Assembly (NCBI RefSeq): GCF_022482365.1
Contig: NZ_JAKVPE010000001.1
Coordinates: 2,222,176-2,286,175 of the forward strand
Length of the DNA stretch: 64,000 bases
Origin: Limosilactobacillus sp.
GTDB taxonomy: Bacteria > Bacillota > Bacilli > Lactobacillales > Lactobacillaceae
Direction of reading: 5' to 3'
Made by a program: the position numbers and the translations under genes. Position 1 is the stretch's first letter, and each line of letters starts with the position of its first letter. The notes beneath the pieces are model-generated. The model was not told where the DNA came from. It saw only the letters and a program-made list of their open reading frames with translations, and made no database searches. This document shows positions 1-64,000 of the stretch, in pieces.

Positions 1-360
1 TTCGTCGACGCCAGTGGGGTGGTCTTCGAGCTGCCAGTTAAGCTGCCACAGTACCTGACCGATGAGATTACCGACATGGCGCTGCGGGCTTACAAGGCCC
101 TGGACATGAAGGGCCTGTGTCGGATTGACTTCCTGGTTGATGAGAACAACGTGCCATACCTGAGTGAACCCAACACCCTGCCTGGCTTCACCAACATCAG
201 CCTTTACCCGCAGATGTGGGAAGTTTCCGGCATCAGCTACTCCGACCTCGTTGACCGCCTGATCCAACTGGGCCTGGAGGAATTCAAGCGCAACAGCCAG
301 ATTACCTACGACTTTAAGGAACTGGGGACCGAGCACGTCGGCAAGAAGAAGTTTAATTAA
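1..360 (+). CDS. ddl: D-alanine--D-alanine ligase, C-terminal part (5' truncated by window edge)
   Basis: The frame is open from base 1 to a TAA at 358-360, so only the last 119 residues are present. The visible part is the C-terminal ATP-grasp region of Ddl: the segment around LCRIDFLVD and the NEPNTLPGFT-like motif (here LSEPNTLPGFT) carry the acidic metal-binding and glycine-loop residues typical of D-Ala-D-Ala ligases. The enzyme makes the D-Ala-D-Ala dipeptide for peptidoglycan in the cytosol. The real start lies upstream of the window. No clear hairpin terminator follows the stop. Whether the ligase makes D-Ala-D-Ala or D-Ala-D-Lac cannot be told, because the N-terminal specificity residue is outside the window. 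Confidence 0.93.
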   Translation, partial: FVDASGVVFELPVKLPQYLTDEITDMALRAYKALDMKGLCRIDFLVDENNVPYLSEPNTLPGFTNISLYPQMWEVSGISYSDLVDRLIQLGLEEFKRNSQITYDFKELGTEHVGKKKFN

Positions 361-514
361 AAATTTTTTAAGGAATATTGTCTAAAGTAGACGGTGATGC
401 TAATATTATTAGTGTCCCTGTCTATTTTTGTTGTAATCAAACAATAAATCCGGCAATAGGCAGTAGTCCAAATCGAGAGCGAAGGCGCATGGCTAACGGT
501 CATCTTATAATTAG

Positions 515-523
515 TGTTATAAT
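515..523 (+). promoter_or_regulatory. Extended -10 promoter of the XRE/TPR regulator gene
   Basis: TGTTATAAT at 515-523 is a consensus -10 with an upstream TGn. No good -35 lies 17 bp upstream, which fits an extended -10 promoter. The gene starts at 595 after a GAGGATGA ribosome binding site. Confidence 0.5.
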
Positions 524-594
524 AATGGCTGAAGTCATGGTACTTAGTTTTAAGTGGACTTAAGAGAGATAATTATAATTGAGGATGATAACCA

Positions 595-1437
595 ATGAAA
601 CTCCGTGGAAACGTATTAAAGCAAATTCGCCGCAAAAGGGGCTTATCGCAGACGGCACTCGCCGAAGGAATCTGTACTCAAGCGACGATTAGTTTGATGG
701 AAAAGCAAAACCGCTTGCCGAAGATGGATATCTTAACAGCAATTTGCGAACGGTTAAACATTCCAACTGACCGGATTGTGGAGAACGAGGTCAGCGGGGT
801 CAACGATACCTTTAACCAGGTCGATGAACTCATGACCGCCCACAAGTTTGCCCAGGCCGAAAAGCTGCTGGACACGATCAAGGTCAAGACCCTGGAGAGC
901 GATTTCGATAAGCAGCGTTACTACTACCTGTTGGGGATGGTTCAGGCTGAGAACGACCAAATCGATGACGCGATCTTCAACTTCGAACTGGTCCTGACCC
1001 AGTTTGCGACCACCAGTGCCAACGTCTACCTGGCGATGACGACCGCCGGGATGGCGATGGCCTACCTGAAGCGGCATGATCGTGAACGGGCCATTCGGCT
1101 GACCAATCGCTCGGTAAAGTTGATTGACAATAAGAAGCTGATTGGGAGCCTTCACCAGTGGGCCTCAATTAACGACCAGATTGCCAACCTCTACCTGAAG
1201 CTGGATGATCCGGACAGCGCCATTGAGATGGCTAACCGGGGAATTGAGCTCTGCCGCAAGCACGACTCACTCTTCCTCCTGGATGAACTCTACCTGTGCT
1301 TAGGGAAGGCCTACATTGCCAAGGGTGACAACGAGGAGGCCCGCGAAGCCCTGGAAGTTGCCAAGAGCCTCAGCATCGCCCGGCATGGCACCTTGATGGA
1401 AGAAGATATCCAGCAGGAGCTGGCTAAATTAAAATAA
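595..1437 (+). CDS. XRE-family HTH regulator with TPR-like C-terminal region
   Basis: 280 residues. Residues 1-65 form an XRE helix-turn-helix (LKQIRRKRGLSQTALAEGIC, then TQATISLMEKQNRLP). The rest is all-helical with TPR-like repeats of about 40 residues (YLLGMVQAENDQIDDAIFNF, YLKLDDPDSAIEMANRGIEL, YIAKGDNEEAREALEVAKSL). This layout is shared with RRNPP-type regulators (PlcR/Rgg/ComR/PrgX), whose TPR domain often binds a short peptide. No small pheromone precursor ORF is evident next to it, so peptide sensing is only inference. It is a single gene followed by a strong terminator. Target genes are unknown. Confidence 0.85.
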   Translation: MKLRGNVLKQIRRKRGLSQTALAEGICTQATISLMEKQNRLPKMDILTAICERLNIPTDRIVENEVSGVNDTFNQVDELMTAHKFAQAEKLLDTIKVKTLESDFDKQRYYYLLGMVQAENDQIDDAIFNFELVLTQFATTSANVYLAMTTAGMAMAYLKRHDRERAIRLTNRSVKLIDNKKLIGSLHQWASINDQIANLYLKLDDPDSAIEMANRGIELCRKHDSLFLLDELYLCLGKAYIAKGDNEEAREALEVAKSLSIARHGTLMEEDIQQELAKLK

Positions 1438-1446
1438 AGATTGATT

Positions 1447-1482
1447 AAAGAACCTGCTAGTCGCTGACTAACAGGTTCTTTT
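1447..1482 (+). terminator. Rho-independent terminator of the XRE/TPR gene
   Basis: AAAGAACCTG (1447-1456) pairs with CAGGTTCTTT (1472-1481). An inner TAGTC/GACTA stem extends it, and T residues follow. Confidence 0.85.
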
Positions 1483-1488
1483 GATCCT

Positions 1489-1521
1489 AAAAAAGGAGCC
1501 GTGCTGGGACACGACTCCTTT
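1489..1521 (-). terminator. Rho-independent terminator of the GH43-symporter operon
   Basis: Reading the minus strand, AAAGGAGTCGTG pairs with CACGGCTCCTTT (one G-U pair) and is followed by a T run (the A run at about 1489-1494). It lies 33 bp beyond the stop of the minus-strand symporter gene. Confidence 0.8.
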
Positions 1522-1554
1522 AGTATATCGAGGTGTAAAAGTTGGTTGACTAGA

Positions 1555-2823
1555 CTACTTGGTGCTTTCCTTTACTTCACCGGCCTGAACAGGGTCTTCC
1601 TTGGTCAGGGTGAAGGCACAGATCAGGGTCACAACCCCGACGATGATCCCTAAGATCAGGTAAGTGTGTTGGAAACCGATTTGGTCGTAAAGCTTACCTG
1701 CAAAGGATGAGAAGAAGAAGACCGATATCTGTTTAGCAAAGTTCGACGAGAGGGCGTAGACAGTGGCGTACAGACGTAGGTCAAAGGCCCCGGCGATGTA
1801 CTTCATGATGGAAACCAGCAGCAGTGGCATTTCTAGACCGGCTAGCAGCCGCAGGATAATAACCAGGGTCAGGCTTGGGACCAGGGCGGAACCGATGATC
1901 CGGATCGTCAGGATGACCCCGTAGCAGATCAGACCGTTTCGAGAACCAATCTTGTTAATGATCCATGGCATTGGGATCATCAGCAAGAATTCCAATGCCG
2001 TCTGGGCACTCGTCATGTAGGAGTAGGCGATGGTCCCTTGAGCGGCGGCGTGGAAGAATGACTTGAAGAAGATAATGAACTGCTGATCGAAGACGTCGTA
2101 AATGGCGGAAGTCCCCATGTAGAAGAGGGACAGGATCCAGAAGTTGCGGAGCTTGAAGATGGAGCCAATTTGCTTCATGTCCAGCTTGTTAGAGGTATCT
2201 TCACCGGCGGCAGCAACGTTATCCATGTGAATCTTGTCGCTGAAGATGAAGCAGCAGGTCAGGATAACGGCGGCAACGGTACATGCCCAGAAAATGGCGT
2301 TCGGGCTCCAGAGGAAGAGACGTCCACCAACCAGGGCAGCAACGGCACCGGCCAGGGAACCACCCATCCGAGAGTGCCCGTATTCGAAGCCGTTGGTCAG
2401 GCTGGCCCGCTGAACGTACTGCTCAATGACCGAAACCCCACCGTTCAGCACGAAACTGAGGTAAATCCCGGTGACGATGGCAGCAAACATGCTGTTGACG
2501 CCGAGCAGCGGCTTAAAGAGCCATTGGAAGTAAGGGCCGATTAAGATCATCGCTGCGGAGATCGTGATGACCAGGTTTTTCTTCATTACCAGCCGGTCGG
2601 AGATGACCCCGAAGATTGGTTGGAAGATCAGTGAGATCCCGGACATCATGGAGAAGACCATCCCGGCCTCGACCCCGTTGAAGTGGGCCTGCTGTTCCAG
2701 CCAGAGGGTTAAATAACCAAAGACAATTGCCCAGGTAAAGAAGTAGCTAAAGTGCGTAACTGGGAATCCCCAGAAATCCTTGCTGCGGTGCTGTTGTGGT
2801 GCCGCATTTTCTGCATTTTCCAT
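1555..2823 (-). CDS. MFS oligosaccharide:H+ symporter family transporter (probable arabinoside importer)
   Basis: 422 residues with about 12 hydrophobic segments. The N-terminus (WGFPVTHFSYFFTWAIVFGY) and the motif FQPIFGVISDRL match the OHS/LacY-RafB branch of the major facilitator superfamily, which imports disaccharides or short oligosaccharides with protons. It lies 30 bp downstream of a GH43 glycosidase gene on the same strand and shares its terminator, so the pair is probably an operon: the symporter imports short arabinosides and GH43 hydrolyses them inside the cell. Neither protein shows a secretion signal for polymer degradation outside. The substrate is inferred from context only. 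The start is supported by AAAGGAA upstream. Confidence 0.88.
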   Translation of the reverse strand: MENAENAAPQQHRSKDFWGFPVTHFSYFFTWAIVFGYLTLWLEQQAHFNGVEAGMVFSMMSGISLIFQPIFGVISDRLVMKKNLVITISAAMILIGPYFQWLFKPLLGVNSMFAAIVTGIYLSFVLNGGVSVIEQYVQRASLTNGFEYGHSRMGGSLAGAVAALVGGRLFLWSPNAIFWACTVAAVILTCCFIFSDKIHMDNVAAAGEDTSNKLDMKQIGSIFKLRNFWILSLFYMGTSAIYDVFDQQFIIFFKSFFHAAAQGTIAYSYMTSAQTALEFLLMIPMPWIINKIGSRNGLICYGVILTIRIIGSALVPSLTLVIILRLLAGLEMPLLLVSIMKYIAGAFDLRLYATVYALSSNFAKQISVFFFSSFAGKLYDQIGFQHTYLILGIIVGVVTLICAFTLTKEDPVQAGEVKESTK

Positions 2824-2853
2824 AGTGATTCAATTTCCTTTCTCAAATAGTCT

Positions 2854-3825
2854 TTATTGATAGTTGTATGGCACCGGCTTGCCAAAGTCCGGCGTGCCGT
2901 CTTCACGGTAAGTAAATGGCTTGACGATCGTGTGACGGTTTGGATCGTAGAGCGGATCGCCCTTGATGTCGGTGTAGTTCCGGCAGTGGTAAACCATCAG
3001 ATCGGTTTCACCGTCTTCAGCGATTGTGAAGGAGTTGTGGCCGGGACCGAATTGGTCGTGGGCGATGTCACTTTGGAAGACCGGTGTAGCGGACTTGGAC
3101 CAGTTGGCGGCGTCTAGAACGTCGGCGCCGTCGTCGCAGGTCAGCATCCCCATGGCGTAGTTTTCGTCAGTGGCGCTGGCGGAGTAGGTTAAGAAGAGCT
3201 TGCCGTTGCGGTGCAGAACGGCTGGACCTTCGTTAACCCAGAAGACCTTGGTTTCCCAGTCGTATTCCGGCTTGCTGAGCATTACCGGGGCGGTCTTCAA
3301 GGTCCACGGGTTAGCCATTTCGGCGATGTAGAGGTTGGAGTTCCCCTTGATTTCCGGATCCTTTTGGGCCCAAACGTAGTAGAGCTTGTCGTTTAACTCG
3401 AAGCAGGTGGCGTCTAGGGAGAAGGAGTCCATTGGCGTCTTGACCTGGCCGCGTTCGATCCAGTCGTCTTCGTCACGCATTGGGTTGGCCTTGTCGCATT
3501 CGATGCAGAACATCCGGTGCTGGAACATCCCGTTTTCGTCGAAGGCGGTCGTTTCCGCAGCGGCGAAGTAGATGAACCACTTGCCGTCGATGAAGTGCAG
3601 CTCGGGGGCCCAAATCAGCTGACTCATTGGTCCCTGGTCGTGCTTGCGCCAGATGGTCCGGGGAGCGGCGTGGGCTAGTCCCTCGATCGTCCGGGCCCGC
3701 CGAATTTCAATCCGGTTGTAGGCCGGCACTGAGGCGGTGAAGTAGTAGTAGCCATCCGTGTGCTTATAAATATAAGGATCGGCACGTTGGATAATCAGTG
3801 GCGCGGTATATTCAATCTTTGCCAT
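2854..3825 (-). CDS. GH43 family glycosidase, probable intracellular alpha-L-arabinofuranosidase
   Basis: 323 residues, one five-bladed beta-propeller domain with no signal peptide. The expected GH43 catalytic triad is visible: Asp16 in RADPYIY (general base), Asp138 in SLDATCF (pKa modulator) and Glu199 in VNEGPAV (general acid), plus the conserved WAPELHF and His263 in GPGHNS. GH43 enzymes release arabinose or xylose from short glycans. The neighbouring ara genes favour alpha-L-arabinofuranosidase, but beta-xylosidase activity cannot be excluded. The start has an excellent TAGGAGG site. It is the first gene of a minus-strand operon with the OHS symporter, divergent from an ArsR-type regulator. 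Confidence 0.92.
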   Translation of the reverse strand: MAKIEYTAPLIIQRADPYIYKHTDGYYYFTASVPAYNRIEIRRARTIEGLAHAAPRTIWRKHDQGPMSQLIWAPELHFIDGKWFIYFAAAETTAFDENGMFQHRMFCIECDKANPMRDEDDWIERGQVKTPMDSFSLDATCFELNDKLYYVWAQKDPEIKGNSNLYIAEMANPWTLKTAPVMLSKPEYDWETKVFWVNEGPAVLHRNGKLFLTYSASATDENYAMGMLTCDDGADVLDAANWSKSATPVFQSDIAHDQFGPGHNSFTIAEDGETDLMVYHCRNYTDIKGDPLYDPNRHTIVKPFTYREDGTPDFGKPVPYNYQ

Positions 3826-3869
3826 GAATAATTCCTCCTAAAAAAGTGCTAATGAATTTTACACGGTAA

Positions 3870-3898
3870 AATTTAACAAGGGGTGAAAGGGATTTCAA
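3870..3898 (-). promoter_or_regulatory. Promoter of the GH43-symporter operon
   Basis: On the minus strand TTGAAA (3898-3893), a 17-bp spacer and TAAATT (3875-3870) lie 45 bp upstream of the GH43 start. The 343-bp divergent gap 3826-4168 holds this promoter, the plus-strand promoter at 3918 and the long inverted repeat at 3938-4004. The part from 4005 to 4150 shows nothing else recognisable. Confidence 0.55.
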
Positions 3899-3917
3899 TA
3901 CAAATTCCAGAAATTAT

Positions 3918-3947
3918 TTGACAAATTTTTGCTGGATCAACTAAAAT
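3918..3947 (+). promoter_or_regulatory. Promoter of the ArsR-type regulator gene
   Basis: TTGACA at 3918-3923 and TAAAAT at 3942-3947 with an 18-bp spacer. The -10 lies inside the left arm of the 13-bp inverted repeat, so a protein bound there would block this promoter. The transcript would carry a leader of about 215 nt before the ATG at 4169. Confidence 0.55.
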
Positions 3948-4004
3948 GTTTAGAGAACGGCCGCATAAAAGTTAAATTCGACTGAACAAATAACATTTTA
4001 GTTG
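3938..4004. promoter_or_regulatory. 13-bp inverted repeat, probable operator pair of the ArsR-type regulator
   Basis: CAACTAAAATGTT at 3938-3950 recurs as its exact reverse complement at 3992-4004, 41 bp apart. The half-sites are 54 bp centre to centre, close to five helical turns. The left arm covers the -10 of the plus-strand promoter. The most likely ligand is the adjacent ArsR-type protein, which would then regulate itself and the GH43 operon. The assignment is inference. Confidence 0.5.
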
Positions 4005-4168
4005 CTCAAAGCAAAACGAAAATGGTCGTCATAATTCCCTGATCAAAGCCAAACGCCGTAATAATAGTATTCAGCGTGGCTAATGGCTTGTGGAATTGAT
4101 CACAAGGCCAATTAGATAAGGTCAATGTTTAGGTTACGGTTTTAAGGGACAACTAATGGAGGGATGAG

Positions 4169-5059
4169 ATGGAAACAACGATTTCAAAGGATTATCTGCC
4201 GGTCTATAAGGCCCTGGCCAGTCCGGTGCGGTTGCGGTTGATTCAGCTGCTGTCCAAGGAGGAGCTGAGCGTGGCCGACCTGGCGGAACGGATGGGCCTG
4301 AGTGCCACGATCACCGCCAGGCACCTGGCAAAACTGGAGCAGGCGCACATCATTCATTTTCAGCACCGGGGCCACAAGAAGATCGCCCGCTTAAAGGTCG
4401 ATCAGATCAACGTTCATTTTCCCGAGACCATTTATGAGCTATTCAATGTTTACCAGACCGAGGTACCGGTGGGGCAGTTCACCAACTTTTCGGTGGAGCC
4501 GTCGTGCGGGATGGCCAGCCGCGTCGGCTACATTGGCAAGGTCGACAATCCGTCCTACTTCATGGACCCGCGGCGAATGGATGCCGGCATGGTCTGGTGG
4601 AACAACGGTTACCTCGAATACCAGCTGCCCAACCACCTTGAGGAGGGTGACCAGCTGCAGATGATCGACATCGTGGCTGAGCTGGGGAGCGAATTCCCCT
4701 TCTCTAACAATAACTGGCCCTCCGACATTACGATCTCGGTCAACGGCACCGAGCTGGGCTTTTGGACCAGTCCCGGGGACTTTTCGGACGTCCGGGGGAA
4801 GTACACGCCTGCCTGGGTACCGAACAACGTCAACCAGTACGGCCTGCAGAAGACCTTCCGGATCACCGACCACGGCACCTACTTGGACGGTCAGCCCTGG
4901 TCGACGGTGTCGCTAAAGGACCTCAAATACGATCCCGACCGCTTTGTCCTCCGTTTTGCGGTTAAGTCCACGGCCACCCATAATGGTGGATGTACCATCT
5001 ATGGCCACGGCTTTGGCAACTACCGTGAGGGCCTCCAGATGAAAGTTTTTTATAGCTAA
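4169..5059 (+). CDS. ArsR-type winged-helix regulator fused to a beta-rich probable sugar-sensing domain
   Basis: 296 residues. Residues 8-80 are an ArsR-like winged helix (YKALASPVRLRLIQLLSKEE, LSVADLAERMGLSATITARH). ArsR proteins are usually about 100 residues; here about 200 extra residues follow, rich in Trp, Tyr, Asn and Gly (MVWWNNGYLEYQLP, YGHGFGNYREGLQMKVFYS). That composition looks like a beta-sandwich/carbohydrate-binding fold rather than a metal sensor, and no Cys/His metal site is visible in the helix. It sits divergent from the GH43-symporter operon and just upstream of araB, so an arabinoside-responsive regulator is the best guess. The start is supported by GGAGGGATGAG. Confidence 0.8.
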   Translation: METTISKDYLPVYKALASPVRLRLIQLLSKEELSVADLAERMGLSATITARHLAKLEQAHIIHFQHRGHKKIARLKVDQINVHFPETIYELFNVYQTEVPVGQFTNFSVEPSCGMASRVGYIGKVDNPSYFMDPRRMDAGMVWWNNGYLEYQLPNHLEEGDQLQMIDIVAELGSEFPFSNNNWPSDITISVNGTELGFWTSPGDFSDVRGKYTPAWVPNNVNQYGLQKTFRITDHGTYLDGQPWSTVSLKDLKYDPDRFVLRFAVKSTATHNGGCTIYGHGFGNYREGLQMKVFYS

Positions 5060-5071
5060 AATAAATTCAGG

Positions 5072-5100
5072 TTGATTTGTACGGACAAATATTCTACAAT
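5072..5100 (+). promoter_or_regulatory. araBD promoter with AraR operator in the spacer
   Basis: TTGATT (5072-5077), 17-bp spacer, TACAAT (5095-5100). The spacer contains ATTTGTACGGACAAAT (5075-5090), one base from the Bacillus AraR box ATTTGTACGTACAAAT. Repressor binding would occlude the promoter in the absence of arabinose. Confidence 0.85.
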
Positions 5101-5140
5101 GAGGTTGTTGAAAATAAATTTGTAGGGGGAGGCAAATCCC

Positions 5141-6745
5141 GTGGATAAGAATGAGATTAAGGATAAAATTGAAAGCGCCAACACCGCGCTAGGTATTGAA
5201 CTTGGTTCGACCCGGATTAAGGCGGTCCTGGTGACTGACGATTTTCAAACGATTGCTTCTGGTGATTTTGTGTGGGAAAACGAGCTGGATCACAACATCT
5301 GGACCTACCCGCTTGAGAAGGTTTGGAAGGGAATTCAGACCAGCTATGCCAAGTTGGCGGCCAGTGTCAACGAACAGTATGGCGTCAGCCTGACCAAGAT
5401 TGGTTCAATCGGAATCAGCGCCATGATGCACGGTTACATGCCGTTCAACAGTGAAGACCAGCTGCTGGTACCGTTCCGGACCTGGCGGAACAACATCACC
5501 GGGGAAGCGGCCGAGAAGCTGACTAAGCTCTTTGGCTTCAACATCCCGGAGCGGTGGAGCATTGCCCACCTCTACCAGGCAATCCTGAACCATGAGGACC
5601 ACGTCAAGGACATCACCTTTATCACCACCCTGGACGGCTACGTTTCCTGGAAGCTGTCCGGCAACAAGAACACCGGGATTGGGGATGCCTCCGGGATGTT
5701 CCCAATTGACGAGGCCACCAAGGACTACGATACGGAAATGCTGAAGAAGTTCGCCCAGCTTCCGGAAGTCGCCCAATTCAGCTGGGACATCAAGGAGATC
5801 CTGCCAAAGGCCCTGATGGCTGGTGAGACGGCTGGCCACCTGACTGCCGACGGTGCCAAGCTCCTGGACCCAAGTGGTCAGCTGCAGGCCGGTGCCTTAA
5901 TTGCCCCTTCCGAAGGGGATGCCGGCACCGGGATGGTTGCCACCAACGCGGTCCGCAAGCGGACTGGTAACATCTCCGCCGGGACCTCGGCCTTCTCGAT
6001 GGTGGTTCTGGACCAAAAGCTCAACAAGGTGCACCGGGACATCGACATGGTGACCACGCCGGATGGGGCCCCGGTTGCCATGGTTCACACCAACAACTGT
6101 TCTTCCGACATCAACGCCTGGGCGAGCGTCTTTGGTCAATTTGCCCGAGTCTTGGGGGTAAACCTCTCACCAAACCAACTCTACGAGAAGCTCTTTGACT
6201 CCTCCCTGCGCGGTGATCAGGATGCCGGTGGCCTGGTTAACTTCAGCTACCTGTCCGGTGAAAACATCACCAAGGTGGCTAATGGACGGCCAATGATGGT
6301 CCGCAAGCCAAACAGCCACTTTACTTTGGCTAACATCTTTAAGGTGCAGCTCTACTCCGCCTTTGCCCCACTGAAGATCGGGATGGACATCCTCTTGCGT
6401 GAGGAACACATTCGCACGGACGTTCTGATTGCACAGGGTGGGCTCTTCAAGACGCCGGTGGTTGCTCAGCAGGCCCTGGCCGATGCGCTGAACACGCCGA
6501 TCACGGTCATGAGCAACGCCGGTGAGGGTGGCCCATGGGGGATGGCCGTTCTGGCCCTCTACGCCCAGGACAGCAAGAACTTAAGCCTGGCCGACTACCT
6601 GGATCAGCTGGTCTTTGTGGACAACGAAAGCTCCACTCTGTACCCAGAACCAGAAAGCGTCCAGGGCTACGAAAAGTTTATCGACAACTACAAGGAAGCC
6701 CTGCCGGCTGAACTGGCGGCGGGCGAGTCCATGAAATTAAAGTAA
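5141..6745 (+). CDS. araB: L-ribulokinase (FGGY family)
   Basis: 534 residues. The N-terminal ASKHA ATPase fold begins with LGIELGSTRIKAVLV; SAMMHGYMPF, FRTWRNN and the C-terminal ATP-binding segment (IAQGGLFKTPVV, NAGEGGPWGMAVLALY) match FGGY carbohydrate kinases of the lactobacillus AraB type. It phosphorylates L-ribulose to L-ribulose-5-phosphate. The start is GTG at 5141, chosen because GGGGGAGG sits 9 bp upstream. araD follows after 13 bp, so araB and araD are cotranscribed from the AraR-controlled promoter at 5072. Proteins of this type are sometimes annotated as xylulokinase or plain ATPase; the ara context supports ribulokinase. Confidence 0.9.
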   Translation: MDKNEIKDKIESANTALGIELGSTRIKAVLVTDDFQTIASGDFVWENELDHNIWTYPLEKVWKGIQTSYAKLAASVNEQYGVSLTKIGSIGISAMMHGYMPFNSEDQLLVPFRTWRNNITGEAAEKLTKLFGFNIPERWSIAHLYQAILNHEDHVKDITFITTLDGYVSWKLSGNKNTGIGDASGMFPIDEATKDYDTEMLKKFAQLPEVAQFSWDIKEILPKALMAGETAGHLTADGAKLLDPSGQLQAGALIAPSEGDAGTGMVATNAVRKRTGNISAGTSAFSMVVLDQKLNKVHRDIDMVTTPDGAPVAMVHTNNCSSDINAWASVFGQFARVLGVNLSPNQLYEKLFDSSLRGDQDAGGLVNFSYLSGENITKVANGRPMMVRKPNSHFTLANIFKVQLYSAFAPLKIGMDILLREEHIRTDVLIAQGGLFKTPVVAQQALADALNTPITVMSNAGEGGPWGMAVLALYAQDSKNLSLADYLDQLVFVDNESSTLYPEPESVQGYEKFIDNYKEALPAELAAGESMKLK

Positions 6746-6758
6746 AAGGAGAACAATA

Positions 6759-7490
6759 ATGCTCGAAGAATTAAAGCAAGAAGTCTATGAAGCAAACATG
6801 CAGCTGCCAAAGCTCGGCCTGGTAACCTTTACCTGGGGGAACGTTTCCGGGATTGACCGGGAAAAGGGACTCTTCGTCATCAAGCCGTCCGGGGTACCTT
6901 ACGACCAATTGAAGCCATCCGACATGGTGGTCGTTAACCTGAAGGGGGAAGTTGTCGAAGGGGAAATGAACCCATCCAGCGACACCCCAACCCACACCTA
7001 CCTTTACAACCACTTCCCGAAGATTGGTGGGATCGTTCACACCCACTCACCATGGGCGGTATCCTTTGCGGCTGCCCGGATGGACATCCCGGCCTTGAAC
7101 ACGACCCACGCCGATACCTTCTACACCGACGTTCCAGCCGCCGATGCTCTGACGAAGGAAGAAATCGAAGAGGACTACGAGGGCAACACCGGGAAGGTCA
7201 TCGTGCGCTCATTTAAGGAACGGGGATTAGACTACGAGGCCACCCCGGCAGCCCTGGTAATGCAGCACGGCCCATTTGCTTGGGGACCGACGCCGGACAA
7301 GGCCGTCTACAATGCTAAGGTTCTGGAAGTCGTTGCGGAGGAAGATTATCACTCACTGCAATTGACGCGCAGGGACATTCACCTGCCTCAGTACCTGTTA
7401 GACAAGCACTACTACCGGAAGCACGGTAAGAACGCCTACTATGGCCAAAACAACGCCCACAGCAAGGATCATGCCAAGCATGAGAACTAG
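6759..7490 (+). CDS. araD: L-ribulose-5-phosphate 4-epimerase
   Basis: 243 residues, class II aldolase/AraD fold. Signatures: LVTFTWGNVSGID, KPSGVPYD, SSDTPTHTYLY, the zinc ligand pair in GGIVHTHSPWA and a further His in LVMQHGPFAWG. It converts L-ribulose-5-phosphate to D-xylulose-5-phosphate, which enters the phosphoketolase pathway. It is 13 bp downstream of araB with an AAAGGAGAA site, and is followed by a terminator at 7510. araA is not in this operon but about 3 kb downstream with its own AraR operator. Confidence 0.95.
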   Translation: MLEELKQEVYEANMQLPKLGLVTFTWGNVSGIDREKGLFVIKPSGVPYDQLKPSDMVVVNLKGEVVEGEMNPSSDTPTHTYLYNHFPKIGGIVHTHSPWAVSFAAARMDIPALNTTHADTFYTDVPAADALTKEEIEEDYEGNTGKVIVRSFKERGLDYEATPAALVMQHGPFAWGPTPDKAVYNAKVLEVVAEEDYHSLQLTRRDIHLPQYLLDKHYYRKHGKNAYYGQNNAHSKDHAKHEN

Positions 7491-7509
7491 ATAGGGACTA
7501 TATTTAACG

Positions 7510-7541
7510 AGGCCGGTGGAGTTTTCCCACTGGCCTTTTTG
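7510..7541 (+). terminator. Rho-independent terminator of araBD
   Basis: GGCCGGTGG pairs with CCACTGGCC (one G-U pair) around a short loop, followed by TTTTT at about 7536-7540. Confidence 0.85.
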
Positions 7542-7716
7542 ATTTTTGAACACTCATTTAACGATAGAAAGTAACTGGGAACTGATCATGGCAAACACGG
7601 CTAAAGGGCCGCCCTTAGTCCAGTTTTTGCCTTAAAAAACTTTGAACAGCGCAGGTCGCGCAGAACGTTGCAGCATGTTTCACCAATGTCTTATTTTCTA
7701 TCCACTAATCACTTGT

Positions 7717-7722
7717 TATAAT
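7717..7722 (+). promoter_or_regulatory. -10 box of araR
   Basis: TATAAT at 7717-7722 with a poor -35 (TTTTCT). No AraR-like operator is visible in the 217 bp before araR, so autoregulation is not evident from sequence. The stretch 7541-7700 shows nothing else recognisable. Confidence 0.45.
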
Positions 7723-7757
7723 GTATTGAAGATCTAGACGGGAGTAACAATGGTGCA

Positions 7758-8837
7758 ATGACGAAGTACGAAAATGTGCGTAAGAGCATGATTGAATCAA
7801 TCACTTCGGGGCAGTACAAATCAGGCGATAAGCTGCCGACCGAATCGGTACTGATGAAGCAGTATGGAGTTAGTCGCTACACAATCCGGCGGGCCATGGG
7901 GGAGCTGGAAAACGAGCACTACATCTACAAAATTCAGGGTGGGGGAATGTACGTCGATGATTGGCAGGCCAATCGTCATCGCCAGGTCACCAATAAGATG
8001 ATCGGGATCGTAACGACCCACCTGGCGGACTACATTTTCCCCAGCATTATCAGCGGGATTGACCGGGCGATCTCGGGGCAGGGCTACTCCGTCCTGTTGA
8101 GCAACACCCACAATGACCACGATCAGGAGCGGCAGAGCCTGCAGCGAATGCTGGAGAGCAACGTCGACGGGCTGATTTTGGAACCGACCCAGAGCGCCTT
8201 GCCAAATCCCAACAAGGACCTCTATCAGCAGATTACCCAGTCCAACATCCCGGCGCTCTTTATCAACGCCCACTATGACGAATTGGGACTGCCCTATATC
8301 CAATTAAATGATCGTCACATCGAGTATCAGCTCACCAGCCTCCTCTTTAACAAGGGGCACAAGAACATCCTGGGGATCTTCCAGATCGATGACTTCCAGG
8401 GGGTAGAGCGGATGCGGGGCTTTATGGATGCCTACGCCCAGCATCCCGAATACTCGTACCTAAGCGACGTGGTCATGTATCAGTCGACCGACGACATGGC
8501 GAAGATCTTTAAGAAGACCGCCCGCCACCTGGAGGCCGAGGAACGGCCAACGGCAATTGTCTGCTACAACGACCAGCTGGCCATTCAAATCATGAATGTG
8601 GTTCGGTCGCTGGGCTTAAAGATTCCGGACGACGTCAGCATCGTGGGCTTCGATGACTACCTGCTGAGCAAGTACGTCACGCCGGGCTTGACGACGGCGG
8701 TCCACCCGAAGAACCGGATGGGGGTCGACGCCGGACGAATGATTCTCTCCATGATCGAGGGGAAAAAGGTGGAACCAATTGTCTACGATGCGGAAATCAT
8801 TGAACGCAATTCGGTTGCCAATTTAAATAACAAATAA
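7758..8837 (+). CDS. araR: Arabinose operon repressor AraR (GntR HTH + LacI-type effector domain)
   Basis: 359 residues. Residues 1-70 are a GntR winged helix (YENVRKSMIESITSGQYKSG, KLPTESVLMKQYGVSRYTIR). From about residue 80 a periplasmic-binding-like LacI/PurR effector domain follows (IGIVTTHLADYIFPSIISGI, DGLILEPTQSA, AIVCYNDQLAI, SIVGFDDYLLSKYVTPGLTT). This exact fusion defines AraR, which releases its operators when L-arabinose binds. Three matching operators in the window precede araB, the sugar porter gene and araA. The ATG at 7758 follows GGGAG at a slightly long spacing. The gene is monocistronic with strong terminators on both sides. Confidence 0.95.
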   Translation: MTKYENVRKSMIESITSGQYKSGDKLPTESVLMKQYGVSRYTIRRAMGELENEHYIYKIQGGGMYVDDWQANRHRQVTNKMIGIVTTHLADYIFPSIISGIDRAISGQGYSVLLSNTHNDHDQERQSLQRMLESNVDGLILEPTQSALPNPNKDLYQQITQSNIPALFINAHYDELGLPYIQLNDRHIEYQLTSLLFNKGHKNILGIFQIDDFQGVERMRGFMDAYAQHPEYSYLSDVVMYQSTDDMAKIFKKTARHLEAEERPTAIVCYNDQLAIQIMNVVRSLGLKIPDDVSIVGFDDYLLSKYVTPGLTTAVHPKNRMGVDAGRMILSMIEGKKVEPIVYDAEIIERNSVANLNNK

Positions 8838-8842
8838 AATCA

Positions 8843-8879
8843 GGTCGCGTCATAAAAGTTGTTATGACGCGACCTTTTT
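8843..8879 (+). terminator. Rho-independent terminator of araR
   Basis: GGTCGCGTCATAA and TTATGACGCGACC form a perfect 13-bp stem around AAGTTG, followed by TTTTT. Confidence 0.95.
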
Positions 8880-8973
8880 AATTTACCTGGTTTTAACGGT
8901 ATACTGCTCATATTCATGCTGATAAGTGACTGACTTAAAGTCGGAAAAAGCTAAATAAATTGTAACCGTTTTA

Positions 8974-9002
8974 TTGATTTATCCGGACGAATAGTTTATA
9001 GT
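8974..9002 (+). promoter_or_regulatory. Promoter of the sugar porter gene with AraR operator
   Basis: TTGATT (8974-8979), 17-bp spacer, TATAGT (8997-9002). ATTTATCCGGACGAAT at 8977-8992 is a diverged AraR box in the same position relative to the promoter as at araB. Confidence 0.75.
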
Positions 9003-9008
9003 ATAACT

Positions 9009-9022
9009 TGTAAGCGCTTAAG
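9009..9022 (+). promoter_or_regulatory. cre-like site downstream of the sugar porter promoter
   Basis: TGTAAGCGCTTAAG matches the left 12 positions of the CcpA cre consensus TGWAANCGNTNWCA and misses the last two. Located just after the transcription start, it would act as a roadblock for CcpA-mediated glucose repression. Confidence 0.5.
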
Positions 9023-9072
9023 AGATTTGTCACATGTGTCTGGTTGATTCAAGTATGTTAGAGGTGTAAAAA

Positions 9073-10437
9073 GTGAAAAAGACTTCAAACGGATTTATTT
9101 ACACTTTTGGTGCCTTGGGTGGTTTGCTCTTCGGTTACGATATTGCGTCAGTTTCCGGGGCCATCCTCTTTATCCAAAAGCAACTTCATTTAAACTCCTG
9201 GGAACAAGGGATGGTTGTTTCATCCGTTCTGATCGGTGCGATTATCGGTGCCCTCGGAACCAGTAAGTTCCTTGATAAGTATGGTCGTCGTAAGCTGTTG
9301 ATCTGGGCCGCCATTATCTTCACGATTGGTGCCCTCGGTTCTGGTTTCGCTCCTGAATACTGGACCCTGCTGGTTACCCGGATTATCCTGGGGATCGGTG
9401 TCGGGATCACATCTGCTTTGATTCCTGCCTACCTGCACGAATTGGCTCCAAAGAGCATGCACGGTGCGGTTGCCACGATGTTCCAGCTGATGGTTATGAT
9501 CGGGATTCTGTTAGCCTACATTCTGAACTACACGTTCCAAAGCATGTACACTGGTTGGCGTTGGATGTTAGGATTTGCTGCATTACCTGCAATTATCTTA
9601 TTCTTCGGTGCACTCTTCCTGCCAGAAAGTCCACGTTTCCTGGTTAAGATTGGTAAGTTGGATGATGCCCGGGCCGTTCTGATGAACACCAACAAGGGCA
9701 ATGTTGAAGCCGTTAACACGGCCATGACCGAAATTCAAGAATCTGCTCAACAAAAGCAGGGTGGTTGGAACGAACTGTTCAGTTCCGACGTTCGTCCTGC
9801 CCTGGTTACCGGACTTGGTGCCGCTATCTTCCAGCAGGTTATTGGTTCAAACTCAGTTATTTTCTACGCACCAACGATCTTCACTAAGGTTGGTTGGGGT
9901 GTTGCCGCCGCTCTGCTCGCCCACATCGGGATCGGGATTGTCAACGTTATCGTTACCGTTGTTGCCATGATGATGATGGACCACGTTGACCGGAAGAAGA
10001 TGCTGACGGTTGGTTCTTGTGGGATGGGTCTGTCACTCTTCGTGATGGCCGCCATCCTGAAGATGGACAGTGGTTCTCAAGCCGCTGCCTACGTCAGTGC
10101 CATTGCCCTGACCGTTTACATTGCCTTCTACGCATGTACTTGGGCCCCAATCACCTGGGTTTACATCGGTGAAGTCTTCCCATTGAACATCCGTGGTTTA
10201 GGGACCTCACTTTGTTCTGCTACCAACTGGTTAGCCGACATGGTTGTTTCCCTGACCTTCCCATCAATGCTGGCTGCATTTGACATTGACAACACCTTCA
10301 TCATTTATGGATGCATCTGTGTTCTTTCTATCTTCGTCATTCACCACTACTTCCTTGAAACTCGTGGTAAGTCCCTCGAAGAGATTGAAGCTACGATGCG
10401 GAAGATGACTGCTGCCAAGGCCGCAAAGAACAACTAA
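9073..10437 (+). CDS. araE: MFS sugar porter, probable L-arabinose:H+ symporter (AraE-like)
   Basis: 454 residues with about 12 membrane segments. Sugar-porter signatures are present: LFGYDIASVSGAI at the start, DKYGRRK between segments 2 and 3, PESPRFL in the central loop, QQVIGSNSVIFYAPTIF, and the C-terminal PLNIRGLGTSLCSATNWLAD with FLETRGKSLEEIE. The family transports monosaccharides (arabinose, xylose, galactose, glucose) with protons. The AraR operator and cre-like site upstream point to L-arabinose. The start is GTG at 9073 after GAGGTG. It is monocistronic; a hairpin at 10449 ends it. Codon use favours GGT, GTT and similar optimal codons, suggesting high expression. Confidence 0.9.
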   Translation: MKKTSNGFIYTFGALGGLLFGYDIASVSGAILFIQKQLHLNSWEQGMVVSSVLIGAIIGALGTSKFLDKYGRRKLLIWAAIIFTIGALGSGFAPEYWTLLVTRIILGIGVGITSALIPAYLHELAPKSMHGAVATMFQLMVMIGILLAYILNYTFQSMYTGWRWMLGFAALPAIILFFGALFLPESPRFLVKIGKLDDARAVLMNTNKGNVEAVNTAMTEIQESAQQKQGGWNELFSSDVRPALVTGLGAAIFQQVIGSNSVIFYAPTIFTKVGWGVAAALLAHIGIGIVNVIVTVVAMMMMDHVDRKKMLTVGSCGMGLSLFVMAAILKMDSGSQAAAYVSAIALTVYIAFYACTWAPITWVYIGEVFPLNIRGLGTSLCSATNWLADMVVSLTFPSMLAAFDIDNTFIIYGCICVLSIFVIHHYFLETRGKSLEEIEATMRKMTAAKAAKNN

Positions 10438-10446
10438 AAATGATGT

Positions 10447-10479
10447 AAAAGCCGTGACACCAGTGTCGCGGCTTCTTCA
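10447..10479 (+). terminator. Terminator of the sugar porter gene
   Basis: AAGCCGTGACAC (10449-10460) pairs with GTGTCGCGGCTT (10463-10474) with one G-U pair. The T tract is interrupted (CTTC), so some readthrough to araA is possible. Confidence 0.65.
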
Positions 10480-10512
10480 ATGAAATTATTCGCTCAAATC
10501 ATAAAATTGTTA

Positions 10513-10541
10513 TTGATTTATCCGTACAAATTACTTATACT
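10513..10541 (+). promoter_or_regulatory. araA promoter with AraR operator
   Basis: TTGATT (10513-10518), 17-bp spacer, TATACT (10536-10541). ATTTATCCGTACAAAT at 10516-10531 is an AraR box in the spacer. Confidence 0.8.
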
Positions 10542-10546
10542 TACAA

Positions 10547-10560
10547 TGTAAGCGATTTTA
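10547..10560 (+). promoter_or_regulatory. cre-like site downstream of the araA promoter
   Basis: TGTAAGCGATTTTA matches 13 of 14 positions of the cre consensus TGWAANCGNTNWCA, placed just after the expected transcription start. Confidence 0.65.
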
Positions 10561-10592
10561 ATAATAGCAATTAGCAAAGGAGATATTTGATT

Positions 10593-12017
10593 ATGTTAAA
10601 AACTCCAGAATATGAATTTTGGTTCGCTGTTGGTAGTCAATACCTTTACGGTGAAGATGCCTTAAAGCAGGTTGAAGCAGATGCTCGCAAGCTGGTTGAC
10701 GGCTTAAACGCCAGCGGCAAGCTGCCATACAAGGTTGTCTTCAAGCTGGTTGCCACCACTGCCGATGGCATCACTAAGTTCATGAAGGAAGTTAACTACA
10801 ACGACAAGGTTGCCGGTGTCATTACCTGGATGCACACCTTCTCCCCAGCCAAGAACTGGATCCGTGGGACGAAGCTTTTGCAAAAGCCACTCCTGCACCT
10901 GGCAACCCAGATGCTGGACCACATCCCATTCGACTCCATCGACATGGACTACATGAACCTGAACCAGTCCGCTCACGGTGACCGTGAATACGAGTACATG
11001 AACGCACGGCTTCACGTTCCTGACAAGATCGTCTACGGCTGGTGGAACGACCCAGAAGTTCAAGACGAAATTGCTGACTGGCAAAAGGTTGCCGTTGGTT
11101 ACGACATGAGCTTCGACATTAAGATCGCTCGTTTCGGTGACACCATGCGTGACGTTGCCGTTACGGAAGGTGACAAGGTTGCCGCTCAGATCAAGCTGGG
11201 CTGGACCGTTGACTACTGGCCGGTAAGTGAACTGGTTGACGTTGTGAACGCCGTCAGTGAAGAAGACATCGACGCTGAATACAAGAAGCTGGAAGAAAAG
11301 TACGACATGGTCGAAGGCGACAACGACCACGACAAGTACGTTCACTCCGTTCGTTACCAACTCCGTGAATACCTCGGTATCAAGAAGTTCTTGGACGACA
11401 AGGGCTACGACGCATTCACGACCAACTTCCAAGATCTGAAGGGTCTGGAACAGCTGCCAGGTCTGGCCGTTCAACTGCTGATGATCGACGGTTACGGCTT
11501 CGGTGCTGAAGGTGACTTCAAGTCCGCTGGTCTGTCCCGTCTGATGAAGATCATTGCCGAAAACAAGCAGACCGCCTTCATGGAAGACTACACCCTGGAC
11601 CTGCGTGCTGGTCACCAGGCTATCATGGGTTCCCACATGCTGGAAGTCGACCCAACCCTGGCATCCGACAAGCCGCGGGTTGAAGTTCACCCACTGGACA
11701 TCGGTGGCAAGGCTGACCCAGCACGGCTGGTCTTCACCGGTGCTGCCGGCAAGGGGATTGACATTACCCTGTCTTACTTCGACGACGGCTACAAGTTCAT
11801 CGCCTACGATGTTGATGCCACGACGCCAGAAGCAGAAATGCCAAAGCTGCCAGTTGCTAAGCAGATGTGGACGCCAACTGCCGGCCTGGCTAAGGGTGCC
11901 AAGGAATGGATGCACGCTGGTGGTGGTCACCACACTGTTCTGTCCCTCAACCTGACGATGGACCAGATGAAGACGCTGGCCAAGCTGTTCGGCATCGAAT
12001 TAGTAGTTTGTGACTAA
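10593..12017 (+). CDS. araA: L-arabinose isomerase
   Basis: 474 residues from ATG 10593, which has AAAGGAGAT at proper spacing; an in-frame TTG at 10587 is too close to that site. The protein starts [14 protein letters not shown] and carries [12 protein letters not shown], the metal-binding region around [20 protein letters not shown] with its His, and HHTVLSLNL near the end, all typical of AraA. It converts L-arabinose to L-ribulose and needs Mn2+ in this family. It is transcribed alone under AraR and probable CcpA control. Extremely biased codon use (GTT, GGT, AAC, GAC) indicates high expression. Confidence 0.97.
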
Positions 12018-12106
12018 TAATCGGGTGACAATTCGCCAATCCTGAGACGGGGGATCATAATTGCTCCCACGAGATTACGTAGATTAAATCAGAGGAGGAC
12101 TTTACC

Positions 12107-12433
12107 TTGAAACTACATAGATTAGCGCCAGTGAAAACTGACAAAATGGACACCAACACGATTTACTATCGGCGGTGGACCAAGTTTGAAAAGGTATTTT
12201 CAGTTGTTGGCCTCCTGATCCTCTTTACGGGGGTTGGCATTGTTTCCGATATCATCGTGGTGGGAATGTATCTCTACTGCATTGACAAGGTTGATGTTTC
12301 ACCAGTTGGTGAGCCCAAGAAGCGGCTCTTGATTAAGAAGAGCGAATGGGATCACTACCGGCGTGAACACGGGATCGATTACTGGCATCAACATCAGCCG
12401 GCTAAGGTCAAAGCAATGGTACTGAACCACTAA
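12107..12433 (+). CDS. Small membrane protein of unknown function
   Basis: 108 residues from a TTG start preceded by GAGGAGG. It has a hydrophobic stretch at about residues 29-58 (VFSVVGLLILFTGVGIVSDI, IVVGMYLYCI), probably one or two membrane segments, then a basic soluble tail (KKRLLIKKSEWDHYRREHG). I do not recognise the family. It starts 89 bp after araA without a convincing terminator between, so it may be transcribed by readthrough from araA. A strong terminator lies at 12540. Confidence 0.65.
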   Translation: MKLHRLAPVKTDKMDTNTIYYRRWTKFEKVFSVVGLLILFTGVGIVSDIIVVGMYLYCIDKVDVSPVGEPKKRLLIKKSEWDHYRREHGIDYWHQHQPAKVKAMVLNH

Positions 12434-12539
12434 TCAATAAGTGCTCCAAAAGTGTATTCCCTTTATGAATGTAAGTTAAATGGGCTGGTGGCTGCTGTCT
12501 AGGCCCCGCCTATTCCAATCAATCTATAACAACTCCGAA

Positions 12540-12590
12540 CCGGGCCGCCTGTGCACATGACTCCAATGCACAGGTGGCTCGGCTTTTTAG
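12540..12590 (+). terminator. Rho-independent terminator
   Basis: CCGGGCCGCCTGTGCA pairs with TGCACAGGTGGCTCGG around about 12 nt, with mismatch/wobble, followed by CTTTTTAG. It probably ends the araA/small membrane protein transcript. The preceding 12434-12539 shows no gene. Confidence 0.85.
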
Positions 12591-12601
12591 TAGAAAACAG
12601 A

Positions 12602-12636
12602 AAAAAGCGACTGAGCAATAATTACCTAGTCGCTTT
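12602..12636 (-). terminator. Terminator of the aldo/keto reductase gene
   Basis: AAAGCGACT (12604-12612) pairs with AGTCGCTTT (12628-12636). On the minus strand the hairpin is followed by a run of six Ts. It is about 50 bp past the reductase stop. Confidence 0.75.
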
Positions 12637-12686
12637 AATGTTAGATCACTATAAGTGTCGCAGCGCGGTAGCTTCCGGACGCCTTT

Positions 12687-13529
12687 TTACCACTTCTTAT
12701 TGTATTCGTAGACTAGGGCCGGTTCCTTACCGAAGCGGTGGAACTGGTTGAGAGCGTCGATTTGCTGCATTTCCGCATCGGTCAACGCAAAGTCGTAGAT
12801 TGCCAGGTTCTGCCTGATCCGGGCTTCGTGGACCGACTTGGGGATAAAGGCCACCCCGTTTTGCAGGTGCCAACGCAAGATTACCTGGGCGCTGGACTTG
12901 TGGTGGGCCCGGCCGATTGCGGTCAGGACCGGGTCGTCCAGGATCTTTCCCCGGCCCAGGGGACTCCACGCCTGGGTGACGATCTGGTGATCACGGTCGA
13001 ACTTGAGCAGGGGCTTTTGGTTGAGCAGGGGATGGCACTCAATCTGGTTGAGCACCGGCATCTCGTGGGCCTGGGTGGCCAGGTACTGGAGGTGGATCTG
13101 CTGGTAGTTGCTGACCCCAATCGACCGGGTCAGCCCGGCCTTTTTCAGGTCTTCGAGGGCGCGCCAGGTCTCGAAGAAGTACTTTTCGGTCGGCCAGTGG
13201 ATCAGGAGCAGGTTAACCGCGTCAAGTTGTAATTTGCTGAGGGAATTCTTAACCGAGTCAATCGTTTTCTGGTAGCCCTGGTTGACTTCGGCCACCTTGG
13301 TCGTCACAAACAGCTGGTCCCGTGAAACGCCTAGCTGGTGGAGGGCCACCCCAACCTCAGCCTCGTTCTTGTAGAGCTGAGCCGTGTCAAAGAGGCGATA
13401 ACCGGCCTCATAAGCGGCTCTGATCGCCGCGTTCATGGTCTCCTGGCCGTGGACTTTGTAGAGGCCAAAACCCTCCTGGGGGATCTGCTGGCCATCGGCG
13501 AGGGTGAGCAGCGGAATTGAATTTTCCAT
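12687..13529 (-). CDS. Aldo/keto reductase
   Basis: 280 residues, a compact AKR TIM barrel. The catalytic tetrad is visible: Asp48 and Tyr53 in LFDTAQLYKNE, Lys78 in VTTKV, His111 in LLLIHWP. The NADPH-binding C-terminal segment IPKSVHEARIRQN is present. Such enzymes (YvgN/2,5-diketo-gluconate reductase-like) reduce aldehydes such as methylglyoxal; the physiological substrate is not shown by the sequence. It is a single gene between two terminators, with AAGGAGAAG upstream of the ATG. Confidence 0.93.
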   Translation of the reverse strand: MENSIPLLTLADGQQIPQEGFGLYKVHGQETMNAAIRAAYEAGYRLFDTAQLYKNEAEVGVALHQLGVSRDQLFVTTKVAEVNQGYQKTIDSVKNSLSKLQLDAVNLLLIHWPTEKYFFETWRALEDLKKAGLTRSIGVSNYQQIHLQYLATQAHEMPVLNQIECHPLLNQKPLLKFDRDHQIVTQAWSPLGRGKILDDPVLTAIGRAHHKSSAQVILRWHLQNGVAFIPKSVHEARIRQNLAIYDFALTDAEMQQIDALNQFHRFGKEPALVYEYNKKW

Positions 13530-13565
13530 TAAATCTTCTCCTTTAATCCTGACTTAAACCATCTT

Positions 13566-13611
13566 AAAAATGCTCCACAATCAGCGCGGTGCCAAATCAT
13601 GGGGCATTTTT
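13566..13611. terminator. Bidirectional hairpin between uspA-like gene and aldo/keto reductase
   Basis: AAAAATGCTCCA pairs with TGGGGCATTTTT (one G-U pair). It is T-rich in both directions; on the minus strand it terminates the UspA-like gene. Confidence 0.75.
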
Positions 13612-13628
13612 AGAAGTGAGAAATTATT

Positions 13629-14126
13629 TTATTTCTTGTTATTGTTCTTCTTCTTTGGATTTTCGATCGGCTTGTTGTCGAGGTCGGTCCGGACAACCAG
13701 GACGTCACAAACGGCCATCCGGGTAACGTATTCGGTAACGGAACCAATCAAAATCCGTTCAACGGCGTTCAAACCAGTGGCACCAATCATGATCAGGTCA
13801 GCGTTCATTTCCTTTGGAACGTCACGGGCGATGATGGTCTTTGGCGCACCGTACTCGATGGAGTAGCTGACGTTTTCAACGCCGTCCTTCTTGGCGTATT
13901 CGATGTACTTATCGAGCGTCTTCTTAGCAGTGTCGGTAACCTGTTCAACCATTGACGTGTCAAAGCTTGAGATGTTTTGGAAAGCCCGGGTATCAACGAC
14001 GTGCAGCAGACGAAGCTCAGCGTCAGATCCGTTCCGCTTAGTAACGGCAACGGCCTTCTTGAAGGCTAATTCAGCTTCGGCGGATCCATCAACTGGAACC
14101 AAAATGTGTTTATATTCTTGTGCCAT
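13629..14126 (-). CDS. Universal stress protein, UspA family
   Basis: 165 residues. It starts YKHILVPVDGSAEAELAFKK and has the ATP-binding signature MIGATGLNAVERILIGSVTEY (G-2x-G-9x-G-S/T type) near residues 119-140. UspA proteins bind ATP and are induced by stress or growth arrest; the molecular function is poorly defined. The C-terminus is unusually basic and Asn/Lys rich (PKKKNNNKK). GGAGG precedes the ATG. It is monocistronic. Confidence 0.93.
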   Translation of the reverse strand: MAQEYKHILVPVDGSAEAELAFKKAVAVTKRNGSDAELRLLHVVDTRAFQNISSFDTSMVEQVTDTAKKTLDKYIEYAKKDGVENVSYSIEYGAPKTIIARDVPKEMNADLIMIGATGLNAVERILIGSVTEYVTRMAVCDVLVVRTDLDNKPIENPKKKNNNKK

Positions 14127-14193
14127 ATTTACTGCCTCCTCATAATCCTTTTACCTTATTATACACTTTCTAAAGAATCGGCGTAAAGCATCC

Positions 14194-14487
14194 TCAGTGA
14201 TTCTTTGCCCGGAATTCACTGGTGATTGAGAAGGCCATCTGGGTTTCCAAAATACAGCCGAGGACGACCATGATGACAATGAAGGCGATCGAGTTGGTCC
14301 AGGCGGCCACGAGGGTGATCAGGCCGAGGACGGTCATGATCACGCCCCAGATCTGGAGCTGACGGTGAACAAAACTGCTGGCATTGGGGTCGAAGATCAT
14401 GAAGGCCTTGTGGAGGTGGGTCAAGAAGTAGACCCCTTCGAAGAGGGCGATCAGGGCGAAGAGGGTGACGAAGATTGATAAGAGCAT
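14194..14487 (-). CDS. Small multi-spanning membrane protein of unknown function
   Basis: 97 residues from the ATG at 14487, chosen because AAAGGAA is 9 bp upstream; the ATG at 14496 touches the ribosome binding site. Three to four hydrophobic segments (LLSIFVTLFALIALFEGVYF, WGVIMTVLGLITLVAAW, IAFIVIMVVLGCILETQMAF). Similar small proteins are common in lactobacilli without known function. It is cleanly separated from uspA by 67 bp. Confidence 0.7.
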   Translation of the reverse strand: MLLSIFVTLFALIALFEGVYFLTHLHKAFMIFDPNASSFVHRQLQIWGVIMTVLGLITLVAAWTNSIAFIVIMVVLGCILETQMAFSITSEFRAKNH

Positions 14488-14516
14488 GGTATTCATTTCC
14501 TTTTAGTATAAAAATA

Positions 14517-14712
14517 GGCGGTGGGACAGAACTCGCTTGCGAGTTCGTCTTCCCACCCCCGCGAGGCCGGCTAGGTGTTCCGACGCGAAGCTAGCCTATC
14601 TGGCGGGCGTTGATTTATCAACGTTCGGACTAGCTTCGCGTCGCAGCCGGCTACCGCGCTGTAGAATTTATAGCTATATAACAGCAAAGAGGCTGGGTTA
14701 ATTCCCAGCCTC
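14517..14712. repeat. Structured intergenic repeat, copy 1
   Basis: 196 bp sharing most of its sequence with 18578-18739. Elements in order: a nested hairpin (GCGGTGGGA...TCCCACC enclosing ACTCGC/GCGAGT), a long arm (GCCGGCTA...AGCCGGC, CGACGCGAAGCTAG/CTAGCTTCGCGTCG) capped by CGTTGATTTATCAACG, the conserved stretch TTTATAGCTATATAACAGC, and a terminal hairpin GAGGCTGGG/CCCAGCCTC. Copy 1 has a 34-nt longer arm than copy 2. With the RNA candidate below, it fills the 459-bp gap 14488-14946. Confidence 0.85.
14689..14712 (-). terminator. Terminal hairpin of repeat copy 1, probable terminator of the 6S-like RNA
   Basis: GAGGCTGGG and CCCAGCCTC form a perfect 9-bp stem. Read on the minus strand it is followed by TTTGCTG, only a short T run. 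Confidence 0.5.
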
Positions 14713-14904
14713 CGCTATGTACGAAAACTCCGTTGGTGCCGTTAATTGTCATTCAGTGTTGACCTGTGTGTAAGACAGGTGGGACACGGCTGTCTAATCG
14801 TCAACTACCAAGTGAAAAGGCATGTTGTTGAAAAAACAAGGCGCTAGTCCCAAAGTAAAAAGACTGTAAGGCAAACCTGCGTTTAGACAACGCGTACACT
14901 ACAG
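14713..14904 (-). ncRNA. Putative 6S RNA (ssrS) next to rarA
   Basis: No ORF fits this stretch. On the minus strand TTGATG (14939-14934), a 17-bp spacer and TATATG (14916-14911) predict a start near 14904, and the hairpin at 14689-14712 predicts the 3' end, giving about 190-215 nt. The ends can pair (TGTACG...CGTTG near the 5' end with CAACG...CGTACA near the 3' end, then GGTTTGCC with GGCACC), and a GTTGAC/GTCAAC stem closes an apical part. A long rod with a central bubble and proximity to rarA fit Firmicutes 6S RNA. I could not align it to a reference, so the family call is tentative. Confidence 0.5.
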
Positions 14905-14946
14905 AATTTTCATATATATGTTAGCATTTTTTGCATCAATAGGCAA

Positions 14947-16251
14947 TCATTTATCCGGATGACGTTGGCCGTGCAGGGCGCCTCGCTGGGCGTTACGCAG
15001 CTGCCAGTATTGTCGGTTAAGGGCCGTCTCGAAGGCACCGTTTCGCTTCGGGTGGAAGTACTGGGCATCCTTGATCCGGTCGGGCAGGTACTGCTGGGCA
15101 ACCCAGTCCTGGGGATAGTCATGCGGGTAAGCGTAGTCGGTTCCGTGACCGAGCTTGGCCGCCCCCTTGTAGTGGGCATCCTTGAGGTGGTCAGGGACTT
15201 CGCCGTAGCCGCCCTGCTTAACGGCCGCGATGGCGGAATCGATCGCCTCAATCCCGGAATTGGACTTGGGTGAAAGGCAGAGCTCAATCACCGCGTCCGC
15301 CAGGGGAATCCGCGCCTCGGGGAAGCCCACCTGCTGGGCGGCCTGGACCGCGGTGACGGCACGCTGGGCGGCCGGCATGTTGGCTAATCCGACGTCCTCG
15401 TAAGCAATGACCATCAGCCGCCGGGCAATGCTGGGCAAGTCGCCGGCTTCGACCAGGCGGGCCAGGTAGTGGAGGGCGGCGTCGGTATCGGAGCCACGGA
15501 TTGACTTTTGAAAGGCCGAAATGACGTCGTAGTGGGCGTCACCGTCCTTGTCCGCTCCGAGGGCCTTCTTCTGAACACTCTCCTCGATGATCGGCAGGGT
15601 CAGGTGAATCTTGCCGTCCTCAGCCGGGTCGGTTGACTTGGCCGCCAACTCCAGCCCGTTGAGCGCGCTGCGCAGGTCGCCATTTGTGGCGGTGGCCAGT
15701 TGCTCTTCGGCCGCCGGATCCAGCACGATTGCCAATTTGCCTAAGCCACGCTCCTTATCCGTCAGGGCCCGCTGGATGGCGGTCTTGATGTCGTCTGCGG
15801 TCAGGGGGTGGACCGGGAAGATCTGGGTTCGGCTGCGGATGGCGGGGTTGATGCTGATGTAGGGATTTTCGGTGGTGGCCCCGATTAGGATGATTCGACC
15901 ACTCTCGAGGTGGGGGAGGAGAAAGTCCTGCTTGGCCTTGTCGAGCCGGTGGATTTCATCGAGCAGCAGGATGACCGTGCCGCTCATCTTGGCCTCCTCT
16001 ACTACGACCTGGAGATCCTTCTTGGTGTCAGTAGCGGCGTTGAGCTTGCGGAAGGCATACTTGGTCGAACCGGCGATGGCACTGGCGATGCTGGTCTTTC
16101 CGGTGCCTGGCGGTCCATAGAGGATCATCGACGAGAGCATCTTGGCCTTGACCATCCGGTTGATGATCTTGCCCGGGCCAACCAGGTGCTGCTGGCCGAC
16201 GACCTCCTCGAGCGTGCGGGGCCGCATACGGTAGGCGAGGGGCTGCTGCAT
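14947..16251 (-). CDS. rarA: Replication-associated recombination protein A (RarA/MgsA), AAA ATPase
   Basis: 434 residues. It starts [20 protein letters not shown]. Walker A is GPPGTGKTS (from residue 46), Walker B is [11 protein letters not shown], and sensor region [20 protein letters not shown] follows. The C-terminal tetramerisation domain ([20 protein letters not shown], ...[17 protein letters not shown]) is complete. RarA acts at stalled forks and gaps, interacting with SSB. It overlaps the upstream DUF1694 gene by 1 bp, so the two are cotranscribed. Confidence 0.96.
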
Positions 16252-16736
16252 TATTCTTCCCCCTTCCCGTGAAAAAGGCGGTAGAAGAAGCCGTGCTTAG
16301 GCGTCGCGTCCGCAGCGGGTGACTTTTCGCTGGCGACCAACTGGGGGTAGCGCTTGGCGACGTCGACGGGGGACTGGTAGACGGCCGTCTTGGCGGCGAC
16401 CACCACGGCCAGGGAGTCGGGATTCGTCTTGAATTCGGGATCCGTCTTCATGGTGAAGGTGCCACCGTTTTGGTTGGTGGTCAGCAGGTAGGGGTGAATC
16501 TCTTCGTGGGGGAGGTTGCCGTTTAGGAAGACCAGGCTGCCAACGCCCCGCTTGAGTTCTTCGACCAGGGCGGCCTGCCAATTTTGCGCCCGCAGTTCCC
16601 GGACACTGATGGTCAGGCAGACCCGTTCGCGGAAGGTCCCGAGGTACTTGCGCTGCTCGTCGGGCTTGATCTTCGGCGTACCGTAGATGGCATTGTCGAT
16701 CCGTTGCTGGGTCGCTGATTTTTCGCTTTCCGTCAT
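16251..16736 (-). CDS. DUF1694 (YueI-like) family protein
   Basis: 161 residues. The pattern AIYGTPKIKPDEQRKYLGTF followed by RERVCLTISVRELR is typical of the YueI/DUF1694 family, which is widespread in Firmicutes and has no established function. It is soluble, with a variable charged C-terminus (KHGFFYRLFHGKGEE). It overlaps rarA by 1 bp (stop/start), suggesting translational coupling. AAAGGAC upstream supports the ATG. Confidence 0.85.
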   Translation of the reverse strand: MTESEKSATQQRIDNAIYGTPKIKPDEQRKYLGTFRERVCLTISVRELRAQNWQAALVEELKRGVGSLVFLNGNLPHEEIHPYLLTTNQNGGTFTMKTDPEFKTNPDSLAVVVAAKTAVYQSPVDVAKRYPQLVASEKSPAADATPKHGFFYRLFHGKGEE

Positions 16737-16798
16737 TAATTAATCGTCCTTTCCGCTGAATAGTTACCCCCTGATTATAACAGTTTCTACCTTTAATC

Positions 16799-16831
16799 AA
16801 TAAAAAACAGCCTGCCAAAAGCAAGCTGCTA
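16799..16831 (-). terminator. Terminator of the YczE-like membrane protein gene
   Basis: On the minus strand CAGCTTGC pairs with GCAGGCTG (one wobble) and is followed by TTTTTTATT. Confidence 0.75.
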
Positions 16832-16837
16832 GAAAAT

Positions 16838-17578
16838 TTAGTTACCGACGTCGAGGGCCTGGTGGGTCAGCTTTGGGAAGATGTGCTTGTCGGCCCAACC
16901 GGTGATGGCGCCTTGGAAGGCCAGGGCGAAGAGGGTGCCAAGCCCAAAGTTGTAGAGGCCGCCCTGCATCACGGCCGCGATGATCGCCATGATCGTCGGC
17001 GGAATGTAGGAAAGCCACATCGCGACGGTGGCGTTACCGTGGCAGTAACGGAAGCGGATGATCTGAAAGAGGTCATCGGCCGGGTGCAGAACCAGGTTGG
17101 CTCGCTGGTAGATCGAAATGGCGGTCCCGATCAGGGCAACCCCTAAGAAGTTCACCAGGACGTACAGGATGATCATTGGCAGGCCGTAAGCGTTCGGCAT
17201 GATCTTGTTGAAAATGTTGGAGAACCACTGGATGAAGACCGAGAACGGCAGCATGAAAATGAAGTTGCCGCCGATTCGCTTCCAGTCCCACTTGTGCATC
17301 AGGATAGCGTTCAAAACTGAGGTTAACATCCCCAGCACCATGAAGGCCCAAAAGAGGGTCATTGAGTTGTCGCCTAAGACTGCGAGTCCCAGGTTGTTCT
17401 CGGCTGCCGTCCAGTAGGCCGACCCCAGAAACTGGGGATGAATGTGTGAACTGGTGACCAGGGTCAAAACGTTCCCCATCGAGTTAATCACGATGGAGAA
17501 ACCGAAAAATGCCCAGCTAGCCGTCAGGGAAATGGTTCGTTTCCCGATCTGGCCTTCTGCTGGAATGCTGTTTTCCAT
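16838..17578 (-). CDS. Multi-spanning membrane protein, YczE/YyaS/YitT-like
   Basis: 246 residues with about six hydrophobic segments and no signal peptide. The spacing of segments and the loop PADDLFQIIRFRYCHGNATV resemble the YczE/YyaS family of lactobacillus membrane proteins. The family has no proven transport substrate. GGAGT upstream supports the ATG at 17578. It is monocistronic with its own terminator. The 248-bp gap to yaaA holds no clear gene. Confidence 0.7.
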   Translation of the reverse strand: MENSIPAEGQIGKRTISLTASWAFFGFSIVINSMGNVLTLVTSSHIHPQFLGSAYWTAAENNLGLAVLGDNSMTLFWAFMVLGMLTSVLNAILMHKWDWKRIGGNFIFMLPFSVFIQWFSNIFNKIMPNAYGLPMIILYVLVNFLGVALIGTAISIYQRANLVLHPADDLFQIIRFRYCHGNATVAMWLSYIPPTIMAIIAAVMQGGLYNFGLGTLFALAFQGAITGWADKHIFPKLTHQALDVGN

Positions 17579-17826
17579 TTAAAACACTCCTTCTCTTATC
17601 TCTCTCAATCAATTCGTGAAGCTATTCACTCATCTCTCGGAGCATAATTTACAACGCTGACCGGGGGATGTCAATCGGCTCTGACACATGGAAGCAGCCA
17701 CTATAAATTTATTAATGATCATATATGCTAACCGGTTGACATACACGTGATTTAATACACGAAGAAAATTTTTTGAAAAAATTTTCGAAACTGGTAATCT
17801 AGAGAAAAAGAAAGGTGGGCGTGCCC

Positions 17827-18573
17827 ATGAAAATCATCATTTCCCCGGCCCGGACGATGCAAGTCGATACCGATTCGCTGCCCTATCGGGATCTCCCGCA
17901 ATTTCTGCCCCAGGCCCGGCAGATCCTGGCCTGGATGCGGACCCAGACCTATGACCAGCTGCACGAACTGTGGTGGCACTGCAGCACGCGCCTGGCCCGG
18001 ACCAACTACCAGTGGCTTCAAGAAATGGACCTGACCCGGGAATTGACCCCGGCGATCATTGCCTTTTGCGGCCTGCAGTACCAGGCGATGGCTCCCGACG
18101 TTTTCTCCGACCAGGGCCTGGACTATATCGAAGAGCATCTCCGGATCCTGTCCGGCTTTTATGGACTTCTCCGTCCCTTTGACGGGATCGTTCCTTATCG
18201 TCTCGGGATGGGTGACCGGGCCCACGTCGACGGAACGAAGAACCTCTATGAATTTTGGGGTGATCGGCTTTACCAGGAATTGTATTGTGATGACGATTTG
18301 GTGATCAACCTGGCCTCCAAGGAATACGAAAAGGCGGTGCGGCTCTACCTCCAGCCCAGTGATCGGTTTGTGACCTGCCTTTTCGGCGAGGTGGCGGGCG
18401 ACCGGGTCAAGCAAAAGGCCACCCGGGCGAAGATGGCCCGGGGCGACATGGTGCGCTACCTGGCGGAAAATGCGGTTGATAGTCTGGACGGCTTAAAAGC
18501 TTTTGATGTTGCCGGCTACCGCTACCGGCCAGAGTATTCAACTGCCGAGCGGCTTGCCTTCACGAAGGAATAA
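17827..18573 (+). CDS. yaaA: Peroxide stress protein YaaA (DUF328)
   Basis: 248 residues from ATG 17827, preferred over an in-frame GTG at 17815 because family members begin MKIIISPA and AAAGGTGG is 8 bp upstream. Family motifs: MKIIISPARTMQ, AFCGLQYQAM, ILSGFYGLLRPFDGIVPYRL, NLASKEYEKAV, and the C-terminal FDVAGYRYRPEYS. In E. coli YaaA limits iron-driven damage during H2O2 stress and binds DNA; the lactobacillus role is inferred from family. The gene ends 5 bp before repeat copy 2. Confidence 0.93.
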   Translation: MKIIISPARTMQVDTDSLPYRDLPQFLPQARQILAWMRTQTYDQLHELWWHCSTRLARTNYQWLQEMDLTRELTPAIIAFCGLQYQAMAPDVFSDQGLDYIEEHLRILSGFYGLLRPFDGIVPYRLGMGDRAHVDGTKNLYEFWGDRLYQELYCDDDLVINLASKEYEKAVRLYLQPSDRFVTCLFGEVAGDRVKQKATRAKMARGDMVRYLAENAVDSLDGLKAFDVAGYRYRPEYSTAERLAFTKE

Positions 18574-18577
18574 AAAA

Positions 18578-18739
18578 GGCGGTGGGACAGAACTCGCTTG
18601 CGAGTTCGTCTTCCCACCCCCGCGAGGCTGGCTAGGCGTCCTGGGCGTTGATTTATCAACGTTCAGGATCCAGCCAGCTACCGCGCTGCAGCATTTATAG
18701 CTATATAACAGCAAAGAGACTGAGTTAATTCTCAGCCTC
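18578..18739. repeat. Structured intergenic repeat, copy 2
   Basis: 162 bp matching 14517-14712. The first 45 bp and the TTTATAGCTATATAACAGC block are identical to copy 1. The central arm is shorter (GCTGGCT/AGCCAGC with TCCTG/CAGGA) but keeps the same CGTTGATTTATCAACG cap. Paired positions changed together (GCCGGC to GCTGGC opposite GCCGGC to GCCAGC; TGGG/CCCA to TGAG/CTCA). It lies between the convergent yaaA and tetR-type genes, and its end hairpin with TTTTCTATTT can terminate both. Confidence 0.85.
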
Positions 18740-18747
18740 TTTTCTAT

Positions 18748-19353
18748 TTATTCCGGATTCAATCCGAGGACGTGCATGTGACCATAGAGGGCCAGCTCGA
18801 CAAACATGTGGGCCAGCTGACGGGCGTCGATTTGGTGGTCGGGGCCGTCGTGAAGCCACCAGGAGAGGACGTTGGTGAAGATTGCCAGGATGTAGGTGAT
18901 GACCAGGTCGAGCGGGATGTGGCTTTCCTGGTCGATGCCGAACTGCTTTAGGACGCCGCTGATGTTCGCGGTGAGGATCGGCTTGAGCTGTTGCTGGAGG
19001 GCGCGTGAAGGAGTACCGTCGATGATCAGGAGCAGGATGTCACGATTGGCGGCGCAGTCTTCAAGCACCCCGGTCAGCGTCTTCTCCAGCTTGGTCAGCA
19101 TCACTTTGCGGTTTAAGAAGAGCAGGGGGTTGCGTAGGGGAGTGAAGAGGCCGATCGCCTGGTTAAAAATCTGGTTGTAGAGATCCTGCTTGTCGTGATA
19201 GTGGGCGTAGAAGGTCGCCCGGTTGACCATCGCCTTCTCCGCAATCTCCTGAACAGTAATGGCGTCGATATCTTTTTCCTTGGTGAGGGCGATGAAGGCG
19301 TTGATGATGTTTTGCTTCGTCCGCCGCACCCGCATATCTTCCTGAAGGGTCAT
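18748..19353 (-). CDS. TetR/AcrR family transcriptional regulator
   Basis: 201 residues from ATG 19353, which follows AGGAGT; the longer frame to 19386 lacks a ribosome binding site. Residues 7-55 form the TetR helix-turn-helix (RTKQNIINAFIALTKEKDID, AITVQEIAEKAMVNRATFYA, HYHDKQDL). The C-terminal ligand domain is not assignable, although it resembles DhaS-like TetR proteins (C-terminal TetR_C_8 type). It is divergent from the giant dehydratase-activase gene with a 159-bp gap, so that gene is its likely target. Confidence 0.88.
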   Translation of the reverse strand: MTLQEDMRVRRTKQNIINAFIALTKEKDIDAITVQEIAEKAMVNRATFYAHYHDKQDLYNQIFNQAIGLFTPLRNPLLFLNRKVMLTKLEKTLTGVLEDCAANRDILLLIIDGTPSRALQQQLKPILTANISGVLKQFGIDQESHIPLDLVITYILAIFTNVLSWWLHDGPDHQIDARQLAHMFVELALYGHMHVLGLNPE

Positions 19354-19448
19354 CGAAATTACTCCTTTCAATCTAATCCAACACAATGTCGGGATCTGTT
19401 GCCTAACAAACAGACGACAAAAATTTGACGATTGAATGTTGCCTTTTT

Positions 19449-19477
19449 TTGATAAAAAATATACTTATTAATATTAT
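19449..19477 (+). promoter_or_regulatory. Promoter of the dehydratase-activase gene
   Basis: TTGATA (19449-19454), 17-bp spacer, TATTAT (19472-19477), 35 bp before the start codon. Confidence 0.65.
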
Positions 19478-19512
19478 ACACACTGTTGGAAAAATATCGG
19501 GAGGAATTTAAG

Positions 19513-22500
19513 ATGACTGAAAAACTCTTTGGCGGAATTGATGTCGGTTCGACCACCGTTAAACTGGTGGTCATGGACGCCGATCATCAGACGCTCTTCT
19601 CCCGTTACGAGCGGCACTACGCGGATGTTAAGGCTGCTAGTGAACGGGTTATTAAGGAAGCAATTGGCGAATTGGGCGGCGAACGGCCAATTTCGTTTAC
19701 CATTACCGGTTCCGGTGGGATCGGTCTGGCCAACCTGCTGCAGCTGAAGTTCATCCAGGAAGTGATCGCCTGCACCAAGACGGTTGAGCAGCTGATCCCC
19801 GAGACCGATGTTGCCATCGAGCTCGGTGGTGAGGATGCCAAGATCACCTTCTTCGGCGATTCATTGGAACAGCGGATGAACGGGAGCTGTGCCGGTGGGA
19901 CCGGGGCCTTCATCGACCAGATGGCGGTGCTCTTGGACACGGACGCGGACGGCCTGAACAAGCTGGCCCGCAACGCCGAAAAGATCTACCCAATCGCCAG
20001 CCGGTGCGGGGTTTTCGCTAAGACCGACGTTCAGCCGCTGATCAACGACGGGGCCCGCAAGGAAGACATCGCCGCCAGCATCTTCCAGGCGGTGGTCAAC
20101 CAGACGATTTCCGGCCTGGCCGCTGGGCACAAGATTGCCGGCCACGTTGCCTTTCTAGGTGGCCCACTTTACTTCATGGACCAGCTGCGGCACCGTTTCA
20201 TCGAAACCCTGCACCTGACGGACGAGGAGGTCATCTTCCCCGAGAACCCGCAGCTCTTCGTTGCCCAGGGGGCGGCTCTCTACGCCGTGGACCAGCCTGA
20301 ACTGTCGCTGAACATCCTGCTCGACCGGCTGGAAAACGGGGACTCCTCCGTCCTGGCACCATCCCATTCACTCGACCCGCTCTTTAAGAACGAGGACGAA
20401 CTGTCCGCCTTCCGCCAGCGCCACGCCAAGGACCGGGTTGAATCCGGCGACCTGGCAAACTACCACGGAACGGCCTTCCTCGGCATTGACGCCGGTTCAA
20501 CGACCACCAAGATCGTGCTGATGTCCGCCGACCACAAGCTGCTCTTCACCGAATACGACAACAACGACGGGGACCCGCTCGAAAAGACCAAGCAGATGCT
20601 GCACGACCTGGTGGCCAAGATGCCGGATGACGTCCGGATCGGTAAGGCCTGCGTGACCGGTTACGGTGAGCATCTGATCAAGAATGCCCTGAACGTCGAC
20701 CTGGGTGAGGTGGAAACGGTGGCTCACTACCAGGCGGCCCACTACTTCCAGCCGGACGTTGACTTTATCTTGGACATCGGTGGCCAGGACATGAAGGCAA
20801 TGACCGTCAAGAACGGGGCCCTCGCCGACATTAAGTTAAACGAGGCCTGCTCGTCCGGATGCGGATCCTTCCTGGAAACCTTTGCCTCCGGGCTGAAGTA
20901 CAACATCCGTGACTTCGCCCAGGCGGCGCTTCTGGCCAAGCACCCGGCCGACCTCGGTTCCCGGTGCACGGTCTTCATGAACTCCAAGGTTAAGCAGGTT
21001 CAAAAGGAAGGGGCCACGATCGGTGACATTTCCGCCGGCCTGTCCTTCTCCATCATCAAGAACGCCCTCTTCAAGGTGATCAAGATGCGCAGTGCCGACG
21101 AGCTCGGCGACCACATCGTCTGCCAGGGGGGGACCTTCTACAACGACGCCGTCCTGCGGGCATTTGAAAAGATTGCCGGGGTTGACGTGATCCGGCCAAA
21201 CATCGCCGGTTTGATGGGGGCCTACGGTGCGGCCCTGATTGCCCAGCACAATTACCAGGCGGGTGACCACACCAGCCTGCTGTCCCTTGATGAGATGGAG
21301 AATCTCTCCTTTGAAAAGGAATACATGCACTGTGGGGGCTGTGCCAACAACTGTGAACTGACGCTGACGATCTTCAACGACGGGCGCAAGTTCGTCACCG
21401 GGAACCGGTGTGAACGGGGTGAAGCCAGGGCGTTGCGGATCCACGGTGATGCGCCGCGCAACAACGGAAAGGTCAACCTGGTTGAGCGCAAGTACAAGGA
21501 GCTCTTCAAGTACCGGCCGCTGCGCAGCAAGCTCGCGACCCACGGAACGATTGGTCTGCCGCGGGTCCTCAACATGTACGAGGACTACCCGCTGTGGGCA
21601 ACCTTCTTTAAGGAACTCGGCTTCCGGGTTATCCTGTCGCCAAAGGGGACCAAGCAGCAGTACGACAAGGGGATGGAGACGATTCCGTCCGACACGGTCT
21701 GCTACCCGGCTAAGAACGTTCACGGTCACATCATGGCCCTGATTGCCAACCGTCACGTCGACCGGATCTTCTACCCGGCCGTTGTCTACGAGCTCCAGGA
21801 AAAGAAGGCGGCCAACAACCACTTCAATTGCCCAATCGTTCAGTCCTACCCGGAGGTCATCCGCAACAACGTCGATGAAATCCACAGTGGCAAGGTCGAC
21901 TACCGGGATCCATTCCTGAACCTGGCCGACCACGAGTCAACCGCCGAAAACCTTTACCAGTGCTTCAAGGACCTCGGTGTCACCAAGCAGGAGGTCAAGA
22001 AGGCACTGGAGGCCGGCTACCAGGAACTGGACAACTTCCACCAGAAGATCCACAACTGGGGTGAGGACACCCTGATGATGCTCAAGCAAAAAGGCGAGCA
22101 TGGGGTTGTCCTGGCGGGGCGGCCATACCACCTCGACCCAATGATCAACCACGGAATTTCCCAGATGATCACGGCGGCCGGTTTCCATGTCCTGACCGAA
22201 GACTCGATTGCCCACCTGGGTGACGTCAAGGGACTGCGGGTTGTCAACCAGTGGTCCTACCACTCCCGGCTCTATGCGGCGGCGCGGATCGCGGCCAAGA
22301 CGCCGGAGCTGGAATTCGTTCAGCTCAACTCCTTCGGCTGTGGCCTGGATGCCATCGATACCGACCAGGTCGAAGAAATCATGAACCAGTACAACCGGCT
22401 CTACACCTGCCTGAAGATCGACGAAGGGGACAACCTCGGTGCCATCCGGATCCGGATCCGGTCGCTTAAGGCCGCCATCAAGGAACGGACCGAGAAGCAG

Positions 22501-23802
22501 ATCCATCCGGAGAAGCTCTTCGACAACCCGGTTCCGGTGAAGTTCACCAAGGAAATGAAGAAGGAAAAGTACACCCTGTTGCTGCCGATGCTGTCGCCAA
22601 TTCACCAGCACAACCTGGTCGACGTTGCCCTTCAGGCATCTGGCTACAACGTTGTCAACCTGCCAATCAAGGACCGGCGCTCGGTCGATGTCGGGACCCG
22701 CTATGTCAACAACGACGCCTGCTATCCGGCGATCATCTCGATCGGGCAGATGGTCGAGGCCCTGCAGAGCGGCAAGTACGATCTGGATCACACCGCGGTG
22801 ATGATGAGTCAGACCGGTGGTGGCTGCCGGGCAACCAACTACATTCCGCTGATCCGGAAGGCCTTGAAGGACGCCGGTTTCCCACAGGTACCGGTTGTTT
22901 CGATCTCGCTGGGGAACCAGGGGGTTGAGTCCACGCCGGGCTTCACCTTCACCCTGCCGCTGATCAAGCGGGTTTCGATCGCCTTCCTTTACGGGGACCT
23001 CTTCGAACGACTCGTTTACCACACCCGGCCGTACGAGGTGGAGAAGGGCGCGGTCAACGCCCTCTACGCCGACTGGCTGGATCGGGTCCGGCCGAACGTC
23101 GAGAACGGCAGCTTCAAGGAATTTAAGCGCAACGTTCAGGCGATCGTTCACGACTTCGACACCATTCCGCTGCGCGACATCGTTAAGCCGAAGGTCGGGG
23201 TTGTCGGTGAAATTCTGGTCAAGTACTCACCGATTGCCAACAACGACATTGTCGGCACACTGGAGGCCGAGGGGGCCGAAGCGGTTGTTCCAGACATCGT
23301 CGGCTTCATGAACTACTCGCTCTACAACCAGGTTTACCGTCACCAGCACCTGGGCGCCAAGAAGAGTTCGGAGCTCTTCGCGGCGGTCCTGCTCAAATTG
23401 ATCAAGCAGGCCGAAAAGCCAATGGACGAGGCACTGCGGGCTTCCAAGCGTTTCGAGGGGATTACCCCATGGGACGAGGTCGTCGCCGGTGCCAAGCCAG
23501 TGCTTTCCCTCGGGAACATGACCGGGGAAGGTTGGTTCCTGCCGGGTGAAATGGTGGAACTCCTGCGTTCCGGCGTCAAGAACATCGTCTGCATGCAGCC
23601 GTTTGGGTGCCTGCCGAACCACATCGTCGGCAAGGGGATGCTCAAGGAACTGCGGCGTGAATACAAGGGTGCCAACCTGATGCCGATCGACTACGATCCG
23701 GGTGCCTCCGTGGTCAACCAGCTGAATCGGATTCGGCTGATGATGGCGACTGCCAAGAAGAAGGCCGCCGAAGACCAACAGGTTCCAGAAACAGTTGAAT
23801 AA
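19513..23802 (+). CDS. Giant 2-hydroxyacyl-CoA dehydratase activase-related fusion protein
   Basis: 1429 residues from ATG 19513 (GGGAGGAA upstream). Two BadF/BcrA/HgdC-type ASKHA ATPase domains are in tandem: about 1-270 (GGIDVGSTTVKLVVMD, NGSCAGGTGAFIDQM) and about 325-580 (FLGIDAGSTTTKIVLM, EACSSGCGSFLETFA). Next comes a Cys cluster (HCGGCANNCELT) and a DUF2229-like domain, then a C-terminal part resembling the 2-hydroxyglutaryl-CoA dehydratase D component (GCLPNHIVGKG, Cys in MQPFGC). Activators of this type use ATP and a [4Fe-4S] centre to inject one electron into a dehydratase. No dehydratase subunits are adjacent. The real substrate is unknown; the domain names come from family knowledge. 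Confidence 0.88.
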   Translation: MTEKLFGGIDVGSTTVKLVVMDADHQTLFSRYERHYADVKAASERVIKEAIGELGGERPISFTITGSGGIGLANLLQLKFIQEVIACTKTVEQLIPETDVAIELGGEDAKITFFGDSLEQRMNGSCAGGTGAFIDQMAVLLDTDADGLNKLARNAEKIYPIASRCGVFAKTDVQPLINDGARKEDIAASIFQAVVNQTISGLAAGHKIAGHVAFLGGPLYFMDQLRHRFIETLHLTDEEVIFPENPQLFVAQGAALYAVDQPELSLNILLDRLENGDSSVLAPSHSLDPLFKNEDELSAFRQRHAKDRVESGDLANYHGTAFLGIDAGSTTTKIVLMSADHKLLFTEYDNNDGDPLEKTKQMLHDLVAKMPDDVRIGKACVTGYGEHLIKNALNVDLGEVETVAHYQAAHYFQPDVDFILDIGGQDMKAMTVKNGALADIKLNEACSSGCGSFLETFASGLKYNIRDFAQAALLAKHPADLGSRCTVFMNSKVKQVQKEGATIGDISAGLSFSIIKNALFKVIKMRSADELGDHIVCQGGTFYNDAVLRAFEKIAGVDVIRPNIAGLMGAYGAALIAQHNYQAGDHTSLLSLDEMENLSFEKEYMHCGGCANNCELTLTIFNDGRKFVTGNRCERGEARALRIHGDAPRNNGKVNLVERKYKELFKYRPLRSKLATHGTIGLPRVLNMYEDYPLWATFFKELGFRVILSPKGTKQQYDKGMETIPSDTVCYPAKNVHGHIMALIANRHVDRIFYPAVVYELQEKKAANNHFNCPIVQSYPEVIRNNVDEIHSGKVDYRDPFLNLADHESTAENLYQCFKDLGVTKQEVKKALEAGYQELDNFHQKIHNWGEDTLMMLKQKGEHGVVLAGRPYHLDPMINHGISQMITAAGFHVLTEDSIAHLGDVKGLRVVNQWSYHSRLYAAARIAAKTPELEFVQLNSFGCGLDAIDTDQVEEIMNQYNRLYTCLKIDEGDNLGAIRIRIRSLKAAIKERTEKQIHPEKLFDNPVPVKFTKEMKKEKYTLLLPMLSPIHQHNLVDVALQASGYNVVNLPIKDRRSVDVGTRYVNNDACYPAIISIGQMVEALQSGKYDLDHTAVMMSQTGGGCRATNYIPLIRKALKDAGFPQVPVVSISLGNQGVESTPGFTFTLPLIKRVSIAFLYGDLFERLVYHTRPYEVEKGAVNALYADWLDRVRPNVENGSFKEFKRNVQAIVHDFDTIPLRDIVKPKVGVVGEILVKYSPIANNDIVGTLEAEGAEAVVPDIVGFMNYSLYNQVYRHQHLGAKKSSELFAAVLLKLIKQAEKPMDEALRASKRFEGITPWDEVVAGAKPVLSLGNMTGEGWFLPGEMVELLRSGVKNIVCMQPFGCLPNHIVGKGMLKELRREYKGANLMPIDYDPGASVVNQLNRIRLMMATAKKKAAEDQQVPETVE

Positions 23803-23807
23803 TGAAT

Positions 23808-23842
23808 AAAGCGTCACGACAGGAACGTCGCGGCGCTTTTTG
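23808..23842 (+). terminator. Rho-independent terminator of the activase gene
   Basis: AAAGCGTCACGAC pairs with GTCGCGGCGCTTT (one wobble, one mismatch), followed by TTTT. Confidence 0.8.
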
Positions 23843-23863
23843 ATTTTGATAATCTTTGACAAA

Positions 23864-23897
23864 CAAAAAAAGCACTCCCAAATGGGAATGCTTTTTT
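23864..23897. terminator. Bidirectional terminator at the host/prophage border
   Basis: AAAAAAAGCACTCCC pairs with GGGAATGCTTTTTT around AAAT with one mismatch; it is A/T-flanked on both sides. Confidence 0.8.
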
Positions 23898-23985
23898 AAC
23901 AACAGATAATCGAGATTACTTGTTGTAGAATGTGGGCTGGTTTTGGCTGATTTTTGGTAGCTTTCAAGGGTGTCAACTAGACATT
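23898..23985. other. Probable left attachment region (attL)
   Basis: The 88 bp between the host terminator and the integrase stop must contain the left prophage/host junction. The core cannot be defined without the right end or an empty-site sequence. Integration falls in the intergenic space downstream of the activase gene; no tRNA is used on this side. Confidence 0.4.
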
Positions 23986-25143
23986 TTAATCATTGCTGAT
24001 CTTGGCTTTTTCTGAAGCTGGGACACCATTCGGGACACCTAACTGTGATAGGGCATCATCAATCTGCTTATCCGATCTTGCTCTCAGCTCATCAATCAGA
24101 TAGGCATAAGTGTTTGCCGTGATAGTCATGTTTGCATGGCCTAAGCGTTTGCTAATGGCATAAAGCGGGACGTCATGAGCAAGCAAGTAAGCAACGTGAG
24201 CGTGACGAAGACTGTAGAAGTGGAAGTTTTCTTTATGCAGGCCACAATGCTCCATCATCAAGCGTAGGGTCCGGTTAACCGATGAAGAGCCGACCATCGT
24301 TTTATAGGTTGGATTTAGAAAGACCATCTCATCATCGTTGCCTTTGAGCTGTGCTAAGGCATCTAGCAGCTCTTGACTGGCGTGAATCGTTCTAACTGAT
24401 GACGGCGTTTTAGTAGGCCCGAAGCGTTCATCAGGTGCAGGGTTCTTAATCCTATAGTTCCAAGTCTTAGTGATCGAGATGGTCTTGAAGTTGAAATTAA
24501 TGTCGTCCCACGTTAGCCCTGCAATCTCAGATAAGCGCATACCGGTGTAGATGATGGTTAGAATCATATACCTAACTGGAAAGGCTGGACGGAGACTCTT
24601 CTTTACGTACTCGGTTAAAGTATTCAACTCTTCGATGCTGAGATACTCGACCTTACGAGTTAGCTCTTCGTTCCAGACCAGTTCGATGTTCTCAGCAAAA
24701 TTACGAGGGATCACGCCTTCAAAGACGGCTTCTTTCAAACACGCTTTAATTCCTGAGTTGACTTTGCTAACCGTCTCCTTTGAATGATCCTCTCCAAACG
24801 AATTAATGAATAGCTGGTACTGGTGTCGGGATATGTCGCCAATCTTTTTTCTTGGGAAGTTTTTCTTTACAACGTTGATTACATAATTGTAGAAATTCTG
24901 AGTAGATTTGGAAACTTTGTTCTTTTTAAAGGCTGTATACCAGTCCTCATAGTAGTCGGCAAAGTAGGGATTCTTAGTGGAGATTATGCCACCGTACTTT
25001 TGTTCCTCCATCTTAGCTCCGTAGGCCCTGGCTTGCGTTTTAGTCTTGAAACCAGCCTTTGACTTCTTGTGCTGCTTTCCGGTTGCGTCACGATAAGTTA
25101 CACGAACCATGTAACCATTGCCTTTCTTTACTATCTGAGCCAT
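23986..25143 (-). CDS. int: Phage tyrosine integrase
   Basis: 385 residues. N-terminal Arm-DNA-binding region (GYMVRVTYRDATGKQHKKSK) with coiled linker, SAM-like core-binding domain (about 60-160), then the catalytic domain. Active-site residues: Arg203 in TGMRLSEIAGL, Lys245 in the beta-hairpin, Arg313 in YSLRHAH, His336 in RLGHANM, and nucleophile Tyr346 in TANTYAYL. The usual first His of box II is replaced by Tyr310 (YSLRH instead of HxLRH), a substitution seen in other functional integrases. It inserts and excises the prophage. It is transcribed leftward toward the attachment region. Confidence 0.95.
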   Translation of the reverse strand: MAQIVKKGNGYMVRVTYRDATGKQHKKSKAGFKTKTQARAYGAKMEEQKYGGIISTKNPYFADYYEDWYTAFKKNKVSKSTQNFYNYVINVVKKNFPRKKIGDISRHQYQLFINSFGEDHSKETVSKVNSGIKACLKEAVFEGVIPRNFAENIELVWNEELTRKVEYLSIEELNTLTEYVKKSLRPAFPVRYMILTIIYTGMRLSEIAGLTWDDINFNFKTISITKTWNYRIKNPAPDERFGPTKTPSSVRTIHASQELLDALAQLKGNDDEMVFLNPTYKTMVGSSSVNRTLRLMMEHCGLHKENFHFYSLRHAHVAYLLAHDVPLYAISKRLGHANMTITANTYAYLIDELRARSDKQIDDALSQLGVPNGVPASEKAKISND

Positions 25144-25226
25144 AAGCTATCCCCTTTCAAACATATGTTCTTTGAGTGTTATTTTTAAACCCGTCAATTT
25201 CGACGGGTTTAGTTTTTTACTGTGAT

Positions 25227-25904
25227 TTACTTTTTAACAAGTTGAATTTGTTGTAGCTCAGTATCAAGTGTCTGCCCGTCTGAAAGGGTAGCCGTGACGT
25301 GTGTTACCTGACCGGTATCTGAGTCTGACTCGGTTCCAAGAATTTCGTTAATATCACCATCGGAAGTAGTAAGATTGCCGCTGCCTTGAGTAGCTTTAAT
25401 TTCGTACCGTCCGGGCTTAATGTCTTGGCCAACTTTCCATTGACCAGCTGACAATGTTGTCTGGTATGTGCGCTTAGACGGGGTAGGCTTAAAATCAGTC
25501 GATTGAATACCTTCCAGTTTGATTGTTTCGCCCTTGTGCAAATCAACCGTGTAGGAAGTGACTTGGCCTTCATTGTCGTCTGCTTCCGTGCCGAGAATCA
25601 TATTAATGCTTCCGGACTTGTTGGTGAAATTTCCACTCCCACTGGTTGGTGTAACAGTATATCGCCCAGGCTTAATATCTTGGCCAACCTTAAAAGCCCC
25701 AGCACCGAGCGTTACCTCCTTAGCGGTGTTTTTAGCTGGCTTACTAGTTTGTGATGAAGAGTTGCTAGATGAAGAATTAGAAGAGTTATCATCGCTTCCA
25801 CTTTCCATTCCTCCGGCAGCTAATACAAAAATGATAGCAATTACCCAGAACCACCAACGTTTATACCAAGGTTTCCGTTTCCCATTATCTAACCTACTTT
25901 GCAT
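25227..25904 (-). CDS. Membrane-anchored protein with two tandem copies of a beta-rich domain
   Basis: 225 residues from ATG 25904 (GGGAGG upstream). A basic N-terminus (KRKPWYKRW) precedes one membrane segment (WFWVIAIIFVLAAGG), then a Ser/Asn/Asp-rich linker. Two about 70-residue repeats follow, each with VGQDIKPGRY and ILGTE motifs (about 83-150 and 155-222). The C-terminal domains should lie outside the membrane. It sits between the integrase and the ImmA/CI pair, in the position where temperate phages carry superinfection-exclusion or lysogenic-conversion genes; that role is inference. The family is common in lactobacillus prophages but I know no experimental function. Confidence 0.75.
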   Translation of the reverse strand: MQSRLDNGKRKPWYKRWWFWVIAIIFVLAAGGMESGSDDNSSNSSSSNSSSQTSKPAKNTAKEVTLGAGAFKVGQDIKPGRYTVTPTSGSGNFTNKSGSINMILGTEADDNEGQVTSYTVDLHKGETIKLEGIQSTDFKPTPSKRTYQTTLSAGQWKVGQDIKPGRYEIKATQGSGNLTTSDGDINEILGTESDSDTGQVTHVTATLSDGQTLDTELQQIQLVKK

Positions 25905-25963
25905 TTGTATGTCCTCCCTATAGTTCCAGCTTTTAACGTCTTCAGTATTTGGACACATGCTAG

Positions 25964-26389
25964 CTAATACATCTTCGCAATCTCTTTAGTAACGACATTA
26001 GTGAGGTATCCTGGCACATCAAATGCCCTCATGAAGTTGGCACTGTTAGCCAGTTCCCGGTCTGTTTCTTGACAATAGAATGGCACCAGCAGTTTAACCG
26101 CTCCAACGTTGGCCTTGTACTCAACGGACTCTTTTCCAGTGAATGAAGCATGGTAGTAGACCACATCGCCAGGGTCGCCATGAATGACGTGTGCCAGCTC
26201 GTGGGCGAACTGAAAAATGATCTCACGAGGGTGGTGCCAGTCGTAGTTCATGACTACGCTCCGATATTCATAGCTGCTACCTGGTGGTGTGATCGGTGAT
26301 AAATGAGCCCACTGGACTTTGATGTGGTACTCATCGGCCCGCTCTTGTAAGTAGTCGCGGGCTTCCTCCACTTGATATTGATAGTTCAT
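25964..26389 (-). CDS. ImmA/IrrE-family metallopeptidase
   Basis: 141 residues with a zinc protease HExxH motif (FAHELAHVIHGD: His63, Glu64, His67). In ICEBs1 ImmA cleaves the repressor ImmR and triggers induction. Here the gene overlaps the CI-like repressor gene by 4 bp (ATGA), giving the classic repressor-protease pair. It probably controls prophage induction. Confidence 0.88.
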   Translation of the reverse strand: MNYQYQVEEARDYLQERADEYHIKVQWAHLSPITPPGSSYEYRSVVMNYDWHHPREIIFQFAHELAHVIHGDPGDVVYYHASFTGKESVEYKANVGAVKLLVPFYCQETDRELANSANFMRAFDVPGYLTNVVTKEIAKMY

Positions 26390-26706
26390 TGCTTACCACC
26401 CCGCAGGAGACGTTTCATATACTCCAGATCTTCCGGTGGAATTTGCCGACCTTCGTAGGTGAAGACTGTATCTTCATCTGCCAGGTCGGCTGTTTTTGTT
26501 TTATCAGTTTCACGGCCTAGCAGATAATCCGTTGAAACATGGAAATAGTCGGCAACCTTAGCAAGCTTGTCCGAAGAAGGTGTTGATTTTTTCCACTTAT
26601 AAAGATAGTTTTTGCTAAATCCCAATTCTGCTTCTACATCAACAATATTTTTTCCTCGTCTCTCAGATAAATGCTTTATCCTATCAAATACGGTAACATC
26701 GGCCAT
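26386..26706 (-). CDS. CI-like phage repressor (XRE HTH)
   Basis: 106 residues from ATG 26706, preferred over ATG 26715 because GGAAG abuts the latter. Residues 5-65 are an XRE HTH (VFDRIKHLSERRGKNIVDVE, AELGFSKNYLYKWKKSTPSS, VSTDYLLGRE). The short C-terminal tail lacks a LexA-like autocleavage domain, consistent with regulation by the adjacent ImmA. It should maintain lysogeny by binding the TCTACCA operators at 26738, 26769 and 26902. Confidence 0.9.
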   Translation of the reverse strand: MADVTVFDRIKHLSERRGKNIVDVEAELGFSKNYLYKWKKSTPSSDKLAKVADYFHVSTDYLLGRETDKTKTADLADEDTVFTYEGRQIPPEDLEYMKRLLRGGKQ

Positions 26707-26737
26707 AATAAACATACTTCCTTATTTTTTGTCTTCT

Positions 26738-26755
26738 TCTACCAAAAAAGATAGA
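26738..26755. promoter_or_regulatory. Repressor operator O1
   Basis: 18-bp imperfect palindrome with left half TCTACC and right half GATAGA. It covers the -10 of the leftward repressor promoter. Confidence 0.65.
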
Positions 26756-26776
26756 AAAACTGTTGACATCTACCAA
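26748..26776 (-). promoter_or_regulatory. Leftward promoter for CI/ImmA
   Basis: On the minus strand TTGGTA (26776-26771), 17-bp spacer, TATCTT (26753-26748). Operator O1 overlaps its -10 and O2 its -35. Confidence 0.55.
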
Positions 26777-26791
26777 ATAAGGCAATATACT
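26763..26791 (+). promoter_or_regulatory. Rightward early lytic promoter (PR-like)
   Basis: Consensus TTGACA (26763-26768), exactly 17-bp spacer, TATACT (26786-26791). Operator O2 occupies the whole spacer. The predicted leader to the Cro-like gene is about 157 nt. Confidence 0.85.
26769..26786. promoter_or_regulatory. Repressor operator O2
   Basis: Half-site TCTACCAAA at 26769-26777 with a weak right half, inside the PR-like spacer. Confidence 0.5.
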
Positions 26792-26867
26792 TAGCATTGT
26801 AAGTTAACGAGTTAGCAAGTATCAAGCCAAACGTGGCAATGTTCTTAGCAAACTAAACAAATTAAAA

Positions 26868-26890
26868 AAGCTAATTTGTTAGCTTATTTT
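26868..26890 (+). terminator. Terminator-like hairpin in the early leader
   Basis: AAGCTAA (26868-26874) pairs with TTAGCTT (26879-26885), followed by ATTTTT. It lies in the leader between the PR-like promoter and the Cro-like gene and could attenuate early transcription. The stem is short and AT-rich, so activity is uncertain. Confidence 0.4.
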
Positions 26891-26901
26891 TATACTGTTA
26901 G

Positions 26902-26919
26902 TCTACCACACTTGGTAGA
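26902..26919. promoter_or_regulatory. Repressor operator O3 (perfect palindrome)
   Basis: TCTACCA, 4-bp spacer, TGGTAGA: a perfect 18-bp palindrome, the best match to the half-site shared with O1 and O2. It is 111 bp downstream of the PR -10. Confidence 0.65.
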
Positions 26920-26954
26920 TATTCTCAAAACAATCTGTAAAGAAGGTGACTTAA

Positions 26955-27164
26955 ATGGGCTCATTAACCTATAAAGAAAAACTGCTTATTCAACTCATGA
27001 GAAATAAACAGTCTGGGCTAGAGCCTTCATCACAGAAAGCTATTGCCGACAAGTTTGGATTGAGCCGTGTGTATGTTGGCACTGTTATCGATAATCGCCA
27101 GCACGGCCCGAAAGCGAATGAGTGGCGTAGAAAATTTGCGGCTTATGCCGGAATGGAGGACTGA
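26955..27164 (+). CDS. Cro-like small HTH protein
   Basis: 69 residues with a helix-turn-helix (SSQKAIADKFGLSRVYVGTV, IDNRQHGPKANEW). As the first rightward gene opposite the repressor it is in the cro position. AAGAAGGTGA precedes the ATG. A role in shutting off the repressor promoter is inferred from position. Confidence 0.75.
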   Translation: MGSLTYKEKLLIQLMRNKQSGLEPSSQKAIADKFGLSRVYVGTVIDNRQHGPKANEWRRKFAAYAGMED

Positions 27165-27172
27165 GGTGTGAC

Positions 27173-27472
27173 ATGAAAATTGAAATGACGCCTCGTGAAT
27201 TTGCTGAGTATCAGGAATATCGCAATCGTCATAGAACAAGGCGGGACCCAAGATGGATTCAGTTACAACACGAGATAAGCGCTTATTGCCATGGGCATGA
27301 AACAATGCGACGCAGTTTTAGCACTCAACAGAATTTTATCTACGGTGCGATTCGATTTGTTACCGGGATCAATCAAATTGATCAGCTAAGCGGTAGCCAG
27401 GTTGACTTAGCTAGACTGATTTTCCACGAGTTGGCGGAGAAGCGGTTTGACTACTCTCAAGAAGGGAACTAA
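27173..27472 (+). CDS. Early phage protein of unknown function
   Basis: 99 residues, soluble, basic N-terminal half (EYRNRHRTRRDPRW) and a helical C-terminal part (FIYGAIRFVTGINQIDQLSG). I do not recognise a family with confidence; the last 60 residues faintly recall ORF6C-type phage domains. It follows the Cro-like gene by 8 bp. Confidence 0.65.
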   Translation: MKIEMTPREFAEYQEYRNRHRTRRDPRWIQLQHEISAYCHGHETMRRSFSTQQNFIYGAIRFVTGINQIDQLSGSQVDLARLIFHELAEKRFDYSQEGN

Positions 27473-27483
27473 GGAGGCGCGAG

Positions 27484-27612
27484 ATGAAGTCAGGATTACG
27501 AGCATTTCGTCATTTAGAAAGCACATATTGCCAGAAGCCTAAGCAATTTAATCAGATGCAACAAATCGGATTCAAAAAAGACCAGCCTGCAAAGAAGCAA
27601 GCCGGCCGGTAA
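27484..27612 (+). CDS. Small basic phage ORF (42 aa)
   Basis: ATG at 27484 follows AAGGAGGCG at good spacing, and the frame runs 42 codons to TAA at 27610. It has 11 Lys/Arg residues and ends KKQAGR. Its start lies 11 bp after the previous stop and its end a few bases before a convergent gene. No family recognised. Confidence 0.5.
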   Translation: MKSGLRAFRHLESTYCQKPKQFNQMQQIGFKKDQPAKKQAGR

Positions 27613-27616
27613 AAGA

Positions 27617-27787
27617 CTACTTCTCAGTTCTTACGCCTTTGAACTTAGTTTCGTCTTGTTTGACATTTAAAAACTTGCCGGTTTTCGTATCACGCTTGAC
27701 GTAACGATTGGTCTTGGTATTTAGAACCTGAGAACGTCCACGAACCATACCCTTACGAGCATTGTTCTTTGGAGGATTAGTAGCCAT
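27617..27787 (-). CDS. Small basic phage protein on the minus strand (56 aa)
   Basis: Starts MATNPPKNNARKGMV after a strong GGAGGTGA site and ends at TAG (27617-27619). The protein is very basic (KTNRYVKRDTKTGKFLNVKQ) with no hydrophobic part, suggesting nucleic-acid binding. It is antisense to the flow of the early operon, so it must have its own promoter and may be expressed in the lysogen. Function unknown. Confidence 0.7.
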   Translation of the reverse strand: MATNPPKNNARKGMVRGRSQVLNTKTNRYVKRDTKTGKFLNVKQDETKFKGVRTEK

Positions 27788-27874
27788 ATAGTCACCTCCT
27801 CTCTCAAGGAGATAACCAAATTATATCAGAAGGGAATGAGAGACAAATTGAACTGCAAGCAAGGATTAATTGTA

Positions 27875-28033
27875 ATGACATATTCGATTCTAAGCATGAT
27901 TGTTTATGCGTACGGCTGGATGTCTGATCAAAGGGCACTTGACCATTGTGGCCATAATCCAGGCATTAGTTGGTTTGCTTTTATTGCAGCAGCTATTGTT
28001 TCGTTTTTGGCTGGAAGCTTTCCAATTCATTAG
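27875..28033 (+). CDS. Small membrane protein
   Basis: 52 residues from ATG 27875 (AAGGA 9 bp upstream); an in-frame ATG at 27836 has AAGGG too close. Two hydrophobic segments (YSILSMIVYAYGWM and ISWFAFIAAAIVSFLAGSF). Its 3' end overlaps the convergent gene at 27993 by 41 bp. Function unknown. Confidence 0.5.
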   Translation: MTYSILSMIVYAYGWMSDQRALDHCGHNPGISWFAFIAAAIVSFLAGSFPIH

Positions 28034-28481
28034 CGACTGTAGGAATTAGCTTTTGGTTAAAATCATCTCGCAATAACCTCAACTGTCCTAAGCGGGTCAG
28101 AGAAGCATTTATTTCATTGAAACTACTGATTTCGTCTAAAGAGTTAGGACAGTACAGAATCACATTAGCTTCAGCCCTACGCTGTTGCTGAGAAAACGTG
28201 ATTGGAACGATCTTAGCAGTGTCCATTTCCTGCCAAGTAATTGCTATGTAATCAAGGCAAGCTTTTCTGGCACTTGGTAACAAATGGTGGGAAATATAAG
28301 CATTCTCATTAAGTGTGAGTTTGTCAATCTCGTGTTTGCGATTCGCTTCTTTATCTTGAGAGTCAGCCTTGATCTCTTCCTTTTTAATTTCGCTGTCTAT
28401 TTTTTGCTTGTGAAAGGCAAGACCTATTTGAGCGAGATTAATTGCGAGCGAGATTATTAAACCAATTGATGATGCATCCAT
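27993..28481 (-). CDS. Membrane-anchored phage protein of unknown function (leftward)
   Basis: 162 residues. One N-terminal membrane segment (SIGLIISLAINLAQIGLAF) followed by a charged coiled stretch (KQKIDSEIKKEEIKADSQDK) and a soluble C-terminal part. AAGGAGGT precedes the ATG at 28481. It is transcribed against the early operon, so it is a candidate lysogen-expressed (moron) gene, possibly in exclusion or defence. No family recognised. Confidence 0.7.
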   Translation of the reverse strand: MDASSIGLIISLAINLAQIGLAFHKQKIDSEIKKEEIKADSQDKEANRKHEIDKLTLNENAYISHHLLPSARKACLDYIAITWQEMDTAKIVPITFSQQQRRAEANVILYCPNSLDEISSFNEINASLTRLGQLRLLRDDFNQKLIPTVANELESFQPKTKQ

Positions 28482-28540
28482 GATTGTTGGACCTCCTTAA
28501 TAAGTTACAGCTCAATCATATCAGAAAAGGAGAGATGAAA

Positions 28541-29287
28541 ATGAATCAACCACAACTATTCAATTTCCACGGCCAGCCAACGCTCGACAGCCGCGAAGTC
28601 GCCAAGATGATTGGCAAGAATCATGCGCACCTGATGCGCGACATTCACCGGTATATCAACGATATTAACCCCAATCCAAAATTGGATTCGGCCCAGTTCT
28701 TCATTGAAAGCACCTACGAGGACGCTAATGGTCAAGTTCGTCCTTGCTACCTGCTCACTAAGCAGGGATGCGAGTTCGTAGCCAACAAGATGACTGGCAA
28801 GAAGGGCACCGAGTTCACTGCTCAATACGTAAGCCTGTTCAATCAGATGCAGTACGAGCAGCTAACTCACCGCAAACCGGACAGTTACATGATCGACGAC
28901 CCAGTCAAGCGTGCTGAACGGTGGATCGAAGAGCGGAAAGCCTACGAAGCATTGGTGCCCAAAGCCAAGTACTTCGACGAGCAGATGCACAATCCGGGAC
29001 TAATGACCGTCACCGAGATTGCCAAGGACTACGGCATGAGCGCCGCTGACTTCAACCGTCTGCTTCATGACTGCCACATTCAGTTCAAGCAGGGCAAGCA
29101 CTGGGTACTTTATCAGAAGTACGCAGGCAAGGGCTATGCACAATATGAAGGCTATGCCTACAACGACAACAAGGGTGTTCACAACAATCTCAAGTGGACG
29201 CAGAAGGGCAAGAAGTTTATCCACGATGAGCTGGCCAAGCGTAGCATTCGGCCGGTGCTTGAACAGATGGATCTACTGCCGGAGTGA
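28541..29287 (+). CDS. Phage antirepressor: Rha-type N-terminus plus KilAC C-terminus
   Basis: 248 residues from ATG 28541 (AAAGGAGAG upstream). Residues 1-100 match the Rha regulatory domain (TLDSREVAKMIGKNHAHLMR, KQGCEFVANKMTGKKGTEFT). Residues about 125-240 match the phage antirepressor KilAC domain (LMTVTEIAKDYGMSAADFNR, KHWVLYQKYAGKGYAQYEGY). Such proteins relieve repression or modulate early gene expression. GC content and codon use are higher than in its AT-rich neighbours, suggesting separate acquisition by module exchange. Confidence 0.88.
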   Translation: MNQPQLFNFHGQPTLDSREVAKMIGKNHAHLMRDIHRYINDINPNPKLDSAQFFIESTYEDANGQVRPCYLLTKQGCEFVANKMTGKKGTEFTAQYVSLFNQMQYEQLTHRKPDSYMIDDPVKRAERWIEERKAYEALVPKAKYFDEQMHNPGLMTVTEIAKDYGMSAADFNRLLHDCHIQFKQGKHWVLYQKYAGKGYAQYEGYAYNDNKGVHNNLKWTQKGKKFIHDELAKRSIRPVLEQMDLLPE

Positions 29288-29299
29288 GGGAGGTGCGAC

Positions 29300-29581
29300 A
29301 TGGATAAACCAGAGCAGATGCGTCTGACGATCGTTGGCCCGTATGATGGTGAGCTGCTGCAAGACTTTATCAGCGGTAAGCCAGTATCATTTCAAAACCA
29401 TGCAGGCTACAAGATTTATGTCGGTGACGCTTATGAAGCGTTCAGTTCAAAGCAAAAGAAAAAGCTAGAGCCAATTGCTAAACAGCTTGAAGAACAATCT
29501 GCTAACAATCTCACCCTAGCTAATAGAATCAGACGAATTATTAGTAATCCGAAACATCGACAACAATTGTATCAGGATTAA
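29300..29581 (+). CDS. Hypothetical phage protein
   Basis: 93 residues, soluble, with a charged helical C-terminal half (SSKQKKKLEPIAKQLEEQSA). GGGAGGTG precedes the ATG. Its 3' end overlaps the convergent DUF1508 gene by 41 bp. No family recognised. Confidence 0.6.
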   Translation: MDKPEQMRLTIVGPYDGELLQDFISGKPVSFQNHAGYKIYVGDAYEAFSSKQKKKLEPIAKQLEEQSANNLTLANRIRRIISNPKHRQQLYQD

Positions 29582-29723
29582 TGCCGCTCTTGATGGCGTT
29601 TATGGTACGCTTCGCTGATTCTTTATAGACATAAGTTTCGCTAGTGGCAACTACTTCGTGATTGTCAGAATTAATAAGAAAGTAGTATTGGCCATTAGTG
29701 GATTTATGGATACTAAAGTACAT
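29541..29723 (-). CDS. DUF1508/YegP-like small protein (leftward)
   Basis: 60 residues from ATG 29723 (GGGAGG at 8-bp spacing). The sequence MYFSIHKSTNGQYYFLINSD, then VVATSETYVYKESAKRTINA, is a clear DUF1508 unit: a small alpha/beta repeat usually found in tandem in YegP proteins; here a single copy. Function unknown. It is opposite to the early operon, hence probably separately expressed. Confidence 0.8.
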   Translation of the reverse strand: MYFSIHKSTNGQYYFLINSDNHEVVATSETYVYKESAKRTINAIKSGINPDTIVVDVSDY

Positions 29724-29778
29724 TAGTTTCACCTCCCTTCATTAGGAGATGACTTCAGTATAGCAGAGGAGATGCGAC

Positions 29779-29928
29779 ATGAAACTGCAGCAAGGCAGCA
29801 CTGAAATAAAAGACGGAAAAATCATACTTCACGTTTCAACCATTGTGTTCAGTGGCAAAGCTTTCATTCCTAGAAAAGGAGATGATCCAAATGGAACTGA
29901 CAATCCCGGACAAATTAATCAGAGATGA
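29779..29928 (+). CDS. Small phage ORF (49 aa)
   Basis: ATG 29779 follows GAGGAGATG and the frame ends at TGA 29926-29928, overlapping the DUF771 gene start by 38 bp. Product begins MKLQQGSTEIKDGKIILHVS. The tight overlap fits phage gene packing, but no homolog is recognised. Confidence 0.4.
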   Translation: MKLQQGSTEIKDGKIILHVSTIVFSGKAFIPRKGDDPNGTDNPGQINQR

Positions 29929-30223
29929 AACGAAGAAGGCTGTCCTGGAGTTCGGCTTGGTTCCAAAACGGCTGATGCTAGGCAGGCAGATCAGGATAGA
30001 TGAGTTCCGCAAAAAGTACTGTCGAGGCAAGGCGCCAGAGTGGGTGCGTCTGTTCATCTTTGACGCTTTCCCGGAAACAAACTTTAAGAACGGTGGATGG
30101 GTAGTTCATCCTCGAAGCCGCCCAGGCCATCATGACACAACGTGGATCTATGAGTATCAAGCGTCTCAGTGGATGGACGAGCACAAGTTCGACATTGACT
30201 GGGATGCAAAGTTACCAAGCTAG
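29891..30223 (+). CDS. DUF771 phage protein
   Basis: 110 residues from ATG 29891 (AAAGGAGATGA upstream). The core IDEFRKKYCRGKAPEWVRLF followed by GGWVVHPRSRPG is characteristic of DUF771, a family of small early proteins in Gram-positive phages. Function unknown, possibly DNA-binding or excisionase-related. Confidence 0.8.
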   Translation: MELTIPDKLIRDETKKAVLEFGLVPKRLMLGRQIRIDEFRKKYCRGKAPEWVRLFIFDAFPETNFKNGGWVVHPRSRPGHHDTTWIYEYQASQWMDEHKFDIDWDAKLPS

Positions 30224-30236
30224 AAAGGAGTTGACT

Positions 30237-30380
30237 ATGTTCACATTCACATTCTGGATCGGCCTGCCTTGGCTGATCATCGTAGCAGCATTTCTGATCG
30301 GGATAATCGTTAACCTGATTAACCACGATCATGTTTTCAAGCACACAGAAAGGAGGGGCAAACATGAAGAGTCTAATTAG
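30237..30380 (+). CDS. Small single-span membrane protein (47 aa)
   Basis: AAAGGAG precedes ATG 30237. The protein is one membrane segment (FWIGLPWLIIVAAFLIGIIV) plus a His/Lys-rich tail. It overlaps the next membrane protein gene by 17 bp. Function unknown. Confidence 0.55.
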   Translation: MFTFTFWIGLPWLIIVAAFLIGIIVNLINHDHVFKHTERRGKHEESN

Positions 30381-30552
30381 CGCAGCCCTAGGCATGGCCC
30401 TTGTGGTCAGCCTGTACTACTTCGAGCCAGTCATGGCTTTCGTTATCGCATTCATCTTATGCCTGGTGATCATCACGCCGATGGGATTCGATGACGAAGA
30501 TTACAGTACAAGAAAAGACGCCAGCACCGGTACTGCTGACGCCCAAAAGTAG
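30364..30552 (+). CDS. Small membrane protein (62 aa)
   Basis: AAAGGAGGGG precedes ATG 30364. Two hydrophobic stretches (SLISAALGMALVVSLYYF and AFVIAFILCLVIITPMGF) then an acidic, soluble tail. It is paired with the preceding small membrane gene. Function unknown. Confidence 0.6.
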   Translation: MKSLISAALGMALVVSLYYFEPVMAFVIAFILCLVIITPMGFDDEDYSTRKDASTGTADAQK

Positions 30553-30591
30553 ACAATACATCAAATTAATCATCTAAAGGAAGTATACAAC

Positions 30592-30813
30592 ATGAATGAA
30601 TTAACTGAAAGCCAATTGTTAAATCAATTAGACGACCAGATCGTTGAAATGAGTAACTTTATCCACTCTTATCGCCAGGCGGATACCCTTGAGGTCAAGC
30701 AATTCATCGTAGGCAAAATGATGACGCGGTCAACTGAGTTCAACGTGCGGGCTGGGCATCTTGGCACTGGAATTGCCGAAGCAGCAGCGAAGGAGGCTGG
30801 AGAAGATGACTAA
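30592..30813 (+). CDS. Hypothetical phage protein (73 aa)
   Basis: Soluble, helical, acidic C-terminus (GIAEAAAKEAGEDD). It overlaps the Gam-like gene start by 8 bp, so it belongs to the recombination operon. No family recognised. Confidence 0.65.
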   Translation: MNELTESQLLNQLDDQIVEMSNFIHSYRQADTLEVKQFIVGKMMTRSTEFNVRAGHLGTGIAEAAAKEAGEDD

Positions 30814-31348
30814 TCAAGCAGCTAATCAAGAAACATCTCAGCCTCACAAGGAACGCTGGCACATTGAAGACGATCAGGGTCTCAAATGGGCATTCCAAAA
30901 GATGGAACAGAAACGACAGGAAGCCCAAGGCTACAAGAAGATGATGCAAGAAGCCTTTGACTTCTACCAAGCCAAGATTGATGACTGCAACAAGGACATT
31001 GAGAACTTCAAACAAATCGTTCGCCAGTACGCGGACGAGCAGCTATGCGAGGACCCTAATTGGGACTTCACGGACTCACCTTTTGGCCGAATCGTTATGA
31101 GCAAGCCAAAGGTCGATATGCAGCCTGATCGGGCCAAGCTAATCGATCAGTACAAGGACACTGACTACGTTAAGCAGAAGTATTCCCTGGATTGGGGCGA
31201 GCTCAAACGTTCTCTCAAGGCCGTTGACGGGCATGTGATCAATAGCGATGGAGAACTCATTGAAGGCGTTAAAGTCGTTGAGAAGCCAGCTCAGATTGAA
31301 ATTAAGCATAAGAATGCTAACGGCCGCTGGGTTACGAAGGAGGGGTAA
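30806..31348 (+). CDS. Gam-like host-nuclease inhibitor family protein
   Basis: 180 residues from ATG 30806. A long coiled N-terminal half (WAFQKMEQKRQEAQGYKKMM) is followed by a C-terminal beta part (FGRIVMSKPKVDMQPDRAKL). Layout and position directly upstream of an ERF annealase and SSB match the Gam-like/Gp157-type proteins of lactobacillus phages, which protect DNA ends from host exonucleases. The assignment rests on context plus general form. Confidence 0.65.
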   Translation: MTNQAANQETSQPHKERWHIEDDQGLKWAFQKMEQKRQEAQGYKKMMQEAFDFYQAKIDDCNKDIENFKQIVRQYADEQLCEDPNWDFTDSPFGRIVMSKPKVDMQPDRAKLIDQYKDTDYVKQKYSLDWGELKRSLKAVDGHVINSDGELIEGVKVVEKPAQIEIKHKNANGRWVTKEG

Positions 31349-31351
31349 AAA

Positions 31352-31999
31352 GTGACTCTACTTCAAGTACAGGGTGAGCTAAAAGCACCCAAGAATCAGC
31401 ACAACAACTTTGGGGGATATGACTACCGAAGTGCGGAGGACATTCTAACGGCGGTTAAACCACTCTTAGCCAAGTATGGTGATGGTTTAATCTTGTCTGA
31501 CGAGCCCGTTATGATCGGCGACTGGCACTATATCAAGGCAACGGCTACGTTCACTGCTAAAGATGGGAAAACGACTACTGTTACTGGATTTGCTCGTGAA
31601 GCGGCTAATAAGAAGGGCATGGATGATAGCCAGATCACCGGAACTGCATCAAGCTACGCTCGTAAGTATGCGCTCAACGGTTTGTTCCTAATTGACGACA
31701 CCAAAGATGCTGACACTAACGAATATCGGCGACAACAACGCCAAACACGTCAACGCCAGTCACAAAGTAAAGCACCAACTAAACCAAGTCAGCTAGAGCT
31801 TGATCGCAAAGAGTACGCCGAACTGAGAGCCAAGATCATTGCAGCATCCGGGAATAAATTTGCCCCTAAGCAGATAGATGATCAGCTCACACAGATGGCT
31901 AGTGTTACTACGAAAGATAATGCTAGCACTAAGGCATCAAAGCTAGTTGCGGCAGCACGTGAGGCACTCAAACAGTATCAAGGAGGTACACAGCAATGA
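31352..31999 (+). CDS. ERF family single-strand annealing protein
   Basis: 215 residues from a GTG start with AAGGAGGGG upstream. ERF signatures: QNNFGGYDYRSAEDI-like segment (NNFGGYDYRSAEDILTAVKP) and MDDSQITGTASSYARKYALN, with the conserved Lys/Arg. ERF proteins anneal complementary strands for phage recombination. The C-terminal tail is Gln/Arg rich. It overlaps ssb by 4 bp. Confidence 0.92.
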   Translation: MTLLQVQGELKAPKNQHNNFGGYDYRSAEDILTAVKPLLAKYGDGLILSDEPVMIGDWHYIKATATFTAKDGKTTTVTGFAREAANKKGMDDSQITGTASSYARKYALNGLFLIDDTKDADTNEYRRQQRQTRQRQSQSKAPTKPSQLELDRKEYAELRAKIIAASGNKFAPKQIDDQLTQMASVTTKDNASTKASKLVAAAREALKQYQGGTQQ

Positions 32000-32379
32000 T
32001 CAATGCAACAGTAGTAGGACGATTGACCCGTGACCCGGAGCAACGCCAAGCAGGCCAATACAATCTTGTTAACTTTACAGTCGCATCTAATCGGACTCGT
32101 AAGAACAAGGACGGTCAGTATGATGCCTCGTTTATCCGTTGCACAGTGTTTGGGCAGCGTGGCGATGTGATTCTCAATAGCTTCAGTAAGGGCCAGCCAA
32201 TCATTGTTTCCGGTGAGCTTTACATAAATCAGTGGCAAGACCAGCAGAGTCAGGATCACCAGTCGCTAGAAATGGAAGTAAGCAACTTTTCGTTTGTGCC
32301 ACGTGACAAGTACCAGGGTCAAGCACCCCAACAGCAAAATGAAGCAGCAGAAGTAACCGACAACGATTTGCCGTTCTAG
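31996..32379 (+). CDS. ssb: Phage single-stranded DNA-binding protein
   Basis: 127 residues with an OB fold (MINATVVGRLTRDPEQRQAG, NFTVASNRTRKNKDGQ, IRCTVFGQRGD) and the acidic C-terminal tip NDLPF that recruits partner proteins. It starts within the ERF stop (ATGA) and works with ERF and the replication proteins. Confidence 0.95.
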   Translation: MINATVVGRLTRDPEQRQAGQYNLVNFTVASNRTRKNKDGQYDASFIRCTVFGQRGDVILNSFSKGQPIIVSGELYINQWQDQQSQDHQSLEMEVSNFSFVPRDKYQGQAPQQQNEAAEVTDNDLPF

Positions 32380-32390
32380 GAGGGGTAAAG

Positions 32391-33194
32391 ATGAGGCTGT
32401 TAATTAACGAACCACCGCTTCAGGTTCAACCAAGCCTGGCAGCAGCGCTTAAAAGCTTAGATGAGGCCGTTATTCTTCAGCAGCTTCATTATTGGCTTCA
32501 AAAATCCGCAAATATCAGAGACGGTCATCGGTGGGTCTACAACAGTATGGCTGATTGGATGAAGCAGTTCCCGTGGATCAACTCACGATCTACTATCACG
32601 AAATACTTTGATGATCTGGAGAAGAGGGGGCTGATTGTTACTGCCAATTACAACAAAGCTAAGTTTGATCGTACGAAATGGTATCGGATTGATTATGATG
32701 CGTTGTCGAAATTCGAGCAACGATTGTACAGAAACTGTACAACGAGTGACCAAGATTTGGACAATCCAAAGTCCAAGGACTGTACAACCAATACCAATAG
32801 ACTACCAGAGACTACATCAGAGACTACTACACATAGTGCATCGCCAAGCAATGCACCGTCTGTATCCCAGCTTCAAGACGAGTTTGAAGAACTCTGGAAA
32901 GAGTACCCAAACAAGAAGGGGAAGAAGGAAGCCTTTAACCACTATAAATCGTGGCGTAAGGCTTCTAAGAAACATACCAAAGAGTACATACTAGCTCACC
33001 TGGCTGCTTACAAGAAATACTGTGAGGAGAATGCTGATTGGTATCACCCGCAGAACGGGTCTACCTGGTTTAACGGGCGATTTGATGATGACTACACGAC
33101 TAACGACTCAACTACCAGTTCGTCTAACTTCGTGATCCAGGACGACGGCCACAATCCGCTAGATGGAGTCAATGAAGACGATCTGCCGTTCTAG
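32391..33194 (+). CDS. Replisome organizer / phage replication initiator (winged helix)
   Basis: 267 residues. Residues about 20-110 form a winged helix (SLDEAVILQQLHYWLQKSAN, WVYNSMADWMKQFPWINSRS, KRGLIVTANYNKAKFDRTKW), as in phage replication proteins that bind the origin. A linker rich in Ser/Thr follows, then a second helical domain (DEFEELWKEYPNKKGKKEAF) of the DnaD/replication type. The last residues, NEDDLPF, mimic the SSB acidic tip. It is directly upstream of the DnaC-like loader, as expected. The repeated sequence around 32740-32790 may hold the origin but no clear iterons are seen. Confidence 0.85.
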   Translation: MRLLINEPPLQVQPSLAAALKSLDEAVILQQLHYWLQKSANIRDGHRWVYNSMADWMKQFPWINSRSTITKYFDDLEKRGLIVTANYNKAKFDRTKWYRIDYDALSKFEQRLYRNCTTSDQDLDNPKSKDCTTNTNRLPETTSETTTHSASPSNAPSVSQLQDEFEELWKEYPNKKGKKEAFNHYKSWRKASKKHTKEYILAHLAAYKKYCEENADWYHPQNGSTWFNGRFDDDYTTNDSTTSSSNFVIQDDGHNPLDGVNEDDLPF

Positions 33195-33205
33195 GAGGTG
33201 AAATC

Positions 33206-34006
33206 ATGCCAACGATGAATTTAAACCGAATCCAAGAGATAGCCGCTAGGCAGATCTTAAAGATGGCTGGCAAAGATATGCGCGACCCTCGTGACTACAA
33301 CGAGATTAAGCGACGGGTAATTGTCAGGAACAATCGCATTCAGGCCGGTTGGGGAAAGCAACATGAGCTCTTCCAGAACAGCGAATATTTTCGTAGCAGT
33401 TTGTTCTCTGGTGGTCAACGAATTGATTTCACCTTTAAAGACTGGCAGCCATCTATGCAGTCGGCCAACGTCAATCTGGCTAGAGGCGTCGGGAATCAAT
33501 GCTATGTGCTGGCAAAGCAGATGATTAATCAGCCAATGAAGGTGTTGCTAAGCGGCCCTCCAGGGGTCGGAAAGACTTCGCTAGCAATGGCGATGCTTAA
33601 TTACCTGGCTAACGAAGGCTTCTCAGTAATGGTGGTATCAACGATGGAGCTATCTCATCTGCACGATGACCGCTTTGAAGCTAGCGACGTAAAGGAACGG
33701 CTCAAATATTTGGAAAAGATGATGAAGTCAGTTGATGTGCTGTTGCTTGATGACCTTGGCACAGAAGGAGGTATGAAAAAGAACCCTAAATCAGTCCGCC
33801 AGGACATGCAGGAGCTGCTGTTCAGAGTGGCGAATGCCCGGTTAGACCTTAACCGCAACGAGCCAATTCACTCAACAATTAGTACGACTAACCTCAGCAC
33901 TGACAAACTTGCTGGGATCTATAACGAAAAAATAATCAGTCGTCTAGTCCCACACAATCACAGCCAAATCGTGGAATTTGACGGGCTGAAGGATGTAAGA
34001 AAGTGA
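33206..34006 (+). CDS. DnaC-like helicase loader ATPase
   Basis: 266 residues. Walker A is GPPGVGKTS (residues 117-125) and Walker B VDVLLLDDLGTEG, followed by the sensor region STISTTNLS. It is the IstB/DnaC AAA+ type that loads the host DnaB/DnaC helicase at the phage origin. AGGAGGTGA precedes the ATG; 11 bp after the replisome organizer. Confidence 0.92.
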   Translation: MPTMNLNRIQEIAARQILKMAGKDMRDPRDYNEIKRRVIVRNNRIQAGWGKQHELFQNSEYFRSSLFSGGQRIDFTFKDWQPSMQSANVNLARGVGNQCYVLAKQMINQPMKVLLSGPPGVGKTSLAMAMLNYLANEGFSVMVVSTMELSHLHDDRFEASDVKERLKYLEKMMKSVDVLLLDDLGTEGGMKKNPKSVRQDMQELLFRVANARLDLNRNEPIHSTISTTNLSTDKLAGIYNEKIISRLVPHNHSQIVEFDGLKDVRK

Positions 34007-34014
34007 GGAAGAAC

Positions 34015-34335
34015 ATGACTACAGAAGTTGTAAAGATTAGTGACCATATCCGTGAGCAATGGCTAGCGGAGCGGATCCATGAAGAGACGGGCTTACTGAC
34101 TAAAGTAAGCGATATGTATGGTGTGATCGTATATGCCAACCGTGACAATCTGAACGCTGACCTATGCGGAGACGTGGAACAACGCTGGTTCCTGTCGATC
34201 AGTGCTAAGGACACTAGCATCGGCGATGTGATGACTGAGTATGCCCCAAACCTGGACGGTGGTCTGCCACAGGAAACCATCAACAAGGTGGCCGACATTG
34301 CAGCAGACTTCATCTACGGAGGCAACCGTGATTAA
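34015..34335 (+). CDS. Hypothetical phage protein (106 aa)
   Basis: From ATG 34015 (GTGAGGAAG upstream; an in-frame GTG at 34003 is possible). Soluble, mixed alpha/beta, acidic. It overlaps the RusA gene by 8 bp. No family recognised. Confidence 0.65.
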   Translation: MTTEVVKISDHIREQWLAERIHEETGLLTKVSDMYGVIVYANRDNLNADLCGDVEQRWFLSISAKDTSIGDVMTEYAPNLDGGLPQETINKVADIAADFIYGGNRD

Positions 34336-34759
34336 GTTGACGTTTGACATCGCCCCAGTGGCTCAGGCACGGCCGAGAGCGACACGGTTCGGCAAAGGTA
34401 TAAGATTGTATGACCCGAAGCCAGTACGCACCTACAAGGACCAACTATGGCTTGCTGCTCGTACTGCATACGAGGGTGATCCGCTGGAAGGACCGTTGAA
34501 AGTAACGGCCAGGTTCTATCGGCCAATCCAAACGAGCGAGTCGAAAAAAAGGCACCGCCTGAAAGCCACAGGAGCCATTAGACCGACGAAGAAGCCTGAC
34601 TTGGACAACTATATCAAATCCACCTTAGACGGCTTAAACGGCGTCCTGTGGGGCGATGATAATCAGATCGTGGAACTGAATACGAAGAAGTACTACTCAG
34701 ACAAACCGAGAGTAGAGATTGAAGTGGAGGAACTGAAATTAAAATTAACGAAGCAGTGA
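34328..34759 (+). CDS. rusA: RusA-type Holliday junction resolvase
   Basis: 143 residues from GTG 34328, preceded by GGAGG and overlapping the previous stop; the longer upstream frame is out-of-gene. RusA features: an early basic segment (PVAQARPRATRFGKGIRLYD), and the acidic metal site KKPDLDNYIKSTLDGLNG followed by WGDDNQIVEL. It resolves recombination intermediates before packaging. Confidence 0.9.
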   Translation: MIKLTFDIAPVAQARPRATRFGKGIRLYDPKPVRTYKDQLWLAARTAYEGDPLEGPLKVTARFYRPIQTSESKKRHRLKATGAIRPTKKPDLDNYIKSTLDGLNGVLWGDDNQIVELNTKKYYSDKPRVEIEVEELKLKLTKQ

Positions 34760-34794
34760 AGCATTGAAAATTATTAATGAAGGGTTGGTTGGAT

Positions 34795-35532
34795 ATGGAT
34801 TCTAAGAAAGAAAATTATTTCGTTTGGTTAGTTAATCAGTTAAAGGGTTGGCCAGTGCAGAATTACTGTCTATGGTTTTTCGCGTTTGGTTTTCAATTGT
34901 GCCTGCTAATTGGCGCTAAGGTAACCAGCGTGACAATGATTACATTTATTGGAACACTGCTCGGAACATTATGTGTACTGGCAATTAACGCTACGAAAGC
35001 TATTAACGGTTGGCTAGGCTTAATCAGTGCAGCATGCTTCATTTATGCCGGCTGGTCAGCAAAGAATTATTTGAGTATTTTTGAACAGTTAGCCTATGTG
35101 GCCACGCTTGATATTCCGGTAATTTTTGCCATTCGTTCATGGAACAATGATACAAAGAACCACTTACGAAAATTCGGTGGCAAGCAATGGTTAATCGCGA
35201 TTGCTGGAACGTTACTCGTTTACTTAGTTTCGGGTTACTTAATTGGTCGGTTTACCAATGACCCACGGCCATGGATTGATGCGATTAGTTTTGCTATCAG
35301 TTTAACGGCCGGTGTAATGTGCTTCTTCCGTTACAACAACCAATACTACTGGTGGTTAGCTTCCGGTATTTTCCAATTGATTTTATGGGCGGTCACTTTC
35401 GCACAAGGTGATGCCACACTCGCAATGGCGGTTAATTCACTGATTTATGTGACTAACGATGTTTTAGCCTTCACAGTTTCGCCTTGGTTTAACCGTGGAC
35501 GTAAGCACGATGGATTGGAGGAAATTAAATAA
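34795..35532 (+). CDS. pnuC: PnuC-family nicotinamide riboside/vitamin transporter
   Basis: 245 residues from ATG 34795 (AAGGG at 10 bp); an in-frame ATG at 34777 lacks a ribosome binding site. Seven or so hydrophobic segments and Trp/Tyr/Asn-rich ends (NQLKGWPVQNYCLWFFAFGF, FFRYNNQYYWWLASGIFQ) match PnuC, a SWEET-like fold transporter that takes up nicotinamide riboside for NAD synthesis by facilitated diffusion coupled to phosphorylation. No NadR kinase gene is in the window. It is embedded in the phage early/middle operon, overlapping the next gene by 1 bp, so it is a metabolic cargo gene. Confidence 0.82.
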   Translation: MDSKKENYFVWLVNQLKGWPVQNYCLWFFAFGFQLCLLIGAKVTSVTMITFIGTLLGTLCVLAINATKAINGWLGLISAACFIYAGWSAKNYLSIFEQLAYVATLDIPVIFAIRSWNNDTKNHLRKFGGKQWLIAIAGTLLVYLVSGYLIGRFTNDPRPWIDAISFAISLTAGVMCFFRYNNQYYWWLASGIFQLILWAVTFAQGDATLAMAVNSLIYVTNDVLAFTVSPWFNRGRKHDGLEEIK

Positions 35533-35744
35533 TGGATTCAATGCCGGTCGAAACCAGTGTATCAGTTGAGCTAGGAATGCCTCCAAGTGTGTGGCGGCGG
35601 GTGCGGGCAACACTGCTTGGCTATGCACTACCTTCAGGTATTAAACGGACTCGTAAGCGGCAAATCCGGCGAGCACAGTTTATGGATCATGCAGGCTATG
35701 CCTGGTCACAATGGTGGAAAAGAAAACCTAAGGAATTTGTATAG
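35532..35744 (+). CDS. Small basic phage protein (70 aa)
   Basis: ATG overlaps the pnuC stop (TAATG). Strongly basic middle (GIKRTRKRQIRRAQF). No family recognised. Confidence 0.6.
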   Translation: MDSMPVETSVSVELGMPPSVWRRVRATLLGYALPSGIKRTRKRQIRRAQFMDHAGYAWSQWWKRKPKEFV

Positions 35745-35755
35745 GAGAATGAATA

Positions 35756-35977
35756 ATGAAAAAAAGAATATCGCAAGAGAACTGCCCGTACTGCCACGGC
35801 CAGAAGGACTTGATCAATACGGTGCATTATGACAAACCGTATGGGATAGGCGAACAATTAGGGCAAGCTGTTCACATTGAAGGAAACATGCTGGTCGTTG
35901 AAGAGGACACCTGCGAGACGAAGAAAATTGGCTACTGTCCGATGTGTGGCCGGGATCTACGAGGTGAAAGGCGATGA
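35756..35977 (+). CDS. Small zinc-ribbon phage protein (73 aa)
   Basis: Two Cys pairs, CPYCHG near the start and CPMCGRDL near the end, form a likely zinc ribbon. Probably nucleic-acid or protein binding. It lies in the operon just before the late activator. Confidence 0.7.
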   Translation: MKKRISQENCPYCHGQKDLINTVHYDKPYGIGEQLGQAVHIEGNMLVVEEDTCETKKIGYCPMCGRDLRGERR

Positions 35978-35984
35978 AAGGATC

Positions 35985-36194
35985 ATGACCTGGCAAGAAG
36001 CTGCGGAAGTGGAACGTGATCACAAGCTGATCCAGGACGAGCTAGGAGATAGGTACTGGATCGTTGGGCACCATAGAAGGTGTTCTGCAGACAACCCGGT
36101 TTTCTTCTACATCAAGAAGAAGGTGCTCGGCGTTCCACGTGAGCCGATTGAAGCTGATCCAACGACGGTATTGTGCATGGAAGTGGTTGAGTGA
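35985..36194 (+). CDS. Hypothetical phage protein (69 aa)
   Basis: From ATG 35985 with AAAGGAT upstream. Starts MTWQEAAEVERDHKLIQDEL; soluble. No family recognised. A CGTTCCA/TGGAACG hairpin (36228-36245) follows its stop. Confidence 0.55.
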   Translation: MTWQEAAEVERDHKLIQDELGDRYWIVGHHRRCSADNPVFFYIKKKVLGVPREPIEADPTTVLCMEVVE

Positions 36195-36297
36195 AGTCAA
36201 AGAAGAAACACAGTGTAATAAAAAGACGTTCCATCGCTGGAACGCCCCTTCGATATAAATAAAACCAAATTCATTATACCACAAGGGGTGTAGCGTC

Positions 36298-36726
36298 GTG
36301 ATTGATGACATTTTCGGGAAATACGACAAGAAAAAAAGCATTGAGGCCGCACGAAAGTGGCTGTCTCAGTACTGGGACTGGAGAGATGAAGCAAGGCTGA
36401 AAAAACCAACGATTGGGTCACCGAGCATGGACGGTCTGCCCACGGGGTCACTATACGATGCCGATTATAAGATTGTCGACTATGTGAACGCTGAACGGGA
36501 GTGGAAGGTCAGAGAAGAGGTCCTAGATTACATTGCCTCCAAGGGCGACGCGCATGTGACCTACAAGCAGATTCTGGATGACCGATTTGTTCATCATCAC
36601 TGGTCAGTAACGGCCGTCAGAATGAAACTGGGGCTGTCTGAGCGGACGTTCTATGACTACCAGAATGAAGCGCTTTGGGAAGCAGCGAAGATCATTCCAG
36701 ATGATCATGTTCGAGTAAGTAAATGA
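36298..36726 (+). CDS. ArpU-family late transcription activator
   Basis: 142 residues from GTG 36298 (AAGGGGTG upstream). A C-terminal sigma-region-4-like helix-turn-helix (HHHWSVTAVRMKLGLSERTF, YDYQNEALWEAA) typifies ArpU/RinA-like regulators, which in Gram-positive phages switch on packaging and structural genes. The N-terminal half (YDKKKSIEAARKWLSQYWDW) is also typical. It is the last gene before the 11-bp phased repeats and the structured RNA region, so those repeats are its best candidate binding site. Confidence 0.85.
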   Translation: MIDDIFGKYDKKKSIEAARKWLSQYWDWRDEARLKKPTIGSPSMDGLPTGSLYDADYKIVDYVNAEREWKVREEVLDYIASKGDAHVTYKQILDDRFVHHHWSVTAVRMKLGLSERTFYDYQNEALWEAAKIIPDDHVRVSK

Positions 36727-36728
36727 AG

Positions 36729-36794
36729 TCTGCAGTTTTTCTGCAGTAAATCTGCAGGAATTCTGCAGTAAACCTGCAGGAAAAGCAGGGTAAA
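36729..36794. repeat. Six tandem 11-bp repeats, five with CTGCAG, abutting a -10 box
   Basis: CTGCAG starts at 36730, 36741, 36752, 36763 and 36774, exactly 11 bp apart; a sixth degenerate unit (AGCAGGGTAAA) ends at 36794. The unit is about YCTGCAGKAAW. One repeat per helical turn puts every palindrome on the same face of DNA. The array starts 3 bp after the ArpU-type gene and ends 6 bp before TATATT, occupying the place of a -35 and upstream activator sites. Confidence 0.9.
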
Positions 36795-36800
36795 CGGGAT

Positions 36801-36806
36801 TATATT
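36801..36806 (+). promoter_or_regulatory. Putative activator-dependent late promoter -10
   Basis: TATATT at 36801-36806 with no -35 hexamer; the phased repeats lie directly upstream. Transcription would start near 36813 and enter the structured non-coding region. Confidence 0.45.
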
Positions 36807-37271
36807 GGTATCGTCGAAAGATTATCAATTGCGACATACCCGAAAACGTGACCAGAGCAAGTCCTTAAACTACTTACTCCCAAAATAAACTAACAGCGCT
36901 AGACGTCTGACGTATATTCACAGCAACTCAGGTCTAGCGCAAGCGGCGGGGAGCCGGTAACCAAGCCGACGAACGTGGTGGCAGATGACCATACCCCCGC
37001 ATTGAGACTATCGATGGGACATTCTTGATGAATCCGATGTAAGAATTCGACCTCCTTTCAAGAGATTTCAAACAACGTAAATATGATGAGCGTCAACCAT
37101 AACAATACCTCAACGTGCCGCTCATGATAGTCTCAGGCACAGCCGTGCTAAGGCAGAAGAATCCGTGATCTCATTCAACGGCTAGAGGATCACACTATCA
37201 GGACACCAGTACTGCCCAAGGAGATGGCGGAAAACATCGACCGTAAGCAGAGACGAGGATCCTGATTATAT

Positions 37272-37360
37272 GCTGACGTAGCCCTAGGCCCTGTGGTAGG
37301 GCACCCAAGTTTTACAACAGCATGTGTCTTGGGAAGGCGGTTCGATTCCGTCCGTCAGCA
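37272..37360 (+). other. tRNA-like fold A within the structured RNA
   Basis: 7-bp acceptor-like stem GCTGACG/CGTCAGC followed by A; D-like arm GCCC...GGGC; anticodon-like stem CCCAAG/CTTGGG with an 18-nt loop instead of 7; 2-nt variable region; T-arm GGCGG TTCGATT CCGTC. It cannot decode as a normal tRNA in this fold. Confidence 0.6.
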
Positions 37361-37450
37361 TTAGCAAGGCTAGAATAAAGATCCACCTTTGAGAGAAAGA
37401 GCGGTAGATACTCTACGGAGCCTGCCGCGGGGTGGGCGCCTTGCAATTAT

Positions 37451-37522
37451 TGCGGAGTGGCCAAGTTGGCAAGGCAGCGGCTTTTGGCGCCGTGACCACT
37501 GGTTCGAGTCCAGTCCCCGCAA
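37451..37522 (+). tRNA. tRNA-Gln (TTG) embedded in the structured RNA
   Basis: 72 nt. Acceptor TGCGGAG/CCCCGCA (one A-C mismatch), D-arm GCC/GGC with AAGTTGGCAA loop, anticodon stem GCGGC/GCCGT with 7-nt loop TTTTGGC (anticodon TTG), T-arm ACTGG TTCGAGT CCAGT, discriminator A. CCA is not encoded. The G37 is unusual for tRNA-Gln, so identity is less certain than the fold. Confidence 0.75.
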
Positions 37523-37556
37523 TTAGCTTGCAAATCTTCACGGACCTCGCAAGCAC

Positions 37557-37630
37557 GCTAATGGTCCTCGGTAGGGCACGGTTTTATCTACCTTCCGCGC
37601 ACAGCTCAGGTTCGACTCCTGGCCCTTAGC
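37557..37630 (+). other. tRNA-like fold B within the structured RNA
   Basis: Acceptor-like GCTAATG/CCTTAGC (one mismatch), very short D-like arm, anticodon-like stem GCACGG/CCGCGC with a 13-nt loop, T-arm TCAGG TTCGACT CCTGG. More degenerate than folds A and C. Confidence 0.45.
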
Positions 37631-37633
37631 TTT

Positions 37634-37717
37634 TGGGTAGTAGATCAACGGCAGATCCGATAGCGTGTACACGTCAAACAGAGAGCTATCATGACGGTCC
37701 GACTCCGTCCTACCCAC
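37634..37717 (+). other. tRNA-like fold C within the structured RNA
   Basis: Perfect acceptor-like stem TGGGTAG/CTACCCA, TA at positions 8-9, D-arm GATC AACGGCA GATC, anticodon-like stem GATAGC/GCTATC with a 20-nt loop, 2-nt variable region, perfect T-arm GACGG TCCGACT CCGTC. Same architecture as fold A. Confidence 0.6.
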
Positions 37718-37857
37718 TTCAAGGCGTCGCCTACTTTACAAACGTTAATGGAAAGGAAGGTGTAGAAAGCCTACTCTCGAGTTAACACTTTCGCCTTGAA
37801 CGAGCAGCTCGTGTCATTTCAATAGTGGTTCAAAATTACGACTGCTCATATCAATCC

Positions 37858-37884
37858 GCGTCTAGCTTCGGCTGGACGCTTTTT
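37858..37884 (+). terminator. Strong terminator ending the structured RNA region
   Basis: GCGTCTAGC and GCTGGACGC pair (one G-U) around the stable TTCG tetraloop, followed by TTTTT. Confidence 0.92.
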
Positions 37885-37936
37885 AGATAGCTCGTTAGAT
37901 AGCTGAATATAGCTGTAGATAGTAGGAGGAACGCAT

Positions 37937-38122
37937 ATGACTTGTAAAAGAATCTTGTTAAAGCAATATAGACAGAAGCCAGGACATTTTTGGTGTGTGC
38001 ATCCTGAGCCACAATGGTTAAAGATTCGTAGATATGACAAATGCAAGCGACACGTGCCAACAGGGCTTCTGGATTACAAGCCTTCAGCGTTTAGTGGAGG
38101 AATGCTAAATGTTTCAGACTAA
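37937..38122 (+). CDS. Small basic phage protein (61 aa)
   Basis: TAGGAGG precedes ATG 37937. Product starts MTCKRILLKQYRQKPGHFWC and is Lys/Arg/Cys rich. It lies after the terminator of the structured RNA, so it needs readthrough or its own promoter. No family recognised. Confidence 0.5.
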   Translation: MTCKRILLKQYRQKPGHFWCVHPEPQWLKIRRYDKCKRHVPTGLLDYKPSAFSGGMLNVSD

Positions 38123-38246
38123 GCGTTTTGGCCTCGTTGCCAGCAAGCAAGAGTACCTCATGCTATGCCGGGCCGAGCGAACGTTAAAGCATAAGAAAAA
38201 GCCGTCAAATCAACGATTGACGGCTTTTAAGATACGTAAAAAATAA
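38109..38246 (+). CDS. Possible small phage ORF (45 aa)
   Basis: ATG 38109 follows TGGAGG and overlaps the previous frame by 14 bp; product starts MFQTKRFGLVASKQEYLMLC. A perfect terminator hairpin lies inside its 3' part, which argues against it being a full gene. Confidence 0.3.
   Translation: MFQTKRFGLVASKQEYLMLCRAERTLKHKKKPSNQRLTAFKIRKK
38196..38229 (+). terminator. Terminator upstream of hicAB
   Basis: AAAAGCCGTCAA pairs with TTGACGGCTTTT (about 12 bp) around ATCAACGA. It insulates hicAB from upstream transcription. Confidence 0.8.
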
Positions 38247-38267
38247 CTAAAAACCTTTCTAAAACTA

Positions 38268-38296
38268 TTGATTATACACAACAAAGTGTGTATAAT
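38268..38296 (+). promoter_or_regulatory. hicAB promoter with 26-bp operator
   Basis: TTGATT (38268-38273), 17-bp spacer, TATAAT (38291-38296). ATTATACACA (38271-38280) and TGTGTATAAT (38287-38296) are a perfect 10-bp inverted repeat with 6-bp spacer covering -35 to -10, the expected HicB autoregulatory operator. Confidence 0.85.
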
Positions 38297-38329
38297 ATAA
38301 TTGAAGGTTGAGGAAAGGAGGTTAAAGAT

Positions 38330-38521
38330 ATGCCATGGAAACCCGCTAAGATGATTCGCTTCTTGAAGAAAAATGGATTCGTTGAGGTCCCAAAACAAGG
38401 CGGCCACAGGAGATTCTATAATCCAGACAATGGGCGACTAACTGAGGTGCCGATGCACAATAAGGAGCTTCGTCCAGGAACTGAACGAGCAATTCTAGAA
38501 GAAGCGGGATTAAAGAAGTAA
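38330..38521 (+). CDS. hicA: HicA toxin (mRNA interferase)
   Basis: 63 residues, the full YcfA/HicA fold: KMIRFLKKNGFVEVPKQGGH then RRFYNPDNGRLTEVPMHNKE. The catalytic His is His26 in GGHRRF. HicA cleaves mRNA on the ribosome until neutralised by HicB. AAAGGAGG precedes the ATG. Toxin-first order is typical of hicAB. Confidence 0.93.
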   Translation: MPWKPAKMIRFLKKNGFVEVPKQGGHRRFYNPDNGRLTEVPMHNKELRPGTERAILEEAGLKK

Positions 38522-38578
38522 CCTTCAAAAGCAAACGGACTGAACAAGCCCGCTTGTTTGGCATATCAAAAGAACGCT

Positions 38579-38968
38579 ATGAAACAAGAAATTTTAGCCT
38601 ATCCTGTAATTCTGACTGAATATAACGATGATGGTCATTATTATGTTGTAACCTCACCAAATATTAAAGGAATGGTAACCGATGGTGATACGATTGCCGA
38701 AGCACTATTCCATGCAGAAGATGCTATGGCTACCATGTTAGATGGCACTGACTATCCTGATGTTCAAGACCCAAAGTCATGGCAGCTTAAAGATAATCAA
38801 CAGGTGTCTTGGGTTACCGTTAATATGACCAAGTGGAAAAATAGGTATGGTAAAACTGTTCGTCGGAACATTAGCATTCCGGAAGGCCTTAATAATTGGG
38901 CCAAAGAAAACAAGATTAATGTGTCTCAAGTGACTACAAATGCGTTACGAGAAATGCAGGAAGCATAA
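38579..38968 (+). CDS. hicB: HicB antitoxin
   Basis: 129 residues from ATG 38579; an in-frame TTG at 38558 is an alternative. N-terminal partially degraded RNase H fold (YPVILTEYNDDGHYYVVTSP, FHAEDAMATML) and C-terminal ribbon-helix-helix/Arc-type DNA-binding part (RRNISIPEGLNNWAKENKIN). It binds HicA and the operator at 38271. The gap to hicA is 57 bp, long for a toxin-antitoxin pair. Confidence 0.9.
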   Translation: MKQEILAYPVILTEYNDDGHYYVVTSPNIKGMVTDGDTIAEALFHAEDAMATMLDGTDYPDVQDPKSWQLKDNQQVSWVTVNMTKWKNRYGKTVRRNISIPEGLNNWAKENKINVSQVTTNALREMQEA

Positions 38969-38983
38969 ACTAAATAATGATTA

Positions 38984-39008
38984 AGGCGGTAGTGATACCG
39001 TCTTTTAT
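38984..39008 (+). terminator. Terminator of hicAB
   Basis: GGCGGTA and TACCGTC (one wobble) around GTGA, followed by TTTTATTTT. Confidence 0.75.
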
Positions 39009-39041
39009 TTTGCACTCAGAAAGGCGGTGTGGTGAGATGCC

Positions 39042-39596
39042 ATGAGATTGACAGCAAAGCAACGGCTATTCGCCGATGAATATATCAAAAGTGGCAACGC
39101 CACACAGTCCGCAATTAAGGCTGGGTATTCGCCTAGAACGGTTCGCTCGATTGGGCAGGAGAACCTGACAAAACCTGACATCAAAGCCTATATTGACGCC
39201 AAAATGGCCGAGATTGAGTCACACAAGATTGCGGACGCCAAAGAGGTGTTGCAGTTCTACACTCGGGTGTTACGAAAAGAAGAAACCGAGCCTGAGAAGC
39301 TCATGGACGATGATGGTTCGGAACACTTCTACGAACGGGAGCCGTCGCTGAAGGATCGACTTACCGCTGCCAAAGAGCTCATGAAACGGTACCCACTCAG
39401 TGATCCGTTGGTCAAAGAACAGCTTCGCAAGATTAGAGCGGAAGCTGAGCTCACTGAACATAAGAGCAAACTTTTTGAAGGCGGGCAGGGCAACCTAACT
39501 AAGATTGTATTTAGCGACGACTTGAAGCCAGACGTTGAGGACGACACGGACCAGAAAGGGGATGAGAGCGATGGAACAGACACTAAGCCTGAGTAA
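39042..39596 (+). CDS. terS: Terminase small subunit
   Basis: 184 residues. The N-terminal helix-turn-helix (LTAKQRLFADEYIKSGNATQ, SAIKAGYSPRTVRSIGQENL) recognises the packaging site; a coiled middle and acidic C-terminus follow, as in the Terminase_2 family. It overlaps the large subunit gene by 26 bp. Confidence 0.94.
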   Translation: MRLTAKQRLFADEYIKSGNATQSAIKAGYSPRTVRSIGQENLTKPDIKAYIDAKMAEIESHKIADAKEVLQFYTRVLRKEETEPEKLMDDDGSEHFYEREPSLKDRLTAAKELMKRYPLSDPLVKEQLRKIRAEAELTEHKSKLFEGGQGNLTKIVFSDDLKPDVEDDTDQKGDESDGTDTKPE

Positions 39597-40866
39597 GATT
39601 GTGGGCGGTGGCTACTATGACTTTTGGCACGATCGGCACTTCTACCGAGTAGTGAAGGGCTCACGGGCCAGTAAGAAGAGCAAGACCACCGCGCTGAATC
39701 TGATCTATCGCTTGATGAAGTATCCCTGGTCTAACATTCTAGTGATTCGGCGCTACTCAAACACAAATCGCCAGTCGACCTATGCTGACTTGTGCTGGGC
39801 GATCAATCGGTACCACGCTGAGCACCTCTTCAAGTGCAATCCGTCCATGCCTGAGATTGTTTACAGACCAACGGGCCAGCGGATCATCTTCCGGGGCCTT
39901 GATAAAGCCTTGAAGCTTACGTCAATTACCGTTACACACGGCTATCTGTGCTGGGTGTGGGTGGAAGAAGCCTACGAGATTGAGTCTGCTGACAAGCTGG
40001 AAACAATGCAGGAGTCCATTCGTGGTGAGATTAAGGCACCGAACGCCTTTAAGCAGATCACTATTACGTTCAATCCGTGGAACGCGCAACACTGGCTTAA
40101 ACGGACGTTCTTTGATCCAAAAACCCGTAAGGCTGACACGTTTGCTCAGACTACCACCTTCAGATGCAATGAGTGGCTCGATGAGAAAGACCGGAAGCGT
40201 TACGAGGATTTATACCGGACGAACCCTAGGCGAGCTCGTGTGGCAGCTGACGGCGACTGGGGCGTTAGTGAGGGCCTGATCTTTGAAGACAACGTTGAAC
40301 GAGTGGAGTTTGACCCGCAAGAGAAGCTCAACGAGTGTGGGCACACAGGATTTGGCCTTGACTACGGCTTTGGTGGAGACCCGAACGCGTTCGTCGCCGT
40401 TGCCATTGATCCAGAGAGCAAGAATATCTGGATCTATGACGAGATGTACACGTACCACCAGACGACACCAAGTGTTGCACAGTGGCTCAAAGACCATGGC
40501 TATCAGCATGCTGCCATCTATGCCGATTCCGCTTCGCCAGAACGGACGCAGCAGCTGCTTGACCTGGGCATTGATCATGCTAGAAGCGTGTCAAAAACGC
40601 CGATTGAAGCCGGGATTGACCAGCTCTGGCAGTACAAGATCCACGTACACCCGAAGTGTAAGAACGTCTGGAACGAGTTTAACAACTACGTCTTTGATAC
40701 CGACAGCATCGGTAACACACTGAACAGGCCAAAAGATGAAAACAATCACGCGATGGACGCACTGAGGTATGCTGTCCGCCAGTACATGGACCTTTACGAT
40801 GGTTCAACTGGCGTTGACTGGAACAATCAGTACCACATCGCACGAGAATTGGGGGCAGATATTTGA
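39571..40866 (+). CDS. terL: Terminase large subunit (PBSX type)
   Basis: 431 residues from ATG 39571 (AAAGGGGATGAG upstream). N-terminal ATPase with a deviant P-loop (KGSRASKKSKTT) and Walker B WVWVEEAYEI; C-terminal RNase H-like nuclease with acidic residues in FGLDYGFGGDPNAFV and AIYADSASPE, and NHAMDALRYAV near the end. Cuts and translocates DNA into proheads. It overlaps the portal start by 1 bp. Confidence 0.95.
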   Translation: MEQTLSLSKIVGGGYYDFWHDRHFYRVVKGSRASKKSKTTALNLIYRLMKYPWSNILVIRRYSNTNRQSTYADLCWAINRYHAEHLFKCNPSMPEIVYRPTGQRIIFRGLDKALKLTSITVTHGYLCWVWVEEAYEIESADKLETMQESIRGEIKAPNAFKQITITFNPWNAQHWLKRTFFDPKTRKADTFAQTTTFRCNEWLDEKDRKRYEDLYRTNPRRARVAADGDWGVSEGLIFEDNVERVEFDPQEKLNECGHTGFGLDYGFGGDPNAFVAVAIDPESKNIWIYDEMYTYHQTTPSVAQWLKDHGYQHAAIYADSASPERTQQLLDLGIDHARSVSKTPIEAGIDQLWQYKIHVHPKCKNVWNEFNNYVFDTDSIGNTLNRPKDENNHAMDALRYAVRQYMDLYDGSTGVDWNNQYHIARELGADI

Positions 40867-42539
40867 TGAGGTTTGGAAGAATTAAAAATCATCGCTTTGA
40901 TCAGGAAGCTAACCGCGTTTACCAGATGCCGGTTAGCTTTTTTAATGCGATCAAAGATGACCCCATGCAGCTGTACGACACGGCTTACAAATTTATTCGG
41001 CACCACGTTGATCGTGAAGTGCCACGCTTGAAAGAGCTGTGGGACTACTACCAAGCTGAGACACGAATCAAAAGCTGGCCAGGGTCACGCAATCCGGAGA
41101 ATGCGCACAATCAGATCTCGTCTGCATTTGCCCGGTATATCACTAACATCCGGGTGGGCTACTTCATGGGCAACGATATTCAGTTCAAGGTGACACCGGA
41201 CGACGATGGCAATCAACAACTTGCCGACACACTCGATGAGCTGATCAAACAGTACAACGACGCGTCTGACGAGCCATGCGCTGATGAAATGATCAAGAAG
41301 GACCTGTCAGTAATGGGCCGTGCTTATGATCTGGTATACGTCAACGAGGGTGAGAACACGCTTAATCTGGCAAAGGTGGACCCGACAACGGCTTTCGTGG
41401 TTTACGATGACTCAATCAAGGCTAAGCCACTGTTCGCTGTCCGCTACTACCAGACGGGTGTGCTTGATGATCAACTTCAGGAAAACTACGAGATTTACAC
41501 CGACACCACCGCGTTTAGGTATCACTCACCGGGTGGCTTGCCGGAAACGAACTCACCTGTACAGGCAGTCGTCTTTGATGGCCAGGAACCGTTGTTTTTT
41601 GGTCGTGTGCCGTTGACTGAGTACAAGAACAACGACGAGCGGCTTGGTGACTGGGAGCCAGAGCTGGACCAGATGGACGCCCTGGATAAAGCAATCTCAA
41701 CGATGGCCAACTTCCAGGAAGACTTCAATGATGCCGCGATGGTGATCACTGGTAAGTTTGCTGATATGACCAAGCCAAAGTACCTGCTGGATAAGAACGG
41801 TAACAAGGTAATCGGCAAGGACGGCCAGCCGGTGATCCTTGAGCAGGCTCACCCGAACGTCAACAAGCATAATCGTATGTTCTATCTGGAACCTTACCTA
41901 GCACGAACGGCACTGAATGGCGAGCGATCAATCGTCACACCATCGTTGCAGTACGTAACGAAGCAGTACGACTCAACCGGTTGGTCAACCTATGCCAACT
42001 TCCTGATCAACGAGATCCACAAATATACCAACACGCCAAACGTAAACGACCCGAACTTCGCTTCTAACGCGTCTGGCGTGGCAATGTCCTACAAGCTGTG
42101 GGGGTCTGATCAGGAGCGCAAGATTCAGGAGTCACTTTACAAGAAGGGGCTGCGGGCTCGTCTGAGCGCTTGTGTGGAGTACTGGAACACGATTAACGCA
42201 TTGCCGGGCTCGATCGACACGGCTCAGCTGGTCAGTATGGTGGACCCTAACTTCGATCCAAACTTGCCGAAGAATGACGATGCAACGGCTCAGCTGCTGC
42301 AATCATTATCCAGCGTGCAAGGCATGGTCAGCTTGCAGACGTTACGTGAGATCGCCCAGCGGATAACTGGAGTGCCAGCAGATGCCGAAGAGCAACGGGT
42401 GGACGATCAGCAGAAGCACGATGCCGACTTTCAAGCTCAGCAGAAGAGCGGTGACTTTGGCCTTGGCAAGATCTTTGCCACCGGTCAAAACGCTCTGGTA
42501 CCGCCGAAGAACGATCAGCAAGGGAATGATCAACAATGA
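40866..42539 (+). CDS. Portal protein (SPP1 gp6-like)
   Basis: 557 residues. The pattern ETRIKSWPGSRNPENAHNQI, ISSAFARYITNIRVGYFMGN and the C-terminal Gln-rich tail match Phage_prot_Gp6 portals. It forms the DNA entry dodecamer and overlaps the minor head gene by 4 bp. Confidence 0.93.
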   Translation: MRFGRIKNHRFDQEANRVYQMPVSFFNAIKDDPMQLYDTAYKFIRHHVDREVPRLKELWDYYQAETRIKSWPGSRNPENAHNQISSAFARYITNIRVGYFMGNDIQFKVTPDDDGNQQLADTLDELIKQYNDASDEPCADEMIKKDLSVMGRAYDLVYVNEGENTLNLAKVDPTTAFVVYDDSIKAKPLFAVRYYQTGVLDDQLQENYEIYTDTTAFRYHSPGGLPETNSPVQAVVFDGQEPLFFGRVPLTEYKNNDERLGDWEPELDQMDALDKAISTMANFQEDFNDAAMVITGKFADMTKPKYLLDKNGNKVIGKDGQPVILEQAHPNVNKHNRMFYLEPYLARTALNGERSIVTPSLQYVTKQYDSTGWSTYANFLINEIHKYTNTPNVNDPNFASNASGVAMSYKLWGSDQERKIQESLYKKGLRARLSACVEYWNTINALPGSIDTAQLVSMVDPNFDPNLPKNDDATAQLLQSLSSVQGMVSLQTLREIAQRITGVPADAEEQRVDDQQKHDADFQAQQKSGDFGLGKIFATGQNALVPPKNDQQGNDQQ

Positions 42540-43486
42540 CAGACCAAGAATGGTTCGACCAGCTTAACAAGATCTTCAATCCAGCTGACACCAGTGTGCA
42601 GCGATTGGAAGACATCGTGACACGGGCTGAACACAAGCAAGAAGTCAGCCTTGACCATTTCTTCAATAACGGATTGCGCTGGAACTCCAACGCTGACCCG
42701 AATGATATACGCGACGCGTTTGAAGCTTTGCGTGTATTGCGCGCTGAGGCCACCACAGCTCAACAGAGAGCCGTTTTGGGCGCCTTATTGAACAATTTAC
42801 CGTATCGAACGAATAAGGACGTAGCGGAGCTTACAAGCCGAATTAACATTGCTCAGCTTGGGCTTGATGTTGCTGATCATATTGCCCAGCAGCAAGCATT
42901 GATCACCGACAAAGTGACTCAGCTAACTGGCAAAGGTGTGCAAGGCTATAACAGCCAGCTCCGGCGCCGCGCCTTGATGCGGATTGCTGTTCAGTCTGGC
43001 AACGACACCGACACTCTGCCGCTGGTCTTCAAACACATGCAGAGCCTGGCGATTGACATGGACAAGGTGATCGACTACCAGGTGCAGAATCACATGAATC
43101 CAAATTCCATGAAGAAGGCCGCAGCCGAAGCCTTGAAGAAGGACAAACTGTGGAATTTCAAATCAGACGGCTGGAAGACCGCTGCTCAGAAGCGTTACAT
43201 GCACACGAAGTCAGACATTGAACGGGTGTACGTGACCGAAGCCAAAGTTACTCAGGTGAAAGCAGTTGGTAAGGAACTCAAGCTCAAGGGCTACAAGTAC
43301 GTGAAGGTCGTTAGCCGACACAACTCACACACTTGTAGCTTTTGCGATGGTATGGACAAGACGCGGGTCAAAATTGACGAGATGGTGGCTGGCGTGAACG
43401 TACCACCGTTTCATCCGCGCTGTGCTTGCAATATCATTCCAGCCGAGACACCGGTAAAAGAAGCATTAGCAGATATGAATTTATAG
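42536..43486 (+). CDS. Minor head protein (SPP1 gp7/Mu F-like)
   Basis: 316 residues. The C-terminal Phage_Mu_F domain is clear: YVTEAKVTQVKAVGKELKLK, then HNSHTCSFCDGMDKTRVKID and PPFHPRCACNI with a Cys/His set. Present in a few copies in the capsid, it is thought to assist head assembly or DNA ejection. Confidence 0.92.
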   Translation: MTDQEWFDQLNKIFNPADTSVQRLEDIVTRAEHKQEVSLDHFFNNGLRWNSNADPNDIRDAFEALRVLRAEATTAQQRAVLGALLNNLPYRTNKDVAELTSRINIAQLGLDVADHIAQQQALITDKVTQLTGKGVQGYNSQLRRRALMRIAVQSGNDTDTLPLVFKHMQSLAIDMDKVIDYQVQNHMNPNSMKKAAAEALKKDKLWNFKSDGWKTAAQKRYMHTKSDIERVYVTEAKVTQVKAVGKELKLKGYKYVKVVSRHNSHTCSFCDGMDKTRVKIDEMVAGVNVPPFHPRCACNIIPAETPVKEALADMNL

Positions 43487-43514
43487 CGACTATTCAAACG
43501 GATAGCCGCTTTTT
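43485..43514 (+). terminator. Intra-operon hairpin between minor head and scaffold genes
   Basis: AGCGACTAT and ATAGCCGCT pair with one mismatch, followed by TTTTT. It may lower expression downstream or act as a processing site, since head genes must be transcribed through it. Confidence 0.6.
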
Positions 43515-43562
43515 CATGCCTTCAAACGTGCTGCCAGGCGTAAAAGAGCGGACGGCTTTACC

Positions 43563-43604
43563 CGACGGGGGTTAAACGGACTAAGTCGACGGACGTTAAA
43601 CGGG
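43563..43604 (+). repeat. 24-bp direct repeat in the scaffold gene leader
   Basis: CGACGGGGGTTAAACGGA (43563) and CGACGGACGTTAAACGGG (43587) match at 15 of 18 positions with a 24-bp period; the second runs into the scaffold ribosome binding site (GGGAGG). Confidence 0.7.
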
Positions 43605-43615
43605 AGGCTTCAACT

Positions 43616-44287
43616 ATGAACGAAGACAACACGAATCAGAACCCAACTCAGGATCCACAGCAGGATCAAGACCAGTCACAAGAACAAAGCCAGCCTGAGG
43701 TCAGCTTTACTGACGAACAGCAAGCCGTGATCGACAAGCTGATCGGCTCAAAGCTCGCTAAGCAGGAAGAAAAGGCACAAGCCAAGCTCCAGGCTCAGCA
43801 AGCACAGGCTGAACAGGACAAACAAGATGCCATTAAGAAGGCACTTGATCGGGCCAAGATGACCGCTGACGAACGGGCCAAGGCTGAGGAAGCTGACCGG
43901 CAGAGAGCGATAGCCCAGAAACAGGCTGACCTTGATCAGCAGATCCGGCAGTACCAGACCAAATCCCTGCTGCTAGATAAGGGAATCAGCGCGGACATGC
44001 TGCCACTGGTGATGGGCGATGATGATGCAGCTACTTCACATAACTTGGAACTACTGGACGGCTACGTTCAGAAAAAGGTGCAAGAAGCCACTGAAAAGCT
44101 ACTGAAGGGTAAACAGAACCCAACAAGCGGCAACGGTGGTGCACAAATCGCGATGGGTGACAATCCTTGGTCTAAGCAAGGATTCAATCTCACCAAGCAA
44201 CAGCAAATCTTAGCAACTAATCCAGACCAAGCTCGTCAGATGATCGCACAAGCGCAACCGACGGGCTTTTACTTTGGTGCAAATTAA
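43616..44287 (+). CDS. Capsid scaffold protein (DUF4355-like)
   Basis: 223 residues, Gln/Asp/Glu rich, with a long coiled coil (SKLAKQEEKAQAKLQAQQAQ, DRQRAIAQKQADLDQQIRQY) and a short conserved C-terminus. Composition and position right before the major capsid gene match DUF4355 scaffolds. Confidence 0.9.
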   Translation: MNEDNTNQNPTQDPQQDQDQSQEQSQPEVSFTDEQQAVIDKLIGSKLAKQEEKAQAKLQAQQAQAEQDKQDAIKKALDRAKMTADERAKAEEADRQRAIAQKQADLDQQIRQYQTKSLLLDKGISADMLPLVMGDDDAATSHNLELLDGYVQKKVQEATEKLLKGKQNPTSGNGGAQIAMGDNPWSKQGFNLTKQQQILATNPDQARQMIAQAQPTGFYFGAN

Positions 44288-44303
44288 GGAGGACTAATTA
44301 AAC

Positions 44304-45410
44304 ATGGCAGATATTACTACTGCGACTAAGCTCGCTGATATGCAGATCCCTGAATCATGGGCTGCTTATACCGCACAACGTTCTGTTGAACAAGATGAAT
44401 TCTTTAAGTCTGGTGTTATCAGCGCCGTTCCTAGCCTTGCTTCCCAGCTGGCAGGCGGTGGTTTCCTGGTTAACATGCCATACTTCAAGCCATTAGCGGA
44501 CACTGATCCACAAATCCCTGATGACAGCAAGGACATTGAGCTCCACACCATCAACACTGGCGTTTCCCAAGCTCGTGAATACGGCATGGACCAAGGTTGG
44601 TCCGCAACCGACCTGGCCGCTGAACTAGCAGGCGCTGATCCGCTGCGTGCGATGAGTAACTCTGTTGCTGACTACTGGCAGCACATCAATGAACGGATCC
44701 TGCTGAAGACCCTGGACGGTGTCTTTGCAGCTGACTCTATGAAGAACATCAATCAGTTTGACGCTACCGATGGTCGGCGCAGTGACCACACCTTCTCACT
44801 GGCAAACTTCAACGCTGCTCGGTTCCAGCTGGGTGAACGTTACCGTGACCTGGCTGTTGTAGCAGTCCACTCTGACATCCTGCAGCAACTGCAGAACGCT
44901 AACATCGTTGACCAGAAGACTGGCAACACGATTCTTGTAAATGGCAACACACTGCCAACACAGATCCAAGCACCGAATCCGGGTGACACGATCAAGGGCG
45001 TTCGGATTGTTGTCGATGATTCTTTGCCAGTTAAGGACGGCGTATACACTAGCTACCTGTTTGCTACGGGTGCTTTCGGCTGGTCTGAACTGCCAGTTAA
45101 CCACGCTGTTGAAACTGGCCGTGATGGTCTGCGGTTCCACGGTGTTGACTACCTGGTAAACCGTCGCCGTTTCGTACTGGCACCTGCTGGTATGTCTTGG
45201 AATGAATCTGCATATCAAGCAGCAAAGGCTTCAGCTAATACCACTGCGGCATTCCCAACTATTGATGACATGGGCAACGCCAAGTACTGGACTCGCGTGG
45301 CTGACGCTAAATTGATTCCGTTCGTTAAGTTCACCACGACTGCTGACACCATCAAGACGACTAACAGCACCACCAACACCACGCAGCCAACAACGCCAGC
45401 TGGCAAGTAA
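44304..45410 (+). CDS. Major capsid protein
   Basis: 368 residues. Starts MADITTATKLADMQIPESWA; contains GGGFLVNMPYFKPLADTDPQ and HSDILQQLQNANIV, as in the gpB/coat-type major capsid proteins of lactobacillus siphophages. The C-terminus is Thr/Asn rich (TTTADTIKTTNSTTNTTQ). AAGGAGG precedes the ATG. Biased codon use suggests high expression. Confidence 0.9.
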   Translation: MADITTATKLADMQIPESWAAYTAQRSVEQDEFFKSGVISAVPSLASQLAGGGFLVNMPYFKPLADTDPQIPDDSKDIELHTINTGVSQAREYGMDQGWSATDLAAELAGADPLRAMSNSVADYWQHINERILLKTLDGVFAADSMKNINQFDATDGRRSDHTFSLANFNAARFQLGERYRDLAVVAVHSDILQQLQNANIVDQKTGNTILVNGNTLPTQIQAPNPGDTIKGVRIVVDDSLPVKDGVYTSYLFATGAFGWSELPVNHAVETGRDGLRFHGVDYLVNRRRFVLAPAGMSWNESAYQAAKASANTTAAFPTIDDMGNAKYWTRVADAKLIPFVKFTTTADTIKTTNSTTNTTQPTTPAGK

Positions 45411-45424
45411 TGAGGTGATCTAAT

Positions 45425-45787
45425 ATGGCTGACAATCAAACTGTTACCCGCATTCAGACACTTCTAGGCGTGGAGCTAGACGATACTGAAAAGGCACGTG
45501 TCCAGATCTACGTTGAAGATGCCAAGCAGGCCATCATGACCTACGTTGCCAGCTATGCAGATGACCCAAGCATTTTCCCAGATGAGCTTGGCTATATCGT
45601 TGATCAAATGGCTCTAGCCAAGTTCAACAAATTCCACAATGAAGGCATGACGAGTGTATCGGAGGAAGGGCTGACGCTTAGCTTCAGCTCTAATGACCTC
45701 AAGGACTATCTGCCAGATCTTCAAGCGTGGATTGACCGGAAGACGGGCGCTGACGATAGCATGACTGGCCGAGCGATTGGTTGGTGA
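45425..45787 (+). CDS. Head-tail connector (adaptor) protein
   Basis: 120 residues, mostly helical, with RIQTLLGVELDDTEKARVQI, typical of the gp6/gp15-like connector that binds the portal. AGGTGATC precedes the ATG. Confidence 0.82.
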   Translation: MADNQTVTRIQTLLGVELDDTEKARVQIYVEDAKQAIMTYVASYADDPSIFPDELGYIVDQMALAKFNKFHNEGMTSVSEEGLTLSFSSNDLKDYLPDLQAWIDRKTGADDSMTGRAIGW

Positions 45788-45791
45788 TCCT

Positions 45792-46109
45792 ATGCGATAT
45801 GATCACACGGTTTATTTGATTACGAAGCCACTGGCCGCCGATGACGATGACATGGACTACAATCCAAAACCGTCGGTCAAGAAAGTAAAGGCCAACGTCA
45901 AGCGGACCAACATCAACTTTGCAAGCGGTGAGATGTACGACGTAACAATTGTCCGGGTCTTCGGTGAGTATGAGGCTGATTCAATTGGCCTTGATGACTA
46001 CAATCCGGATGACCCGACCACCGTCCACAAAATTCAGAAGGTGGGGCGCCACTTGATGAGGACAGACTTCTACATTGCTAATGGTGAGGTGACCTTCAAT
46101 GCCCAATAA
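45792..46109 (+). CDS. Head-tail joining (head closure) protein
   Basis: 105 residues from ATG 45792. Small beta-rich protein (VKANVKRTNINFASGEMYDV, IVRVFGEYE) in the syntenic slot of SPP1 gp16-type stoppers. The upstream GGTTGGTGATCC is a modest ribosome binding site; it starts 5 bp after the connector stop. Confidence 0.72.
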   Translation: MRYDHTVYLITKPLAADDDDMDYNPKPSVKKVKANVKRTNINFASGEMYDVTIVRVFGEYEADSIGLDDYNPDDPTTVHKIQKVGRHLMRTDFYIANGEVTFNAQ

Positions 46110-46656
46110 CTACGAACAACAGCCACGGGTGGAGTTCTCGGTCAGCATGGGTAACTTTGAACAGGCTCGTGCCGTTGCAAGCCATCTAGCTGCGTTAGGA
46201 ATGCCGAATGCACTGGAAGTATTTCAGATTGAACACGAGCGGGCCATAGCTGCTAGTAAGGTATTCATTCGTAATGCTGCTGCAGAAGAGGTGGACGAAG
46301 CTCAGAAGCTTGAAAGCCAGCAGGTCGGCCACAGCAAGAGCGATTATGTGCCTACTGGTACCTTGCAGGGAAGCATCACGCCTCAATTCAGTGATGACGG
46401 CCTGAAAGTTAGCGTTGTCCCCCTGGCAACGTCTGAGGACGCTGAGAAGGCACGTCAGACGATCAAACGGGGTGCTAAGAAGATCCACCAGATCAATCGT
46501 CCATCGAAGAGTGAGAATGTTTACTACTACGGGTCTGCAGTCGAGTTTGGGACTAAGAAGATGGCTAAAGAGCCATTCATGAAGCCTAGCGGTGAAAAAG
46601 TCATTGCAAAACTTGACAGTAAATTTACCGAAACAATGCGCCGAGCGCTGGAATAG
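46099..46656 (+). CDS. HK97 gp10-like tail-joining component
   Basis: 185 residues. Ends with YYYGSAVEFGTKKMAKEPFM then KPSGEK, the hallmark of HK97-gp10-like proteins that join head and tail. Overlaps the previous gene by 11 bp. Confidence 0.85.
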   Translation: MPNNYEQQPRVEFSVSMGNFEQARAVASHLAALGMPNALEVFQIEHERAIAASKVFIRNAAAEEVDEAQKLESQQVGHSKSDYVPTGTLQGSITPQFSDDGLKVSVVPLATSEDAEKARQTIKRGAKKIHQINRPSKSENVYYYGSAVEFGTKKMAKEPFMKPSGEKVIAKLDSKFTETMRRALE

Positions 46657-46665
46657 GAGGGCAGA

Positions 46666-47073
46666 ATGGGACCAGAAGAAGACCTACTAGCACAAGCTAA
46701 GAAGGCACTCAAAGCCGTATCTGCCCCCGTGTTCTATAACGGCCACCCACACAAAGAACAGTATCCGCAGATTATCCTTGACCTGGAAAATAGCCAGGAT
46801 GAGCCGGAGGTACTGCATAGCGCAGAGGTCGTCAAACTGACGTTATCGGTGGATGTGTATACGGACCCGACGCAGATGGGGACACTGCTGCGGCTTAATC
46901 GAGAAGTAATCAATGTAATGAGAAAAGTAAAGTGCTCTGAGTGGTTCTCAGTATTTGACAATTACTCAGGCAGAAATTTAGACGACGAAGCAAACGACGG
47001 CCACTCGGTAAAACGAGGGGCTTTTCTGTTCGACTACTTCGTCTACGCAATACCAGAAAGGAAGGATAAATAA
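46666..47073 (+). CDS. Tail terminator-like protein
   Basis: 135 residues. Contains VFYNGHPHKEQYPQIILDLE and TLSVDVYTDPTQMG, as in the small alpha/beta tail-terminator/minor capsid proteins placed just before the tube gene. Overlaps the tube gene by 1 bp. Confidence 0.75.
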   Translation: MGPEEDLLAQAKKALKAVSAPVFYNGHPHKEQYPQIILDLENSQDEPEVLHSAEVVKLTLSVDVYTDPTQMGTLLRLNREVINVMRKVKCSEWFSVFDNYSGRNLDDEANDGHSVKRGAFLFDYFVYAIPERKDK

Positions 47074-47729
47074 TGGCATTAGACACGGTGAATAACATCA
47101 TCGCGGAAAGCGATATGCGTAAAGCAGACCTGATCATCTATGGAATTAAGTTCCCTTGGGACAAGCCAAGCGACCTTATTAAGATGCTAGGGCAGCAGGC
47201 TGCCACTTCTACTACTGACACGCCTTCAACTTCTAACATCCAGCTGAAGAAGGGGACTGTACGGACACCAGGTGCCACCGCAGAAACTTTCGTAGTGGAT
47301 ACCTACTGGCGACTGCTTGATGAGGCAATCTATGAAGGACTGCGGCGTGCTGTCCAAGAACAGGTGAAGATCGGTATCTGGCGTTTTGACTTCAATCTGA
47401 AGCAGGACGACCCAAAGACTCCAGGCAGTTTCATTGTGCCAGCGCGGTATGGCCAGGCTTACCCGAACGGTGTGCCTGACACGGAAGCTGTTAACAACTT
47501 GCTTCATTCCAACGTTACCTACAACATCGAAGGTGAAACTAAGGACGGCGTAACGCTTCAAGCCGAACTGGACCCAGACATTTACAAGGTTGGACTGTCT
47601 ATGTACGACTTTGCCCACAATACTGACGTCGGTGGCACGGCAGATCCAAAACCAACTGCCTTGGAAGCATACCTTAAGGCTAATGGTGGCAGTACCACTA
47701 CTGGAACCGGTACAGGTTCTCAAAACTAG
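47073..47729 (+). CDS. Major tail tube protein
   Basis: 218 residues, beta-rich, Gly/Thr-rich C-terminal tail (GGSTTTGTGTGSQN). Position before the tail chaperone and tape measure genes identifies it as the tube subunit. Confidence 0.82.
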   Translation: MALDTVNNIIAESDMRKADLIIYGIKFPWDKPSDLIKMLGQQAATSTTDTPSTSNIQLKKGTVRTPGATAETFVVDTYWRLLDEAIYEGLRRAVQEQVKIGIWRFDFNLKQDDPKTPGSFIVPARYGQAYPNGVPDTEAVNNLLHSNVTYNIEGETKDGVTLQAELDPDIYKVGLSMYDFAHNTDVGGTADPKPTALEAYLKANGGSTTTGTGTGSQN

Positions 47730-47740
47730 GAGGCTAATCA

Positions 47741-48268
47741 ATGGAAAATCTGACAATCAATAATGGGGTCTACCAGCCTAAGCTAAACTTTAGCTTTTAT
47801 CGCCAAACCCGTGATGACAAAGAGCTTAGCAATGGCAACCAGGACGGCTTCTCAGCCCTCGTTGAAGGCCTGCTAAGTGAAAATGTTGATGTGATTGTAT
47901 CTACTTACTACCACGCTCTGGCATGGTATAAACGCAATCAGCCATCCGAAACCGATGTTGAAGAAGCCCTTGAGGCTTCTGTTTTCGCCAGCGACGAAGC
48001 AACTGACCAGGCATTTGCTGACATTCTTAACGCTCTTAAGGCCGATGGTTTTTTAGCCCGGAAGTTGCGCGAATACGTGAAGAACTCCGACAAGAACGCC
48101 GATATGGTGCAGGCTCAGATCGATCAGACCAAAGACGAGGAACGGGCCAGCCAGCTGAGTATTGGGCTCAAAGAGATCACGGCCGAAACCAACAAGCTCA
48201 AGAGCCTGCTAGCATCGGACGAATCCTCGCCCAAGCCAGGCGAATCGGACTTAGCCCATCAGAATTAG
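47741..48268 (+). CDS. Tail assembly chaperone, first frame (gpG-like)
   Basis: 175 residues, acidic and helical in its C-terminal part. The following stretch to the tape measure is open only in the -1 frame, the usual gpG/gpGT layout. A canonical slippery heptamer T TTT TTA lies in phase at 48049-48055, but a second unknown site nearer the stop would give a more natural fusion (see findings). Confidence 0.8.
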   Translation: MENLTINNGVYQPKLNFSFYRQTRDDKELSNGNQDGFSALVEGLLSENVDVIVSTYYHALAWYKRNQPSETDVEEALEASVFASDEATDQAFADILNALKADGFLARKLREYVKNSDKNADMVQAQIDQTKDEERASQLSIGLKEITAETNKLKSLLASDESSPKPGESDLAHQN

Positions 48269-48543
48269 GCGATTTAACGCCAAAAGAATTTGAAGCGATT
48301 GAGCGAGGCTACCAGCTTAGCCTTGCTGATCAGCGCGACCAAACGCTGTTCGCTAAGCAGGTTCCACAGCAGACTGTTGCCGTTGAACCTCAAGGATCAA
48401 TGGGCGATCTGTTTGATAGTTTAGCGCAGCGCAATCAGAAGATTGAAAAGAAGCTCCTAACTGGTGACAGCTCCGATGAACGGAAGCTGACCACTGGTCA
48501 GGAGCTTTTTATGAAGCTGTTGGAAAGGAGGAATAGCCAATGA
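48211..48543 (+). CDS. Tail assembly chaperone, -1 frame extension (gpT-like)
   Basis: The -1 frame relative to the gene at 47741 is open past its stop and encodes GLSPSELGDLTPKEFEAIER followed by GYQLSLADQRDQTLFAKQ, ending at TGA 48541-48543 within the tape measure start (ATGA). The motif SPSEL..LTPKEFE..ERGY is typical of frameshift extensions of Gram-positive tail chaperones. No ATG with a ribosome binding site starts it. The left coordinate is only where the frame becomes protein-like; the true junction is unknown. Confidence 0.7.
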   Translation, partial: SIGRILAQARRIGLSPSELGDLTPKEFEAIERGYQLSLADQRDQTLFAKQVPQQTVAVEPQGSMGDLFDSLAQRNQKIEKKLLTGDSSDERKLTTGQELFMKLLERRNSQ

Positions 48544-51500
48544 GCAGCGTTGTTGCTGAAAAGCAGTTCGTCTGGAGTTTTATTGATAAAGTCACCCAAG
48601 GCGTTGATAGAGCAAAACGGGCAATGGATAGTGCCAAAGATGCAGCTAAACAGGCCGGTGTTGACGTAAAGGAAAGTTCAACCAACTGGGACAGCTATGG
48701 CAATCAGGCCAAGGAAGCTGCTGACAAGGCTAATTCGGCTGTAAAACAAGCGGCTAATACCTCCCGAGATAGTATGGAAAAGGTCAAGGAATCCATCGAT
48801 AAGGTCAAAGACGAGACTGAGAAGATTCCTACTGCCAAGACGTTTAATCTGAAGGCAAAATTTGATGATACTCAGCTGCGGACTTTTACCCGGAAGATTA
48901 AAGACATTCCTGAGGAGAAGTCCACATGGATGAGAATTAAGGACGGCTTCACAAACCCTCTAAGAAACGCACAACACGAAGCCAACAATACGCAGCAGTC
49001 TTTTTCCCATCTTAAAGAGATTATGGCTGGGACGTTTGTCGGCGGTGCTGTTCTGAATGGTATCTACGCAATTGGTAATGGTATGAAGTCTCTGATTGCT
49101 ACCGGGTATGAATACACACGGCAGCAGCAAACCATGATTGCCAGCTGGCACACGTTGACTGGCTCAGCCTCCGAAGGCCAAAAGATGGTTGACATGACTA
49201 ACCAGCTGGCCATTTCGGCTCAGAACTCAACGGAAATGGTCAATGACCTAAATCAGAAGTTCTACGCTGTCACTAACAATGCTACCAAGACTCGTGAGCT
49301 TTCAAAGTCTATCCTTACCTTGCAAGACGCCTTTAATGCTAGTGACGCTTCAATTGAGAACTTCTCAACTCAGTGGGCACAGATGGTTGGTAATGGTAAG
49401 GCTAGTGCCCAGGATATGCTTTCAATCCAGAACGTCTTCCCAAAGTTCCGTCAAGAATTGCTGAAGTATGAGCGCCAAGTTCACCACAGCAAGGATATGT
49501 CGATGGCTGACATGAATCAATTAATGTCAGATGGGAAGATCAAGTCTAGTGAAATGAACCATGTATTGATTAGCATGGGGCACGAGTACCAGAATGCCAC
49601 AAAGAACTTTACCAATACTCTAGACGGGATGGGCCGGATCATTCGGACCACCGCTCCACGACTTTTGGGGGCATTTGTAGAGCCATTTACCAAGGCCCAA
49701 AATCCAATTTATAAAGCTGTGTCTAGCTGGGTGTCTGATCCACGGACACTGAAAGCCTTTCAAAACGCCGGCCAAGGGATTGCCGATGCGTTCAATAACG
49801 CAACTAACGCGATTGCTGACATGGTTCGGCCATTTAGGGGATTAAATCAGCTAATTGGGGAGTTTATCAAAACTCTGGCTGGTGGTGTCCTTCATGGGAT
49901 TGCTACCGATTTCCATTTGATTGGGGATGCGGTGGAATTTGTCCTGAAAGTGATCAACACGTTGCTAAGCCCGATCAACGACCTCACCAAGCACCTCAAC
50001 GGAATTGGTGGAGCCGCAAAACCCATCCAGAATGTTGGAACGGTGATTGGCGAATTGCTTGGCCCGATTGTTGCCTTTAAGACGGCGGCTATGGGAGTAA
50101 ATGCTGTAGCCACTGTATTTAGCGGCACGGGTAAGGCGATCAAAGCTGTTGGCGGTGCGATCAAAGCTGTTACATCCTCTGAAAAGCTTCTAACAATTGC
50201 CCAGACGGCTTTGAATGTCGTGCTGAGCCCTTGGTTCTTGATTCCTGCAGCCATTGCAGCAGTAGGTGTTGCACTATACGAAGCTTACAAGCACATCAAA
50301 CCGTTCAGGGATGCTGTTGATAGGCTCGGTAAGGCTTTGAAGAATGCTTTTACTGGAAATGCTGGCTGGGAGAAAGACCTTAGTAAGCAGTTCCAGGCCC
50401 TCAACAAGGCGTTTGACCGTGACGGTAAAGCCTTCCAGAAGAAGATGCAGAGCCTCAATAAGAGCATCTGGAACGGTCTGACTGGCAACGCTGGCTGGGA
50501 AAAGGACCTCCAAAGGGCTTTTGACAATGCCAAGAAAGACTACGACCGCTACTCTAAGCAACAGCTCAAAGCTGAACAGATGATGCAGCGGGAACGTCAG
50601 AAAAATTGGAACAACTTCTGGAGCGGGCTCTCGAAGAAGGCCCGTAGTTCTTGGGACGATATGACCAAGCGTGCTTCAAGCGGTATGCAGAGCATTGGGA
50701 AATCGATTGCGACGCATTCTAGCTCGCTAACTAAGACGTGGGACAATACTTGGTCCACGATGAAGCGGCTAACTGTGAACGCCTGGCAAGTCATTCGTCA
50801 GCGATCATCTGATGGTATGAGTAACGTTCGTGGGGCCATTTCTAACGGGATGAACTCCATCCAACGCATCTGGAACTCTGGTTGGTCCGCCTTTGCTAAC
50901 TTCTTCAAAGGCATCTGGTCAGGGATCAAGCAAGCCGCTGCCGATGGCATGAATGGCGTGATCAACGTCATCAATGCTGCCATTGGTGGTATCAACAAGG
51001 TTTGGAGCTTCTTCACCGGACACGGTACCGGGCTAAGTAACATCGGCAAGGTACACTTCGCCCAAGGGGGTGTCATTCACCGCCACTTGTCCGTTATCAA
51101 TGATGGCGACGGCCCTGACTGGAAGGAACTTGTCCAGACGCCGGACGGGGGACTCTATATGAGTCAAGAACGGAACTGGACAGGCTTTCTGCCGGAAGGC
51201 ACTCGCGTTTATAGTGGGCCTGAAACCCGCCAAATCATGAATGCGGTCGGCGTTGACCACTATGCCACCGGCGGAGTTGTTGGTGCTAAGCACTACGCAG
51301 ACGGTGGCATCATCAGTGAAGGCATCGACTGGGCTAAGGGTACCCTTGATAATCTTGGCAGCTGGCTTGGCGACAAGTTCAGCGCCCTGGAAGATTTCTT
51401 GGCTGATCCGCTAAAAGCTACCAAAGGCCTGATTGAGAAGGCCACAAGCGGTTTGTACAACAATCTGGGCCATTATGCCGATTTGGCGCACGGAGCAATG

Positions 51501-52226
51501 GACAAGCTGACTCAGCCGATTGCAGACTGGTTCAAGAAAGGCCTAGAGAAGCTAGAAGCACAGTTTGAGTCTGGCGGAGCTAGCCCTGATTTAATTCGGG
51601 CTGCTGCTGCAAAGATGCACGTCTCAATCTCTGGCGCTGACATTTCTCACATCATGAACGTGATCAAGCACGAGTCTGGTGGTAATGCACACGCCATTAA
51701 CAATTGGGACAGTAACGCCAAGAAGGGGACGCCTTCTAAAGGTATTCTGCAATTCATTGACCCAACGTTCCGGAGCTATGCAATGCCTGGGCATACGAAC
51801 ATCTATAGTCCGTTTGACCAACTTCTGGCCATGTTTAACGACACAACTTGGCGGTCAGATTTAACACTTGGCGGCTGGGGGCCAACAGGTGGCCGGCGGT
51901 ATGCACTTGGTGGCGAAGTGTTTGGGCTCACTAATGCGATCATTGGTGACAACCCGGAACATCACGAATTTGTTTTGAACCCTTATGCTACTAGTGCCGA
52001 GCCACTGCTTGACCGTGCTTTTGAAGCCACGGCCAATGCACAGCCGAGTGGACAGACCACACCGCAAGGGAATGGTTCTAAGATGGACCGTATGATCAGC
52101 TTGCTCGAGGCACTAGTAGCTAGCGTTCAGGGACTCGATCTGAACGTTGCACTAGATGGGGATTCAATTGTCAAATATGCAAATAAGAAGAACGCTAAAG
52201 CTTACAACATGATGAAAGGACGGTGA
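48540..52226 (+). CDS. Tape measure protein with C-terminal SLT lysozyme-like domain
   Basis: 1228 residues. Long coiled N-terminal part, hydrophobic segments around 160-185 and 490-590, Trp-repeat region (AFTGNAGWEKDLSK and GLTGNAGWEKDLQR, an internal duplication), and a transglycosylase-like domain at about 1030-1120 with catalytic Glu1044 in IKHESGGNAHAINNWDS and PSKGILQFIDPTFRSY. It sets tail length and may help DNA cross the wall. AAAGGAGGAAT precedes the ATG. Confidence 0.93.
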   Translation: MSSVVAEKQFVWSFIDKVTQGVDRAKRAMDSAKDAAKQAGVDVKESSTNWDSYGNQAKEAADKANSAVKQAANTSRDSMEKVKESIDKVKDETEKIPTAKTFNLKAKFDDTQLRTFTRKIKDIPEEKSTWMRIKDGFTNPLRNAQHEANNTQQSFSHLKEIMAGTFVGGAVLNGIYAIGNGMKSLIATGYEYTRQQQTMIASWHTLTGSASEGQKMVDMTNQLAISAQNSTEMVNDLNQKFYAVTNNATKTRELSKSILTLQDAFNASDASIENFSTQWAQMVGNGKASAQDMLSIQNVFPKFRQELLKYERQVHHSKDMSMADMNQLMSDGKIKSSEMNHVLISMGHEYQNATKNFTNTLDGMGRIIRTTAPRLLGAFVEPFTKAQNPIYKAVSSWVSDPRTLKAFQNAGQGIADAFNNATNAIADMVRPFRGLNQLIGEFIKTLAGGVLHGIATDFHLIGDAVEFVLKVINTLLSPINDLTKHLNGIGGAAKPIQNVGTVIGELLGPIVAFKTAAMGVNAVATVFSGTGKAIKAVGGAIKAVTSSEKLLTIAQTALNVVLSPWFLIPAAIAAVGVALYEAYKHIKPFRDAVDRLGKALKNAFTGNAGWEKDLSKQFQALNKAFDRDGKAFQKKMQSLNKSIWNGLTGNAGWEKDLQRAFDNAKKDYDRYSKQQLKAEQMMQRERQKNWNNFWSGLSKKARSSWDDMTKRASSGMQSIGKSIATHSSSLTKTWDNTWSTMKRLTVNAWQVIRQRSSDGMSNVRGAISNGMNSIQRIWNSGWSAFANFFKGIWSGIKQAAADGMNGVINVINAAIGGINKVWSFFTGHGTGLSNIGKVHFAQGGVIHRHLSVINDGDGPDWKELVQTPDGGLYMSQERNWTGFLPEGTRVYSGPETRQIMNAVGVDHYATGGVVGAKHYADGGIISEGIDWAKGTLDNLGSWLGDKFSALEDFLADPLKATKGLIEKATSGLYNNLGHYADLAHGAMDKLTQPIADWFKKGLEKLEAQFESGGASPDLIRAAAAKMHVSISGADISHIMNVIKHESGGNAHAINNWDSNAKKGTPSKGILQFIDPTFRSYAMPGHTNIYSPFDQLLAMFNDTTWRSDLTLGGWGPTGGRRYALGGEVFGLTNAIIGDNPEHHEFVLNPYATSAEPLLDRAFEATANAQPSGQTTPQGNGSKMDRMISLLEALVASVQGLDLNVALDGDSIVKYANKKNAKAYNMMKGR

Positions 52227-52230
52227 CAGG

Positions 52231-53169
52231 ATGCTCCAAGTTTTTTCTCAGCGAAAAGATAAACCACATGCTTACCGATTTGGCGAATATCAGAATCAGT
52301 TAGCTTTTGACCCGATTGAATTTTCAATCTCAACTGATGGTAAGTCTTGGCATAGTGCATTCGACGAGCCGGACCTTGAGGGCGTCTATTGCTACAAGGC
52401 TCCAGACGTTCAGCCAGCCAATCCATCAGACAATCTCCGAAAAGTTGGTTTGATGGATGGTTCACGCCTGCTGTCAACATCGTATGGTACTCGTGAGCTT
52501 AAGATGGAATTCCTCTTTAACGGGATCAATGAAGCAGACGCAATGCTGGCTTATGACGCGCTACAGAGATTCCTGATTTCACGAAAAGCCTACTGGATCT
52601 GCTTCTCAAATTGGCCGCAACGTATGTACTATGTGAAGGCCAAGCTAGCAGCACCAACTTTTGCTGGCCAGCGGATCTGGACCTGTGAGGTCACCTTGAC
52701 CGATCTAATTGGGCTAAGCCGCAGCCTGGACACGTCACTCAACTACGAGAACGCGTTAGGGTGGGGCAATAATCTGCCAATGCAGAAGCTCCACTACACG
52801 TTCACAACAAGCAGCTTCACAGTCTACAATCCTGGCGATGTGATGATTGACCCTGAGCGTCGCGGGCACCCTCTCAAGATAACTTTGCAAGGGTCGTCTA
52901 GCGGCAACATGAAGATTACCAATCAGACGACTGGCGACGTTTTCACCCGTAAGGGGACTGTCGGAGCTTCTGACAATAAGCCGATGAAAGGCTCAGCCTT
53001 TAGCGGAACATATATCATTGACGGAATCCGGCCAACACTTGACGGCAAGCCAGATGACATGTTCACCGACCGTGGTGTCATCACACTGCAGATCGGTAGT
53101 AATAGCTTCCAGATCGAAAATTTCAGTGGCACGATCAGTTTCGACTTTCCGGAATGGTGGTTATCATGA
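52231..53169 (+). CDS. Distal tail protein (Dit)
   Basis: 312 residues. Dit/siphovirus tail component features: RFGEYQNQLAFDPIEFSIST, GTRELKMEFLFNGINEADAM, FSNWPQRMYYVKAKLAAPTF. Forms the baseplate hub. Overlaps Tal by 4 bp. Confidence 0.88.
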   Translation: MLQVFSQRKDKPHAYRFGEYQNQLAFDPIEFSISTDGKSWHSAFDEPDLEGVYCYKAPDVQPANPSDNLRKVGLMDGSRLLSTSYGTRELKMEFLFNGINEADAMLAYDALQRFLISRKAYWICFSNWPQRMYYVKAKLAAPTFAGQRIWTCEVTLTDLIGLSRSLDTSLNYENALGWGNNLPMQKLHYTFTTSSFTVYNPGDVMIDPERRGHPLKITLQGSSSGNMKITNQTTGDVFTRKGTVGASDNKPMKGSAFSGTYIIDGIRPTLDGKPDDMFTDRGVITLQIGSNSFQIENFSGTISFDFPEWWLS

Positions 53170-55385
53170 CAGCGCACAATTATGTGATGGTCACTGACCA
53201 ACTGACAGGAGTTATCGGTGATCATGGTGAACGAATTGACTGGCAGGATCTTAACAAGTCCTTCAAGGTCAACATGCAGGTCAGCACCGCTTATGAGATC
53301 AGCTTTACGCTGACCTACACCAAGCAGTATGCAGCTGTATACAATCTGGCCCAGGAGAAGCGTGAAGTGCTCTATAACGATGAATACTACGTGATTCAGC
53401 AGATTGAAAGCCTGAACGATGAAAACGGCATGGCTACTCTTCAAGTTACCGCCAATCATTGGACGATTGATGCAATGAAAAGCATCCGCATTGACACGAC
53501 CCCGCCGACTGAAAGCAATCCTGAAACCAGTGGTGGCTCCAGTAGCGACACTGGCGATAGTGGTGACCCACAGCCGGGTGTAGTGGTCAAGCGAACCGAC
53601 GAGCAGCAGACGTATACGCTACAGAACCGGCTGGACCATTTCTTCAGCGGAAATAGTGCAGGGCTCAAGTACGAGCTACATGGGGACTTCCCACAAGCTG
53701 CCGTTGAGTGCACTGGGTCTTTATATGAGTGGCTGGGTAACAATCTCAAATTGTTTGGCGGGTACTGGGTGCCACGCTATAACGTTATCGAAGTCTACGA
53801 CCTTGCACATTTCAAAAAGCCCACTGGTAAGACACTTTACTACCTGCACGATATGACCGGCGTTGACATTCAGTCGGACGCCAACGATCTGGTCAATGAC
53901 TGCTGGGTCTACGGCGGCAAGATGGAGAAGGACATCACGTCTGTGCTTGGCGCTGGTGGACAGACCAACGGGGTTACTGAGCCGGTTAATGGTGACTGGA
54001 CACCCGTCATGCAGAATGCTGCTTCGCTGGTCGGTGAAAAGCTATCTAGTGGTGACATCGCAAACATCAAGAACCGGATCAGGGTTGAGTCTGGCGGCCG
54101 CGAGACTGTGGTCAACAATTGGGATAGCAACGCGGCGGCTGGTCACCCTTCAAAGGGACTGCTTCAGTTCATCGACAACACCTTCAACTACTATTGCCGG
54201 CCACCATACACGAACATCATGAAGGGGCTGGATCAGCTTATTGCTATGATGAATATCCCGAATTGGCGGCAGCAGATTGCTGGTAATTCTGGCTGGTCCC
54301 CACATGGGGCGCCAATCAGTAAGGCCACTATCACTATCCAGCAGTCGGACAACTCATGGGGTTGGCCATTTCCAAGCGGGGAAGGCCATTTCATGCAAGC
54401 TCAGCTCTTCGGCTACGACGGTGGCTATCGGCAGAATAGCTTCCACGATGGTCTGGACTTCGGGTCCATTGATCACCCTGGCAGCCAAGTACACGCTATT
54501 CATGGCGGCCGGTGCACGATCAGCCGTGCCTGGGGCAACGGTGGTATCAACTGGTACTGCGTGATCCAGGATAGCTCTGGCTTGAATGTGGAATATCAGG
54601 AAGCCTTCGGGTCTGCTGGTAACATCACAGTTAACGTCGGTGACGTCGTCAAGACTGGCGATGTGATCGGCTACCGGACTACGAACCACCTGCACGTCGG
54701 GATCACCCGTGCTTCAATTCCAGGGGCCTTTGCCCACGCTTTTAGCAATGATGGCACTTGGCTAGACCCGCTGGCGGCGATCAAGAACGGGACCGCTGGT
54801 GGTAGTACACCGACGGATAGTAGTGGCGATACAACAACGTCAACCACTAGTGAAGTGTACTACTCACTGGTCTATCACTTTGAAGACCAGGACAGCATCA
54901 AAAAGTACGGCCGTCATCGTGGCCAGATTCTTACAGTCGACAGCATCTACGACATGGATGCCTTGAAGACCTACACATGGAACACGGTCCAGCATGATCC
55001 CAACACGACGTTGACGATCAGCGGCTATCGTGGCGATGCAGAACTGGGCCAAGTTGTGCATTTGATTGTCCCAGAACGTCGGCTTGATACGGACGTTACA
55101 CTAGTCGGTTATGAAGGCAATGATGACTACTTCGATCCCAATGGTGAGAAGACGGTCACCTTCAACAATACCGGCCTGGCACTCAAGGATGTCAATGAAG
55201 CTATTCGTCAGGACATTAAAGACATCAACACGAGCGCTAGTTCATTAGACTACTACGGAGCTCTGGGAGCCCGGCAAGAAGACCATTGGGCTAATCTGCG
55301 TTTTTCACCAAACCAGGTTAAGAGCATGTCAGATATGATGAAAGGGGTGAATAGCAGTGGCGGATCAAACAACTCCAAGCAGTGA
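53166..55385 (+). CDS. Tail-associated lysin (Tal) with SLT and M23 domains
   Basis: 739 residues from ATG 53166 (overlaps dit by 4 bp). N-terminal hub domain, then an SLT-like muramidase region near residues 285-370 (Glu306 in RVESGGRE, NNWDSNAAAGHPSKGLLQF), then an M23 endopeptidase near 390-525 (metal site in FHDGLDFGS and NHLHVG), then the prophage-tail C-terminal part (TLTISGYRGDAELGQVVHLI). It should open the cell wall locally during DNA injection, cutting both glycan and peptide. Confidence 0.92.
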   Translation: MTAHNYVMVTDQLTGVIGDHGERIDWQDLNKSFKVNMQVSTAYEISFTLTYTKQYAAVYNLAQEKREVLYNDEYYVIQQIESLNDENGMATLQVTANHWTIDAMKSIRIDTTPPTESNPETSGGSSSDTGDSGDPQPGVVVKRTDEQQTYTLQNRLDHFFSGNSAGLKYELHGDFPQAAVECTGSLYEWLGNNLKLFGGYWVPRYNVIEVYDLAHFKKPTGKTLYYLHDMTGVDIQSDANDLVNDCWVYGGKMEKDITSVLGAGGQTNGVTEPVNGDWTPVMQNAASLVGEKLSSGDIANIKNRIRVESGGRETVVNNWDSNAAAGHPSKGLLQFIDNTFNYYCRPPYTNIMKGLDQLIAMMNIPNWRQQIAGNSGWSPHGAPISKATITIQQSDNSWGWPFPSGEGHFMQAQLFGYDGGYRQNSFHDGLDFGSIDHPGSQVHAIHGGRCTISRAWGNGGINWYCVIQDSSGLNVEYQEAFGSAGNITVNVGDVVKTGDVIGYRTTNHLHVGITRASIPGAFAHAFSNDGTWLDPLAAIKNGTAGGSTPTDSSGDTTTSTTSEVYYSLVYHFEDQDSIKKYGRHRGQILTVDSIYDMDALKTYTWNTVQHDPNTTLTISGYRGDAELGQVVHLIVPERRLDTDVTLVGYEGNDDYFDPNGEKTVTFNNTGLALKDVNEAIRQDIKDINTSASSLDYYGALGARQEDHWANLRFSPNQVKSMSDMMKGVNSSGGSNNSKQ

Positions 55386-58293
55386 GTTCCCAGAAATACA
55401 GCCAACTGAGCCAACTAGTAGTACAGCCTACATCCAGCCGGTCATCGGTAAGATGGGCTGGGACACGCGACCAGAGTACAAGGGTCTGTTTGGCTTGGGA
55501 ACATCGCCAAACAATGGGGTGGACTTCCATGTCTTCCTGTCATTTGACGGCATCAACTTCGACTCGGATGACATCGATAACATCTGGGAGAAAGGCGCTA
55601 AGGATCGCGTGAAGAAGGAAGTTGACTCGGCCACTGCTGAGATCCCCAAAGCCATCTCAGCTGCTAACGACGCGGTCAAACGCGCTGACACTGCGGTTGA
55701 GAACAGCAAGGCCAACTCCGACGCGATCAAGGCAATGGCTGAAGCCAACGCCGAGATCCGCTCAGACGCGGCCCAAGCAATGAAAGACGCCCAGTCAGCG
55801 GCGGCAGATGTGGCTAATCAGCAGTCAGCAATCAGTGCTGCTGTCAGTGAGGCTCAGAGCAGTGTTTCAGCTGCCCAAGCCGCCGTTGATCAGGCCTCTA
55901 AGCAGATGTCTTCTGACGTGGCTGAGGCGGTCAAGAGCGCTACAGCGGCTGTTGATGACGTTAAGGTGCAGGTTGCTGCCAACTCGGCGGCAATCATTAA
56001 GACCAACAACTCCATCGAGCTGCAAAGCCGGTCAACTAGCAACGCTATCTCAACGCTCAAGGCGGCTCAAGGCAGTATGCAGGCAATCGCAATGGACGCC
56101 AAGTCCAACGCCATTGTTGCTACACAGACAGCCAGTGCGGCTAGCGTGGTGGCCAGCGATGCCAAGAGCAACGTCACAGTCGCCATGCAGACGGCGAGTG
56201 AAGCTTCAATCGCCGCTAGTGATGCCAAAGGCGACGCCGCTAAGGCGGTGCTTACTGCGTCCGGAGCGGCAATCACTGCATCTAACGCCAACAGTCAAGC
56301 TTTGCAAGCAACAGTGACGGCATCTGGTGCGGCCTTAACCGCCACCAACGCCTCTAGCCAAGCATTGCAGGTATCGGCGGCGGCTGACAAGCTCTCAGCC
56401 AAGCTGACGCAAGTGGAGAGCGACACCAGCGGCAAGATCACTACCGCTACATCGGCGGCAATGGAAGCCACGTCGAAGAGCATCATGACCCAGGTCGAGA
56501 AGGACATCACCGACAAGACCAACGGCCTGTCGGAGCAGTTTAAGACGCAGATCAAGCAGCTGTCCGACGGGATCGACATCGGGTCAGTCAAGAAGAGCAT
56601 TGATGCCCTCAACAAGACGTCCAAGACCCAAGCAGCCGACATCAAGACCAACGCCGACGCAATTGCACTAGCGGCTAAGCAGACCGATGTGGACCTGCTC
56701 AATAACCGGGTTACGAGCCAAGAAGCAACGATCAAGACGCTTCCTGACTCAATCACGAACACGGTCACCAAGCGAGTCACGGATCACGTCGATCAGGCCG
56801 GCTATGCTAAAACTACTGACGTCCAGTCACGGATCCAGCAAGAAGCCGACCACATCAGCCAGACCATCACCCAAGCCACCACTACGGCAGACGGTAAGAC
56901 GATCGTTGATGCCATGCAGTCGGTCACCAAGTCAATCGACGGGGTGACTTCCGCCGTGCTCAACGCGGACGGGTCATCGAAGATCACCCAGCTATCGGAT
57001 GCCATTCAGCTCCAGCTACAGGGCAAGTCGCTGTGCACGGACATTCCCGACCTCCAGACTTGGACGGGTAAGGAAAACGAATGGCTACCGATCGCCAACC
57101 TGCACGATATCAACACGGTCACTGCCGGTACGAAGGTCACGCTGAGCTTTGATTACGTAGCCACTGGATCAGTCAGCCTGCTTCCACAGTTCAACAGCGA
57201 CCCCTGGATTCCATGGGGTGACATCAATTCGGGAAGCGTCCACACTGACGGCTTCAAGAAGGAGCACTACTATAAGGTGATCACCGTAGCTGACGACTCA
57301 TGGCAAAATAGCCAAGCGACTCAGCTCTGCTTGCGTTGTGACGGCTTCAAGGGAAGCATCAGCGTATCTAACCTTCGCTTGGTTGCCGGTGATGACGTCC
57401 AGAGCAAGATCGATATGCTGAGCAATAGCATCAGTCTGCGGGTAGCCAAGGGCGATGTAATCAGCCAGATCAATCAAGAAGCTGGTGGGCCAACACTGAT
57501 CAGTGTTGACGACGGCAAAGGTAAACTTTACCTAGACGCAGATTCAACGATGTTCAGCGGGAAAGCCTTTATCCCAGACGCTGCAATCACCAATTTAAAT
57601 GGAGACAAAATTACAGCCGGCCACATTTCCGTTCCGATGCAGGATGATAATGGAAACACAATTACTCTTGGTAATGGTGGTATAAATATAGCTTCAGCAC
57701 TATCTACTGATTCTGATGGCGGTAAAACTGGTTTTTCACTGAATTTGAGTTCTTCAGGGCTTAAATTTATTAACCATCGCGAGGACAACGAGGCCAATAA
57801 TGACTATCGTTTTCTCCAAATAACTCCGGGAGTTCTTCACGATTGGACCGGTACTACAGATCAAGTTACTAAGCCATCCGGTCTGATCATTAGGGTCCCA
57901 ACGGACTATAGTAGCCAACTTGGCCCAACGAGCCCAGGTGGATTTCTGGCCATCGGGAGCGATGTAACCGGAACAGTTGGCAGCGATGACAAACAAATTG
58001 CAATTGCCTATGTTAATAAAAAAATTAACGGCTGGGAAGAGGGCCTCAACATCCATACAGTGGTTTACATTAAACCATATGGAGTAACCGATAATGGCCT
58101 TCGGACCGGCTGGGTGTCTTTTTCTAACTGGGATAATGGAGAAAGATACCCTGCAATTGTTAACAATCAAGGCCCAATGGGTGGGATTGCTTTTCCAAGA
58201 TCATCGAAGGTGACACTCTTCGACTCGTATGGTCAAGCATTCTGGCCTACTCAAAACCAATTCAATACCAAGGACTTCCAATGGGGATGGTAG
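55357..58293 (+). CDS. Long coiled-coil tail fibre / gp58-like baseplate protein
   Basis: 978 residues from GTG 55357 (AAAGGGGTG upstream), overlapping tal by 29 bp. Short globular N-terminus, then about 500 residues of Ala/Ser/Asp/Lys-rich coiled coil including four 21-residue repeats (56095-56346), a mid CBM-like beta domain near residues 545-690 (LHDINTVTAGTKVTLSFDYV), and a C-terminal globular head ending WPTQNQFNTKDFQWGW. Probably reaches out to the host surface. Confidence 0.85.
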   Translation: MADQTTPSSEFPEIQPTEPTSSTAYIQPVIGKMGWDTRPEYKGLFGLGTSPNNGVDFHVFLSFDGINFDSDDIDNIWEKGAKDRVKKEVDSATAEIPKAISAANDAVKRADTAVENSKANSDAIKAMAEANAEIRSDAAQAMKDAQSAAADVANQQSAISAAVSEAQSSVSAAQAAVDQASKQMSSDVAEAVKSATAAVDDVKVQVAANSAAIIKTNNSIELQSRSTSNAISTLKAAQGSMQAIAMDAKSNAIVATQTASAASVVASDAKSNVTVAMQTASEASIAASDAKGDAAKAVLTASGAAITASNANSQALQATVTASGAALTATNASSQALQVSAAADKLSAKLTQVESDTSGKITTATSAAMEATSKSIMTQVEKDITDKTNGLSEQFKTQIKQLSDGIDIGSVKKSIDALNKTSKTQAADIKTNADAIALAAKQTDVDLLNNRVTSQEATIKTLPDSITNTVTKRVTDHVDQAGYAKTTDVQSRIQQEADHISQTITQATTTADGKTIVDAMQSVTKSIDGVTSAVLNADGSSKITQLSDAIQLQLQGKSLCTDIPDLQTWTGKENEWLPIANLHDINTVTAGTKVTLSFDYVATGSVSLLPQFNSDPWIPWGDINSGSVHTDGFKKEHYYKVITVADDSWQNSQATQLCLRCDGFKGSISVSNLRLVAGDDVQSKIDMLSNSISLRVAKGDVISQINQEAGGPTLISVDDGKGKLYLDADSTMFSGKAFIPDAAITNLNGDKITAGHISVPMQDDNGNTITLGNGGINIASALSTDSDGGKTGFSLNLSSSGLKFINHREDNEANNDYRFLQITPGVLHDWTGTTDQVTKPSGLIIRVPTDYSSQLGPTSPGGFLAIGSDVTGTVGSDDKQIAIAYVNKKINGWEEGLNIHTVVYIKPYGVTDNGLRTGWVSFSNWDNGERYPAIVNNQGPMGGIAFPRSSKVTLFDSYGQAFWPTQNQFNTKDFQWGW
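56095..56346 (+). repeat. Four 63-bp (21-residue) in-frame repeats in the fibre gene
   Basis: Encode units beginning DAKSNAIV, DAKSNVTV, DAKGDAAK and NANSQALQ, each 21 residues and each with TAS near position 12-14; a partial fifth starts NASSQALQ. DNA has diverged more than protein, so the repeat is old and kept for structure. Confidence 0.8.
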
Positions 58294-58294
58294 C

Positions 58295-58705
58295 GTGAAA
58301 AAAACAGTACTACTAAGTGATGATGTAAAAGACAGCAATGGAAACGTTTTCGCCGCAATGCGAGTTGCACTGGAAGGTGACGGTTCAACACCAAATGTGA
58401 TGACGCATGATGTGATCGCTGGTTATGACGATAATGGCAAACCAATCTCACAAGATGTCGACGCGACTGCACTTAAAAATAGTCAGCAAGCCTTTATGGC
58501 CGAAGCTATAAAGGTGCAAAAGTCTCTCACTGAAGAGAATGGCGGCGATCCGTCTAAGGTCAATATCATAGGTGCCGAGAAAGATATGAAGCTCAAACCA
58601 ACTGCGCAGCAAACGATGACAGCAGCAATGATGAAGGATGTAGCCACGCTCAAGATCCAAGTTGCACAACTGCAGAAGAAGGAGGAATCAACCAATGGAA
58701 ATTAA
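58295..58705 (+). CDS. Small baseplate-associated protein (136 aa)
   Basis: GTG 58295 just after the fibre stop (TAGCGTG), TGGGGATGG upstream. Starts MKKTVLLSDDVKDSNGNVFA; the C-terminal half is helical and ends in a heptad-like LKIQVAQLQKKEES. The ending resembles the one in the protein at 61869 (KIQVKQL), suggesting a shared trimerisation element. Confidence 0.7.
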   Translation: MKKTVLLSDDVKDSNGNVFAAMRVALEGDGSTPNVMTHDVIAGYDDNGKPISQDVDATALKNSQQAFMAEAIKVQKSLTEENGGDPSKVNIIGAEKDMKLKPTAQQTMTAAMMKDVATLKIQVAQLQKKEESTNGN

Positions 58706-58829
58706 TAAACGTGAAGCTAAGCTGGCCAACGAGCTGGCCATCAAAGACATTCAGATCGCCGACTTACAAGTTAAGAACGAAGAACTAAGCGCTCAGCTAG
58801 AAGCACTGAAGGCAAATAAGAAGAAGTGA
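58695..58829 (+). CDS. Leucine-zipper-like mini-protein (44 aa)
   Basis: AAGGAGGAATC precedes ATG 58695, overlapping the previous stop. The whole product is one amphipathic coiled coil (KLANELAIKDIQIADLQVKN, EELSAQLEAL) with Leu/Ile at heptad positions. Confidence 0.65.
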   Translation: MEINKREAKLANELAIKDIQIADLQVKNEELSAQLEALKANKKK

Positions 58830-58833
58830 TCGT

Positions 58834-60741
58834 ATGGCAAGTATCTTAGTCTTCGGTGACTCGATTATGGCCGGATGGAACGGCAAAGAACGAGTTACAG
58901 AAACAGTTCCTCGGCAGATAGGGGAGATACTTGGCGCAACGGTCACCAATTTGGCGGTTGATGGGACTCGGATTCATTCTGGCGGCCAAAGCCTTGAACA
59001 GCTTGTTGGAACTACTGATATGTCAGGCTATGACTTGGTGATGCTTGGTTACGGTACCAATGACTGGGGATACCAAGACGAGTCGCTTGACGATATGCGT
59101 CACGGGCTAGACTTCTTTAAGCAGAAACTCCAAGGCGAGAATCCCAATGCCAAGGTCTTCTATGAACTGCCGATGGAGCAGTTCGGGCTCAACTCAACAA
59201 GCCTTGATGATAAGAACAACAAGGGGATTAGCCAGAACGACGTGATCAACTTTTTGAAGCAGTACGCGTCCGACAATGGCTGGGGATATTACGATTGGCG
59301 ATCTGATCCATTGATCACTTATGCTAATCGTATGGAAGCCACCGGTGACAACGGATGGGGCCACCCAACTAACACAGTTATGGCGGAGATGGCTAAACGC
59401 TTAGCGGCGGCAATTAAGCCATACCTGAGCGGATCCAATGACAGTGACAGCATCATTGATAAGATGAAGCATTACAAGTATCTTTACTTTGGTTTTGACC
59501 CGGCTGGTGAGAATGCAAACGATTTGTGGCGGGCAATTGCTTGCCTTTGTGGATCCAATGACGCGATTCATTGGGACTTAATCGCTCACTTACCACAACT
59601 TGGAAACTATGTCCGGGACGGCAACATAGCTGTCTACGATGACTGGTACTACTTGGTTGGGACAACTTTTATGTACCGAACGAAAGACTTCCAAACTTTT
59701 GAAGAACTTGATGTCTCATTTCTCAAGAGGGACGGCTATAAAGACATTTGGGCACCTGAATTCTTTACTGATCTTAACGGCAACTGGCACGTTATCTGGT
59801 GTGCAAACAACGGTTCGCGCCACGTCTATGTTGCTGATTTTGATCCTGAAATGGGTACTACTACTAATACTTGGCAACAGGTTGACGAAGATGGCGGGAT
59901 TGACCCCCATATCTGGACGCACAATGGTAAATACTATCTTTGGATTGATGGCTACTGGATGTATGAGTCAGATAGCTATTTAGGGCCGTTTACGGAAGTT
60001 AAAACAAACATTCAGCATCCAGGGATTGATTGGACTAATGAAGGCGGAAAATGGAAGCAGACTGGTACTGATTGGTACGAGGGTGAGGCAACTTTACAAG
60101 TTGGCGACACCCTCTACTTCTATATGGATTTCATTAATGGCGAGGTCCCGGGCGTTCAGGATTCTGGACACATGGTGGTTCAGTCTTGCAAAGTTGACAA
60201 TCTTGGTAGCTGGACGGGCCAACAGCGGGTCGTGTCCGACATCAATATGCGGCATGGATCGTTTCTCAATCAAGTGGTGGAGCACAACACTGAACCGGTC
60301 AGCAACGTTGACTCGATCACGCTCCAGAAGCTGGACGATTGGACGAAGATCAACACTGTTACCCGATCAAACTACACAATCAGCTTGGGCGGGCTCAATT
60401 CCATCTATCGGAAGCTGAGCAAGCTCATGGGCGATGACACCTACACGTCGCTCAAGGCGACCTATAAGAACCCAAGCGCGATGTTTAACCGGGCCAGTTG
60501 GCTCTATGTCGTCCACGTGCTAAACCAAATTGAACAAGAAACAAATGAGGCCGTCAGCGTATTCCGCACTAACGACCTCGTTAACTTCAAGACTGGTGAA
60601 GAGGTTGAGTATCTTAGCCTGGCCAGCCCAACGAGATTGTTGATCGACGCCAAGTACCAAGACGTCATCAGTCGAGACTGGTCAGCAATTCAAAACAAAA
60701 TTAATGAGATGCTGGAAATTTTAAAGATTTTCCACATGTAG
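58834..60741 (+). CDS. Tail enzyme: SGNH hydrolase fused to GH43-like beta-propeller
   Basis: 635 residues. Residues 1-200 are an SGNH/GDSL esterase: Ser10 in FGDSIMAG, Gly-Asn pair in GYGTNDWG (74-76), His177 with Asp172 in GDNGWGHPTN. Residues about 215-480 match GH43: probable base Asp262 in RDGNIAVYDDWYYLVGT, Asp357 in GGIDPHIW, acid Glu416 in WYEGEATL, and WAPEFFTDLNGNWHVIW at 306-322. A C-terminal helical part follows (to residue 635). No signal peptide. It sits among baseplate genes, so it is probably a virion enzyme that deacylates and trims host cell-surface glycan. The activities are inferred from motifs. Confidence 0.85.
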   Translation: MASILVFGDSIMAGWNGKERVTETVPRQIGEILGATVTNLAVDGTRIHSGGQSLEQLVGTTDMSGYDLVMLGYGTNDWGYQDESLDDMRHGLDFFKQKLQGENPNAKVFYELPMEQFGLNSTSLDDKNNKGISQNDVINFLKQYASDNGWGYYDWRSDPLITYANRMEATGDNGWGHPTNTVMAEMAKRLAAAIKPYLSGSNDSDSIIDKMKHYKYLYFGFDPAGENANDLWRAIACLCGSNDAIHWDLIAHLPQLGNYVRDGNIAVYDDWYYLVGTTFMYRTKDFQTFEELDVSFLKRDGYKDIWAPEFFTDLNGNWHVIWCANNGSRHVYVADFDPEMGTTTNTWQQVDEDGGIDPHIWTHNGKYYLWIDGYWMYESDSYLGPFTEVKTNIQHPGIDWTNEGGKWKQTGTDWYEGEATLQVGDTLYFYMDFINGEVPGVQDSGHMVVQSCKVDNLGSWTGQQRVVSDINMRHGSFLNQVVEHNTEPVSNVDSITLQKLDDWTKINTVTRSNYTISLGGLNSIYRKLSKLMGDDTYTSLKATYKNPSAMFNRASWLYVVHVLNQIEQETNEAVSVFRTNDLVNFKTGEEVEYLSLASPTRLLIDAKYQDVISRDWSAIQNKINEMLEILKIFHM

Positions 60742-60755
60742 AAAGGAGATAGAAA

Positions 60756-61856
60756 ATGGCAATCAGAGATTATCTGGTCATTGACATCGCCAAACCGGTG
60801 CAAACCTTCGCCAACCTTAGCGACTACTTCCGTGGCCGTGTGGGTGATGCTGAGGCTTACTGCAAATTGTGGATCAAGTTTGGCACCCGGCCGATCGATA
60901 TGACTAATAAAAAACTGCGCTTTGAAGGTGACGACCCAAACAATACGCCGTTTGTTGATGCTGGCCGGTTTGACGCTGGTGACGATGGTGACATCCAAAT
61001 GGGTATGATCACCTTCTACTTCCCTAAGGGGATCTTCCAAGTAGAAGGGAAGTGGCAACACGCCTTCTTTAAGTTACAGGACCAGAAGGGGTCTGACATC
61101 TCATCGGTCGACCTGGACCTACAAGTGTTGCCAAACAACGTCGAGATGGGAATCAATATTCACGCCTTCGACGGTGATCTGGAAGCGCTGAAGAAGAAGA
61201 TCAATCAGGCTATCCGGGAGATGAACGCCCAACAGTTGCTCAATCAGATTGAGAGCATGAAGACGACGGTTGGTGCTTACACCGACTTGATCGCTCGGAA
61301 CCAAATCCTTAACAAGCCCGACACCATCAAGTTGATCAATGACCAGATCGCACAGGAATCGGCCAAACTTGATAGCAAGATGAGTTCGTTGAGTAATCAG
61401 CTCAATGGCAGCATGAGCGATCTGCGCAAATCTGTTGATGCTGCCGGCTGGCACTACAAGGGCTTGCACCCGACGCTAATTAACGGAGCTACTGGCTGGA
61501 TTACTATGGATCTTACTTATAACGATACAGTTTATATCGTCCGCTACTTTGGCTGGATTAAGGTCCCCGGGAATACGTTCTTTATTAATTTCACCACCAA
61601 TCCTCTAACGCAGTACCTTGATCTAACCAATCATACTATCTATGGCACGATGATGATGGCTGGGGACGGCGATGCGGCTACTAAAGGATATGGCCGGGTT
61701 ATCGCTGGTGTACAGCCCGACCCTAGTCAGGGCCAGGCTTTAGGTCTCTGGTCGAGCGTTGCGGCACCCTTGAATGGGATCAACAACAGTAGCACTTATC
61801 AAGGCTTGCTCAACTTGATGATCATGGGCCCACGCTGGGAGCTTCATAACGTCTAG
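60756..61856 (+). CDS. Baseplate upper protein (BppU N-domain) with receptor-binding-like C-terminus
   Basis: 366 residues. Residues 1-130 are the BppU beta domain (PIDMTNKKLRFEGDDPNNTP, FYFPKGIFQVEGKWQHAFFK). A coiled segment (LEALKKKINQAIREMNAQQL) leads to a Gly/Thr-rich C-terminal domain likely to bind host glycans. AAAGGAG precedes the ATG. Confidence 0.85.
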   Translation: MAIRDYLVIDIAKPVQTFANLSDYFRGRVGDAEAYCKLWIKFGTRPIDMTNKKLRFEGDDPNNTPFVDAGRFDAGDDGDIQMGMITFYFPKGIFQVEGKWQHAFFKLQDQKGSDISSVDLDLQVLPNNVEMGINIHAFDGDLEALKKKINQAIREMNAQQLLNQIESMKTTVGAYTDLIARNQILNKPDTIKLINDQIAQESAKLDSKMSSLSNQLNGSMSDLRKSVDAAGWHYKGLHPTLINGATGWITMDLTYNDTVYIVRYFGWIKVPGNTFFINFTTNPLTQYLDLTNHTIYGTMMMAGDGDAATKGYGRVIAGVQPDPSQGQALGLWSSVAAPLNGINNSSTYQGLLNLMIMGPRWELHNV

Positions 61857-61868
61857 GAGGTGAACTGG

Positions 61869-62474
61869 ATGAATAATAACGAGGTACAGATTTGGTACTA
61901 CGATGTGGCCCAAAATGGCATATACACAGGGACTGATCTAGTCCCCGCCAATCACGTCGTCAAGGCTGGTGAAACCTTCATTCGACCAGAAGATGGCCTA
62001 AACTGGCCGTTTTACTTCGTAGCAGATAAGCAACGCTGGATCGGAACGCCTGATGATCAGTGGGTCAATCCGCGTGCTGAGAAAGTACGGCCGGACTTGC
62101 GGCAACGAGCTATGGCTTCCCTGATGAAGGAAGTGGCCGACATGAAGACCGACCAGAGCCAAGCTAAGCTCAACGTTGGCTTTATGAAGCAGGTCGCCCA
62201 GCTGTCGATCACTAATGCCACTCAGGACAAGCTCAATGCTTCCCTGATGAAGCAAGTCGCTCAGGACAAGCTCGACAAGGCTACCCAAGCGAAGGTTAAC
62301 GCTGATGCTATGAAGGATATCGCGGCCCTGAAGATCCAGGTCAAGCAGCTAGCAGCACCGGATCCGCAGCCAAGCGAGAGTACAAGTGAATCACTAAGTA
62401 CTTCACTGAGCGCCAGCACATCGCTGAGCGAGTCATTAAGCACGTCACAATCACTGGAAGGAGATAACCAATAA
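61869..62474 (+). CDS. Baseplate accessory protein with Ser-rich C-terminus
   Basis: 201 residues from ATG 61869 (TAGGAGGTGA upstream). An N-terminal globular part (EVQIWYYDVAQNGIYTGTDL), a repeated helical middle (KLNVGFMKQVAQLSITNATQ, KLNASLMKQVAQDKLDKATQ), then a low-complexity Ser tail (SESTSESLSTSLSASTSL). Function unknown. Confidence 0.7.
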   Translation: MNNNEVQIWYYDVAQNGIYTGTDLVPANHVVKAGETFIRPEDGLNWPFYFVADKQRWIGTPDDQWVNPRAEKVRPDLRQRAMASLMKEVADMKTDQSQAKLNVGFMKQVAQLSITNATQDKLNASLMKQVAQDKLDKATQAKVNADAMKDIAALKIQVKQLAAPDPQPSESTSESLSTSLSASTSLSESLSTSQSLEGDNQ

Positions 62475-62620
62475 TGTTTGATATCTACAAGAGTTACTAC
62501 GAAATGGGTCTCTTCACTAAGGCCGACATGGACAACTTCGTACTCGCCGGCATGCTGAGTGCCGAAGATGAAGCCAAGATCGTCACGCCAGCTAAGGAAG
62601 AAGCAACTGCTCAAGCCTAG
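62474..62620 (+). CDS. XkdX family protein (48 aa)
   Basis: ATG 62474 overlaps the previous stop (TAATG) after a GGAGATAACC site. Product MFDIYKSYYEMGLFTKADMD, then NFVLAGMLSAEDEAKI, is a typical XkdX protein of Gram-positive phage tail modules. Function unknown. Confidence 0.88.
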   Translation: MFDIYKSYYEMGLFTKADMDNFVLAGMLSAEDEAKIVTPAKEEATAQA

Positions 62621-62669
62621 CTAGTACGTCACTGAGTCGCCACTGAAAGTTAACAGTACAATTATCATG

Positions 62670-62700
62670 AGCCTGCAGGTCGTCCCTGTGGGCTTTTGTT
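62670..62700 (+). terminator. Hairpin before the last baseplate gene
   Basis: AGCCTGCAGG pairs with CCTGTGGGCT (one mismatch, one wobble) and is followed by TTTGTTTT. It could partly terminate the tail operon. Confidence 0.55.
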
Positions 62701-62734
62701 TTGGGCGGCTTTGCCACACAGAAAGGAGAAGGAT

Positions 62735-64000
62735 ATGCGTAGTCTTACTTTACAAGACGGCAACTGGAGCCAGTGGAAGTTCGGCGATACCGATGCAGTA
62801 ATGACCTTCGACGCCCGAACGGACGGCAACGTGCCTGACTTCGCTGACTCCGTGCTGACCTTCCACCTGGCCCTGGCCACGAACGACAAGGAAAAGCCGG
62901 GTGACTACGAAGCCAGTGCGCCCGGCTATGTCGACACCACCGGCAAGCTGGCCCAGCTGCACACGTCTGACCTGACGAGCCTGGAGCCAGCCACCTATGC
63001 CGTTGAACTTTGGTTGACTGACAAGACCACTCAGAAGGTCAGCGTCTACCCGTCGGATGGATTCGTCTTCTTCACGATTGACGAGAACACCATGCACGTC
63101 AGTGACATCACCAACATCTCAACCAAGACCATCCAAGCGGTCTACGACGAGTTGCTGCAGAAGATCAACGCCTTCAAGACGGGGGTCCCTGGTAAGGATG
63201 GCCAGACGCCAAAGCTGAAAGCCGGTACGGTCACCAAGCTTGATCCTAGTGTCCAGCCAACCTACACATTGACACCGGACGCAACGGACCCGAACACGTA
63301 TGTTATCGACTTCGGGATCCCGGCCGGTCAGCAAGGGCAACCCGGCAAAGACGGAAAGAGTGCTATCCAGCCGATCTTCAACATTGCCAAGACGGATACT
63401 TTGCAACCTGGTGCTTCAGCTACTGTCTCCGTTCAGGCCAGCACGGACCTGTCCAACTTCGACTTCACATTTGGAATCCCAACGGGGCCAACTGGCCCAG
63501 CTGGTAAGGACTTCCATCTAGCTAAGACCTACAAGTCGATCAAAGAGATGAATGATAGTAAAGGTGACGGGCTAGTCACCGGCGATTACGTCATGATTTC
63601 TTCAGACGTCAACGACGAAGATAACGGGAAACTTTACTTCTTTGATGGCACAGTCTTTGCTCTCAAGGCAGATCTGTCGGGCCCACAAGGCGCAACGGGT
63701 GTGGCTCCGGAATTCTCCAGCATCAAAGCGACTCGCTTAGCGGCGGACGCCGAACCAACTGCCACAATCAGCAAAGCTGAGAACGGGACCTACATCGCAA
63801 CGTTTGGTATTCCGTCGGCAGTTAATGACACGGAGAAGCAAACGATTGCCGACCTTCAGAAGACAGTCAAGGAACTGTCCGACCAGGTCAAAGCATTAAC
63901 GTCTGGGCAGAAGTCGGATCAGCCGGCTAAGAGCGACACCCCTGCTTCAAGTGCTAGCTCGGCTGGGAGCACCACCCCTGTAGCACCAACTAGCAGTGCA
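62735..64000 (+). CDS. BppU-like baseplate/fibre protein with collagen-like segments (3' truncated by window edge)
   Basis: ATG 62735 follows AAAGGAGAAGG. The frame is open for 422 codons to the window end. Residues 1-130 are a BppU-type beta domain (MRSLTLQDGNWSQWKFGDTD, LTFHLALATND, YPSDGFVFFTIDENTM). Short collagen-like G-x-y stretches occur (GVPGKDGQTP, GQQGQPGKDGKS, GPTGPAGKD, GPQGATG), separated by beta repeats ending in FGIP. A coiled coil (IADLQKTVKELSDQVKALTS) and a Ser/Thr/Pro-rich tail follow. Likely a receptor-binding or neck-type fibre; the C-terminal domain is beyond the window. Confidence 0.85.
   Translation, partial: MRSLTLQDGNWSQWKFGDTDAVMTFDARTDGNVPDFADSVLTFHLALATNDKEKPGDYEASAPGYVDTTGKLAQLHTSDLTSLEPATYAVELWLTDKTTQKVSVYPSDGFVFFTIDENTMHVSDITNISTKTIQAVYDELLQKINAFKTGVPGKDGQTPKLKAGTVTKLDPSVQPTYTLTPDATDPNTYVIDFGIPAGQQGQPGKDGKSAIQPIFNIAKTDTLQPGASATVSVQASTDLSNFDFTFGIPTGPTGPAGKDFHLAKTYKSIKEMNDSKGDGLVTGDYVMISSDVNDEDNGKLYFFDGTVFALKADLSGPQGATGVAPEFSSIKATRLAADAEPTATISKAENGTYIATFGIPSAVNDTEKQTIADLQKTVKELSDQVKALTSGQKSDQPAKSDTPASSASSAGSTTPVAPTSSA

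Follow-up and report, generated by a model that had tools for sequence, protein, structure and literature searches.

The window analysed here, that is, the whole stretch of 64,000 nucleotides, covers positions 2,222,176-2,286,175 of a 2.34-Mb single-contig Limosilactobacillus genome and contains, in a prophage, a structured non-coding stretch of 1.08 kb at 36807-37884 that lies 3′ of a probable late promoter. The features of this promoter and of the RNA described below are all on the + strand. The gene directly upstream (36298-36726) matched the PHROGs transcriptional activator family phrog_248 (E=4.1e-24), in agreement with the late activator named in the original prediction; its product had no Pfam match, and we take it to be of the ArpU type. 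At the 3′ end of the activator gene, five iterons of the form CTGCAG-N5 follow one another with an exact 11-nt period (36730-36784; first bases 36730, 36741, 36752, 36763, and 36774), and these are candidate, and probable, binding sites for the activator. Arrays with the same period and other unit sequences were found in relatives of the RNA, the strongest periodicity in the 75 nt upstream being 11 or 22 nt at 12 of 13 loci tested, the window included, and the exception being L040 with a top lag of 21 nt. The iterons are followed by a -10-like box of the probable promoter, TATATT (36801-36806), where relatives have a TATTAT-like box at the same place, and by the 5′ start element GGTATCGTCGAAAG at 36807, which is similar at the 5′ end of relatives. 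On the other side of the RNA, Pfam identified a HicA/HicB pair (38330-38968), which lies between the RNA and the terminase, and then the small (39042-39596) and large (from 39535) terminase subunits. The setting is therefore that of a prophage with adjacent tRNAs, as in ROOL and GOLLD, with the activator 5′, the terminase 3′, and tRNAs inside, and a homologous unannotated stretch occupies the equivalent place in L. reuteri phage LR1, whose recorded source is strain ATCC PTA 6475.

Twelve ORFs of at least 30 aa touch 36807-37884; they encode 36-77 aa, are distributed over the two strands, and in several cases overlap the tRNAs, which bears out the expectation that no plausible gene covers the stretch. 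A coding role was ruled out by this ORF list together with the modular indels found among relatives. The stretch ends in an intrinsic terminator (37858-37884) with a 9-bp stem, the TTCG loop that had been predicted, and a T-run, and the putative transcript, a single modular non-coding RNA, would extend from the conserved 5′ start to this T-run. The stretch had also been described as rich in stems, and the fold of the 1 kb at 36893-37892 indeed lay 3.3 SD below 20 dinucleotide shuffles, none of which was as low. Minimum-energy folds of whole RNAs tangled the domains and were set aside as evidence of structure.

The 5′ end of the RNA forms a core of approximately 400 nt with covariation and a pseudoknot. 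A 5′ hairpin motif, GAGCAAGTCCTTAAACTACTTACTC (36855-36879), is followed by a stem-loop, GCGCTAGAC/GTCTAGCGC (36896-36940), and by module B (36946-37000), a branched element, GGTAACCAAGCCG, whose outer stem is GCGGGG/CCCCGC. This outer stem shows compensatory variation across relatives, being GTGGA/TCCAC, GTGAA/TTCAC, GCGTAA/TTACGC, GCGGAA/TTCCGC or GCGGGG/CCCCGC; stem sequences are given here in place of counts because MAFFT misregistered the L004 type in alignments A2-A4. Module C1a (37004-37134) consists of a 9-bp long-range stem, GAGACTATC (37004-37012) with GATAGTCTC (37126-37134), around a variable insert. A match to the Rfam family Lacto-phage-1 (RF03004) at 37117-37193 (41.6 bits, gathering 50, E=1.7e-5) contains an H-type pseudoknot of GAAT/ATTC and GTGATC/GATCAC. 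In core relatives GAGT/ACTC is crossed by GTAATC/GATTAC, others have GTGATC/GATCAC or GCAATC/GATTGC, and L102 apparently has, by eye, the same arrangement in other letters (GAAGC/GCTTC and GCAGCT/AGCTGC). Module C1c (37197-37266) has the closing stem ATCAGGA/TCCTGAT and an inner hairpin GATG/CATC. The results showed that in a core alignment of 15 sequences, 93.1% of cells in 26 named pairs were paired as compared to 86.1% in shuffles, with 25 double changes as compared to 6.5, and neither value was reached by any of 500 shuffles; the further pair types (16, as compared to 14.3) were reached by 75 of 500 shuffles and are not unusual. RNAalifold, unaided, returned 34 pairs on this alignment, 14 of them changed on both sides. 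Alignment A1 omits L017, L038, and L042, which have no C1c module, and all RNAs of the C2 type. The stems are, as anticipated, kept in related prophages, and they covary.

The 3′ part of the RNA is made up of tRNAs, tRNA-like domains, and small structured modules. The embedded tRNA of the original prediction is present, although in a different number, since ARAGORN calls two: tRNA-Gln (TTG) at 37450-37523, which has no encoded CCA and scored 53.3 bits with Rfam, and tRNA-Thr (TGT) at 37634-37717, a call that is absent from the Rfam output at gathering. Two further domains received no tRNA call and keep an acceptor and a T-arm. The first (37270-37361) combines a canonical T-arm with an anticodon arm that has an oversized loop, lacks CCA, and gave a weak tmRNA row (16.7 bits, gathering 47); the second (37557-37630), of the GGTCCTCGGTAGGGCA type, also has a canonical T-arm, and the same seed is present in L004, L038, L042, and others. 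In the tRNA-like domains of relatives, the acceptor and T-arm are constant and the remainder varies, consisting of only one arm at one extreme and including an enlarged or abnormal anticodon arm at the other; CCA is not encoded in any of the domains compared. With strict criteria (5/5 T-stem and 7/7 acceptor pairs), 19 such domains were counted across 26 RNAs, 14 of which had at least one; when the whole set was dinucleotide-shuffled 30 times, none appeared. Relaxing the criteria raised the count to 49, in 24 RNAs, with plainly spurious cases among them. The remaining elements are a small hairpin GCTTGC...GCAAGC (37526-37554), module J (37718-37800; closing stem TTCAAGGCG/CGCCTTGAA), module M (37802-37847; closing stem GAGCAG/CTGCTC), and a module at 37364-37444 that is treated separately below.

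Relatives of the RNA were found with the module B pattern in 16 viral contigs and with a second pattern in 10 stretches of named genomes (nine labelled Limosilactobacillus, including one strain represented twice, and one labelled uncultured Lactobacillus); the main set was collected through module B patterns and carries that sampling bias. The activator protein as query led to one locus only. A core covariance model, R1, was built from 15 sequences with the window among them, and the window RNA, a member by construction, scores 122.5 bits. In genome searches that were both run with stricter filters, R1 matched 17 places across 15 of 50 Limosilactobacillus genomes; in the family at large, which was represented by 330 genomes from 40 genera, it matched 6 genomes, all six being Limosilactobacillus. 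Module B (within one change) was present upstream of the core at 10 of the 17 places; at the other seven, either a different element replaces it (L051, L052, L056, L064, and L066) or the entire 5′ part of the RNA is absent (L050 and L065). With the whole RNA of L038 as query, matches were obtained in 18 of 47 genomes of the genus. The module D pattern was found in 10 of 201 genomes, once exactly and nine times with three mismatches, taken as chance. A pattern TAGTCTC...TCARCGGCT had three matches in viral contigs (L043-L045), which were judged to be chance and dropped, and a search of plasmids returned nothing resembling the RNA or the L002 leader.

Comparison of these relatives showed that the RNA is modular. 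On the 3′ side of B, between near-identical flanking modules, some have C1, which includes Lacto-phage-1, and others have C2, which is unrelated to it; further modules are gained or lost, with swaps at fixed positions. Module seeds were hand-chosen, and some of the rows obtained with the short ones (J, O, and C2) are spurious. L039, L007, L013, L020, and L036 were dropped as duplicates or truncated sequences before the tRNA-like, module, and periodicity counts, and L049 was also excluded from the strict tRNA-like and periodicity counts. The original prediction did not contain two points: the mosaic nature of the RNA, with its exchangeable modules, and the correspondence of one of these modules to the RNA preceding AbiF genes.

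Apart from tRNA, Rfam covers only the 81-nt Lacto-phage-1 piece of the RNA, below the cut-off in the window. This family is represented in the window core as an 81-nt segment and in L004 by a full match (94.4 bits); in contrast, the window match falls under gathering, the family spans less than 1/10 of the RNA, and the second pseudoknot stem of the window is missing from the Rfam structure line. Lacto-phage-1 is reportedly described in an earlier paper; a literature search that left out most subscription journals found no paper naming it. What Rfam lists as an sRNA of 81 nt is thus, in these phages, a fragment of a kilobase-scale pseudoknotted structured region.

The headline of the original prediction was that the stretch is GOLLD or ROOL, with a new class of ornate RNA in the late region as the fallback. 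cmscan of 36780-37900 at E<=10 matched neither GOLLD (RF02032) nor ROOL (RF03087), its output being tRNA, Lacto-phage-1, and weak tmRNA, tRNA-Sec, and microRNA rows, and the whole window gave no GOLLD at gathering. The ROOL model is functional, since it matched 4 of 151 family genomes, one of them of the same genus; the GOLLD model matched 0 of 101 family genomes in a search without a positive control. Membership in either family was rejected on these grounds, and it is the fallback that is supported, as far as sequence goes. ROOL is likewise a large structured prophage RNA associated with tRNAs, and at one ROOL locus, L049, which is from another genus of the same family, it occupies the same slot between activator and terminase. 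In order, L049 has a phrog_248 activator, a minimal element of tRNA-like shape, a motif GGGTAAGTCAGAAACTGCC that resembles the 5′ hairpin of window-type RNAs, the ROOL RNA itself (1501-2035), four tRNAs, additional hairpins, and an ORF that looks like terS; the tRNA-like element, the motif, its likeness to the hairpin at 36855-36879, and the terS-like ORF were all recognised by eye. The remaining three of the four ROOL loci had no such slot within the stretches examined, and R1 was absent from all four at E<=5. In contrast to ROOL, the window RNA has no covariance-model match and is a string of exchangeable modules; it appears to be like ROOL in setting and unlike it in sequence. GOLLD, too, is a phage RNA near or containing tRNAs, which the accessible part of its source reports to rise during lysis (PMC12286853), but the window has no match to its covariance model. 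Together, these comparisons argue that the RNA of 36807-37884 represents a new modular family, kin to the giant phage RNAs in kind and not by homology.

The module at 37364-37444 resembles an AbiF antitoxin RNA. It has the closing stem GCAAGGC/GCCTTGC (fold z=-3.4), recurs as the same module in viral contig L102, and contains a core hairpin at 37401-37428, GCGGTAG AUA CUC UACG GAG C CTGCCGC, which is a motif of Abi_2 leaders; its loop and stem register are those of the RNAs that immediately precede Abi_2 genes. When the genome was searched against itself, a single additional match emerged, between 37394-37431 and 755186-755223 (38 nt, 89% identity; E=7.2e-7, and 5.0e-8 with the module alone as query). 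The matching leader lies directly 5′ of Abi_2 (AbiF/AbiD family) coding pieces. The first piece has a Pfam E-value of 2.2e-19 and is called AbiD by PADLOC; the other (E=0.0045) does not reach the curated cut-off. This abiF, the one in the same genome with the closest leader, is split in two frames and may be a dead gene. Abi_2 was found in 19 of 47 Limosilactobacillus genomes.

The exact 16-mer ATACTCTACGGAGCCT occurs at seven places in 6 of 388 family genomes: directly before Abi_2 ORFs at three of them (the genome of the window itself, L117, and L118), in late-slot phage RNAs at two (the window and L116), and at two chromosomal places without Abi_2 (L119 and L121). An exact 18-mer was found in five viral contigs (L101-L105). 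In L104 a 319-aa Abi_2 ORF (Pfam), which matches the Abi family protein of PDB 8vz6 (E=2.6e-7), is preceded by two copies in tandem, and each copy has a terminator-like hairpin. The other four contigs have no Abi_2 in the stretch examined; in three of these the 18-mer is in the late region, just 5′ of the terminase gene (Pfam) in L101, 3′ of the phrog_248 activator in L102, and 3′ of an ORF in L103 that is ArpU-like by eye and for which Pfam gives only HTH_24, and in the fourth, L105, it lies within an array of tRNAs for which ARAGORN makes 13 calls. Three Abi_2 proteins were used as tblastn queries, and none had a match in the window or in the stretches examined of L101 (13.3 of 35.2 kb), L102 (6.3 of 39.1 kb), L103 (10.5 of 38.3 kb), and L105 (14.3 of 24.0 kb). 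The independent cases are fewer than these rows because L116 and L103 are apparently the same phage type. The motif had been chosen from the window before it was searched for, variants escape a search with exact 16- to 18-mers, and the hairpin matches in viral contigs are trusted because their stems are paired, and not from a chance expectation. Two other Abi_2-leader motifs were found at five places in viral contigs, four of which precede an Abi_2-like ORF (by eye), and at none in arrays; a motif in L154, inside a coding region, was rejected as apparently due to chance.

In the window, L002, and L118 the fold of the hairpin is (((((((...(((....))).))))))); its outer stem is shorter or interrupted in L102, L103, and L105, and for the copies in L101 and L104 the minimum-energy fold has a register unlike that of the others. 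The loop is identical in host and phage copies. Over 13 host and phage copies, 93.1% of the stem was paired as compared to 84.6% in shuffles, and the covariation score was 0.321 as compared to 0.129, with none of 500 shuffles reaching either value; the number of pairs changed on both sides (4, as compared to 2.4) is weak, being reached by 44 of 500 shuffles. In L123, before another Abi_2 gene, CUC/GAG is replaced by CCC/GGG. The Rfam abiF model (RF03085) had no match in the window or in the Abi_2-linked copies tested (L002 and L104), and since it misses all copies tested, the link between hairpin and AbiF rests on position and sequence. The window is the only one of 29 related sequences collected by other routes that has the hairpin, and a recount over 32 adds only L102 and L103, both of which were brought in by the motif itself; therefore, an action against AbiF cannot be the role of the whole family.

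Our preferred reading, to which we give a probability of roughly 0.5, is that the stretch encodes a modular non-coding RNA of the late phase whose module at 37364-37444 would act in trans as a decoy AbiF antitoxin and disarm host AbiF. According to this model, a stand-alone RNA of about 1.05 kb would be made in the lytic phase from the activator-dependent late promoter, starting at the GGTATTGTCGAA element. In this RNA the roughly 400-nt core would precede a series of exchangeable modules (tRNAs, tRNA-like domains, and hairpins), of which 37364-37444 would be a copy of the AbiF antitoxin RNA. Upon prophage induction the hairpin would be offered in trans to AbiF-type RNases of the host, which would bind it and stay silent, and the infection would then not be aborted. 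The acceptor and T-arm halves would probably be the points at which RNase P and RNase Z process the RNA and free the modules, and the tRNA modules may replace cleaved tRNAs or serve as decoys for their cleavage.

Such an activity has precedents, which we cite from the accessible portions of the sources. In C. difficile, the abiF-motif RNA RCd22 is reported to neutralise AbiF in cis and in trans by protein binding, and mutants that break its stems were inactive whereas compensated mutants were active (PMC12373285). AbiF is described as a single-strand RNase that is silenced by AbiFr and whose lineage is thought to be ancestral to Cas13 (PMC12737573). Given that RCd22 and AbiFr silence AbiF, a late phage RNA with the same hairpin would be expected to hold AbiF silent. 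The window hairpin shares its loop and stem register with Abi_2-leader RNA; in contrast to the antitoxin RNAs AbiFr, RCd22, and RF03085, the window copy has no adjacent toxin gene, lies inside a phage late RNA, and belongs to a subfamily missed by Rfam. The absence of an Abi_2 gene beside the module in the window is consistent with a mimic or a relic and not with a complete system. In pseudo-ToxI of phage TE, a phage RNA is reported to mimic a type III antitoxin and thereby escape abortive infection, although the toxin family is another one and pseudo-ToxI came from escape mutants, not from a standing module of a late RNA (PMC5086642, as far as available). The nearest report is the abiF sRNA of cyanophage S-CREM1, an abiF RNA in a tRNA-rich phage, which the accessible text presents as an Rfam match and does not tie to neutralisation of AbiF (PMC9964418). 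A DNA region of lactococcal phage sk1 is also reported to be protective against AbiF. A phage RNA countering AbiF was not reported in the accessible parts of the literature searched, from which most subscription journals were absent.

An alternative that we consider unlikely is that the RNA is mainly architectural, an ornate RNA resembling ROOL and GOLLD without homology to them, oligomeric and maybe enclosing tRNAs, in which the AbiF-like hairpin is incidental cargo. The ROOL of L049, with the same slot, tRNA association, late position, and similar 5′ hairpin motif, points in this direction, as do the pseudoknotted core and the description, in the available part of the source, of GOLLD and ROOL as nanocages with tRNAs that can be housed in the GOLLD linker (PMC12286853). 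However, the lack of any match to the GOLLD or ROOL models, the absence of R1 from the four ROOL loci, and the swapping of modules as separate stems, unlike a single global fold, argue against it. We give similarly little credence to the idea that the stretch is a phage tRNA island, composed of decaying tRNAs and structured spacers, in which the hairpin is a relic of an AbiF system once carried. The two tRNAs called in the window, the tRNA array of L105, and the prophage contigs that do have Abi_2 genes (L104 by Pfam, and L149-L151 and L153 by eye) are consistent with this; in contrast, the tRNA-like domains keep their acceptor and T-arm halves with a variable remainder, no trace of Abi_2 was found in the window or in the stretches examined of L101, L102, L103, and L105, and compensatory changes preserve the hairpin stems in phage copies, so that the hairpin is not plainly decaying. 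A cis-acting leader of the late operon, serving antitermination or, near terS, DNA packaging, would fit the position between the late activator and the terminase genes, but is very improbable since the RNA ends in an intrinsic terminator, HicAB separates it from terS in the window, and L103 has a much shorter RNA at a similar place. The idea of a divergent GOLLD or ROOL has only the setting in its favour and can hardly be credited given the negative cmscan and the functioning ROOL model, even though the GOLLD side of this negative has no positive control.

Beyond the decoy of AbiF proposed for 37364-37444, we would tentatively extend the model to the late RNA as a whole, as an exchangeable array in which each module might imitate the RNA that a different RNA-centred defence has as its partner or substrate, with the modules cut apart by tRNA-processing enzymes and reshuffled in an arms race. 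The defences mimicked could, at a guess, include those controlled by the AbiF antitoxin and other type III antitoxins, as well as tRNA-cutting nucleases. If this array model is true, ROOL and other ornate phage RNAs found in the same slot would be candidates for a like role. For giant phage RNAs, of which GOLLD and ROOL are examples, a module with a recognisable partner gives at least part of such an RNA a testable job, namely the neutralisation of an abortive-infection RNase. If right, phage non-coding regions and tRNA islands would be worth searching for antitoxin mimics, as has been done for anti-CRISPR proteins.

In the prophage late region, the slot between the modular non-coding RNA and the terminase gene is occupied by a HicA toxin gene (window 38330-38521) and a HicB-like antitoxin gene (window 38558-38968). 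Given that relatives carry different ORFs at the position of this pair, the slot looks like a cargo hotspot. The prophage region upstream of the activator gene contains a Nicotinamide mononucleotide transporter gene (window 34777-35532; Pfam E=5.9e-30), which is possibly NAD-salvage cargo.

Genome G181 holds two copies of the RNA core (L050 and L065) that lack the 5′ part, and in both the left flank of the core appears to be unrelated coding DNA. Among the leader RNAs, two of AbiF type with a terminator-like hairpin (L068 and L119) stand without an Abi_2 abortive-infection gene, L068 retaining what looks like a remnant of the abiF start. At the Abi_2 locus of the own genome (L002 1500-2552, from about 755185), the coding sequence is split over two frames and the leader RNA is intact. 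Four additional recurrent leader sequence types were read by eye upstream of Abi_2 in Limosilactobacillus (L124, L127 and L128; L125 and L141; L131 and L132; L140 and L144).

At L049, a ROOL locus from another genus of the family, a minimal tRNA-like element comprising acceptor and T-arm (1437-1513) was recognized by eye immediately 5′ of the ROOL RNA, and a tRNA-Lys lies immediately 3′ of it; this flanking arrangement suggests that ROOL could be freed by tRNA processing.
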